Virus record (IMG/VR): IMGVR_UViG_3300042518_000395
Coordinates: 1-34,563 of that record
DNA: 34,563 bases
Direction: 5' to 3' (one strand)
Source: a virus
The notes beneath the pieces were generated by a model that was not told the origin of the DNA, did no database searches, and saw only the letters and a program-made list of their open reading frames with translations. Each line of letters starts with the position of its first letter. Position 1 is the stretch's first letter. Of this stretch, positions 1 through 34,563 are shown in pieces. The position numbers and the translations under genes were made by a program.

Positions 1-167
1 TGTCCAATCGGCCAATGGTCAGCCTTCGGAGTATCGAATAAAGACATTCACGACATCAGACAGTTCATCGTGCCGCTATCGAAGAAGGAAAGTCTGTCAC
101 CCGAAGATCAAAAACAGCTATGGTCTTACTTCGACAAGATCACAGGCACGATAAACCCACGAACAAC
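1..167. repeat. Terminal direct repeat, left copy (junction overlap)
   Basis: These 167 bases are identical to 34397-34563. An exact overlap at both ends of a contig is what assembly of a circular or circularly permuted, terminally redundant genome gives. The repeat lies inside a coding frame that becomes a complete gene only when the ends are joined, which supports circular closure over a real terminal repeat of fixed position. Confidence 0.95.
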
Positions 168-270
168 CTGCCCGCCATGTGTGAAGTCAGTTATTACGGA
201 CATACTGAAGGAAGTCAACAGGCTTCAGATGGTGGATGAGGGGGTGCAACAACCAAAAGAAACAAAATGA
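1..270 (+). CDS. Cysteine-rich hypothetical protein, 3' part (gene spans the junction)
   Basis: This is the C-terminal part of a gene whose ATG is at 34202. The frame is open through the junction, and the joined product is 154 residues. It has scattered cysteine pairs: CRSC near residue 20, CGC near residue 54, a single Cys near residue 66 and CPPC near residue 134. This suggests a metal-binding, zinc-ribbon-like small protein, but I do not recognise the family. It follows the sigma-like gene and overlaps the next gene by 4 bases (ATGA), so it belongs to the same rightward operon. A GTG at 70 would give only a 66-residue product and looks like an artefact of cutting the circle here. Confidence 0.8.
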   Translation, partial: CPIGQWSAFGVSNKDIHDIRQFIVPLSKKESLSPEDQKQLWSYFDKITGTINPRTTCPPCVKSVITDILKEVNRLQMVDEGVQQPKETK

Positions 271-689
271 AACATTTTTTCGACTACTTACAAGGCATTG
301 GATATAAACCGCACCGATTCAATGGGCAAGGATGGATTGAAACGACACTTGACAAGGCACTCTCATTCTCAACTGTTGAGCCTTACGGCCTTGCGATGGC
401 ATGGATAGACGAAAAGTCGAATATTATCATGTGGGGATTGAGTGAGGCGGGATTGCCCCCGACCTTGTTAAGTCCTCGGCCTGTGATTTTGCACAAATAT
501 GAAACTGGCAACGACATTCGATGTGTCAACGTTGCGGATAATGACCATGTGATGAACTACGTGCTTGCCAATGACGCACCTTCCTTTGTTTATGCTTCTA
601 TGATGAGGCGATCAACTATGGAAATTAGCAAGGATGAGAAGTTAATGGAGTTGATCGGTCAGGTTTTACCACCGACAAAACACCAATAA
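267..689 (+). CDS. Hypothetical protein (140 aa)
   Basis: Unrecognised protein. It has no signal peptide, membrane segment or obvious motif, and the composition is that of a soluble globular protein. The ATG overlaps the stop of the preceding cysteine-rich gene by 4 bases, which supports both the start and translational coupling. It sits early in the rightward operon between the sigma-like gene and the small terminase-like gene, so a regulatory or packaging-accessory role is possible but not shown. Confidence 0.7.
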   Translation: MKHFFDYLQGIGYKPHRFNGQGWIETTLDKALSFSTVEPYGLAMAWIDEKSNIIMWGLSEAGLPPTLLSPRPVILHKYETGNDIRCVNVADNDHVMNYVLANDAPSFVYASMMRRSTMEISKDEKLMELIGQVLPPTKHQ

Positions 690-724
690 AATAAGGGAAA
701 ACGTTAATTTTAATACTTACACAT

Positions 725-982
725 ATGGCACAAATAGATCAAAAAGTTACGGTTGAGGTAAAAAGCGATGAATTAAAAGATTTGTTGGAAATAGTCTTGA
801 AGGCACAGGCCTTTGATAAATTGACGATTTACGTCAGGCAGAATTTGTCAACTGATAAATGTAAACAGCCTTATGCAATTGACCATGAATTAATGATATA
901 TGGTGCCGATCACGCATCGGAGATACTTTACTACCTAAAAAAATACAACGAAAATGGACAAACTGAAAAAAGCGACGATTGA
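725..982 (+). CDS. Hypothetical protein (85 aa)
   Basis: Small acidic and polar protein with no recognised domain. It begins with ATG after a 35-base gap with an AT-rich leader and overlaps the start of the terminase small subunit-like gene by 29 bases. The N-terminal half reads like a short beta/alpha unit (KVTVEVKSDELKDLLEIVLK). Function unknown; its place just before the packaging gene suggests co-expression with it. Confidence 0.65.
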   Translation: MAQIDQKVTVEVKSDELKDLLEIVLKAQAFDKLTIYVRQNLSTDKCKQPYAIDHELMIYGADHASEILYYLKKYNENGQTEKSDD

Positions 983-1334
983 AGCCCTGAAGAAATCACT
1001 CGGAAGGGTAACGGATGCGTGTAAAGTCGTGGACATTGCACGTTCAACGCATTATATGTGGATGGAGAATGATCCCGAATATCGAAGGGCGGTTGAAGAA
1101 ACCAACGAAGAAGCGATTGATTATGTTGAATCCAAACTGTTCGACTTGATCGACGGATGCACCCGCGAAGTAGTCGCAGGTGATGAGGTCGTAACAATCA
1201 AAGATTCACCAAACCCGACCGCGTGCATCTTCTACCTCAAGACCAAAGGCAAGAAACGCGGCTACGTCGAGCGTCAGGAATTGACTGGCGAGGATGGTAA
1301 GCCTATTGTTATCGGAATACCAGACAAGATTTAA
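954..1334 (+). CDS. Terminase small subunit-like DNA-binding protein
   Basis: Likely small terminase, which would recognise the packaging site and recruit the large terminase. The N-terminal 60 residues read as a helix-turn-helix of the type seen in phage small terminases, with the segment DACKVVDIARSTHYMWMEND. The C-terminal stretch with FYLKTKGKKRGYVERQE followed by a TGEDGKP turn is very like the end of that family. The length, 126 residues, is usual. The large terminase is encoded about 3 kb away on the circle but on the other strand and in another transcript, which is unusual. The ATG at 954 lies inside the previous gene. The call rests on motif memory, not a search. Confidence 0.72.
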   Translation: MDKLKKATIEALKKSLGRVTDACKVVDIARSTHYMWMENDPEYRRAVEETNEEAIDYVESKLFDLIDGCTREVVAGDEVVTIKDSPNPTACIFYLKTKGKKRGYVERQELTGEDGKPIVIGIPDKI

Positions 1335-1366
1335 CACCTATTTATGAACCAAATCTATATTACAGC

Positions 1367-1942
1367 ATGAGGGTTGTTTTTCCATCCGATCCACGCGATA
1401 TAACCGTGCGACAGTTCGTTGACTTCAAAAATGCAGTCGATGATGTTGAGCGCATGATTGTTATCACTCGTCTGAAGCGTGAGGAAGTGATGAAGCTGAG
1501 AGTGGATACGATCAACTATGTGATTAACACCTTCAGCGAGGCGTGCGATAAGTCAACAGGTGAATTGAATCGGCACGTGAAGGTTCGGAAACTTACCCGA
1601 AGCATGAGGCTCGGATTCATTCCTTCACTTGAATCAATGACACTTGCCGAACACGTCGATCTTGATGAACTTCGCAAGTTGATTTGGAAGGAGAACAAAT
1701 GGGAATGGTTTGAAAAGTTGGTAGGTATCCTTTACCGACCTGTGGAGGCAAGGCTCGGAAGTTGGTATAAGATCGCACCATACGACAGCGAAAAGACAAC
1801 CCATGCGCAGTTCATTGAACGAATGGATATGAACACGGTAAACGCATCGCTGCTTTTTTTTTCGACTATTTTAAGCGAACTTGTGAAAAGTTCAACCGAA
1901 TATTCGGAGAAGTTGGTGAAGGAAGCGATGATGGCGAAGTGA
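1367..1942 (+). CDS. Tail assembly chaperone-like protein, zero-frame product
   Basis: The 191-residue product has the pattern of a phage tail assembly chaperone. Its middle (GFIPSLESMTLAEHVDLDEL) and following blocks (LVGILYRPVEARL, then an ERMDMNTVNASLLFFSTIL-like helix) resemble the GEYIDLD / MAVLYRPI / MP..V..G..FF pattern I associate with chaperones in several tailed phages. Near its end a run of nine T (1854-1862) sits where a -1 shift opens a second frame ending at 2115. Such chaperones normally make a short and a frameshifted long form that coat the tape measure protein before tube assembly. The tape measure gene is unusually far away (9169). Mutagenesis or mass spectrometry would settle the role. 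Confidence 0.65.
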   Translation: MRVVFPSDPRDITVRQFVDFKNAVDDVERMIVITRLKREEVMKLRVDTINYVINTFSEACDKSTGELNRHVKVRKLTRSMRLGFIPSLESMTLAEHVDLDELRKLIWKENKWEWFEKLVGILYRPVEARLGSWYKIAPYDSEKTTHAQFIERMDMNTVNASLLFFSTILSELVKSSTEYSEKLVKEAMMAK

Positions 1943-2115
1943 AAGGTGTGAAGGGTTTGGGCGAGGTGTACGGGTGGTTTCATATCATCGAACTACTTGC
2001 AGGACACGACGTGACGAAGTTTGAACAGGTACTGACAAGACCAGCGCACGAGGTATTTATGCACCTTGTGTACGCCGAAGATAAGAGGCTCGACGAATTA
2101 AGAAGAAAGTTATGA
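1861..2115 (+). CDS. -1 frameshift extension of the tail assembly chaperone-like gene
   Basis: The -1 frame is open from the T-run to a TGA at 2113-2115. If ribosomes slip on T TTT TTT (1855-1861), the product is about 165 zero-frame residues plus 84 new ones, about 249 in all. The extension begins FFDYFKRTCEKF and ends with VYAEDKRLDELRRKL, and reads like real protein, with charged helical stretches such as HDVTKFEQVLTRPAHEVFM. It has no convincing start of its own, yet its stop overlaps the next ATG (2112) by 4 bases as in the other coupled gene pairs here. Without frameshifting, the 170 bases after 1942 would be an unexplained gap in a tightly packed operon. Confidence 0.75.
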   Translation, partial: FDYFKRTCEKFNRIFGEVGEGSDDGEVKGVKGLGEVYGWFHIIELLAGHDVTKFEQVLTRPAHEVFMHLVYAEDKRLDELRRKL

Positions 2116-3812
2116 CAATAAGGACATACAATAACATCATCGACAGGCTGAAGGCATTTGCCGACGGTCATTATATGCTTCGCGCATTCACTCACGGAGA
2201 ACGGGCGAATATCGACATCAACATGGTGAGCGATTACCCGTGGATGCATGCCGAAATGTTATCAGTCAGCCCGACGCCTGGAGAATTGTCATACGAGTTT
2301 GAGGTTACATTCATGGACAGGCCTTCGGATATTATTGATCCAATGGAACAGCGTCGCGAGGCAGTCAGCGATATGATGATGATTGCACTTGATCTTGTCG
2401 CAGAACTTCGCAACGGCAACACCTTGTTCGGGTATGACGTAACGGTGGGAGAAACACCTTCGATCACACCGCAGATAAACGAATTCAGCAACTATCTCAC
2501 AGGCGTATCCCTGACGCTTAACATTCTCGTTCCCTATAATTGGGATGCTTGCGATATTCCTGCCGACTTCGCAGTGGGTGGTCCGGGTGGTTCAGGTGGT
2601 TCCGGTTCCGGCGCAGGTTCGATCTTGCTGAAGGTTAACGGAACGAATAACACGGTTCAAAATATTCTTGATCTTGTGGATGGTTCAAATATCGACCTTA
2701 CTGATCTTGGCGATGGAAGGGTACGAATTGCTGCGAACGGTGGCGGGGGTGGTGGATTGACTTGTGAGGACATAGAAGATTGCACGGTTATCATCAACAT
2801 TCTACTTGCGATAAGTGATCTGAATACTGAGGTTGATCTTAAACTTGACGCAAATACTCCGATCACCGGTGCGACAAAAACAAAGATCACATACGACAAT
2901 GATGGACTTGTAACATCGGGAGCAGACGCCACGACCGCAGACATTAATGATTCATCAAACCGCAGATATGTAACCGACGCACAGCAGACTGTTATCGGTA
3001 ACACTTCGGGCACGAACACAGGTGACGAAACAGGAACGACGATCAGATCAAAATTAAGCATAACGACATTGTCTGGTAGCAACACAGGAGATCAGGACTT
3101 ATCGGGATTGATGGTTAAGGCAAGTAACTTAAGTGATTTGACGAACACAACAACGGCACGCACCAACTTAGGACTTGGCTCGCTCGCCACTCAATCCGGC
3201 ACGTTTAGCGGAACTTCATCTGGCACAAATACGGGCGACGAAACTATTTCAACGATCAAGACAAAACTTGGAACTACAACTGTAGGTGAGAATCTGAATG
3301 TACTCATCAACCCATCAGCGATTCGTTTTCTTCGTATCAATGCAGACAACAGTGTGAGCGCATTAACCGCAGCCGATATGAGAATGGCACTCGGTGTAAT
3401 TGATACCTATGTCATTGGTTCGGGTGGTGTGTTCAATCCTGCCGATGGATTGACCTACTACATTGGATCATCTCAATCAATGGCCGCAGCACCATCCACA
3501 ACCGCTGCACGTCGCAGGGTTTACGTTGGATCGGCACGTCGAATTGTAGGCATCGACTTGCAAGTATTTACAACCGTGACAGGATCAGGCGAAACCGTTC
3601 CTGTGTCGGTCAGGGTGAACAACACAACAGACTATGTAATTGGGAACATGACTTGGAATCCTGGCGCAAACAGTTATGCTCTTGTCAACAATCAATCGCT
3701 GGACATTTCACTTGCGGCAAATGATTATTGGGAAATTAAGATTGTGTGTCCAACATGGGCGACCAATCCAACAGGTGTAACGATGCAAGGCGCAGTATCA
3801 TATCAGATATAA
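2112..3812 (+). CDS. Tail/fibre structural protein with GTNTGD repeats
   Basis: A 566-residue protein in two parts. Residues 1 to about 155 form a compact domain that reads like a conserved virion protein of Bacteroidota phages (YEFEVTFMDRPSD, then a closing TGVSLTLNILVPYNWDAC). A glycine/serine-rich linker follows (about 156-171), then fibre-like sequence. The C-terminal part has three GTNTGDE or GSNTGDQ motifs (about residues 300-380), a block TTTARTNLGLGSLATQSGTF typical of side-fibre shafts, and a beta-rich tip with no extra cysteines. The likely role is a virion adaptor carrying a fibre that contacts the host. The start overlaps the frameshifted stop at 2115. Confidence 0.7.
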   Translation: MTIRTYNNIIDRLKAFADGHYMLRAFTHGERANIDINMVSDYPWMHAEMLSVSPTPGELSYEFEVTFMDRPSDIIDPMEQRREAVSDMMMIALDLVAELRNGNTLFGYDVTVGETPSITPQINEFSNYLTGVSLTLNILVPYNWDACDIPADFAVGGPGGSGGSGSGAGSILLKVNGTNNTVQNILDLVDGSNIDLTDLGDGRVRIAANGGGGGGLTCEDIEDCTVIINILLAISDLNTEVDLKLDANTPITGATKTKITYDNDGLVTSGADATTADINDSSNRRYVTDAQQTVIGNTSGTNTGDETGTTIRSKLSITTLSGSNTGDQDLSGLMVKASNLSDLTNTTTARTNLGLGSLATQSGTFSGTSSGTNTGDETISTIKTKLGTTTVGENLNVLINPSAIRFLRINADNSVSALTAADMRMALGVIDTYVIGSGGVFNPADGLTYYIGSSQSMAAAPSTTAARRRVYVGSARRIVGIDLQVFTTVTGSGETVPVSVRVNNTTDYVIGNMTWNPGANSYALVNNQSLDISLAANDYWEIKIVCPTWATNPTGVTMQGAVSYQI

Positions 3813-3813
3813 G

Positions 3814-4320
3814 ATGAGCGAACTCAAAATACTACTTGACACACTCGGCACGGAAATCGTCGAAGCTGCACAGAGGGAACTCGGTGTTAGCCGAACTGTT
3901 CGCGGTAAAAAACGTCGCTCCATTGCTTCGGGTACACTTCGCGACAACTTGGCCTATACGATCAAAGAAAGATCAGGCAAGGGGATCATTGATCTTGGCG
4001 CAAGGGGTGAGGCTGAAAATTATATTCGATTCGTGATTGAGGGGCGTAGGAAAGGGGCGAAAATGCCACCACCTGACAAGATCGAAAAGTGGTTAGACGT
4101 TAAGAAGATCAGACTTCAGAAAAAGGGTGGCGGTTTTGTTAAGTCAACACCACAGGCTCGGAAGTCTGCCGCGTTCCTAATGGCTCGCTCCATCGGTCAG
4201 AAGGGAATTGAACCGTTCCCATTTTACGAATACGCTATTGAATCTGTACTCGAAAAAAACGAGGCGGCAATTAACCGTTACATTGAAAAGAAAATTGAAT
4301 TACGATTGAAATTGAAATAA
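3814..4320 (+). CDS. HK97 gp10-like head-tail/neck protein
   Basis: A 168-residue basic protein with the layout of gp10-like head-tail completion proteins: an N-terminal helix, a basic segment that includes GKKRRSIASGTLRDNL, a central YIRFVIEGRRKGAKMPP block followed by a WL helix, and a C-terminal segment with IGQKGIEPFPFYEYA. The motif of a residue pair before a PF.F or PY.F helix is typical of the family. Such proteins bridge the connector and the tail tube. It starts one base after the fibre gene's stop and is followed directly by the next ATG, so it is part of the same operon. Confidence 0.65.
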   Translation: MSELKILLDTLGTEIVEAAQRELGVSRTVRGKKRRSIASGTLRDNLAYTIKERSGKGIIDLGARGEAENYIRFVIEGRRKGAKMPPPDKIEKWLDVKKIRLQKKGGGFVKSTPQARKSAAFLMARSIGQKGIEPFPFYEYAIESVLEKNEAAINRYIEKKIELRLKLK

Positions 4321-4321
4321 A

Positions 4322-4774
4322 ATGAAAACACTACTCACAATTATTATGATCGCGGTTTCGTTGATTGCAAAATCACAAACCATGTACACAATTCTTTTTT
4401 TGACTGACGCCAATCCTGAAGAGTTCACAATGACAGTAACCAATGACGATACGATGGATACCGTTGCGGTTTACGGCAACCTATCAGCAAGTGCATTGTC
4501 AGGTGTAACAATATCACTGCCTGTTGGGACATATAGTTTCCACATGGACGATTCAGGCGGCGATGGTTTTATCAACGGTATGGTTGCCATGACTTCACAA
4601 TATGGAATCGTTTTCGGTGTATTGGGCAACTACGGATCATACACGGCCAACACAATCATGGTTGAAGAATACTACCCGTGTACATATTGCCGAACCGATT
4701 TCGATAACGATGGGATGACGGGCGTTTCTGATTTATTAATATTCATAGCCGCTTACGGCCAAACCTGCGACTAA
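4322..4774 (+). CDS. Secreted protein with a dockerin-like calcium-binding end
   Basis: The first 19 residues (MKTLLTIIMIAVSLIAKSQ) form a clear Sec signal peptide. The mature part has short beta strands and a DDSGGDGF loop. The C-terminus holds CTYC followed by DFDNDGMTGVSDLLIFIAA, which matches the calcium-binding repeat plus helix found at the ends of many secreted Bacteroidota proteins (compare dockerin type I half-repeats). A signal-peptide protein inside a tail operon is odd: it may be exported before lysis or be a captured host gene. Four Cys near the end could form disulfides in the periplasm. The stop shares a base with the next ATG. Confidence 0.6.
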   Translation: MKTLLTIIMIAVSLIAKSQTMYTILFLTDANPEEFTMTVTNDDTMDTVAVYGNLSASALSGVTISLPVGTYSFHMDDSGGDGFINGMVAMTSQYGIVFGVLGNYGSYTANTIMVEEYYPCTYCRTDFDNDGMTGVSDLLIFIAAYGQTCD

Positions 4775-6063
4775 TGGCAATAACTATTGAACAACAACCG
4801 CGACTGCTTAGTATGGCAGGTCACCCCGTAGTCATCGGGCTATCTTCAGACAACACCCCTGAAGATGGTTTTCGCTATCGCGTTGAGGCGACAATAGATG
4901 GAGTTGATCCAGTTATACTTTTCGTTCCTCCTGCATCAACATCAAACACGCTTGTCGATCTTCGGTCATTAGTGGATAACCGATTGAATGATATTCTTGC
5001 CGGACTTGTCCATGCCGAAAGTAATTCAAGTGGTTATGGAGAAGATAGCGGCAGTATCATACAAGTTGAAATAGATATTACTGAATGGTGGCTTGTCGAT
5101 GGTATATTGACAGAGAATGCAGGATCGGAGGAAAGTGTTGATACATTCTATGTCATGAATGGCTACTTCGATAACAAGACAGGTTTCAACCCTGACACGG
5201 AAGGCTCAAACACGGACTACGCATTCAATCTAAACGGCAACACGAAGCGGTTTTTTTCAGATCGAAAGTACAATACCCATATTTGGGATAGGGCTGAATC
5301 GTTCGGAATAACACCAACCGCACAGACTATTTTCATTCCAACATTTGCATCCGATTGGGGTGTGTTTTCTTATATCTACGGAGAGGGTATTGTCGGAAAT
5401 AATACGATTAACCAAATACTGATTACCATATACGACGCGGCAGGCGCACCAACATCTGAATTGATAGAAGGATTCGAGGGTAACTTACTTAACACGGGTG
5501 TCTATCCTATGAATTTGGCAACTTCATTTCCTGACGTTGCACCCGCCAATACTCCGAATTGGAGATTCTACACGGTTCGCGCACAAAACGCTTCGGATGC
5601 AGCCGTAAGCGCACTATATGTTTTCTACAACGCTGAACTTTACGGTCAATCTGATTGCAAACACAACAAGGTTCGACTTGCATGGCAGAACTCTCGCGGT
5701 GGTTGGGATTACTTCAACTTCATTAAGAAAAACGAAGAATCATTAAACATCGAACGAACATCATTCAGAAAGTTGCGCGGATATGGAACAGGAACTTTTA
5801 CTTACGGTGCATTCGACGCAGGAACGACAATACAAGCGGTCAAAGCCACCAAGTCATTAACTGTTACTTCGGATTGGATCAGTGAGAATGAATTCATTTT
5901 TCTTCAATCGTTGCTCGTATCACGTCAGGTTCATTGGCTTCAGGACGATGGGTATTACTACCCTGTTGTGATCGAGAATAACGACTACACCCTCGCCCGT
6001 GAACGCAACGGTAAATTAAAGAATCTGAACTTGAAACTTGCAATGGCAAACCAATATATATGA
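4774..6063 (+). CDS. Tail tip / distal tail-like structural protein
   Basis: A 429-residue protein with no signal or membrane segment. The N-terminal half begins MAITIEQQPRLLSMAGHPVV and is beta-rich. The C-terminal half has the block RLAWQNSRGGWDYFNFIK, then LQSLLVSRQVHWLQDDG, a pattern I associate with Bacteroidota phage tail-tip proteins that sit next to the hub. It overlaps the following very large tail gene by 4 bases (ATGA at 6060-6063), so the two are translationally coupled. The precise role (distal tail ring against baseplate component) cannot be fixed by eye. Confidence 0.6.
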   Translation: MAITIEQQPRLLSMAGHPVVIGLSSDNTPEDGFRYRVEATIDGVDPVILFVPPASTSNTLVDLRSLVDNRLNDILAGLVHAESNSSGYGEDSGSIIQVEIDITEWWLVDGILTENAGSEESVDTFYVMNGYFDNKTGFNPDTEGSNTDYAFNLNGNTKRFFSDRKYNTHIWDRAESFGITPTAQTIFIPTFASDWGVFSYIYGEGIVGNNTINQILITIYDAAGAPTSELIEGFEGNLLNTGVYPMNLATSFPDVAPANTPNWRFYTVRAQNASDAAVSALYVFYNAELYGQSDCKHNKVRLAWQNSRGGWDYFNFIKKNEESLNIERTSFRKLRGYGTGTFTYGAFDAGTTIQAVKATKSLTVTSDWISENEFIFLQSLLVSRQVHWLQDDGYYYPVVIENNDYTLARERNGKLKNLNLKLAMANQYI

Positions 6064-9005
6064 CCACCGACATTCAACTCATAGAATCCTCATCAGGTAA
6101 AATCGTTTCGTTGTTTGAGAACGATCCGATTGCTATCACGATGCGATTCACAGACATTCAAAACTTCGCGGCTACGGGTGGATTTTCTCGGTCGTTTCGT
6201 GTTCCATTTGATACCAACAATCAGCAGATATTTAGCGCACTGTTTGAGCCGAATGTTTCACCCGTGACAAATTACTTCCACGTTAAGATGGAGGCAGAAC
6301 TTCGGGTGAATTCGATGCCATTTGCCACAGGTCACATTCAGGTCATGCGCTCGATTATCAAGGATGGGATGATTGCATCGCTTGAGGTTGTCTTTTATTC
6401 GGAAACTCCGAATTTGTCAAAGGCACTTGGAACGAAGAAACTTGCAGACATTGCAGCACTTGCAGACCTGAACCACGTTGTAACTTATACGGCAGTCACC
6501 AACACGACTGAACCATACCGGTACGCACTAATTGATCGAGGCTTTAAGTTCAGCGAAGAAGCAGAATCAGGTGCAAGGGTTGTGTTGAATACAAGTTCAC
6601 CAGTCTATCCCGCTGAAATGACACCGATCATTCAATGGGCATGGTTATTCGATAAGATCATTCGTGAGGCAGGATTCGATTACGATGCGGATGCACTTGT
6701 AACGCTGCTCGAGGGTTATTATATGCCGTTTGTCGTGGGCCGAGCGTTAAATTATGAAATACCTCCAGAGGGTTATTTTTTTAAGGCAGGATATACGACG
6801 ACACAGAACAATGTTCAGAACACAAATATACCGCAGCAACTCACGGGACTGACCGAATCATACGACAACAACGGAAACTTCGCGACTTCAGTTTACACTG
6901 CGCCGTTTTCAGGAACTTATACCTTCAGAATATTCGCCACATTCAGACGTGACACCAATCCATCCAGCTCACCATTTGTAAGATTCTCACTTCGGACCGC
7001 TACAAATCAGCCTTATTGGGGTACTGAGACACTGCTTATGTCCCCCGCGATCGGAGTGATTACCAATAAACAAATTGATCGAACCATAACACTTGAGCAA
7101 GGCGACACAGTTGCGTTATATATGGATGGAGGAACGCCAATAGTTGACCTATTCGGTGACGCTGATAACGACTTCGGAAGCGGAACGGGGTTCGCCCTGA
7201 TCGGTTTTGATGGCCCGTTGTATGGTCAAACGATCGAGATGAAGTTGAATGCACCGGAAATGACGCAGATGGAATTCATTCGTGACGTAATCGCAATGCA
7301 CAACCTCGCTGTAATTCCCGACCGCAACATTCCTAAGAAACTCACATTTGAATTGCTGAACACTTACATCGGTAGTGGAACGGACCGCGATTGGACGAAT
7401 AAACTTGACATTTCAAAGGACTACATAATCGAGCCGACGACTTCAATACAGCATCAGAAGTTGAAGTTTACCTACAAACAGGCGGGTGATGTTTGGAATA
7501 AGATATTTCAGGACGCAGGACGAATTTATGGTGAGTATAAGATCGAAGGGTACACTGTCAGCAGTTCGGACGTTCCGAATGACTTTGCACAAGGTGAATT
7601 CACGGTGCAACTTGTAACACAGCCGACACCATCCAATGCGATTAGTGGAACGGGTATAGTTATCCCCAAGTTCGTAAATGATAAGGGTGAGTTCGTAGTG
7701 CCAGGCCCTCGCTGTCTATACATCGCGGGAACGGCTGACATCGCATTATATGATGACATCACCGACGAAGTTGGAGAAATCACAACAGTGAACCTTGTCA
7801 ACCATTACAGCACAGTCAACGCAGAAGTTCAGGATTATGATCTGAATTTTGCACCCGAATCACAGCCACATCAGATCATCGGTCATCCATACAACAATCT
7901 GTTCAATTTATACTACCGAAAATATCTCAACGAAATCTATTCACCTGAGGCTCGGATGATGACCGCATATTTTGATCTGTCATTTGCCGACGCGATTAAC
8001 ATAAAATTCAATGACGTGATTTGGGTGAAGGATTCGTATTGGCGTGTGATTGAGATCAACGGTTATCGGATGGGTGATCGTGACAGTACACAAGTGAAAC
8101 TCATCAAGATCATCAACAGCCAAGCCGATTGTCCTGTTCGTCCATTCTCGGTCAATCTAAATGGTAGTGTGAACTTTGTCGATTTCAATGGCGATCCTGC
8201 AACCGCAACGCAGACCTGCTGCGAGCGTTACGGTTATACATGGGAGGCACTCGGTGAACTCTGTTTTCAATTCGGTGCAGATCGTCGGGATGATCCTGCA
8301 GGCTCACCATTCGGAACCACGATCGGACTTGCTTCAACTCGCGGGTTGCCCCTTCCAAGTTACAGCGTAACAGTTGGTAGTGACATTCAACATTCGCCTG
8401 GAAATATTCAGACGATAACAGTCGGACAGGGTATCGAATCACTCGGAAATAATCCGAACACCTTCATCAATGGTGAACAGATAAAATATCTCGGTGATCA
8501 TGGAAGTGGGTTATTGACAGGCAAAAACATCTACGCCAACGTGCCGGGTATTCATCTTGGTGGCGGGTGGATGAGTAACAACAGATCGGATGCCGAAGGT
8601 GGCAGTCAGGCGGGAATTTTTGTGATGAATATCAAGGGTGGATTGGCATCAGGTCCTGCAACTCTTGAACTACTGATTGAAGGTATCACAAGTAAACGGA
8701 TTAACATTCCAGATAAAACAGCATGGGCTTGCATCGTCACGATTAGTTGCAGCGAAATGACCACAACAGTAATCAATCAGGCTCATTCGCAGTTTGTCGT
8801 GATGCTAAAAAAGGAAGGCACAGCAAGTGCGGGAACGATTCAAAATATCTATCATCAAAACACCTTCCATAATATTCAGTTCACCATTGACACGGCTACC
8901 AATACAGCAGAACATCGCTTTAAGGTTGGGTTAGCGGGAGGTCATCCACACACAAACATGAACTTTATTGCAAAGGTTGAATATATCCAATATCGCAGAC
9001 TATGA
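6060..9005 (+). CDS. Large tail hub/fibre protein (981 aa)
   Basis: The largest gene in the genome. The N-terminal region (starting MTTDIQLIESSSGKIVSLFE and including FSRSFRVPFDTNNQQIF) looks like the tail-tip hub protein of Bacteroidota phages, with beta-rich domains to about residue 700. Near residue 720 there is a CC pair and a WEALGELC loop. The C-terminal 200 residues read like a receptor-facing beta domain, with GIHLGGGWMSNNRSD and INIPDKTAWACIVTI; the last pattern is common at phage fibre ends. The probable role is tail tip assembly plus host contact. It overlaps both neighbours by 4 bases. No hydrolase motif is visible. Confidence 0.65.
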   Translation: MTTDIQLIESSSGKIVSLFENDPIAITMRFTDIQNFAATGGFSRSFRVPFDTNNQQIFSALFEPNVSPVTNYFHVKMEAELRVNSMPFATGHIQVMRSIIKDGMIASLEVVFYSETPNLSKALGTKKLADIAALADLNHVVTYTAVTNTTEPYRYALIDRGFKFSEEAESGARVVLNTSSPVYPAEMTPIIQWAWLFDKIIREAGFDYDADALVTLLEGYYMPFVVGRALNYEIPPEGYFFKAGYTTTQNNVQNTNIPQQLTGLTESYDNNGNFATSVYTAPFSGTYTFRIFATFRRDTNPSSSPFVRFSLRTATNQPYWGTETLLMSPAIGVITNKQIDRTITLEQGDTVALYMDGGTPIVDLFGDADNDFGSGTGFALIGFDGPLYGQTIEMKLNAPEMTQMEFIRDVIAMHNLAVIPDRNIPKKLTFELLNTYIGSGTDRDWTNKLDISKDYIIEPTTSIQHQKLKFTYKQAGDVWNKIFQDAGRIYGEYKIEGYTVSSSDVPNDFAQGEFTVQLVTQPTPSNAISGTGIVIPKFVNDKGEFVVPGPRCLYIAGTADIALYDDITDEVGEITTVNLVNHYSTVNAEVQDYDLNFAPESQPHQIIGHPYNNLFNLYYRKYLNEIYSPEARMMTAYFDLSFADAINIKFNDVIWVKDSYWRVIEINGYRMGDRDSTQVKLIKIINSQADCPVRPFSVNLNGSVNFVDFNGDPATATQTCCERYGYTWEALGELCFQFGADRRDDPAGSPFGTTIGLASTRGLPLPSYSVTVGSDIQHSPGNIQTITVGQGIESLGNNPNTFINGEQIKYLGDHGSGLLTGKNIYANVPGIHLGGGWMSNNRSDAEGGSQAGIFVMNIKGGLASGPATLELLIEGITSKRINIPDKTAWACIVTISCSEMTTTVINQAHSQFVVMLKKEGTASAGTIQNIYHQNTFHNIQFTIDTATNTAEHRFKVGLAGGHPHTNMNFIAKVEYIQYRRL

Positions 9006-9172
9006 TAGATCACTCAGAAACAATCGGAGCTGTATTGAAACTCGTTAAGGCGGGGCTAACTGTTCCAAAACAGAACAAAGAGTTGTGCGGTTATCGGCTG
9101 TGGATTTATCGCATTCTTAACCTATCATTTATTGCCCTCATCATTTGGGGAATTTACACTTTACTCACATGA
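9002..9172 (+). CDS. Small single-span membrane protein (56 aa)
   Basis: A short gene between the hub and the tape measure, coupled by ATGA overlaps on both sides (9002-9005 and 9169-9172), which makes it convincing in spite of its size. The N-terminal half is soluble and contains one cysteine. The C-terminal third (ILNLSFIALIIWGIYTLLT) is one hydrophobic helix that ends the protein. It could anchor at the inner membrane with a cytoplasmic N-terminus. Function unknown; a holin or a chaperone for the tail tip are guesses only. Confidence 0.7.
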   Translation: MIDHSETIGAVLKLVKAGLTVPKQNKELCGYRLWIYRILNLSFIALIIWGIYTLLT

Positions 9173-11091
9173 AGAAGTATTCGATTCAGTTAGACATAGA
9201 CGAAACAGGGGCGATTAAGAACGTCGATAAGGTTGCTGGTACACTTGACAACGCGACGCAGAGCGCACAGAACTTGAAGCAGCAGCTTCGCGAGATGCAA
9301 CAGCAACTATCGAACCTTGATGTGAATTCGGAAGAGTTCCAAAAGTTATCGAAGGAGGCTGGTGAACTTAAAGATAAAATCAAAGACGCGAGCGAGGCGA
9401 TCAATCGTCAGGCGGGCAGTTCATTTGAGCGACTTAGCAACAATGCTGCAGGACTGAAGGATTCGCTATTGAACCTTGACTTCGAGCAAGTAGGTTCTTC
9501 ACTTAAAGGTTTGGCTGGCACCGTTAAGGGATTCACCTTTACAGAATTTTCGGATGGAATTAAGAATGTGACATCAGGCTTTGCATCACTTGGAAAGGCA
9601 CTATTGACCAATCCATTGTTTTTGATTATTACCGGCAGCACATTACTGATTGCCAACTTTGAAAAGATCACTGCATTATTCGATGGCATCACCGACGCAC
9701 AAGTTGAAGCGGCAGCAGCACAACAGAAATCAGCGGATGCGGCCAAAGCGCAGTACGATCAGATCAGTGCCACCGAGAATACATTGCGATTACAAGGTAA
9801 AACAGAAAAGGAAATTCTTGAACTGAAGAAGCAGGCACTCGACACCGCTATACTCGAACAACAAACAGCCATTGAATCGCAGCAAGTAATTTTGAACGGT
9901 CAGATTGAAGCGGCTGAACGTAACAAGTCTGTTCTTAAAGGTATCCTCGACTTCATCACCATACCGATTCAAGTTATTCTTGAAGGAATCGACAGCATCG
10001 GATCAGCATTCGGTCAAGACTTCGGACTTGAATCTGCATTCGGAAAGGGGCTGGAAAGTATCGCAAGTGCTGTGTTCGATCCCGAAGAAATAAAAGTTGA
10101 GGGACAAAAGACAATCGATGCAGCCAAGAAACAACTCGCAGAACTTCAGAATACGAGGGATGGATTTGAAGTTCAAGAAAAAGAAAAAGCAAAGGCAGCC
10201 GCAGCGGAACGGGCAGAGGCAAGAAAAAAAGAAGCCGATGCGTTTATTGAATCGCAAAGACAAGTCAGCGAAGAACTCGCCAAACTACTTGCAGAACAGG
10301 AAGCAGAGGAGGCCGCTTCGCTCAGGCGTAGGCTTGACGCACAGGTGAAGGCTAACGAGGAACGAATAAAGAAAGAGGATGAACAATTTGCATTACTGCA
10401 ATCACTGATTCAATCTGAAAGTGAAAAAGAAATAGCAGCCGTTACTGCCAAATATGAAGCATTGTTTGAAGTTGCAAACGGCAACGCGGAACTCGAAACA
10501 CAACTTGCAACAAAACAGGCGGAAGAATTAAAGGCAATCAGTGATAAGGCAGCAGCGGATGAAATAGCCAATCAAGAAAGGGTAAACGCATCAAAAGTTC
10601 AATTAGCATCCGACACAATCGGCGCACTCATATCAATTACCGATTCTTTCGGGGCGAAGAACGAAGCACAGGCGAAACGTCAGTTCAACATCAACAAAGG
10701 ATTGCAGATTGCACAGGCACTCATTCAAACATACCAATCAGCTAACGCAGCATTCGCATCAGCAGCGGCCAACCCGCTAACGATTGCGTTTCCTGGCTTT
10801 CCGTTTGTGCAAGCTGGTTTAGCAGTTGCCGCAGGTTTGGCTCAGGTGAATAAGATCAGGCAAACCACATTCAACTCATCAGGCGGTGGATCAGCATCGG
10901 CAGGTAGTTCAGCAAGCGTAAGCGGTTCGTCAGGTGGTGGATCAGGAGGTGGCACACCACAATTCAATCCTGTGAACACGGACTTTGTAAACAGCAGACC
11001 GCCACAACCACCGCGAGCGTATGTGATGGCGAACGATGTGATAAAAGGCGTAGAGGCTACCGAACAGATCGACAGGCAGGCGAGGCTATAA
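9169..11091 (+). CDS. Tail length tape measure protein
   Basis: A 640-residue protein with the build of a tape measure. It has long charged coiled-coil stretches at about residues 25-80 and 330-440, a hydrophobic patch near residues 140-165 (LLTNPLFLIITGSTLLIANF), and alanine-rich helices near 520-560. The glycine/serine run near 575-605 (GGGSASAGSSASVSGSSGGG) precedes a proline-rich tail. At about 1.5 angstrom per residue it predicts a tail near 95-100 nm. The ATG at 9169 overlaps the stop of the small membrane gene, so I prefer it over an upstream TTG at 9145. A strong hairpin follows 6 bases after the stop. Confidence 0.85.
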   Translation: MKKYSIQLDIDETGAIKNVDKVAGTLDNATQSAQNLKQQLREMQQQLSNLDVNSEEFQKLSKEAGELKDKIKDASEAINRQAGSSFERLSNNAAGLKDSLLNLDFEQVGSSLKGLAGTVKGFTFTEFSDGIKNVTSGFASLGKALLTNPLFLIITGSTLLIANFEKITALFDGITDAQVEAAAAQQKSADAAKAQYDQISATENTLRLQGKTEKEILELKKQALDTAILEQQTAIESQQVILNGQIEAAERNKSVLKGILDFITIPIQVILEGIDSIGSAFGQDFGLESAFGKGLESIASAVFDPEEIKVEGQKTIDAAKKQLAELQNTRDGFEVQEKEKAKAAAAERAEARKKEADAFIESQRQVSEELAKLLAEQEAEEAASLRRRLDAQVKANEERIKKEDEQFALLQSLIQSESEKEIAAVTAKYEALFEVANGNAELETQLATKQAEELKAISDKAAADEIANQERVNASKVQLASDTIGALISITDSFGAKNEAQAKRQFNINKGLQIAQALIQTYQSANAAFASAAANPLTIAFPGFPFVQAGLAVAAGLAQVNKIRQTTFNSSGGGSASAGSSASVSGSSGGGSGGGTPQFNPVNTDFVNSRPPQPPRAYVMANDVIKGVEATEQIDRQARL

Positions 11092-11096
11092 ACAAA

Positions 11097-11122
11097 CAGC
11101 CCCCGAACGTTTCCGAGGGCTG
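11097..11122 (+). terminator. Hairpin after the tape measure gene
   Basis: CAGCCC (11097-11102) pairs with GGGCTG (11117-11122) around an inner part that also pairs weakly. It lies 5 bases after the tape measure stop and is followed by AT-rich sequence with no clear T-run. It may be a terminator or an RNA-stabilising 3' end. Confidence 0.5.
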
Positions 11123-11191
11123 ACCAAATAAACCTCTAACAACGAATATAAAAACAACTCTGAGATAAGGCGCAAACATAAACAAAAAACA

Positions 11192-11199
11192 TAAATTTG
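11192..11199 (+). promoter_or_regulatory. Promoter -7 box (TAAATTTG)
   Basis: Matches the Bacteroidota -7 consensus TAnnTTTG and ends 4 bases before the ATG of the protease gene at 11204, so the transcript would start almost at the start codon. No good -33 TTG is seen at the usual 19-base spacing, so strength is uncertain. It follows a hairpin that closes the tail operon. Confidence 0.45.
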
Positions 11200-11203
11200 C
11201 AAT

Positions 11204-11779
11204 ATGGAAAAGATAAAAGTATATGAGGCGAAGATTGACGAAGAGGGCGAACTCGGAGTTTATGCAATCTCATTCGTCGATGAGCCTGCAATTCAATCGG
11301 GTTTCATGCACTTCAAAAATCAATACAAACTTCGCAAGATTGATGAGGACAAGCGTATGGTGTACGGCCCTGCGATGATTCCCGATCTTCCGATTTATCG
11401 GGTAGATGAGAAAGGAAATGAGTTTTTCATCAAGTTTCCAAAGGACGTTGTGCGTGAAATGGCGCACCGTTTTCTGATGAAGAACAACCACCAGAACACG
11501 ACCGTTGATCATGAGAAAAAACTGAGCAACACAATCGTGGTTGAATCGTGGCTGAAGGAAGGTGAATCTGACAAGAGTATTTCGCTCGGCCTCGGTGAAC
11601 TTCCTGATGGCACTTGGTTGACAGGTAGCAAGGTGAACGACGACGATGTATGGATGCGGGTAAAATCGGGTGAACTTACAGGTTACTCAATCGAGGTTGA
11701 TCTTGACCGTGTCCTTGTCGGTGCTGATCCTGTAGATGAACTCGTAAAAGAAATGGAGCAAATCATAAATTCAATATAA
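11204..11779 (+). CDS. Prohead protease, XkdF-like
   Basis: Likely capsid maturation protease. The segment VYGPAMIPDLPIYRVDE (about residues 53-69), a conserved His in TTVDHE (residue 103), the block VVESWLKEGESDKSI, LPDGTWLTGSKVNDDDVW, and a terminal SGELTGYSIE with a Ser near residue 162 match the XkdF-like serine protease pattern in order and spacing. The length of 191 residues is as expected. In most phages the protease sits next to the capsid gene; here the secreted protein and the cassette island separate it from the scaffold at 15027. It is followed with no gap by the next ATG. Confidence 0.8.
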   Translation: MEKIKVYEAKIDEEGELGVYAISFVDEPAIQSGFMHFKNQYKLRKIDEDKRMVYGPAMIPDLPIYRVDEKGNEFFIKFPKDVVREMAHRFLMKNNHQNTTVDHEKKLSNTIVVESWLKEGESDKSISLGLGELPDGTWLTGSKVNDDDVWMRVKSGELTGYSIEVDLDRVLVGADPVDELVKEMEQIINSI

Positions 11780-12862
11780 ATGAAAACAGTTATCTTCACC
11801 CTACTGATGGCCGTCACGATCACGGCCTTCCCTCAACTCACATCGAATGACGTCGGACTTCCGCAGGACGTTTACGACGCTTACAAAAATGTAGTGTTCA
11901 CGCAGGAATATGTTCCAGGCGCACTTGAACTTACCAAACTTGAAACCAAGCGCACGGTGGCAGGCGTAACGACCACGACAAAGGAGATTGTTCTTCGGCC
12001 ATCGCGAAACGTCACGCCTAAAACTACTCAATCGGGAGTGTACGGTCTTAACCTCATCTCAAACTTCGTTCATGAATTCGGTTACGACAACATCGCACAA
12101 CACGATTCAGGTTATGTGTTCACTGATACAGGAGATGGAATGCGTTTTAATGTCTGGACAAAAAGTGGCAAGTATTATTCTCAGCTTCTATGGCCTGACT
12201 ATGGTTTCAGATTAACAGATCCTTACACGAAAAAGTCACGCTATTACACCGAAGCCGAACTTATGACACTGAAATACTTTCCAAGTGGATCAAAGTCACA
12301 GCGAACAATTACACGAAATGAACTTGCGGGGTTTTCCAATCGTTATCGTATCGGATCAGTAGTCAATCCACAAACTCACGTCACAAGTCTATTCGCGACG
12401 ATTGATCGTATCAGCCAAAATGAATATAAGGGTAACATCTACATTAACGGAAACCTTGTGACATCGAGCGCAACACTGCCACTGATTACTTCATACGGCA
12501 CGACAGGCATCAGAGTTGGTGCAGTTCGCTGGAAATTCCTTAATGAGTGTGTTCCGAACGATGGCGGTCAGATGACAACCACGAATGTCATGGGTTCGTT
12601 ATATTATGAATACGGAAACTTCGGAACTTGTGATGGTTCATCTTCGGGCGTAGTTGATAACGCCACATTGACCACAACCATCGTATCAGGCTCATCATTC
12701 GATTATGATTCGGCAAGTGATATTGTAACATACAATTCAAGCAAAGACATGGCTATTTGGTTTAATTTTGAAACGCAGATAGCCAACGGGAAGAACGAAG
12801 GCGCGGATGGATATTGGAGTGTGACAAACAACCGCAGAGCAATATCGCTCGGTGATCTTTAG
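11780..12862 (+). CDS. Secreted hypothetical protein (360 aa)
   Basis: Begins with a signal peptide (MKTVIFTLLMAVTITAF, cut near residue 19). The mature part is beta-rich with many Thr, Ser, Tyr and Gly residues, much like a secreted or surface-bound protein; no catalytic motif is recognised. It starts on the base after the protease stop, so the pair is one operon, and it ends 43 bases before a strong terminator. Why a phage would export it during infection is unclear: exclusion, surface alteration or a virion decoration exported by mistake are all possible. Confidence 0.6.
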   Translation: MKTVIFTLLMAVTITAFPQLTSNDVGLPQDVYDAYKNVVFTQEYVPGALELTKLETKRTVAGVTTTTKEIVLRPSRNVTPKTTQSGVYGLNLISNFVHEFGYDNIAQHDSGYVFTDTGDGMRFNVWTKSGKYYSQLLWPDYGFRLTDPYTKKSRYYTEAELMTLKYFPSGSKSQRTITRNELAGFSNRYRIGSVVNPQTHVTSLFATIDRISQNEYKGNIYINGNLVTSSATLPLITSYGTTGIRVGAVRWKFLNECVPNDGGQMTTTNVMGSLYYEYGNFGTCDGSSSGVVDNATLTTTIVSGSSFDYDSASDIVTYNSSKDMAIWFNFETQIANGKNEGADGYWSVTNNRRAISLGDL

Positions 12863-12905
12863 GATTTTGGTTTTTAGATAAAATAGTTTAGTTAGGTCAA
12901 AATGA

Positions 12906-12933
12906 AAAGCCCCTCAAACGTGAGGGGTTTTTT
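12906..12933. terminator. Rho-independent terminator (bidirectional)
   Basis: CCCCTCA (12910-12916) and TGAGGGG (12921-12927) form a 7-bp stem with a 4-base loop, with AAAA before and TTTTTT after. It would end the rightward protease transcript and could also stop the leftward cassette transcript from 13-15 kb. Confidence 0.85.
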
Positions 12934-12962
12934 CATCCATATCCACCCGAATCGGGCGTACT

Positions 12963-12995
12963 TGTGCAGTAAAATCATCCATAGCTGGTAGTTAG
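12963..12995. repeat. 33-bp repeat copy A flanking a cassette
   Basis: This segment matches 32937-32969 in 32 of 33 positions. On the minus strand it reads CTAACTACC, A or G, GCTATGG and so on. In both places it lies directly downstream, in gene direction, of a cassette, so it may be a half attC site. It also contains the start of a short ORF beginning MDDFTA. Confidence 0.8.
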
Positions 12996-13128
12996 GCGCA
13001 ATTAATAGCAAACCATTATACCTACTGCTATTATCGGTATTAGTGCCATCAATCCTACTAAAATCATTATTACTATCAAAAACGATTTTTCTCTATGGTT
13101 CATTGTCATAAATTTAACTGCGCCTAAC
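12991..13128 (-). mobile_element. Integron-cassette-like module with a 35-aa membrane peptide
   Basis: 138 bp bounded by perfect 10-bp inverted repeats GTTAGGCGCA (12991-13000) and TGCGCCTAAC (13119-13128). GTTAGGC fits the integron core GTTRRRY and GCCTAAC fits RYYYAAC. On the minus strand the module has one small gene whose stop lies 1 base from the repeat at its 3' side. It is joined to the methylase cassette by an attC-like hairpin. Confidence 0.65.
13002..13109 (-). CDS. Cassette-encoded small membrane peptide (35 aa)
   Basis: Minus-strand ORF MTMNHREKSFLIVIMILVGL followed by MALIPIIAVGIMVCY. A short positively charged head is followed by a hydrophobic span of about 27 residues, so it is a probable single-pass membrane peptide. 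It fills the cassette almost completely: the ATG is 10 bases inside one boundary repeat and the TAA directly precedes the other. Small membrane peptides are frequent in integron cassettes and among toxins or exclusion factors; no specific function can be assigned. A second ATG lies two codons in. Confidence 0.55.
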   Translation of the reverse strand: MTMNHREKSFLIVIMILVGLMALIPIIAVGIMVCY

Positions 13129-13222
13129 AGCACCTAACAAAAATGGCTGCTAAAAGCATTGGTTTTTAATTCAGAAGTTCTTACAAGCAGCCACTTCTGT
13201 TAGCTGCAAACCGTTAGCGGCA
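13119..13222 (-). other. attC-like recombination site between two cassettes
   Basis: On the minus strand it starts TGCCGCTAAC and ends GTTAGGCGCA. Between them CTAACAgaagTGGCTGCT pairs with AGCAGCCAttttTGTTAG (plus-strand arms 13134-13151 and 13186-13203), with 14 matched positions around a 4-base mismatch and a 34-base loop. Palindromic arms with outer core boxes and an internal mismatch are the layout of attC sites. No integrase is encoded here. Confidence 0.65.
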
Positions 13223-13942
13223 ATACCGTGACACCCTACTAACGGCAATGTCGTAATATTCCTGCTCCATTTCTATCCCTATAAATCTTCTACCTGTTAA
13301 CAAACAAGCGACACCAGTTGAGCCAGAACCCATGCAGTTATCCAAAACCGTTTCGCCTTCGTTTGTATAGGTTTTGATTAAGTAAGCCAGCAATGCAACA
13401 GGCTTTTGGGTTGGGTGTAAACTGCTGTTTTGCGTATCGGTTGAAAATTCTTGAATGCTTCTTGGGTATCGCTCTGTGCTTTCATAGGTGTAATCGTTAT
13501 TCATATTGCCATACACATCCGTTTGCAAGTGCTTTGCCCTAAAACTTTTCTTCTTTACATGGCCGGAAGTTTTTTGTGGGTTGTAAGTGCATTGCTGCTT
13601 GTAAAAAACACTTATCACGTCATGGTTTCTCATTGGCTGCTTTTTGGCATTTAAGAAGCCTGTGCCTTTTATCTTATCCCAAATCCAATCGTATTTGAAT
13701 AACTTAATGTTGCTCAATCTCAGATAAGAACTAAAAGGCTCTGCACCGAAAAGAACTATTGCTCCATCATCTTTTATCACTCTTTCATACTGCGGCCAAA
13801 GTTCATCAAATGGTATAACTACATCCCATGCACATTGCGTTGTACCATATGGCAAATCGCATAAAATCATATCAACCGACTTAGAAGCAATCCTGTCCAT
13901 TTCTTCTGTGCAGTCACCGTGATAAAAAGTACTGCCGCTAAC
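13213..13942 (-). mobile_element. Integron-cassette-like module with a DNA methylase
   Basis: 730 bp bounded by perfect 10-bp inverted repeats (GTTAGCGGCA at 13213-13222, TGCCGCTAAC at 13933-13942). The methylase stop codon TAA lies within the CTAAC box on the minus strand, as is common in gene cassettes. The methylase frame enters through the other boundary, so its first 25 residues come from the site upstream. Confidence 0.65.
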
Positions 13943-14011
13943 CGTGCATTGCTGCAATGCTGGCTGACGTACATCACTCATCGGTATATTTTCAAATAAA
14001 CTTTTCTGCAT
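13214..14011 (-). CDS. DNA N6-adenine/N4-cytosine methyltransferase (cassette gene)
   Basis: 265 residues. The catalytic motif CDLPYG (DLPY at residues 52-55) precedes the AdoMet motif DNCMGSGSTG near residue 230, which is the order of beta-class amino-methyltransferases. The block LHPTQKPVALLAYLI lies before motif I, as usual. A standalone enzyme with no restriction partner nearby probably protects phage DNA against host restriction. The conserved core starts at about residue 27; residues 1-26 (to the VSG motif) are encoded by the attC-like site upstream, and the ATG lies in its loop. The stop lies in the cassette boundary repeat. Confidence 0.85.
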   Translation of the reverse strand: MQKSLFENIPMSDVRQPALQQCTVSGSTFYHGDCTEEMDRIASKSVDMILCDLPYGTTQCAWDVVIPFDELWPQYERVIKDDGAIVLFGAEPFSSYLRLSNIKLFKYDWIWDKIKGTGFLNAKKQPMRNHDVISVFYKQQCTYNPQKTSGHVKKKSFRAKHLQTDVYGNMNNDYTYESTERYPRSIQEFSTDTQNSSLHPTQKPVALLAYLIKTYTNEGETVLDNCMGSGSTGVACLLTGRRFIGIEMEQEYYDIAVSRVSRYCR

Positions 14012-14068
14012 AGTTTGAACTTCTGTTTTTCAAATTCCAGCACTGCCAGCAATGCTTTTTCGTTATCA
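13946..14068 (-). other. Second attC-like site, upstream of the methylase cassette
   Basis: GCATTGCTGCAATGCTGG (13946-13963) is matched on the other arm by CCAGCACTGCCAGCAATGC (14037-14055), a near-perfect inverted repeat with one bulge and one mismatch and a loop of 73 bases. Outside the arms lie GTTAG of the methylase cassette and TGATAAC next to the glycosyltransferase stop. The loop holds the methylase start codon. Confidence 0.6.
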
Positions 14069-14069
14069 C

Positions 14070-14939
14070 TCACTCTGCCATTTCCGATTCAAGGAAGGAA
14101 AGTATCAACCGCCTTTCATCGTCGCTCAGTTGATCTATAATCGTGTGAGCATAGTACGGCTTGCACTTATCTTCGAGAATCGAATACGGCCAAATGTTCT
14201 TGTCTGATTTGAAGTCGATCAGATAAATGTCGTCATGATTCCGATCAATAGCAACGGGAGCAAATCCATTCACAACGAGCAGCAACTCACTTGCATGATC
14301 TAACCCTGACTTCTTATCGTTAGGCCAAAGACCTGTGAAGCCTGAGCCGATGCAATCCTTCGCGTAACCGTAACCTTTCAGATACTCCGCGCAATCGGTT
14401 GGAAAACTGTACTGAGTGCCCTTGTACATACATTGCCCCGGCAAACCTTCACGGCTGATCTCAACAATCTCACGTTCGCAGGTCTGTCTTATCGCACGAC
14501 GTGAGATCATTCGCCCTGCCCCGATCAACTTATTCTCGTGTCGATTCGTGTGGATCATCGCCCGACCTGTTGAGAGTTCATAGTAGCAGTTCCTTCGGAA
14601 TCCGATGTAATCAAGGCGGCTGTATTGTTGAAGATAATTGAATCCTTCGTTGGTCAGAACATCGTCGTCACCCATGATTATGAAGTGGGTGAATTCAGAT
14701 GAATGTTGATAGGCTATTTTTAACGCAGCGTTCCACTTTTCGCCTGGTCTATTCTTTTCAAGTTCGGCAATAGCGACAACATTCTCATCACTTGATAATA
14801 GCAAGTAGTCTGCTGTTTCGCTTACGGTATAAGCAGCCACGACAGGAACGCCAAGACGACGAGCGCAGAGTAAGACCAATTCACTAACACGGGAGCGACC
14901 GTTCAAACAGGTCACGATGCAGGGGTTGAATGTGTTCAT
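14070..14939 (-). CDS. Glycosyltransferase-like protein (GT-A type)
   Basis: 289 residues from the ATG at 14939. The N-terminus (MNTFNPCIVTCLNGRSRVSE) is a Rossmann-like beta strand and loop as in family 2 enzymes. FIIMGDDDVLT (DDD at residues 91-93) fits the DXD metal and sugar-nucleotide site. It probably transfers a sugar to a host surface polymer, virion or DNA base; no acceptor can be inferred. It is the first gene of a leftward transcript that continues into the cassettes. A promoter -7 box ends 4 bases before this ATG, which excludes the longer upstream GTG start. The gene ends right at the attC-like site. Confidence 0.65.
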   Translation of the reverse strand: MNTFNPCIVTCLNGRSRVSELVLLCARRLGVPVVAAYTVSETADYLLLSSDENVVAIAELEKNRPGEKWNAALKIAYQHSSEFTHFIIMGDDDVLTNEGFNYLQQYSRLDYIGFRRNCYYELSTGRAMIHTNRHENKLIGAGRMISRRAIRQTCEREIVEISREGLPGQCMYKGTQYSFPTDCAEYLKGYGYAKDCIGSGFTGLWPNDKKSGLDHASELLLVVNGFAPVAIDRNHDDIYLIDFKSDKNIWPYSILEDKCKPYYAHTIIDQLSDDERRLILSFLESEMAE

Positions 14940-14943
14940 AGGG

Positions 14944-14973
14944 CAAATGTATAAAGAAAAGTTTACCACACAA
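14944..14973 (-). promoter_or_regulatory. Promoter TTG-N19-TACATTTG (leftward)
   Basis: On the minus strand TTG (14973-14971), a 19-base spacer and TACATTTG (14951-14944) match the Bacteroidota consensus in both boxes and spacing. The ATG follows 4 bases later, so the transcript may be nearly leaderless. Sixteen bases of the spacer and box region (14950-14965) are identical to the repressor promoter at 33667-33682. Confidence 0.7.
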
Positions 14974-15026
14974 GTCTTTTCGTGAAAAAATAAACATTCG
15001 GATATTTTACTTCAAACGATATTCTC

Positions 15027-15623
15027 ATGTCAGCAAAAGATAAAATCACCGAACTGTACCACAAGAATCTTGAATTCTTCAAGAAAATCGGCCTCAAACT
15101 TTCCGAAGAAAAAGCGATTGAATTCATGGCCGAAGGCAAATTAGCCGATGGCACGATTGTAAAAACTCCATCCGCTTCATTCGCGGTTGGTGCTGAGGTT
15201 TACGTTGTCGGTGAAAATGGTGAAACACTTGCACCCGCAGGTGAACACACCCTCGAAGATGGTACTGTGATCGTTGTCGGTGACGATGGAATGATTGCAG
15301 AAATCAAAGAGGTTGAGGTAGAAATGGAAGAAGAACTCAGCCAAGAGGATGCACTTGAAATCATCAAGTCACTCAATGATCGTGTGACTGAACTTGAAAC
15401 AAAGTTGAGCGCGGTTGAAGTTGACAGAAACGAAGAAGTGCAAGCGCATGCGGCGACGAAAGAAGAACTTTCAGCGAAGTCAAAGGAACTCGCAGCACTG
15501 AAGAAGAAGGCGTCTGCCGATTCAGTGAAGGATGAAAAGTTCAGCACAAAAAAGAATAACGAAACCGCCAACGAGCCTAAGAAAGGTTCACGCGAATGGT
15601 TTCTCAAATACACAGAACAGTAA
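15027..15623 (+). CDS. Capsid scaffolding-like protein
   Basis: 198 residues, acidic in the middle (EVEVEMEEELSQEDALEII) with a coiled coil at about residues 105-165 (LNDRVTELETKLSAVE and a following heptad run) and a basic tail (KKGSREWFLKYTEQ). This composition, length and place just ahead of the capsid gene are those of a scaffolding protein, which directs procapsid assembly and is then removed by the protease. It also has a small beta domain at residues 38-90 (GTIVKTPSASFAVGAEVYVV), which some phage scaffold or protease fusions carry. The ATG has an A-rich leader and no Shine-Dalgarno site. Confidence 0.7.
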   Translation: MSAKDKITELYHKNLEFFKKIGLKLSEEKAIEFMAEGKLADGTIVKTPSASFAVGAEVYVVGENGETLAPAGEHTLEDGTVIVVGDDGMIAEIKEVEVEMEEELSQEDALEIIKSLNDRVTELETKLSAVEVDRNEEVQAHAATKEELSAKSKELAALKKKASADSVKDEKFSTKKNNETANEPKKGSREWFLKYTEQ

Positions 15624-15647
15624 TCTCACCAAAAAAAGCAAAATAAA

Positions 15648-16565
15648 ATGCCAACAGTAACTTCACTCACTACCACCTACGCAGGAGAATTGGCCGGTGA
15701 GATTCTTGCCCCCGCACTTACCGAACTGAAATCACTCGATTTCGTAACGGTAAAACAAAACGTTCCTTACAAGACCGTTGTTCGTACAATCAACGACAAC
15801 GTAACGTTCGAGGCTGGTACTTGTGACTTCACCCCAACGGGTACGATCACACTTGCCGAGCGTATCTTGACACTCGAAGAGTTTCAGGTTCAGCGTCAAA
15901 TCTGTAAGAAGGATTTCTTCACAGACTGGTCAACTCGTGACGTGATGTCTGGCCGTGTGAATGCCGAAATTCAGGCTGCAATCCTTGAGCGATTGACAGG
16001 TGGTATCGCTGCGAATCTTGAATTGAATGTTCTGTGGAAAGGTGTCAATGGCACTACAGGACAGTTCGATGGATTCGGAACGATCATCGACGCCAATGCA
16101 AACGGTAACGTGAACTTCGTTGCTTCACCTGTTGCGTTGACAGTTGACAATGTGATTTCAAAGGTTGATGCCTTGATCGCTGCTTGTCCAATCGCAGTTA
16201 AGTCTGCAACTGAGAAGCCGATCATCTACATGAACCAACTCACATGGGAATTGTTCATGCGTGCGCAGATCTCAGCCGGAAACGGATGGTATGCAAACCT
16301 CGGACCAGCGATGGCAGGTCTGAAGTACATGGGATTGTATGAAATCGCGGTGTGTCCGGGTATCGCAAACAACACAATGTACATGGCTCGAAAGTCGAAC
16401 TTGTGGTTCGGCACATGGTTGACAAGTCAGATGAACGAAATCTTCATCCTTGACATGAAAGAGAATGATGGCTCGCAGAATGTTCGTTACGGAGCGACGT
16501 TCTATGCAGGTGCGCAGATCGGATTGACTTCTGAAATTGCAGCCTACGGCCCTGGATTGTCGTAA
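15648..16565 (+). CDS. Major capsid protein
   Basis: 305 residues, no cysteine-rich or membrane part, with the even composition of a capsid protein: many Thr, Ala, Val, Ile and Asn. The placement after a scaffold and before a tail tube gene, the leader AAAAAAAGCAAAATAAA without a Shine-Dalgarno site (highly expressed Bacteroidota genes have such leaders), and the long segment with IIYMNQLTWELFMRAQISA and NNTMYMARKSNLWFGTWL near the C-terminus fit HK97-fold capsid proteins of Bacteroidota phages. The end is followed by a GC-rich hairpin, as with other strongly expressed capsid genes. Confidence 0.8.
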   Translation: MPTVTSLTTTYAGELAGEILAPALTELKSLDFVTVKQNVPYKTVVRTINDNVTFEAGTCDFTPTGTITLAERILTLEEFQVQRQICKKDFFTDWSTRDVMSGRVNAEIQAAILERLTGGIAANLELNVLWKGVNGTTGQFDGFGTIIDANANGNVNFVASPVALTVDNVISKVDALIAACPIAVKSATEKPIIYMNQLTWELFMRAQISAGNGWYANLGPAMAGLKYMGLYEIAVCPGIANNTMYMARKSNLWFGTWLTSQMNEIFILDMKENDGSQNVRYGATFYAGAQIGLTSEIAAYGPGLS

Positions 16566-16582
16566 TCAACTGAATTCATAAC

Positions 16583-16601
16583 GGGCGGCTAACAACCGCC
16601 C
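16583..16601 (+). terminator. Hairpin between capsid and tail tube genes
   Basis: GGGCGG (16583-16588) pairs perfectly with CCGCCC (16596-16601) around a 7-base loop, with no T-run behind it. It may be a partial terminator or a stabiliser that raises capsid mRNA relative to later genes. Confidence 0.5.
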
Positions 16602-16616
16602 TAATACAATAAAAAA

Positions 16617-17171
16617 ATGCCTTGTTTACTCACATCAGGATTCACATCTGACTGCCTCGAAGGTGCTGGCGGTGTGAAAGAAGTGTTCTTCCAAAATTGG
16701 GAAGAGTTTTCTGCCGGTATTACGTTCGATGGAACGACCGGTGAAGTTGATGCGCTGCCAGAAGCGACATTATACCGTTACGTACCACTCAAGAACTCGG
16801 CATCATTTACCGATGCTTCGGTTCCATCACAGGAGAACGGAACATTGTTCTTCACACAGACAGTGACACTTCGCTTGTCTGGTCTTTCGATGGCCAAGCG
16901 TAACGAGATTTTGAATCTTTCAAAAGCGAAAGTGATCGCATTCGTTCGCACCATGCAAGATCAGATTTGGATCGTCGGTCGTCAAACAGGATTGTACTTG
17001 TCAACAGGTCAGGCCGCAGCAGGTCAGGCTCGTGGTGACTTCAACGGTTATGAAATCACAATGACTGCAGACGAACCACTTCCGGCAGAGAAACTCGAAA
17101 ACTTCACATCGGTTCCATTCGACAACTTCGCAGACATTACAGTATCGCCCGCGTATCCAGGCGTATCGTGA
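16617..17171 (+). CDS. Major tail tube-like protein
   Basis: 184 residues. The pattern GFTSDCLEGAGGVKEVFFQNW near the start, a beta-rich middle, FTQTVTLRLSGLSMAKRNEI (residues 82-101), IWIVGRQTGLYLSTGQAAAG, and a terminal NGYEITMTADEPLPAEKL fit the tail tube proteins found after the capsid gene in Bacteroidota phages. Tail tube proteins are secreted-system-like beta barrels that stack around the tape measure. Its own hairpin upstream and strong terminator downstream make it the last gene of the scaffold-capsid-tube unit. Confidence 0.7.
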   Translation: MPCLLTSGFTSDCLEGAGGVKEVFFQNWEEFSAGITFDGTTGEVDALPEATLYRYVPLKNSASFTDASVPSQENGTLFFTQTVTLRLSGLSMAKRNEILNLSKAKVIAFVRTMQDQIWIVGRQTGLYLSTGQAAAGQARGDFNGYEITMTADEPLPAEKLENFTSVPFDNFADITVSPAYPGVS

Positions 17172-17193
17172 TCGTAGATTATGGTTATTAAGT

Positions 17194-17228
17194 GAAAAGG
17201 GTGGGTATTTGCCCACCTTTTTTTTTGA
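17194..17228 (+). terminator. Rho-independent terminator after the tail tube gene
   Basis: GGTGGG (17200-17205) and CCCACC (17212-17217) form a 6-bp stem with a 6-base loop, preceded by AAAA and followed by nine T. A short ORF start inside this sequence (17209) is an artefact. Confidence 0.85.
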
Positions 17229-17229
17229 A

Positions 17230-17613
17230 ATGATAAATCTTGTAACAAATACAGCCAATCAAACAGCGTACTTCACGCTCGATGAGGCACGTCAATACTT
17301 CAGCGAAACATTCACGCACTACCTTGTTATCATTACACGGTCAGAGAATCAACCATCGGGTGAAAATATTGCTCAGGTTCCGACGATCTTAGAAGATAAC
17401 GCCCGATATACGTCGCTCAGACTTACAACAGTTGGCCTACATTCAACAGGTCAATACAATTACGTTGTGTATGGTCAAAATTCAAGTTCAAACCTCGATC
17501 CTGATAACGCTTCGGTGGTTGGTTTACTCGAACGTGGCATGGTTACGATGACCGATAACACGACTATCTTTACCGCATTAACACAAGAAATTCCAGATGA
17601 CTACCGATCCTAA
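17230..17613 (+). CDS. Hypothetical virion-associated protein (127 aa)
   Basis: The frame is open from 17209, but that lies in the terminator stem; the first ATG, at 17230, is the likely start. The protein has beta-rich parts (TTVGLHSTGQYNYVVYGQ) and an acidic end. In Bacteroidota phages a protein of this size lies between tail tube and portal, but I cannot name its role. It overlaps the portal start by 17 bases. No promoter is visible between the terminator and this gene, so read-through may supply it. Confidence 0.6.
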   Translation: MINLVTNTANQTAYFTLDEARQYFSETFTHYLVIITRSENQPSGENIAQVPTILEDNARYTSLRLTTVGLHSTGQYNYVVYGQNSSSNLDPDNASVVGLLERGMVTMTDNTTIFTALTQEIPDDYRS

Positions 17614-19300
17614 GCAAATCAACCAAATCACCCGAATGAATTTCGAGGTATATACTCCGGTATCAACACGGGAGAAAGCCGACCGTTTAGGGTGGTTGAA
17701 TTACGGTGATCGCAATGATTTCCCGAACTATCTTGTGGAAATCAAGCAGTCGTCACCTGTTCATGGTTCGCTTGTTCGTAGCATCGCTGACATGGTAGCC
17801 GGAAAGGGTGATCAGTCAGGAACATTCACACCCGAAATGATCGGCAAGATTTCAAACGATCTGATTACTCAGGGAGGGTTTTATCTTGAGGTCATTTATA
17901 CCATTGATGGCACGAACATCAGCAAGGTAAATCATCTTCCATTCTGCAATGTTCGATTGTCGGTTAATGAATATCTTGAGATTGATGGCGTGTGGTATTC
18001 CCGCGATTGGTCGCAGTATAAGAAGAAAGGATTTGAGCCAAGATTCATCGACTTATTCAACACAGGTGCACCCGAAAAAAGTCGTCAGTGCATCATCTGT
18101 TTTGAACCGACTGATGGCGTGGAGAAATACCCGAAGCCTGACTATTGGGGAGCGATCAATCACATCGAAACGGCTCGGCAGATTGGACTTTATCACGCCA
18201 ATTCATTCTTAAACGGTCTGTTCCCTTCGTTCATCATCAACATGAGAAACGGCATCCCTGATCCTGACGAACAGAATCAGATCATCATGGATTGGGAGGG
18301 TAAGTTATCGGGAGCAAAGAACACAGGAAAGTTCATCATCACGTTCAACAATCCAGGCTCGGACAATTCACCTGAGATCACAAGCTTTCCGATGACCGAA
18401 GCTAACACTTCGTATCTTGAACTATCATATCGTCAATGCACCGAGCAGATATTCATTGCGCATCGTGTGACTACTCCGCGAATCTTCGGTGTTGCTGACA
18501 GTGGAAACGGCCTTTCTTCAAACACCGATGAGATGCTTGTCGGTCTGAATATCTTCGATGCACAGGTTATACAACCAAAGCGCAGAATGATCGAAACGAC
18601 GCTCAATAAGATCACCGAATTCAACAGTGAACCCGAAGTTAAGATTACGTCGAATGAGATTGTGTTGAAGCCGCAGACGCAGACAACACAGGCGCAACTT
18701 GCAGCGCACAAATCCGAACTTGATAAATTCATCGAACAAGGTGAAACTACACCTGAAGGTTATATCCTCATAGATTCATTCGAGGTGACAGACGATGACG
18801 ATGATCACACGGATAAACTCAGGTCGCTTCACTTTACATCAACAGGAACTGCACGTCCTAATTCAAGATCGGAGCAGGATGAGAGAATAGACGACAAGTT
18901 ATTCATCACCCGTTACCGGTATCGTGGCGAATTGAAAACAGACACACGGGAGTTCTGCCGCAAGATGCTTTCATCGGATAAACTTTACCGGAAGGAGGAT
19001 ATTTTGCAGATGGAAAACAAAGCGGTCAACCCCGGATGGGGGCCGGAGGGTGCGAACACTTACGATATTTGGTTCTACAAGGGCGGCGGCAACTGTCACC
19101 ACTTCTGGCAGAAGGAAGTCTATGTGAGTGCCGAGGGTGCAGGCATCGACGTTGACAATCCAAACGCACAAGGCATCGCAGTTCGCAAGGCTCAGGCTGC
19201 TGGCTATGTAGTCAAAAATGAAAAGTTAGTCGCTCAACTTCCTGTCGATATGCCTCATAACGGATTCTTACCAACAAACCCTATCTATGGCAATTCCTAA
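17597..19300 (+). CDS. Portal protein with a C-terminal extension
   Basis: 567 residues. Residues 1-380 have the composition and blocks of phage portals: an early WLNYGDRNDFPNYLVEI (34-50), SPVHGSLVRSIADMVAGKG, then a central RVTTPRIFGVADSGNGLSSN, and a following run of helix-forming residues QPKRRMIETTLNKI. The portal ring is the packaging pore and tail docking site. The last 150 residues form a separate domain with REFCRKMLSSDKLYRKEDI and GGGNCHHFWQKEVYV, a Cys/His-containing pattern seen in head proteins of Bacteroidota and Gram-positive phages; its job is unknown. The stop overlaps the next start by 14 bases. Confidence 0.8.
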   Translation: MTTDPKQINQITRMNFEVYTPVSTREKADRLGWLNYGDRNDFPNYLVEIKQSSPVHGSLVRSIADMVAGKGDQSGTFTPEMIGKISNDLITQGGFYLEVIYTIDGTNISKVNHLPFCNVRLSVNEYLEIDGVWYSRDWSQYKKKGFEPRFIDLFNTGAPEKSRQCIICFEPTDGVEKYPKPDYWGAINHIETARQIGLYHANSFLNGLFPSFIINMRNGIPDPDEQNQIIMDWEGKLSGAKNTGKFIITFNNPGSDNSPEITSFPMTEANTSYLELSYRQCTEQIFIAHRVTTPRIFGVADSGNGLSSNTDEMLVGLNIFDAQVIQPKRRMIETTLNKITEFNSEPEVKITSNEIVLKPQTQTTQAQLAAHKSELDKFIEQGETTPEGYILIDSFEVTDDDDDHTDKLRSLHFTSTGTARPNSRSEQDERIDDKLFITRYRYRGELKTDTREFCRKMLSSDKLYRKEDILQMENKAVNPGWGPEGANTYDIWFYKGGGNCHHFWQKEVYVSAEGAGIDVDNPNAQGIAVRKAQAAGYVVKNEKLVAQLPVDMPHNGFLPTNPIYGNS

Positions 19301-19874
19301 TAAGACAATACTCGCCCCACTTACCTACATTAAGAAGGTAACACAGATCAATTCGCCCGTTGATGATAACATCATGAGCGCAGCGGCATACATCGCGCAA
19401 GATAAATGGGTGAAACCATACCTCGGTGATGCACTGTATGACAAGATCGTTGAAGATTCAAACGACAATTCAATCACCGGTGACTACTTGATACTTCGCG
19501 ATCATTACATGGTTGATGCAATCGCATGGTGGTCCTATGTTGAAGTGTTGCCGCATTTGACATACAAGATTGACAACGCGACGATTGCCCAGCGAGTAAG
19601 TGACGACACTCAGCCTATTGACAACACGACACTGAACAGGCTGATCGACAACGGAAGGCACAATGCTGAGTATTACACAAAGCGATTGAGCGAATACTTG
19701 TGTGAGAAGTCGAGCCTATACCCCGAACTGAACACCAACACAGGCTTCCAACGTGCTGCACTTGCTGAAACTAAGTCGATGCCCGTTGTCATGATCTCAT
19801 CAGGTAACAGCGCATCAGGCACACGCGGGGCGGTACCTCGTAATTGGATTAACAGAATGCACAGATACCTATGA
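19287..19874 (+). CDS. Head-tail connector-like protein
   Basis: 195 residues, starting inside the portal gene. The helical pattern AAAYIAQDKWVKPYLGDALY, a central LILRDHYMVDAIAWWSYVEV, and a C-terminal NAEYYTKRLSEYLCEKSSLY fit the gp6-like adaptor proteins that follow portals in Bacteroidota phages. It would sit below the portal ring. The ATG at 19871 of the next gene overlaps its stop by 4 bases. Confidence 0.65.
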   Translation: MAIPNKTILAPLTYIKKVTQINSPVDDNIMSAAAYIAQDKWVKPYLGDALYDKIVEDSNDNSITGDYLILRDHYMVDAIAWWSYVEVLPHLTYKIDNATIAQRVSDDTQPIDNTTLNRLIDNGRHNAEYYTKRLSEYLCEKSSLYPELNTNTGFQRAALAETKSMPVVMISSGNSASGTRGAVPRNWINRMHRYL

Positions 19875-19987
19875 GGCAACACAAAGACACACTTGAACGA
19901 AAGAAAAACCTTGTCGATAAGCTCGTGCAGTATCGTCAGATGCTCATGAAAAAAAATAAACCAAGTAAAATAAAATTGAAAAAATAG
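19871..19987 (+). CDS. Very small basic protein (38 aa)
   Basis: ATG at 19871 overlaps the stop of the connector gene (ATGA), and the TAG lies 2 bases before the next ATG at 19990. The peptide, MRQHKDTLERKKNLVDKLVQ followed by a lysine-rich end (KIKLKK), is strongly basic and helical. The tight packing argues that it is real; its job may be nucleic acid or membrane contact but is unknown. Confidence 0.55.
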   Translation: MRQHKDTLERKKNLVDKLVQYRQMLMKKNKPSKIKLKK

Positions 19988-19989
19988 TT

Positions 19990-20208
19990 ATGTCTTATCA
20001 TCATACAAATTCAGATTCAATCTTTTCATTTATCACTGGGATGATCGTTCAGATAGTTGGAATGATAACCTTTGAAACATTTTGGATTCCGCTTTGCCTT
20101 GCGTTCGCGGGTGGTTTCTTGGGTTTAATCGGAAAAAAACTTGCTGAAATTGCAGTTGGAAAGGTTCAGCGGTGGATTATGCCCAAAGGTAGGCGACGTA
20201 GGGCTTGA
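19990..20208 (+). CDS. Small membrane protein, holin-like
   Basis: 72 residues with two hydrophobic stretches (SFITGMIVQIVGMITF, then IPLCLAFAGGFLGLIGK) and a basic tail (KGRRRRA). Two spans, a small size and a charged end fit a class II holin. It is upstream of the lysis module at 20.5-22.5 kb but separated from the peptidase by three genes, so another membrane role cannot be excluded. The LAFAGGFLGLIGKKLAE block resembles small proteins found next to lysis genes in Bacteroidota phages. Confidence 0.45.
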   Translation: MSYHHTNSDSIFSFITGMIVQIVGMITFETFWIPLCLAFAGGFLGLIGKKLAEIAVGKVQRWIMPKGRRRRA

Positions 20209-20261
20209 TTTCATCTTCGGGTGAACGTGCGGAAGTGAAATTTAAGACATACATTTTTGTT

Positions 20262-20269
20262 TATTTTTG
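20262..20269 (+). promoter_or_regulatory. Promoter -7 box (TATTTTTG)
   Basis: Matches TAnnTTTG and is 15 bases before the ATG at 20285, the start of a new gene cluster after a 76-base gap. The upstream -33 box is not clear. Confidence 0.4.
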
Positions 20270-20284
20270 CCAAAACTTAATAAT

Positions 20285-20566
20285 ATGCCAGTCACAAAAA
20301 AACCAACATTTCTTTCCGAAGATGTAAGTATGGAAGTCTTAGTTCACGGAGATAACAAGCCCGAATTCTTACTGCACTTTGTCAACGCAGCCTACATCTA
20401 CCGAGTAGCCGAGAGTATCGAACACCGAAATATGTGTTGTGTTTGGATCAATGGAGAGAATGCAGAAGCACCGTTGATAGTGAACGCCCTCGTGAGTGAT
20501 ATGTATGTGGCATGGATTGACGCGAGGAAGAACATCTACTTGAACCAAATCTCCCTTAACCAATGA
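20285..20566 (+). CDS. Hypothetical protein (93 aa)
   Basis: The ATG at 20285 lies just after a -7 box, and upstream in-frame codons fall inside the promoter, so this start is preferred. The protein is a small mixed alpha/beta domain (SMEVLVHGDNKPEFLLHFVN) with two adjacent Cys, and no family is recognised. It overlaps the phosphoesterase start by 4 bases, so the two are coupled. Confidence 0.6.
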   Translation: MPVTKKPTFLSEDVSMEVLVHGDNKPEFLLHFVNAAYIYRVAESIEHRNMCCVWINGENAEAPLIVNALVSDMYVAWIDARKNIYLNQISLNQ

Positions 20567-21543
20567 AAGCGATTGATGTCTGTGTTGAGTATCGGAGAAA
20601 GTTTCCTGATACTCCGACCCTCACGTTGGCGAAAAAGATTTGCAAAGATCATCCCGCGCTGTATGTGAATGTTGAGAGTTGCAGAAGTGCGCTGCGCGGA
20701 TTGGAAGGCAAAGGAGGTAAACATATCAGGCCTGGAATTCTTGCTGAATTCAAGCGTGAGGCAAGGCCGTATAACCCGTTCTCAGATATTCCCCAATCAG
20801 GATCAACAGACAGAAAACCCGTAACTGTTGAAGGTAGCAGAATACTTTTTTTATCTGACATTCACTTTCCATATCACAACGAAGAAAGCCTCATCACTGC
20901 GCTGAACTACGGCAAAGATCATGATGCTGATTGTATCTATCTCAATGGCGATATCATAGACTGCTATCAGTTGTCGTCGTTTGAGAAAGACCCCAAGAAA
21001 AGAAGGTTCAGCCAAGAACTTGCACAAGTCCACAAGTTTTTTGAGATACTCAGGCGTGAATTTCCGAAGGCAAACATCTATTTCAAAGAAGGAAATCACG
21101 AAGAAAGGTATTGGCGATTCATGAGAATCAAGGCTCCCGAATTACTCGACATCGAAGCCTTCACATTAGCCTCACTTCTAAAATTATCAGAGTTCAATAT
21201 CCAATACATCGCAGGGCGAACCAAGGCGAATATTTGCAACCTTTCAGTCTTTCATGGCCATGAGTTCGGTAACTCTGTTTTCAGCCCCGTAAACGTCGCC
21301 CGTGGCCTTTATATGAGGGCAAAGGCGACATCTATTTGCGGACACAGCCATCAGACATCAGAACACACAGAACGCGACGTTAACGACAAAATGATTACAA
21401 CGTGGAGTGTCGGTTGTTTGTGTGAACTTTCACCAGACTATTCACCTTACAACAAGTGGAATCACGGCTTCGCATTTATCAAAACAAACGGCAGTGATTT
21501 TCATGTTCAGAATATCAGAATTTACAAAGGAAGAATAATATGA
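20563..21543 (+). CDS. Calcineurin-like metallophosphoesterase
   Basis: 326 residues. The family's metal-binding motifs are all visible in order: SDIH (98-101), NGDIID (128-133), GNHEER (177-182), a GHE near residue 227 and GHSH near residue 260. The N-terminal 90 residues, with a helical region and KPVTVEGSRILF, are a DNA-binding or adaptor-like extension. Such enzymes in phages cleave phosphoester bonds of nucleic acids or cyclic nucleotides; a role in anti-defence signalling or DNA processing is possible. It is in the operon of the lysis genes. Confidence 0.85.
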   Translation: MKAIDVCVEYRRKFPDTPTLTLAKKICKDHPALYVNVESCRSALRGLEGKGGKHIRPGILAEFKREARPYNPFSDIPQSGSTDRKPVTVEGSRILFLSDIHFPYHNEESLITALNYGKDHDADCIYLNGDIIDCYQLSSFEKDPKKRRFSQELAQVHKFFEILRREFPKANIYFKEGNHEERYWRFMRIKAPELLDIEAFTLASLLKLSEFNIQYIAGRTKANICNLSVFHGHEFGNSVFSPVNVARGLYMRAKATSICGHSHQTSEHTERDVNDKMITTWSVGCLCELSPDYSPYNKWNHGFAFIKTNGSDFHVQNIRIYKGRII

Positions 21544-22100
21544 GTAAACCAAAATTCATGGAACGATTCAAGCAAAGTGGATTTGCTGAATTTGTTCGCG
21601 ACAAAGTGAAACCCATTGCAGGCGATGTTCTTGACATCATCGGTGACGTTACCGGAATCGAAGCGGTTGAACGTGTCGGTGAAATGCTGAACAAACGGAA
21701 GGAAACAGATGAGGCGGCGAAGGCTCTGGCGGCTGAACTTGAGATGAAAAAACTTGAATGGGAGATGGAACTCGTTCAGATCAGGGTGAATCAAGACCTT
21801 GAACAAATGCGAATGGAGAATGAAGATCGGGCTTCTGCACGAACACGCGAAATTGAAAACTTGAAAACAACCGGCAAACGTGATTGGCTTATGGGTGCTG
21901 TTGTCATCACTGGCCTGACGTTAATGGTTGGCATCATAGCGTGCCTTGTGTTCGTCAAGATTCCTGAGCAGAACCAACGGCTTGCAGATATGACATTTGG
22001 CTCAGTCCTTTCAATAGGTACATCAATCTTCGCCTATTATGTTGGCAGTTCACGGGGCAGCCATCAGAAGCAACAGACTATTGATCGAATAAGCAAATGA
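21540..22100 (+). CDS. Membrane protein with coiled coil, putative holin
   Basis: 186 residues. Residues 50-115 form a charged coiled coil (ALAAELEMKKLEWEMELVQI). Two spans follow: LMGAVVITGLTLMVGIIACL (about 116-135) and a weaker SVLSIGTSIFAYYVG near residue 160. It directly precedes the M15 peptidase with an overlap of 4 bases (ATGA), so a holin or a lysis-timing membrane protein is likely. Many Bacteroidota phages have such a protein between the head module and the endolysin. Confidence 0.6.
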   Translation: MSKPKFMERFKQSGFAEFVRDKVKPIAGDVLDIIGDVTGIEAVERVGEMLNKRKETDEAAKALAAELEMKKLEWEMELVQIRVNQDLEQMRMENEDRASARTREIENLKTTGKRDWLMGAVVITGLTLMVGIIACLVFVKIPEQNQRLADMTFGSVLSIGTSIFAYYVGSSRGSHQKQQTIDRISK

Positions 22101-22537
22101 AACGGTTTGCAGTAAGTGAAAATTTCTTTCTCGATGAGTTCGTGCCGCCTGACATTTACAACGAGCGCGGACAGCGTGCTATTCAACTGATCGACATTCG
22201 TGTGTTCATGGCGGCTCAGTTTCTACGTGACACAATCGGCAAGCCAATGGTGGTCAATAATTGGTGGAACGGTGGCAAGTTCACGCAGCGAGGGTTAAGA
22301 CGTCACGATTCCAAAACAGGTGCAAGATGGTCACAGCATAAGTACGGTCGCGGGTTTGATTTCCATGTTCCCGGTATGACCGTATCAGAGGTTCATGCGG
22401 TCATCATGCAAAATGAGGAGATGCTCATTAACCGTCAATGGATCACTGTCATTGAAGATAAACGAGACACCCCCTCGTGGATTCACGTAGATTGTAGGAA
22501 CACAGGGTTAGATCAAATCCTGATTGTTAGGCCATAA
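22097..22537 (+). CDS. Endolysin, M15-type peptidase
   Basis: 146 residues. SQHKYGRGFDFHV (79-91) fits the SxHxxGxAxD zinc site of VanY-type D,D- or L,D-peptidases (His81, Asp88), and SWIHVDCR (127-134) gives the third ligand (His130). Such enzymes cut peptide cross-links of peptidoglycan and serve as phage endolysins. No signal peptide is visible, so export would depend on a holin, probably the protein just upstream. It is the last gene of the rightward lysis transcript and ends at a terminator that faces the leftward operon. Confidence 0.85.
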   Translation: MKRFAVSENFFLDEFVPPDIYNERGQRAIQLIDIRVFMAAQFLRDTIGKPMVVNNWWNGGKFTQRGLRRHDSKTGARWSQHKYGRGFDFHVPGMTVSEVHAVIMQNEEMLINRQWITVIEDKRDTPSWIHVDCRNTGLDQILIVRP

Positions 22538-22567
22538 AAAAAGCGGCATCCTAAGACACCGCCTTTC
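22535..22567. terminator. Terminator between convergent operons
   Basis: GCGGCATCC..GACACCGC (22543-22562) forms a hairpin with two G-U pairs. A run of seven A (22536-22542) before it is a seven-T run for the leftward strand, so it mainly ends the leftward replication operon; it may also end the rightward lysis operon. Confidence 0.7.
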
Positions 22568-22586
22568 TAACATGAACACACTCAGG

Positions 22587-22895
22587 TTATCCCTGTGTTT
22601 CTTCTTCAGCCGGAGCATCAGCAATGAGATCGTCGTTCAACTGTACAGCCGACTTCAGTTCGTCAAGTGCTGCTTGTACTTCCGGTGCAACATTACCCTG
22701 AGCAGCAATAGCCGCATCGAGTTCTGCAAGTTTGCCATTGATTTCACCGAATGATTTCTTTGTCTGTTCGGTTAGTGCGGTGAGGGTGGCCGCGAGTTCA
22801 GTCTGATTCATCAGTATTTGTTTTAAGAGTTTACGAATTGCGCTGTTATCACTTGGAAAATGATAGTGAGTATGATAGTGTTTTGTTCCAAACAT
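22587..22895 (-). CDS. Small coiled-coil hypothetical protein (102 aa)
   Basis: Minus-strand gene. The frame opens at 22997 within the VRR-NUC gene, but the start at 22895 (MFGTKHYHTHYHFPSDNSAI) fits the neighbour spacing better (14 bases after its stop). The protein has a His-rich N-terminus and a helical, Ala/Leu-rich coiled coil (KLAELDAAIAAQG) with an acidic end (APAEEETQG). Such proteins are frequent in Bacteroidota phages; no role is assigned. It is the last gene of the leftward operon. Confidence 0.55.
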   Translation of the reverse strand: MFGTKHYHTHYHFPSDNSAIRKLLKQILMNQTELAATLTALTEQTKKSFGEINGKLAELDAAIAAQGNVAPEVQAALDELKSAVQLNDDLIADAPAEEETQG

Positions 22896-22908
22896 GACGC
22901 GAATATAA

Positions 22909-23262
22909 TCAGGGTTTTTGATCTTGAAAATAATCCTCCACAAGTTTAACAAACTCATCAAATGAACGGCATACTTCAACGCGATAACCACCGACACGAA
23001 GTTGTTCGTGCATCTTCTCTTGCTTGTCTGTTGGCTTAGCCGTTCCTACTTTCATTTCGATGAATAGGCCAGCGTGTGAGTGAGTAGATTCGGCAAGAAA
23101 CAAATCGGGAACTCCGGCAAGCGCACCCTCCTGTTTCATCCTGATCGCGGTTTTGTACGACCGTAACCCGCCATTAGGCACACTGAACAGAACATGGTTA
23201 GGGTATTGGTAGCGAAACCACTTCACACATTGCGCTTGGAGTTTTGATTCATGGTGTTTCAT
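22909..23262 (-). CDS. VRR-NUC domain nuclease
   Basis: 117 residues from an ATG that overlaps the stop of the C5 methylase by 4 bases; a longer frame from 23349 is less likely. The domain order fits VRR-NUC: an N-terminal HESKLQAQCVKWFRYQYP, a central SVPNGGLRS and a GVPDLFLAE catalytic Asp, then LFIEMKVGTAKPTDKQ (the E-x-K pair) and an end with GYRVEVCRSFDEF. This is a PD-(D/E)XK-type nuclease, often resolving branched DNA during phage replication and packaging. Confidence 0.85.
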   Translation of the reverse strand: MKHHESKLQAQCVKWFRYQYPNHVLFSVPNGGLRSYKTAIRMKQEGALAGVPDLFLAESTHSHAGLFIEMKVGTAKPTDKQEKMHEQLRVGGYRVEVCRSFDEFVKLVEDYFQDQKP

Positions 23263-24221
23263 ATTGTCAATTCTATTGCTTTGAAAATTTGATAAGCCAC
23301 TTGCGGCACTATTGCGTTTCCTCCGGCTTTGATTGATTCGTTTCGCCATTTAGGAAAGGTAATTCCGTCCAATCGGGCTGGAAACCCATCATCTCCATTA
23401 CAAATCGGGGATTGAGTTGGGAAGTTTTGCCAGGTTCCTGGCGAATCAATTTGGTCATGCTCATTTGGTTCTCCGTTTCCGATCCGCTCATTTTTCCGCC
23501 CTCTGATGCTAATGGTGTCGGTAGCATTCCCATTGATGCCATTGATGCCATTGATGGAGTGTGGCGTCTGCGTTCCGATGGACTGTCTGGTGCTTCCCTT
23601 GCTTTCGGTGTTGGTAGCATCTTGTTCAATCTCATTTCCAAAAATCCGTTCTTCGCTTCCTGTGCTAAATTTCCCGATGTTCCCGAAATTGATTTGCTCG
23701 TCATGTTTTCCATTTGAGCGTCCATTGCTCCCGGTGTTTTTAGCAACAAACCAAACCCGATCTCGTCTGTGCGGAGCGTCGACGGCACAAGCTGGAAGTA
23801 TAAACGGGATGACTTCGTACCCTTCAGCTTCCAAGTCAGCTTGCACCTCGTCGAATACCATCCCTCCATTCCAACTAAGTAACCCGCGAACGTTTTCGCC
23901 CACAACGTAAGTCGGGGCAATCTCGCGAATTGCTCTAAGCATCTCCGGCCACAAGTGGCGTTCATCTTCTTTGCCAAGTCGTTTTCCTGCAACTGAGTAG
24001 GGTTGGCAAGGGAATCCACCCGTGAGGATGTCAATGGTTCCTCTGTAAATAGTGAAATCTGTTTTAGTGATGTCATGGTAGCTAATTGCATTAGGCCAGT
24101 AATATTTCAAAACCTTTTGGCCGAAGTTGTTCCATTCGCAATGAAACACGTTCTCCCATCCCATCCACTCGGCTGCAAGGTCAAAGCCGCCAATACCTGA
24201 GAATAAACTTGCGTGTTTCAT
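23259..24221 (-). CDS. DNA (cytosine-5) methyltransferase
   Basis: 320 residues with the family motifs in order: SLFSGIGGFDLA (motif I, 5-16), GGFPCQPYS (motif IV, catalytic Cys72), GENVRG (motif VI, 108-113), HRRDRVWF (motif VIII, 151-158), and AGGNAIVPQVAYQIF (motif X, about 298-312). The target recognition region (about 170-280) is long and low in hydrophobics and contains a 9-base tandem repeat giving GINGING. A phage enzyme of this kind probably protects DNA against restriction. The same DNA carries a second long frame, noted separately. It overlaps the VRR-NUC gene. Confidence 0.95.
   Translation of the reverse strand: MKHASLFSGIGGFDLAAEWMGWENVFHCEWNNFGQKVLKYYWPNAISYHDITKTDFTIYRGTIDILTGGFPCQPYSVAGKRLGKEDERHLWPEMLRAIREIAPTYVVGENVRGLLSWNGGMVFDEVQADLEAEGYEVIPFILPACAVDAPHRRDRVWFVAKNTGSNGRSNGKHDEQINFGNIGKFSTGSEERIFGNEIEQDATNTESKGSTRQSIGTQTPHSINGINGINGNATDTISIRGRKNERIGNGEPNEHDQIDSPGTWQNFPTQSPICNGDDGFPARLDGITFPKWRNESIKAGGNAIVPQVAYQIFKAIELTI
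23309..24091 (-). CDS. Overlapping ORF inside the C5 methylase gene
   Basis: A 260-codon frame lies wholly within the methylase gene in another frame of the same strand. The product starts MQLATMTSLKQISLFTEEPL and has blocks such as YSTRCKLTWKLKGTKSSRLY, then FQLVPSTLRTDEIG, then LNPRFVMEMMGF. I associate these with proteins annotated beside or inside cytosine methylases in many phages and bacteria. Part of the similarity may only mirror the conserved methylase code, so translation is unproven. Ribosome profiling or mass spectrometry would decide. Confidence 0.4.
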   Translation of the reverse strand: MQLATMTSLKQISLFTEEPLTSSRVDSLANPTQLQENDLAKKMNATCGRRCLEQFARLPRLTLWAKTFAGYLVGMEGWYSTRCKLTWKLKGTKSSRLYFQLVPSTLRTDEIGFGLLLKTPGAMDAQMENMTSKSISGTSGNLAQEAKNGFLEMRLNKMLPTPKAREAPDSPSERRRHTPSMASMASMGMLPTPLASEGGKMSGSETENQMSMTKLIRQEPGKTSQLNPRFVMEMMGFQPDWTELPFLNGETNQSKPEETQ

Positions 24222-24925
24222 GGTGTTTCATTTTCTTCGGCTTGTAGTTTATCAAGTTCTTCGCTCAATCTCCACTTCCGGTAATCATCAAAGTCCATCA
24301 AAACCTCAAAACAATGTTTGAGGCGCGTTCCTTTTTCATATTCAATTTCATCCCACTCAGCCATCACCATCTGCTCAAATTCCGATGGTTTACTTCGCAC
24401 CGGCTCAGGCTTATCCGCAACCTTCGGCAGTTTGTCCACAACCGTTCGAAGTGCATCTCGCATGATGTCAGATTGAAATACTTCGTAGATGTTGTTGGTT
24501 TCAATTTCCTTTTTCTTCTTTTCCCGAACAACTGCCTGACGTTCGACTTCATACTTTCCGAGCCACCCGAAAATCACAGACATATCGAGGCGGTTGTAAA
24601 GTTCACCATACTGACCACAGGCCCCGTTCTGAAGGCAAACCTGAATATCATCAAGTGAGTACATCCATTGACGCTCAACGATCTGTTCTGCACACATCTG
24701 AACCTGTATCGAGTTCATGTTTTTATCCACGTTTACCGACTGAACACAGCGATTAACGATCAGAATAACTTTTTCAACGGTCAGGCCAATGTCAGCCTTC
24801 CGCAGTAGTGCTATGCTCGGTTGTTCCAAACTTAGCGCGATTGATGGCGATTGCTTCGGCTGCCATTTTCTCAGCATTTCTAACGGCCTGCTCTGCACTT
24901 GGAGTTGATTTCTTTCCTGTTCCAT
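24218..24925 (-). CDS. Hypothetical replication-region protein (235 aa)
   Basis: Unrecognised soluble protein with charged helical C-terminal half (a long basic/acidic stretch with VEDKL-like and ERQAVVREKKKKEIETNN patterns). The block VNVDKNMNSIQVQMCAEQIV and a following YSLDDIQVCLQNGACGQYG is recalled from Bacteroidota phage replication operons. The N-terminus is uncertain: ATG at 24925 overlaps the previous gene by 134 bases; a TTG at 24829 or an ATG at 24877 are alternatives. It overlaps the methylase start by 4 bases. A helicase loader or primosome role is only a guess. Confidence 0.55.
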   Translation of the reverse strand: MEQERNQLQVQSRPLEMLRKWQPKQSPSIALSLEQPSIALLRKADIGLTVEKVILIVNRCVQSVNVDKNMNSIQVQMCAEQIVERQWMYSLDDIQVCLQNGACGQYGELYNRLDMSVIFGWLGKYEVERQAVVREKKKKEIETNNIYEVFQSDIMRDALRTVVDKLPKVADKPEPVRSKPSEFEQMVMAEWDEIEYEKGTRLKHCFEVLMDFDDYRKWRLSEELDKLQAEENETP

Positions 24926-25610
24926 TTTTTATCGAGTTGATTATGTTTAACAAATTTGAGTTGATCTGTTCAAGTTTCAGTTGCTGTTGGTAGAATTTAT
25001 CCCAAGCACCATAATTATTCAGAATCCACCGCCAGGCGTTTATTGTTTCGTTGGCAAGTTCTTCCACACCCGCCCCCTGGTGTTTTTTTTCAACCTGCGA
25101 CCTGAGATAGCCGATGATCTTGTTTAGCCCTGCACGTCCGGCCGTGCTGAATTGTTCAGTCGTTCCAATTTTTTCTTCCAAAAATTTATTGTAAACTTCT
25201 AAAAATTCAAATGTTAGAGAATCCGGTTTACCGGAAGAAGATTTAATCTTCTTATTATCCTTATCCTTATCACTATCATTATTACTATCCTTCTTACTAT
25301 CGGCTTTTTTGGGTTCCGAAATAACCGACTGGGTTTTTTGGGTTTCTTTGGGTTCGGTTGGGTTATTTGGGCGGCCACCCTTAGAACCGTTGCTCCTGTT
25401 GCGTTCTATGGTTTTTTGGTAGCTTTCATCGTCCCTTTGAAACTGAGCCTTGAACGGAGCGAATAATAATTTTGTCATCCGGTCAAGTGGAATTTCTCGA
25501 CCATTCTGATATGCCGCAATCGCCATAAACAGCATTCCAGCTTCTTCTGGAGTCATCTCATCCAAAACAGACAAGGAGTCGATATGCAACATGAATGATT
25601 TTTTACTCAT
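24792..25610 (-). CDS. Phage replication-type protein (272 aa), DUF6291-like
   Basis: The N-terminal 90 residues (LSVLDEMTPEEAGMLFMAI, then LFAPFKAQFQRDDESYQKT, then RNRSNGSKGGR) fit a domain at the start of many Bacteroidota phage replication proteins. The middle (100-130) is a low-complexity charged linker (KKDSNNDSDKDKDNKK), and the C-terminal half is helical with an aromatic patch (WRWILNNYGAWDKFY). By its place between a 160-base gap and the replication genes it may bind the origin or load the helicase. It is the first gene after an upstream gap with an inverted repeat. Confidence 0.65.
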   Translation of the reverse strand: MSKKSFMLHIDSLSVLDEMTPEEAGMLFMAIAAYQNGREIPLDRMTKLLFAPFKAQFQRDDESYQKTIERNRSNGSKGGRPNNPTEPKETQKTQSVISEPKKADSKKDSNNDSDKDKDNKKIKSSSGKPDSLTFEFLEVYNKFLEEKIGTTEQFSTAGRAGLNKIIGYLRSQVEKKHQGAGVEELANETINAWRWILNNYGAWDKFYQQQLKLEQINSNLLNIINSIKNGTGKKSTPSAEQAVRNAEKMAAEAIAINRAKFGTTEHSTTAEG

Positions 25611-25641
25611 GGGCGAAAAAGAATAACCCCCGCGCGCAAAG

Positions 25642-25711
25642 GCTCACCCAGTTCCGAATGGAAATTGGCAATGCGGCAGGGGTATATTGTAAATTTTTTC
25701 ATTGGGTGAGC
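25642..25711. repeat. 9-bp inverted repeat in a 162-bp gap
   Basis: GCTCACCCA (25642-25650) and TGGGTGAGC (25703-25711) are exact reverse complements 52 bases apart. They lie in the only sizeable non-coding gap of the replication operon (25611-25772), just upstream of the leftward gene at 25610. This may be a structured 5' leader, an operator pair or part of a replication origin; nothing else is recognised in the gap. Confidence 0.4.
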
Positions 25712-25772
25712 AGTACAAACGTAATCCAAAAACTCAAAGTTAGGTCAGGCAGTTGTTAGATGGTTGTTGACA

Positions 25773-26012
25773 TTAGTCAAAGTTTTTCCCTTCTGCGTTT
25801 CGGAATTCTATTGATTCTCCCGTTTGCTTTCGGTGCGTTTCAAGTTCCATCAGTAGTTTGGATCGTTCGATCTCATACTTCAGCGAGTTGTTAGCTTGCT
25901 TGGCGAGGTTGGCTTGTGCCTTCGCCTGTTCAACCGTGCATTCTCCTTTGTCGAGTTTCTCCATCTGGTCGAAAATAAAGTGAAGGAGTGATTTGTTGTT
26001 AATGGGTTTCAT
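25773..26012 (-). CDS. Small helical hypothetical protein (79 aa)
   Basis: A compact, mostly helical protein (FIFDQMEKLDKGECTVEQAK, then AKQANNSLKYEIERSKLLME), with one cysteine. Proteins of this build, sometimes called hypothetical phage regulators, are frequent in Bacteroidota phage early operons. The ATG overlaps the stop of the previous gene by 4 bases. Confidence 0.65.
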   Translation of the reverse strand: MKPINNKSLLHFIFDQMEKLDKGECTVEQAKAQANLAKQANNSLKYEIERSKLLMELETHRKQTGESIEFRNAEGKNFD

Positions 26013-26644
26013 TGTTTTTTGTTGATTATGGTGTTTATTATTTTCAATGCTTTGTTTACCGTAATATCATGATTAATATCAATCATAAACCTTTGTAAAA
26101 ACATTTGATGTAAGTAGTCAAAATTGTTTATTAAGGTCTTGTATTTTATTGAAAAAAATGTTTTTAACGAAATCTCAATAATCAAATCATTGTTGAATCC
26201 GTAGGAATGTATAACAATCGGAACATTAGTGGATTGCCTTGTTAATCTTCGGTATTCATCACGTCTAATTGTTGACATGGCTAAAACTCTTTTGTCAATT
26301 AAGCCTTTATCAAAAAGAAATAACCATGCGTTTACGTAGTCATTCTCAGATTGTGATCTATAATATTGTTTTACAAGTCCTTTTGAAAATTGTGATGAAT
26401 CCTTAATTCCCATGTAATAATCAAGAAATGGCAAATCATATCTATCAACATCAAAGTGGAATTCATCCATGTCTATAACATTCATCTCAGCATCTTCATA
26501 TCGGCTGTTAGTGTAAGTAACACCATCAACAACAACCGATTTATTGACGTGCTTCCAATATGGAAATGTACCTGTAAATTCAACAATATTGTTTTCAACT
26601 TTATATTCTAACATAGCATCAATATTGAGGTTCAACTTTCTCAT
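26009..26644 (-). CDS. AT-rich hypothetical protein, possibly acquired
   Basis: 211 residues, rich in Asn, Ile, Lys, Tyr and Phe (INHDITVNKALKIINTIINK at the end). The DNA is clearly more AT-rich than its neighbours, a sign of recent transfer. No motif is recognised. It overlaps the gene before it by 26 bases and the gene after it by 4. It may be a moron gene that alters host or superinfection behaviour. Confidence 0.6.
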   Translation of the reverse strand: MRKLNLNIDAMLEYKVENNIVEFTGTFPYWKHVNKSVVVDGVTYTNSRYEDAEMNVIDMDEFHFDVDRYDLPFLDYYMGIKDSSQFSKGLVKQYYRSQSENDYVNAWLFLFDKGLIDKRVLAMSTIRRDEYRRLTRQSTNVPIVIHSYGFNNDLIIEISLKTFFSIKYKTLINNFDYLHQMFLQRFMIDINHDITVNKALKIINTIINKKQ

Positions 26645-26816
26645 TCAAGTAAGGCATCTGCCCACTTATATCCCGCGTCTTTTCAGTAAAGATATTTGCA
26701 CATGAGCAACCACCCATCGAACGGGTATCGTCCGAACATTTCACTACACACAGACCTTCCTTCCATTCTGCGGCAACCCTTCCGAATTTGTTAATCTTCA
26801 CTTTTTTTACAGACAT
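26619..26816 (-). CDS. Small cysteine-containing protein (65 aa)
   Basis: The protein has a CVVKC and a CSC group (residues 23-39), basic flanks and an aromatic end, which suggests a small metal-binding fold. It overlaps the DnaA-like gene by 10 bases and the AT-rich gene by 26. No family is recognised. Confidence 0.55.
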   Translation of the reverse strand: MSVKKVKINKFGRVAAEWKEGLCVVKCSDDTRSMGGCSCANIFTEKTRDISGQMPYLNEKVEPQY

Positions 26817-27250
26817 GGCTCGGGCGTTTTGATGTGTAACAATGCTTGGCGTTCTTCCTGCAAAATCTTGATCTGTTCATTGAGTATTGCAATTTCATGA
26901 TCAAGATAACTGATCGTCGTTTCGTGTGTAGCGCTAGCGCAGATCGACAGACATTCGCTCACAGTTGCGGCAAATTTCTTATCTGTTGCTATTAGATCGG
27001 CAGCAGCGTGTCGTGCGCTGTGCATCACCGTAGCGTGGTCACGATTGATGAACTTACCAATACTTTGAAGTGAAACGAATGTCGCACCACCCTTTTCTTC
27101 GTTCAATAGTTTCACCGCTATGTAGCAATAAACGTGACGTGCATAGGCTATATCTCGTTTTCGTGTCATGGAAATTATATCTTCCACTGACACGGTGTGT
27201 TTTACGGCAACCGTTCTGAGGATTGCGCTGAGTTTTTGATTTGTGTTCAT
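26807..27250 (-). CDS. DnaA domain IV-like protein
   Basis: 147 residues. Residues 20-80 carry the pattern of the DnaA DNA-binding domain: SVEDIISMTRKRDIAYARHV, then a helix, SLQSIGKFI and NRDHATVMHSAR; the signature RDHATVMHS is at 70-78. The AAA+ part of DnaA is absent, and the C-terminal 50 residues form a coiled coil (LDHEIAILNEQIKILQEERQ). It may bind DnaA boxes at the phage origin to recruit host replication factors or act as an inhibitor that titrates them. It is encoded among the replication genes. Confidence 0.8.
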   Translation of the reverse strand: MNTNQKLSAILRTVAVKHTVSVEDIISMTRKRDIAYARHVYCYIAVKLLNEEKGGATFVSLQSIGKFINRDHATVMHSARHAAADLIATDKKFAATVSECLSICASATHETTISYLDHEIAILNEQIKILQEERQALLHIKTPEPCL

Positions 27251-27255
27251 GTTTG

Positions 27256-28080
27256 TTAGAATAAAGTTGGATGAATTTTTTCTATTTTCGTTTTGTCAAA
27301 TCCATAATCTTTTAGATCAGATTTTGACTTTTGTTCTTCTTGTAGCCATTGGTTTGCAGCCAACCAAAAGTTTTTCTTAATTTCAAAACCAAATGCTTTT
27401 CGGTTCAGTCTTTCAGCGGCAACAAGTGTTGATCCACTTCCTGCGCATGGATCAATAACAACGTCACCTTCATCTGTGAATATTGAAATCAATGTTTTCA
27501 ATAGCTCAACCGGCTTTTGTGTCGGATGAATTTTTTCACTATCATTGTCACGTGGCCAATCAATGCAATTGAAAATCATTTTACCATTATTCCTAAACTT
27601 TGGCAGCCTGTTGCGATAAAGAACAAGGCCATATTCACAGTTGCCTACAATCTTCATGTTGGCCTTTAGTACCTGAGCTGAAAAGTTCTTTCTAAAAACA
27701 AGGTTTATATAATTATTTAAGCCATATCTTTTAGCGAGTTCAATCAAATACATTTGCTGATCGAATGCGCAAAATATAATCATACACGGCGCTTCACTTT
27801 TCTGCCTGCCTTCACCTTCTTTTTTTTCTGTCTTTGGCTCAGACTTTAGCATTGTGCTGCAAAAGTGCATAAACTCAGCAGGCCTAAAATCCTCATCGGT
27901 ATCAAAAAAACTTGTACCAGCCAACTCGCTTTCGCCGTTATCGTTATCTCCATCTTTATACCATGCGGGGTTTGATGCGTATGCGTTGTTGCCTAAATTG
28001 TATGGAATATCAGCAATAATTAGCTGCGCCTTTGGTATGTTATACCGCTTATAGTTTTGGAAGTGATCTCTGTAAATCAT
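27256..28080 (-). CDS. DNA N6/N4 methyltransferase
   Basis: 274 residues, beta-class order: ADIPYNLG (motif IV, DIPY at 24-27) precedes VIDPCAGSGSTLVAAER (motif I, near 218-234), with HPTQKPVELLKTLI between them. The central region has an insert with charged residues (KTEKKEGEGRQKSEAP), perhaps part of target recognition. It differs clearly from the cassette methylase, so the two are not recent copies. No restriction endonuclease is nearby. It overlaps no gene and is in the early leftward operon. Confidence 0.9.
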   Translation of the reverse strand: MIYRDHFQNYKRYNIPKAQLIIADIPYNLGNNAYASNPAWYKDGDNDNGESELAGTSFFDTDEDFRPAEFMHFCSTMLKSEPKTEKKEGEGRQKSEAPCMIIFCAFDQQMYLIELAKRYGLNNYINLVFRKNFSAQVLKANMKIVGNCEYGLVLYRNRLPKFRNNGKMIFNCIDWPRDNDSEKIHPTQKPVELLKTLISIFTDEGDVVIDPCAGSGSTLVAAERLNRKAFGFEIKKNFWLAANQWLQEEQKSKSDLKDYGFDKTKIEKIHPTLF

Positions 28081-28098
28081 GTGTTCATGTTTGTTATG

Positions 28099-28806
28099 TT
28101 AATTATTCAATATGTACTGCACTATCTCGTCGCGTAGCTTCACGGCCTTGTCAAGTTTGATGAGCATCTGTTCAAGGTCCTCCGGCACAGCGAATACTTC
28201 AACCACCTTCAGCCTTTTGTCAGCAGGAAATCGCGGATCAAAACTTCCAAAATACCACACGGGTATCTTATTGAAGAAGATGTTTGCCTGAATCTGCCAA
28301 TAGTAATCAGGCTCATTGTCCTTCAAATCTTGTGCGGTGTCCAGCGTCCGAAGTCTGCGAAGGTGAACGGTTGAGTTATACGGGCATTTCACTTCGCCAC
28401 CATACTTTTGTTCGCTGATTCGGAAGTAAGCATCAGGCGAGGCTCCTGAGTAGTCATGATATAGAACGAAGCGAGGTTTCATTTCGATGTTGTCAGGTTC
28501 ACAACCTAAGTGTTTACCAAGTTCGAGGATCGCGTGTTCTTCCCACTCATTGCCCCAATCAGTTGCCTTCGATGAGAATTCACCCTGTGCTTCACCGGTG
28601 ATGATCTCAGTGGCCTTTTCTTCGATGTAGGTCATGGCCGTTTGGCTCATGTTACCTGCATCCTTATCGGCCTTGCTGCGTGGTTCCGTGAACAGTTTTC
28701 CAAGTCCTGAGCCGGTGAATCGTCCGAGCCTGATCTTATCCCATGCTCGGGAGTTCTGCGCTGAATTCTTCAGCACTTCAAATTGTAGTTCGTCTGCGAG
28801 GTTCAT
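28099..28806 (-). CDS. YqaJ/lambda-type exonuclease
   Basis: 235 residues. The nuclease motifs are in order: a WGNEWEEHAILEL helix with an acidic pair (84-96), the segment SGASPDAYFRI (Asp near 125), GGEVKCPY (E-x-K at 138-140), and the closing YYWQIQANIFF (about 168-178). This is a 5'-3' double-strand exonuclease, which with an annealing protein does single-strand annealing recombination. The next gene upstream, which overlaps by 4 bases, is RecT-like, the usual partner. Confidence 0.9.
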   Translation of the reverse strand: MNLADELQFEVLKNSAQNSRAWDKIRLGRFTGSGLGKLFTEPRSKADKDAGNMSQTAMTYIEEKATEIITGEAQGEFSSKATDWGNEWEEHAILELGKHLGCEPDNIEMKPRFVLYHDYSGASPDAYFRISEQKYGGEVKCPYNSTVHLRRLRTLDTAQDLKDNEPDYYWQIQANIFFNKIPVWYFGSFDPRFPADKRLKVVEVFAVPEDLEQMLIKLDKAVKLRDEIVQYILNN

Positions 28807-29552
28807 GATACGCGATTTATTAGGTTTTCAATTTCTTCGATTTGGTCTGAACTCATCACGTCTTTGACAAGATCGGTCGCCTGGCGAATCTCGAATTCAT
28901 CTGCACCCGACTTGATGGCGTTCCTGATCTTGTCCATCGCTGATTCGGGGAGTGAGGTTAGGCCGGTAGTAGCCTGATTGTATTCGACAACCTTTCCGGT
29001 TACGTCGATGACTTCCTCATAGGTCTGAAGTCCCATTGAAATCTCAGGGGCAAATTGCCGTGTGAAGAATGAAGCTGCGCGGTAACGCCTCATCAGTTCC
29101 GGCATCGACTTCCACTTGCTGCCGCCCTTCGTTGTCCATCCTTCAGCCTTCGCCATTTCCATTGAAACCCATGCCCCGCAGAGAGTTTCTCCCGTTGACT
29201 TATCAAGTGCATAGGCCCGTGTCCTGCCGCCTTCGTTAGCATCTTCCTCATATCGCAGAGGGCTGAACTTGCCGCAGGCGTTAAGTGTCGCAATCAGGAA
29301 TGTTGATGACCATGAGGGTTTGCCTTGAATAACATAGAGGTTCTGCATAACCATCAGAGGCGATGATCCGATTCGGTTAGCCATCTCAAGGGCAATGATA
29401 CAGTTCCCGATGTTGTTCTTGTACTGAGTAGGAACCATGTCCGACTGAGCGAATACCTGCGCAATTCTTTGCGCGAGTTGAAAGTTGTCTGCGCTCTGAA
29501 ATGGCGCAAGGTTGGTTTGATTGGCTGTTGCCAATTCTTTTGATGTGTTCAT
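28803..29552 (-). CDS. RecT-like single-strand annealing protein
   Basis: The ATG at 29552 overlaps the stop of the gene before it and is preferred over 29603. The 249-residue product has the RecT blocks: LAQRIAQVFAQSDMVP, then NCIIALEMANRIGSSPLMVM, VIQGKPSWSSTFLIATLNAC, and a middle with an ACGKFSPLRY loop and WKSMPELMRRYRAASFF. Annealing proteins coat single strands left by the exonuclease and pair them with homologous DNA. The C-terminal part is acidic. It is an early gene, and the pair would aid concatemer formation. Confidence 0.9.
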   Translation of the reverse strand: MNTSKELATANQTNLAPFQSADNFQLAQRIAQVFAQSDMVPTQYKNNIGNCIIALEMANRIGSSPLMVMQNLYVIQGKPSWSSTFLIATLNACGKFSPLRYEEDANEGGRTRAYALDKSTGETLCGAWVSMEMAKAEGWTTKGGSKWKSMPELMRRYRAASFFTRQFAPEISMGLQTYEEVIDVTGKVVEYNQATTGLTSLPESAMDKIRNAIKSGADEFEIRQATDLVKDVMSSDQIEEIENLINRVS

Positions 29553-29791
29553 GTTGTGATTATTAAGTTGTTCAAATCTATGTAACAAGTCTGACTTATG
29601 CAAGTTAAATATTCAACTCTGCACCGTTCGAGCATCTTGCCTGAGTTCCATTGTGACAGGTATGTTACCCGTGCAGATTCGCTCAGACGTTCGTTTTTGA
29701 AAACGATCTTTCCGAGTTCGGATAGGGTGATGTTCTTGCCTGTGTGTTGCCGATAGCGTACCTGTGCTGCTTTAATGTTTACGTAAATCAT
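29549..29791 (-). CDS. Small HTH-like protein (80 aa)
   Basis: The segment KNITLSELGKIVFKNERLSE has the rhythm of a helix-turn-helix, with the turn near residue 28, followed by an SQWNSGKML helix. It may be a small phage regulator. It overlaps both neighbours by 4 bases (ATGA), which supports the start. Two Cys near residues 57 and 64 follow. The family is not certain. Confidence 0.6.
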   Translation of the reverse strand: MIYVNIKAAQVRYRQHTGKNITLSELGKIVFKNERLSESARVTYLSQWNSGKMLERCRVEYLTCISQTCYIDLNNLIITT

Positions 29792-29949
29792 CGTGCAAGT
29801 TTTTTGAGGTCAATATCAAACTGCCTGATTGCATTCTCCCTAAGTTGATCAGAGATACGGTTCTCAAGCGACTGGCTGCGGATATAGCAGCACCATTCGT
29901 TGAACGTGGTGATCGGCTGATCGGGGTGTGCGGTGTGGTGAATGTTCAT
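29788..29949 (-). CDS. Small hypothetical protein (53 aa)
   Basis: Short gene on the minus strand, MNIHHTAHPDQPITTFNEWC and a helical C-terminal half (SDQLRENAIRQFDIDLKK). It is linked to both neighbours by 4-base overlaps (29788-29791 and 29946-29949), so it is convincing even though very short. Two adjacent Cys near residue 20 are noted. Function unknown. Confidence 0.65.
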   Translation of the reverse strand: MNIHHTAHPDQPITTFNEWCCYIRSQSLENRISDQLRENAIRQFDIDLKKLAR

Positions 29950-30251
29950 GATTCGATGAGGTGAAATGTCAAATGATCTGTGTCCTGACTGAAGTCGTGC
30001 GAGTACATATCGCGGTACATTTTGAAAAGTCCAGACTTCAGAACAGCGATCTGTCCTGTGAGTTGTGAGATTCTGATCTCGTCGCGTAGCCTTGCGTCAA
30101 TGTTTCCGTACCAAATGGAATTCGGATCGGAGTAATTCGTCTGAAACCCGATGAGGGCGATGAGGTTTGATGACCGACTTTTTAGCCTGTGCAGAATAGC
30201 GATCTGCTTCTCATGCGCTGCGATAGCGCGGTTGATGTCTGCTGTGTTCAT
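29946..30251 (-). CDS. Small hypothetical protein (101 aa)
   Basis: First gene of the early leftward operon. The ATG at 30251 is preferred over 30308 because a -7 box (30283-30290) lies between them. The protein is helical (AIAAHEKQIAILHRLKSRSS) with a charged middle and no known domain. It is followed by the 53-residue gene with a 4-base overlap. Confidence 0.6.
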   Translation of the reverse strand: MNTADINRAIAAHEKQIAILHRLKSRSSNLIALIGFQTNYSDPNSIWYGNIDARLRDEIRISQLTGQIAVLKSGLFKMYRDMYSHDFSQDTDHLTFHLIES

Positions 30252-30282
30252 GTTGTTGTTGTTTATATCGTTATTGATGGGA

Positions 30283-30290
30283 CAAATATA
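30283..30290 (-). promoter_or_regulatory. Promoter -7 box (TATATTTG) of the early leftward operon
   Basis: On the minus strand TATATTTG matches TAnnTTTG, about 32 bases before the ATG at 30251. A TTG 15 bases upstream is a poorly spaced -33 candidate. It would start the transcript for recombination, replication and modification genes down to 22.6 kb. Confidence 0.5.
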
Positions 30291-30308
30291 TGGGCAAATC
30301 TTTCTCAA

Positions 30309-30328
30309 TTCCTAATTTATTTTAGGAA
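30309..30328. promoter_or_regulatory. Palindromic operator-like site
   Basis: TTCCTAA (30309-30315) and TTAGGAA (30322-30328) form a perfect 7-bp inverted repeat with a 6-base AT centre. It lies 18 bases upstream of the -7 box of the early leftward operon, where a repressor or activator would bind. The phage HTH protein at 33429 is a candidate partner. Confidence 0.45.
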
Positions 30329-30347
30329 ATATCTAAAGAAAATTGTT

Positions 30348-30370
30348 AAAACCGCTATTGGTGCGGGTTT
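30348..30370 (-). terminator. Terminator after the large terminase
   Basis: On the minus strand AAACCCGC..GCGGTTTT forms a GC stem with a 7-base loop and a T-run after it, 16 bases beyond the terminase stop. A second small hairpin, GCTAA..TTAGC (30376-30390), touches the stop codon. Confidence 0.65.
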
Positions 30371-30385
30371 CAGAAGCTAAAAAAG

Positions 30386-31702
30386 TTAGCCGATTGACCC
30401 AAATGCGTACTTTCCAAGGGTCGGTTTAAGCTCAAAATGCATTCTCATCATCATCATTGAAGCTATGTCGGGAGAATATCCGAGGCGTTTAACGATTTCT
30501 TCGCGGGTTGATACGGCCAGTTTTCGCTCCTTGTCAATGTCCTTACGCCTAACCGCGTCGAGTTGCCGAACTATTTCATCTTCGTGCTTCAGTGTGCTGC
30601 AGGCGATCTTGCCGTAACTCATGACTTCAGATAGTTTGTAGTAACATTCAGCCCGAAGGTTAAGGTAGTGTTCGCTATCAACCGCCCGCGCACCGTTATT
30701 GAACTGAGCGCACCGCAGAATCCCCTGGACACCGATTCCAAGACCATCAGCATCAACAATGCACTGTGAGATTGGTACTCTATGCCGTGAACAAATATCG
30801 CGCAGTTCCTTAGCGATCTCATGCGGGTACTTGTGAATGAATTCGTAGATATGAATTAAAGACAAACCACGCCAAACCCCCACAATCGTCTTATCGTCGC
30901 CCATAGCTGCAATATCCGCACTCACATACATTTTCCCCTGGCTTTCGGGTTCGAGTGAAAAAATTCGCCTCGTATCATCAAAACTGAATAGGGTGTCTTT
31001 ACTCTCGTCATAATCCCAATCGCCCTCAAGTAATCGCTTCCGAATTTCTTCGGGCATCCGCATCATCTTCGCCTCGTATGCCTCGTTCGGTTTGATCGTG
31101 TTATCCTTCAGCAGACTTTCAACGAACGCCCTGTGATGTGGTAGCCGCTCCTTCCGTGCAGGATCGTAGAAGTTCCGGTATAACCAACCCTTGTGCGGAT
31201 TGCAGGTCAGTAGGCCTTTCGGAACACCACCGATCAGATTGTAACGGGTTCGTGAATCGAGAATGTCGATGGAACCTTCAGACACTTCACCTGCCTCATC
31301 AATGAAGTAGTCTGTCAATTCATGGCTACCTAATCGCGTAAACTGTGGATCGGATGGCTTATCGGCCATATCCATCAGAATCGTTTCGCTGCCATTGAAC
31401 CACCGAATAATATTTAACTGACCGTTGTATTGATAGTCCTTTCCTGCTTTCATACCCATATCCTGACACAGTTTCCAGAAGGTAAGCATAGTTGAAAGTT
31501 CAAGATTCTTGAGCGCACTTCGACCGATCAACCCTCGCGTGTTCGGATATTTCAATCGTCGGGCGATCTGCCAATAACAACCGAGCCAAGACTTACCACC
31601 GTACACACCACCACCGAAAAGAACTTGTTCGACCTGTGACCTGTGTGATAGGTGATCGAGGGCGATCTCTTGTTTAGCGTTGAATTCTGGCGTGTAGTTC
31701 AT
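30386..31702 (-). CDS. Terminase large subunit
   Basis: 438 residues. The Walker A loop FGGGVYGGKSWLG (29-41, Lys37), a Walker B motif DYFIDEAGE (131-139) and the nuclease part with SADIAAMGDDKT (261-272), IVDADGLGIGV (315-325) and a late GYSPDIASMMM give the ATPase-nuclease layout of DNA packaging motors. The length is normal. It is transcribed leftward, opposite to the portal and small terminase-like genes, as the last gene of an operon with surface-modifying enzymes. It overlaps the glycosyltransferase stop by 4 bases. Confidence 0.95.
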   Translation of the reverse strand: MNYTPEFNAKQEIALDHLSHRSQVEQVLFGGGVYGGKSWLGCYWQIARRLKYPNTRGLIGRSALKNLELSTMLTFWKLCQDMGMKAGKDYQYNGQLNIIRWFNGSETILMDMADKPSDPQFTRLGSHELTDYFIDEAGEVSEGSIDILDSRTRYNLIGGVPKGLLTCNPHKGWLYRNFYDPARKERLPHHRAFVESLLKDNTIKPNEAYEAKMMRMPEEIRKRLLEGDWDYDESKDTLFSFDDTRRIFSLEPESQGKMYVSADIAAMGDDKTIVGVWRGLSLIHIYEFIHKYPHEIAKELRDICSRHRVPISQCIVDADGLGIGVQGILRCAQFNNGARAVDSEHYLNLRAECYYKLSEVMSYGKIACSTLKHEDEIVRQLDAVRRKDIDKERKLAVSTREEIVKRLGYSPDIASMMMMRMHFELKPTLGKYAFGSIG

Positions 31703-32400
31703 AGATATTGCTTCACGATCTGCTTTTCATCAGGATTCAAATCAAAACATGGATGGCGTGATCTTATTTTTTCAGTAGTGTTCAACACTTGCTTGCCCTT
31801 CAGCATGACTATGTAGCCGGGCAAGATAAGTAACTTCCCCTGTTGAACGTGCGCCATTTCCGCGCCCGTTTCGCAGCCGTTCAAGTGATACGGCTTGCGC
31901 TTGAAGTATTGCCACGAGCCACGACTGAAGCAGTTAATCCCCGGCTGAAGTTTGACCGAGTAGGACAATTCACATCTGAATGCAGGGCCATCCTCAGGGG
32001 CTATGAATAACGGATAGTTCCGGCCAACACCGCCCATGATTACACCCTTCGCCGGCGTTTCTTCCAATCGTGAAAAAGCGCACTGAGGGGCAATGTCATC
32101 AGCCCCTGCAAGGCAATACCAATCGGGCGAATATACTTCAAGTGTGGCAAGTGATCGGTTGAACTTCGACCTCAGATGGCTGTCACCTCGTGACAAGATA
32201 CAGAAATCATCTTGTTGAACTTCGATGTACTTCACCGTGTCAGATAAGAACTCCTCACAAAATTCACGACTCAAACGACCTTCAGAACCGCATAGGTGAA
32301 GTGGATAGCCAAGTGAAGCATAGTGTCTGAATGTTCGTTTGTAGGCAGGGTTGTTATGGTTGCCTTGAAGATAGAATGGGATGCAGATTGCTACGGTCAT
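31699..32400 (-). CDS. Glycosyltransferase-like protein
   Basis: 233 residues. The start MTVAICIPFYLQGNHNNPAY is a nucleotide-binding beta strand and loop as in GT-A enzymes; WYCLAGADDIAP (ADD at 100-102) gives the metal-binding motif. There is one Cys-rich area near 125-175 but no membrane segment. It is coupled by ATGA overlaps with both the LpxA-like gene and the terminase. Together with the acyltransferase it may modify a host or phage glycan. It is not a close copy of the glycosyltransferase at 14070. Confidence 0.65.
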   Translation of the reverse strand: MTVAICIPFYLQGNHNNPAYKRTFRHYASLGYPLHLCGSEGRLSREFCEEFLSDTVKYIEVQQDDFCILSRGDSHLRSKFNRSLATLEVYSPDWYCLAGADDIAPQCAFSRLEETPAKGVIMGGVGRNYPLFIAPEDGPAFRCELSYSVKLQPGINCFSRGSWQYFKRKPYHLNGCETGAEMAHVQQGKLLILPGYIVMLKGKQVLNTTEKIRSRHPCFDLNPDEKQIVKQYL

Positions 32401-32894
32401 CTCTCGCTATTGAGTTTGTTATACAACCTTTCATTGAATCCAATATCCTTCGCAGGAACTCCGGCCAAGATACGGAAATGATCTTTCCATATTCCTTTGA
32501 CAAATGACTGTGCCCCGACCATCGTACCGAATGCAAGCTGAGTGTGTTGGTGAAGTGATGCGTTCAGTCCAATCCGACAACATGAAGCAATGATTGAATG
32601 ACCACCGATTACACAGGCTGAGTGAAGAACTACGTTGTCGCCTATGACCGTATCATGTCCGACGTGGGAATGGCTCATTAGGTAGCAATCAGCACCAATC
32701 ACAGTGTTGCCAAGATGCCCCGCGTTGATCGTCACGTTGTCGCGGATGATGGTGTTGTCACCGATGATGATCGTGTAACGCGGTTCGTTTTTGGGATCGA
32801 CTTGATCGGGATATTCGGCAGGGCTACCGATTGAACAGTTATGACCGATGAATACGTTTCGCCCGATTACGACTGAAGGGTGTATATAACTCAT
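32397..32894 (-). CDS. LpxA-like left-handed beta-helix acyltransferase
   Basis: The ATG at 32894 gives 165 residues; a TTG three codons earlier is less likely. The hexapeptide repeats [IV]-G-x-[NDG]-x-x are plain: VVIGRNVFIGHNCSIGSP, then IIGDNTIIRDNVTINAG, VIGADCYLMSHSHVGHD and VIGDNVVLHSACVIGGH. The HSHVGHD segment carries the catalytic His as in LpxA. The end (ILAGVPAKDIGFN) is typical too. It would transfer an acyl group to a nucleotide sugar. For a phage this is unusual; a role in modifying the host envelope during infection is plausible. Confidence 0.85.
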   Translation of the reverse strand: MSYIHPSVVIGRNVFIGHNCSIGSPAEYPDQVDPKNEPRYTIIIGDNTIIRDNVTINAGHLGNTVIGADCYLMSHSHVGHDTVIGDNVVLHSACVIGGHSIIASCCRIGLNASLHQHTQLAFGTMVGAQSFVKGIWKDHFRILAGVPAKDIGFNERLYNKLNSER

Positions 32895-32905
32895 ATAATT
32901 CAAAA

Positions 32906-32956
32906 TTAATCCATATCCGCGAACACTTGTTGTATATGTGCAGTAAAATCATCCAT
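32906..32956 (-). other. Short ORF MDDFTA..., conserved next to the cassette
   Basis: A 16-codon ORF (MDDFTAHIQQVFADMD) on the minus strand follows the cassette and ends 12 bases before the LpxA-like ATG. A matching ORF at 12914-12982 starts with the same MDDFTA and keeps a DMD at the same distance. It may be a leader peptide or a remnant of a shared host gene; translation is unknown. Confidence 0.35.
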
Positions 32957-32969
32957 AGCCGGTAGTTAG
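32937..32969. repeat. 33-bp repeat copy B flanking a cassette
   Basis: Matches 12963-12995 in 32 of 33 positions. It lies downstream, in gene direction, of the 145-bp cassette, just as copy A lies downstream of the 138-bp cassette. Confidence 0.8.
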
Positions 32970-33109
32970 CGGTAATGCTAAGAAACCCGACACGACTGTG
33001 TAACATATTCCATCTTTGCCACCAAGTCGGGTTTCTTTAACCCTGCATCAACATATCGGTTTATCAATTTGTAAAGTTCCATTTCAAAGTCTGAAGCACT
33101 ACCGCTAAC
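32965..33109 (-). mobile_element. Integron-cassette-like module with a small gene
   Basis: 145 bp bounded by perfect 10-bp inverted repeats GTTAGCGGTA (32965-32974) and TACCGCTAAC (33100-33109). The gene's TAG lies just inside the CTAAC side boundary. Upstream flank CAGCCATCTTGTTTAGGTGCT resembles that of the 138-bp cassette, and the downstream flank is the 33-bp repeat, so both cassettes occupy the same kind of site. Confidence 0.6.
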
Positions 33110-33166
33110 AGCACCTAAACAAGATGGCTGGCTTTCTGCGATATTCAAGTTTTGTTCTTTGTTCAT
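32978..33166 (-). CDS. Cassette-encoded small protein (62 aa, or 34 aa from an inner start)
   Basis: The frame opens with an ATG at 33166 that overlaps the previous stop by 4 bases, as for coupled phage genes. The first 20 residues (MNKEQNLNIAESQPSCLGAV) come from the attC-like flank; after the VSG motif at the boundary the cassette part reads SASDFEMELYKLINRYVDAG and ends TQSCRVS. An inner ATG at 33082 lies within the cassette. The same VSG joint exists in the methylase, so fusion to the recombination site looks systematic. Helical and basic; function unknown. Confidence 0.55.
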   Translation of the reverse strand: MNKEQNLNIAESQPSCLGAVSGSASDFEMELYKLINRYVDAGLKKPDLVAKMEYVTQSCRVS

Positions 33167-33432
33167 ATCCTACTCAATTTATCGTTCAATTCATTTCTGA
33201 TTTCATCCGTGCCTTCGATGTTCTCATCGCTGTCGGGCATAGTCAGTTCAAACACATCAAGGCTGCATTGATACATATCAGTGTATTCATCGTAACCAAA
33301 CACAGTCAGTTCAATGTAGATGTTTATTCCATCCAACTTACTTTCAATCATGAACGATTCGTTGTCGTTAACGGTGTCAAGGTTTTTGCAGATCAGCGAC
33401 CAGCAGTGTTCTGTCATTGTTTCGGTGTTCAT
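33163..33432 (-). CDS. Hypothetical protein (89 aa)
   Basis: Acidic protein with a beta-rich centre (MIESKLDGINIYIELTVFGY) and an acidic helix near the end. Not recognised. The ATG overlaps the stop of the repressor gene by 4 bases and its stop overlaps the next ATG, so it belongs to the repressor operon. A partner or antirepressor of the HTH protein is possible. Confidence 0.65.
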   Translation of the reverse strand: MNTETMTEHCWSLICKNLDTVNDNESFMIESKLDGINIYIELTVFGYDEYTDMYQCSLDVFELTMPDSDENIEGTDEIRNELNDKLSRI

Positions 33433-33641
33433 TCTTCACCCTCCCCTATTACCCGACATACATCGACCTTCATTTCGGTTGCGATTTTCTGAGCGAAATC
33501 AACGCGCATCGTGCTAGGATTCCGAAGGTAACGAATCGCAGTCACATGACTGATACCCATTTGATCTTTGAATTGTTTCAGTGTTCCGAAGTGATCTTCG
33601 ACCATCTTCGAGAAGTTGTTGTTATAGTTTCCTTTGACCAT
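33429..33641 (-). CDS. Cro/CI-like HTH repressor
   Basis: 70 residues, single HTH domain. The segment LKQFKDQMGISHVTAIRYLR (21-40) has the helix-turn-helix spacing of the lambda Cro family; the following NPSTMRVDFAQKIATEMKVD forms the next helices. It is the first gene of the leftward operon and is divergent to the sigma-like gene, the usual place for a lysis-lysogeny or early-late switch. It probably binds at its own promoter (33661-33690) and perhaps the cassette promoter, which shares a 16-bp core. Confidence 0.75.
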   Translation of the reverse strand: MVKGNYNNNFSKMVEDHFGTLKQFKDQMGISHVTAIRYLRNPSTMRVDFAQKIATEMKVDVCRVIGEGEE

Positions 33642-33660
33642 AGTTTTTTGATTACATTTG
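33634..33660 (+). promoter_or_regulatory. Rightward promoter of the sigma-like gene
   Basis: TACATTTG at 33653-33660 fits TAnnTTTG; TTG at 33634-33636 is a -33 box at a short 16-base spacing. It overlaps the repressor start codon. A start point near 33665 would favour TTG 33685 as the first codon of the sigma-like gene. Confidence 0.5.
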
Positions 33661-34239
33661 CAAAGATATAAAGAAAAGTTTATCTTGCAAGAAAAAAGTA
33701 AAGATAATTTTCGCGCGGAGATCGAAAGGCTCTACCCGATACTCATCGACAGGTGCAGAGGGTTGATCTTCAAAAAGGGAGGCAACAAGTCAGATGCTGA
33801 GGATATTGTTCACGATATTATGGTGAGTTGCCTTGCTGAACATCGGATTGACACGATAACCGACGTATTCAATCGCGGGAGTTTGGAATTTTACTTGTCG
33901 CGGGCAGTTTGGCTCCAAGTGAATTGCAAGAAGGTGACACGGATATTCATCGACTACGACGCCATGACTGACGCTGTGATAAGTGAACACGACTATCACG
34001 ACAGGATGAACGCCCTGAACATCATCATGACACGGGAAAATCTTCACCTAATCATGCGTCACTTATCAGATTACGACCGTGAATTGATCCTGCTCTGGAT
34101 GACGCCAGGATTCAATTATTCAGACGCTCAGGAAATAACCGGAATAAAGATGAATATGCTTGCGAACGATTTGAAAACCGCCATAAAACGATTGAAAAAA
34201 TATGTGGAACATTCCAATAGTACCTCCAGCGATATTTAA
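33658..34239 (+). CDS. Sigma-70 family-like protein
   Basis: 193 residues from TTG 33658, or 184 from TTG 33685; the promoter just upstream favours 33685. The N-terminal half has a region 2-like part (LYPILIDRCRGLIFKKGGNK, then DAEDIVHDIMVSCLAE), and the C-terminal half a region 4-like HTH (LSDYDRELILLWMTPGFNYS, then DAQEITGIKMNMLANDLKTA). This is the layout of ECF sigma factors. It leads the long rightward operon of structural genes and so may switch host polymerase to them. The stop is 37 bases into the next gene. No ATG is present near the start. Confidence 0.7.
   Translation: MQRYKEKFILQEKSKDNFRAEIERLYPILIDRCRGLIFKKGGNKSDAEDIVHDIMVSCLAEHRIDTITDVFNRGSLEFYLSRAVWLQVNCKKVTRIFIDYDAMTDAVISEHDYHDRMNALNIIMTRENLHLIMRHLSDYDRELILLWMTPGFNYSDAQEITGIKMNMLANDLKTAIKRLKKYVEHSNSTSSDI
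33661..33690 (-). promoter_or_regulatory. Leftward promoter of the repressor operon
   Basis: On the minus strand TTG (33690-33688), a 19-base spacer and TATCTTTG (33668-33661) match the consensus in both boxes and spacing. Its -7 box directly abuts the rightward -7 box, so polymerase can occupy only one at a time. Confidence 0.7.
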
Positions 34240-34563
34240 CGAGCGCATCGCGAAGTGCCGTTCATGTAAGTTCTTCAAGAAAGAAACAGGATCATGCGGC
34301 ACTTTGATAGCCGGTCAGACCGTGACGCACTACCGGAATAAGATCAGGTTGTGCGGATGCGTGATGAAGTGGAAGGCTAAGTATCGTTTTTCATCCTGTC
34401 CAATCGGCCAATGGTCAGCCTTCGGAGTATCGAATAAAGACATTCACGACATCAGACAGTTCATCGTGCCGCTATCGAAGAAGGAAAGTCTGTCACCCGA
34501 AGATCAAAAACAGCTATGGTCTTACTTCGACAAGATCACAGGCACGATAAACCCACGAACAAC
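34202..34563 (+). CDS. Cysteine-rich hypothetical protein, 5' part (gene spans the junction)
   Basis: ATG at 34202 lies inside the 3' end of the sigma-like gene (38-base overlap). The frame is open to the end of the window and, after removing the 167-base overlap, continues to the TGA at 268-270. The N-terminal part (MWNIPIVPPAIFNERIAKCR, then SCKFFKKETGSCG) carries the first cysteines of a probable zinc-binding fold. See the entry at 1-270. Confidence 0.8.
   Translation, partial: MWNIPIVPPAIFNERIAKCRSCKFFKKETGSCGTLIAGQTVTHYRNKIRLCGCVMKWKAKYRFSSCPIGQWSAFGVSNKDIHDIRQFIVPLSKKESLSPEDQKQLWSYFDKITGTINPRT
34397..34563. repeat. Terminal direct repeat, right copy
   Basis: Exact copy of 1-167. The unique circle is therefore 34,396 bp. 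Confidence 0.95.

Follow-up and report, generated by a model that had tools for sequence, protein, structure and literature searches.

Two fixed places in the phage genome described here are, in our judgement, probably integron-like cassette arrays, served by a tyrosine recombinase acting in trans and each closed by an attI-like tail. We observed the cassette anatomy, the paired hairpin arms, the alternative inserts, the empty sites and the constant tail. That phages carry integron-like cassettes is known; what is new is the probable reversed polarity of the cassettes, the constant tail at two loci and a possible enzyme. The window, meaning the whole stretch of DNA that was analysed, is a virus record of 34,563 nucleotides (IMGVR_UViG_3300042518_000395) with a 167-nt end repeat. 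Its host likely belongs to the Bacteroidota, genus undetermined, because the best relatives of its terminase (32 to 37% identity) are encoded by phages of Flavobacterium, Bacteroides, Cellulophaga and Polaribacter. When locus B was searched as DNA against named phages, nothing matched. The features of the two loci are as follows.

32965..33109, minus strand: body of the locus B cassette, 145 bp; R' GTTAGCGGTA (33109-33100), R'' TACCGCTAAC (32974-32965)
32978..33166, minus strand: ORF of the locus B cassette, 62 aa, starting in the leader 57 nt upstream of R'
33110..33166, minus strand: locus B leader; contains one half, the 3' (L') one, of an attC-like site
32906..32964, minus strand: constant tail at locus B; resembles attI in position and behaviour
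32956-32906, minus strand: open micro-ORF of 16 codons, MDDFTAHIQQVFADMD, in the locus B tail
33163..33432, minus strand: phage gene upstream of locus B, 89 aa, kept in relatives with other inserts or an empty site
32397..32903, minus strand: hexapeptide-transferase gene on the downstream side of locus B; where relative L145 has an empty site, it is joined directly to the homologue of the 89-aa gene
13213..13942, minus strand: body of locus A cassette 1, N6_N4 DNA methyltransferase; R' GTTAGCGGCA, R'' TGCCGCTAAC
13214..14011, minus strand: DNA methyltransferase ORF, 265 aa, with its start codon within the upstream attC-like site and the TAA of R'' as stop
13933..14065, minus strand: attC-like site 1, upstream of the methyltransferase
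13119..13222, minus strand: attC-like site 2, which separates the methyltransferase cassette from the 35-aa cassette; its hairpin is complete
12991..13128, minus strand: body of locus A cassette 2, 138 bp; R' GTTAGGCGCA, R'' TGCGCCTAAC
13002..13109, minus strand: ORF of cassette 2, 35 aa, hydrophobic by eye
12936..12990, minus strand: constant tail at locus A, in its type A variant

The 35-aa ORF of locus A probably encodes a small membrane protein. For the 62-aa ORF of locus B we found no Pfam match; at its 3' end, a 12-bp inverted repeat, AAGAAACCCGAC/GTCGGGTTTCTT, lies inside the cassette (32992-33039). The hexapeptide transferase that the phage encodes beside locus B is a left-handed beta-helix protein.

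Matched cassette ends at two loci

The window contains three exact 10-bp inverted pairs that open with GTTAG and close with CTAAC, at 13213-13942, 12991-13128 and 32965-33109. In 300 dinucleotide shuffles, exact pairs of GTTAG plus five bases, 60 to 900 nt apart, occurred 0.017 times on average and never more than once. An earlier note on this DNA had described 32965-33109 as an insert bounded by matched arms, and the pair is indeed exact: positions 32965-32974 read GTTAGCGGTA, and 33100-33109 are the exact complement, TACCGCTAAC. The locus A methyltransferase gene (265 aa, 13214-14011) represents a third cassette with the same anatomy as the other two. The arms vary from insert to insert (GTTAGCGGTA, GTTAGGCGCA, GTTAGCGGCA) and within one insert are always matched. 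This bears out the compensating changes in the five inner bases to which the note had pointed, which arise because R' and R'' are complementary and change together.

Locus A and locus B lie 19,981 bp apart. The flank CTAACTACCRGCTATGGATGATTTTACTGCAC, downstream on the minus (coding) strand, is common to both in 32 of 33 positions (12963-12995 and 32937-32969), and the opposite flanks (13117-13149 and 33098-33130) agree in 27 of 33, or 82%. Outside these shared flanks, nucleotide searches found no similarity between the inserts of the two loci. The note's further claims, namely a 33-bp downstream flank differing at a single position, an upstream flank resembling that of the 138-bp cassette, and one site type present twice, 20 kb apart, with unrelated inserts, were thus all confirmed.

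Flanks shared between loci might suggest that the inserts move by homologous or illegitimate recombination through these short stretches, without any site-specific recombinase, and that the arms are merely transcription or translation signals. Both insertions are also bounded by short direct repeats (GAAAAA, ATATGA), a possible source of microhomology. However, this leaves the match of R' to R'' unexplained, since that match lies outside the shared flanks, and the breakpoints fall at TAAC in all three of the cassette families that could be aligned; we regard it as very improbable. A transposon, considered on account of the 6-bp direct repeats at both insertions, was rejected: the element ends differ between locus A and locus B, and the repeat ATATGA is accounted for by an overlap of stop and start codons.

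attC-like hairpins

In an integron, the cassette circle is opened inside attC; R', with which the inserted cassette begins, and R'', with which the attC at its far end begins, are therefore complementary and covary. The matched arms described here are integron-type R'/R'' boxes and the sites are attC-like hairpins; two features of an integron cassette array or CALIN, matched boxes at the cassette ends and attC sites whose imperfect inverted arms fold together, are thus present. Each cassette body starts with GTTA and about five further bases and ends in their complement, in our reading because both ends derive from one attC-like hairpin, hence the matched inner bases. When attC-like site 2 (13119-13222) was folded as single-stranded DNA, the coding strand gave z -3.0 and the opposite strand z -1.5. 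Over 60 sites, cognate arms paired at -18.2 kcal/mol versus -8.2 for non-cognate arms, the true partner arm ranked among the top three in 51, and the more stable fold likewise lay on the coding strand in 51 of the 60. Only half sites flank the locus B cassette on either side, and no complementary 5' half was seen upstream of the locus B leader.

For comparisons between cassettes we assembled a set of 81 from 14 sources, 41 of them from a single 169.7-kb contig, G014 (IMGVR_UViG_3300043411_001575). The set was built on exact 9-bp matched ends, so end matching within it is not independent evidence, and GTTA is present in all 81 sites since the search demanded it. The R' heptamer GTTRRRY was matched by only 6 of the 81 sites (one of the three in the window), and the sites therefore do not follow the integron consensus. 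In a separate observation, two phages (L144/L252 and L162/L269) share an attC and the boxes around it at 94% identity across 144 bp, and the genes on either side of it have no detectable similarity.

The capacity to fold also raises the possibility of a structured RNA, an intron or a translational-bypass element whose fold is formed by the inverted arms, and the RNA of locus B does fold well (z -3.7, with a strong inner hairpin). Against this, an Rfam search of the window gave no match, the inserts are unrelated genes of 67 to 1192 bp that are alike at their ends only, and the flanks too are missing from empty sites; we consider such an element barely conceivable.

Empty sites and alternative inserts in related phages

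The earlier note had inferred active cassette exchange and had named empty sites and alternative inserts in relatives as the check; both are present at both loci. At locus B, L145 has no cassette, and its upstream gene abuts the hexapeptide-transferase gene; L127 holds one cassette there, L140 three and L144/L252 seven. One of these seven is a methyltransferase homologous to the locus A enzyme of the window. At locus A, no cassette is present in L149, L150 and L151, and different cassettes occupy the site in L148, L152, L154 and L155. L145 (locus B empty) and L148 (locus A occupied) carry the same sample number but are not necessarily one genome.

Compared with the window, the flanks on both sides are 94 to 95% identical in L148 and 92 to 93% identical in L149, with different cassettes at locus A in the former and none in the latter, and cassette turnover is therefore fast relative to the phage backbone. 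Neither outcome that would have refuted exchange was obtained: the inserts are not homologues that diverged in place, nor does the repeat belong to a duplicated gene. On these comparisons, cassette exchange at both loci is well supported; that it is active at present is an inference from near-identical flanks around unrelated inserts and was not observed. Even on a cautious reading, two phage loci that are seen empty, with a single cassette and with several provide rare comparative evidence of phage cassette turnover.

Cassette polarity

We compared 36 pairs of homologous cassettes, nearly all of them DNA methyltransferases and not independent of one another. The 100 nt upstream of the gene were 0.73 identical (up to 0.99) and the 100 nt downstream 0.59, against a background in random cassette pairs of 0.60 upstream and 0.59 downstream. 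In three cassette families, the conserved block ran from the TAAC before the upstream hairpin to the TAAC after the gene, and attC-like site 1 of the window also stands in front of homologous cassettes in L168 and L169. Every one of the 75 ORFs that could be scored has the same orientation, toward the tail end; the ORF start lies inside the upstream hairpin in 34 cassettes, and the stop is the TAA of TAAC in 31. This goes against the expectation that attC lies 3' of the gene with which it moves; the upstream hairpin is conserved instead, mainly in methyltransferases, although in one partially homologous pair it was the downstream site that was conserved.

The hairpin likely travels with the gene on its 3' side, a conclusion that rests mainly on methyltransferases. 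It would often hold the start codon of that gene, which would often end in the TAA of TAAC, and with a hairpin on the 5' side of its gene the cassettes would have the opposite polarity to those of textbook integrons and be read in the direction of the attI-like end. A start codon within the hairpin would make the cassette self-contained for translation. The cargo, methyltransferases and small proteins, would be expressed from the phage operon and, by inference, counter host defence. Attachment site and gene are not strictly co-inherited, because one attC type of contig G014 fronts both diverged methyltransferases and an unrelated gene. This type recurs, 92 to 99% identical, in the cassettes at 30895, 46212, 53115, 53996 and 58892, and its hairpin is better conserved than the genes that it fronts, namely methyltransferases of only 57 to 62% identity and one unrelated gene.

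CALINs in phages have been described, for example in Polaribacter phage P12002L, and phage-borne attC arrays can be functional (Qi et al. 2023, PMC9892861); an ordinary phage-borne CALIN, in which attC lies 3' of the gene, a host IntI inserts the cassettes and a decayed last attC mimics the tail, has to be weighed. The likeness is considerable: attC-type cassettes, mostly no integrase, and N6_N4 methyltransferase cargo, which CALINs in phages are already known to carry. Some leaders and 3' arms are moreover common to different genes, as crossover at R' would give (loci A and B of the window, L144 cassettes 1 and 6, and the G014 cassette at 58892). We nevertheless consider this explanation unlikely, given that the downstream attC was never conserved between homologous nucleotide-matched cassettes (0.59, equal to background) and that the R' heptamer is so rare. 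In the P12002L cassette that we checked, the start codon follows R', whereas cassettes of the window type often have their start codon within the upstream hairpin, which is linked to the gene that follows it, and a constant tail accompanies them at two loci across phages.

The integron-like arrays that we favour share with canonical integrons (IntI, attI, attC) the R'/R'' boxes, the folded imperfect inverted repeats, the tandem ORFs in one orientation and one constant array end. They differ in that attC is 5' of the gene, ORFs run toward the attI-like end, GTTRRRY is rare and no IntI was found. The canonical cassette, as described in PMC4670013, is an ORF with a 3' attC. A literature search that left subscription journals and preprints mostly uncovered yielded no description of 5'-attC cassettes or of a Xer-type integron.

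A constant tail beside the last cassette

In occupied loci, the last cassette is followed by TAAC-TANYRGCTATGGATGA..., which occurs in two main types and in L155 diverges further downstream. The base after TAAC is G at 68 of 81 boundaries (nearly always at internal sites) and T in tails. The flank that the two loci of the window share is such a constant array end. Like an attI site, the tail persists when the neighbouring cassette and R'' vary, which canonical R' excision would not yield, a further point against an ordinary CALIN. Empty loci lack the tail as well; it therefore arrived or left together with the array.

Under the favoured reading, the recombinase would insert and remove cassettes at TAAC/GTTA boxes beside this tail. 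That the tail acts as an attI site is inferred from its position and its behaviour in comparisons alone, without recombination data, because it could not be aligned with the recombinase-linked block of contigs G014 and L256 described below. The exact tail pattern had no match in bacterial and archaeal genomes; a looser pattern matched there in three unrelated contexts, without identifying a host. A search of viral contigs with TTAGGTGCTGTTAG used a pattern too short to inform. Two other origins were discarded: half of a permuted cassette should be able to pair with the leader arms, which by eye the tail is not, and alignment gives no support for a vestige of the recombinase start.

Read from the sequences, the tail contains an open micro-ORF of 16 codons that starts with MDD in all types seen (MDDFTAHIQQVFADMD or MDDKPAQVRPIGVDMD...) and has two alternative middles, FTAHIQQVFADMD and KPAQVRPIGVDMD; it may be translated or merely coding-like.

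A recombinase at the end of related arrays

The window gave no IntI-type match, and among 20 related records only G014 did; the hallmark of a complete integron, an integrase that has the IntI-specific insertion and is encoded beside attI, was not found. The arrays of the window would thus lack an integrase of their own, and a tyrosine recombinase would be supplied in trans. In G014, TAAC at 115656 closes the array, and the gene of a tyrosine recombinase begins at about 115703; L256 likewise carries a recombinase, 79% identical, directly after the array end, with a similar intervening block and a different R''. The G014 enzyme scored best of all families against XerA (NCBIfam NF040815; 205.9 bits, cut-off 220) and reached 155 bits against integron integrase (cut-off 265), with the IntI-specific insertion region unaligned. 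Its closest solved structure, PDB 4a8e, aligned throughout. The link between a XerA-like enzyme and such arrays is suggestive and not proven, resting on two contigs, neither of them the phage of the window; that a XerA-like enzyme also moves the cassettes of the window is inferred from these array ends.

The role for which Xer enzymes are chiefly known is the resolution of chromosome dimers, and Smyshlyaev et al. describe the IntI-specific insertion as essential for integron function (PMC8138268). Unlike XerA/XerC-like recombinases so known, the G014/L256 enzyme is found where a cassette array ends, in both contigs. In the 'atypical' integrons of Treponema, intI is transcribed toward attI, with the cassettes beyond (PMC3607928). 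Recombinase and cassettes are transcribed in one direction there as in G014, but the G014 cassettes precede the recombinase, which is transcribed away from the array. No cassette array was evident in the adjoining annotation of two XerA-like relatives on Flavobacteriia plasmids.

It is possible, and we put it forward only tentatively, that these arrays constitute a separate system of Bacteroidota phages (perhaps of their hosts too), with a 5' attC that often holds the start codon of the gene, a XerA-like enzyme without the IntI insertion, and attI-like docking tails at which phages would exchange methyltransferases and other genes of use against host defence. If so, 5'-attC cassettes together with such an enzyme would represent a second way for cassette recombination, without the IntI-specific insertion, and a route for the modular exchange of methyltransferases by phages.

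The G014 array spans about 77 to 116 kb (L268, L267, L250, L251) and comprises at least 41 cassettes, many of them DNA methyltransferases, with the XerA-like recombinase at its end. The phage nature of this contig is not proven; several HNH endonucleases are neighbours of the array.
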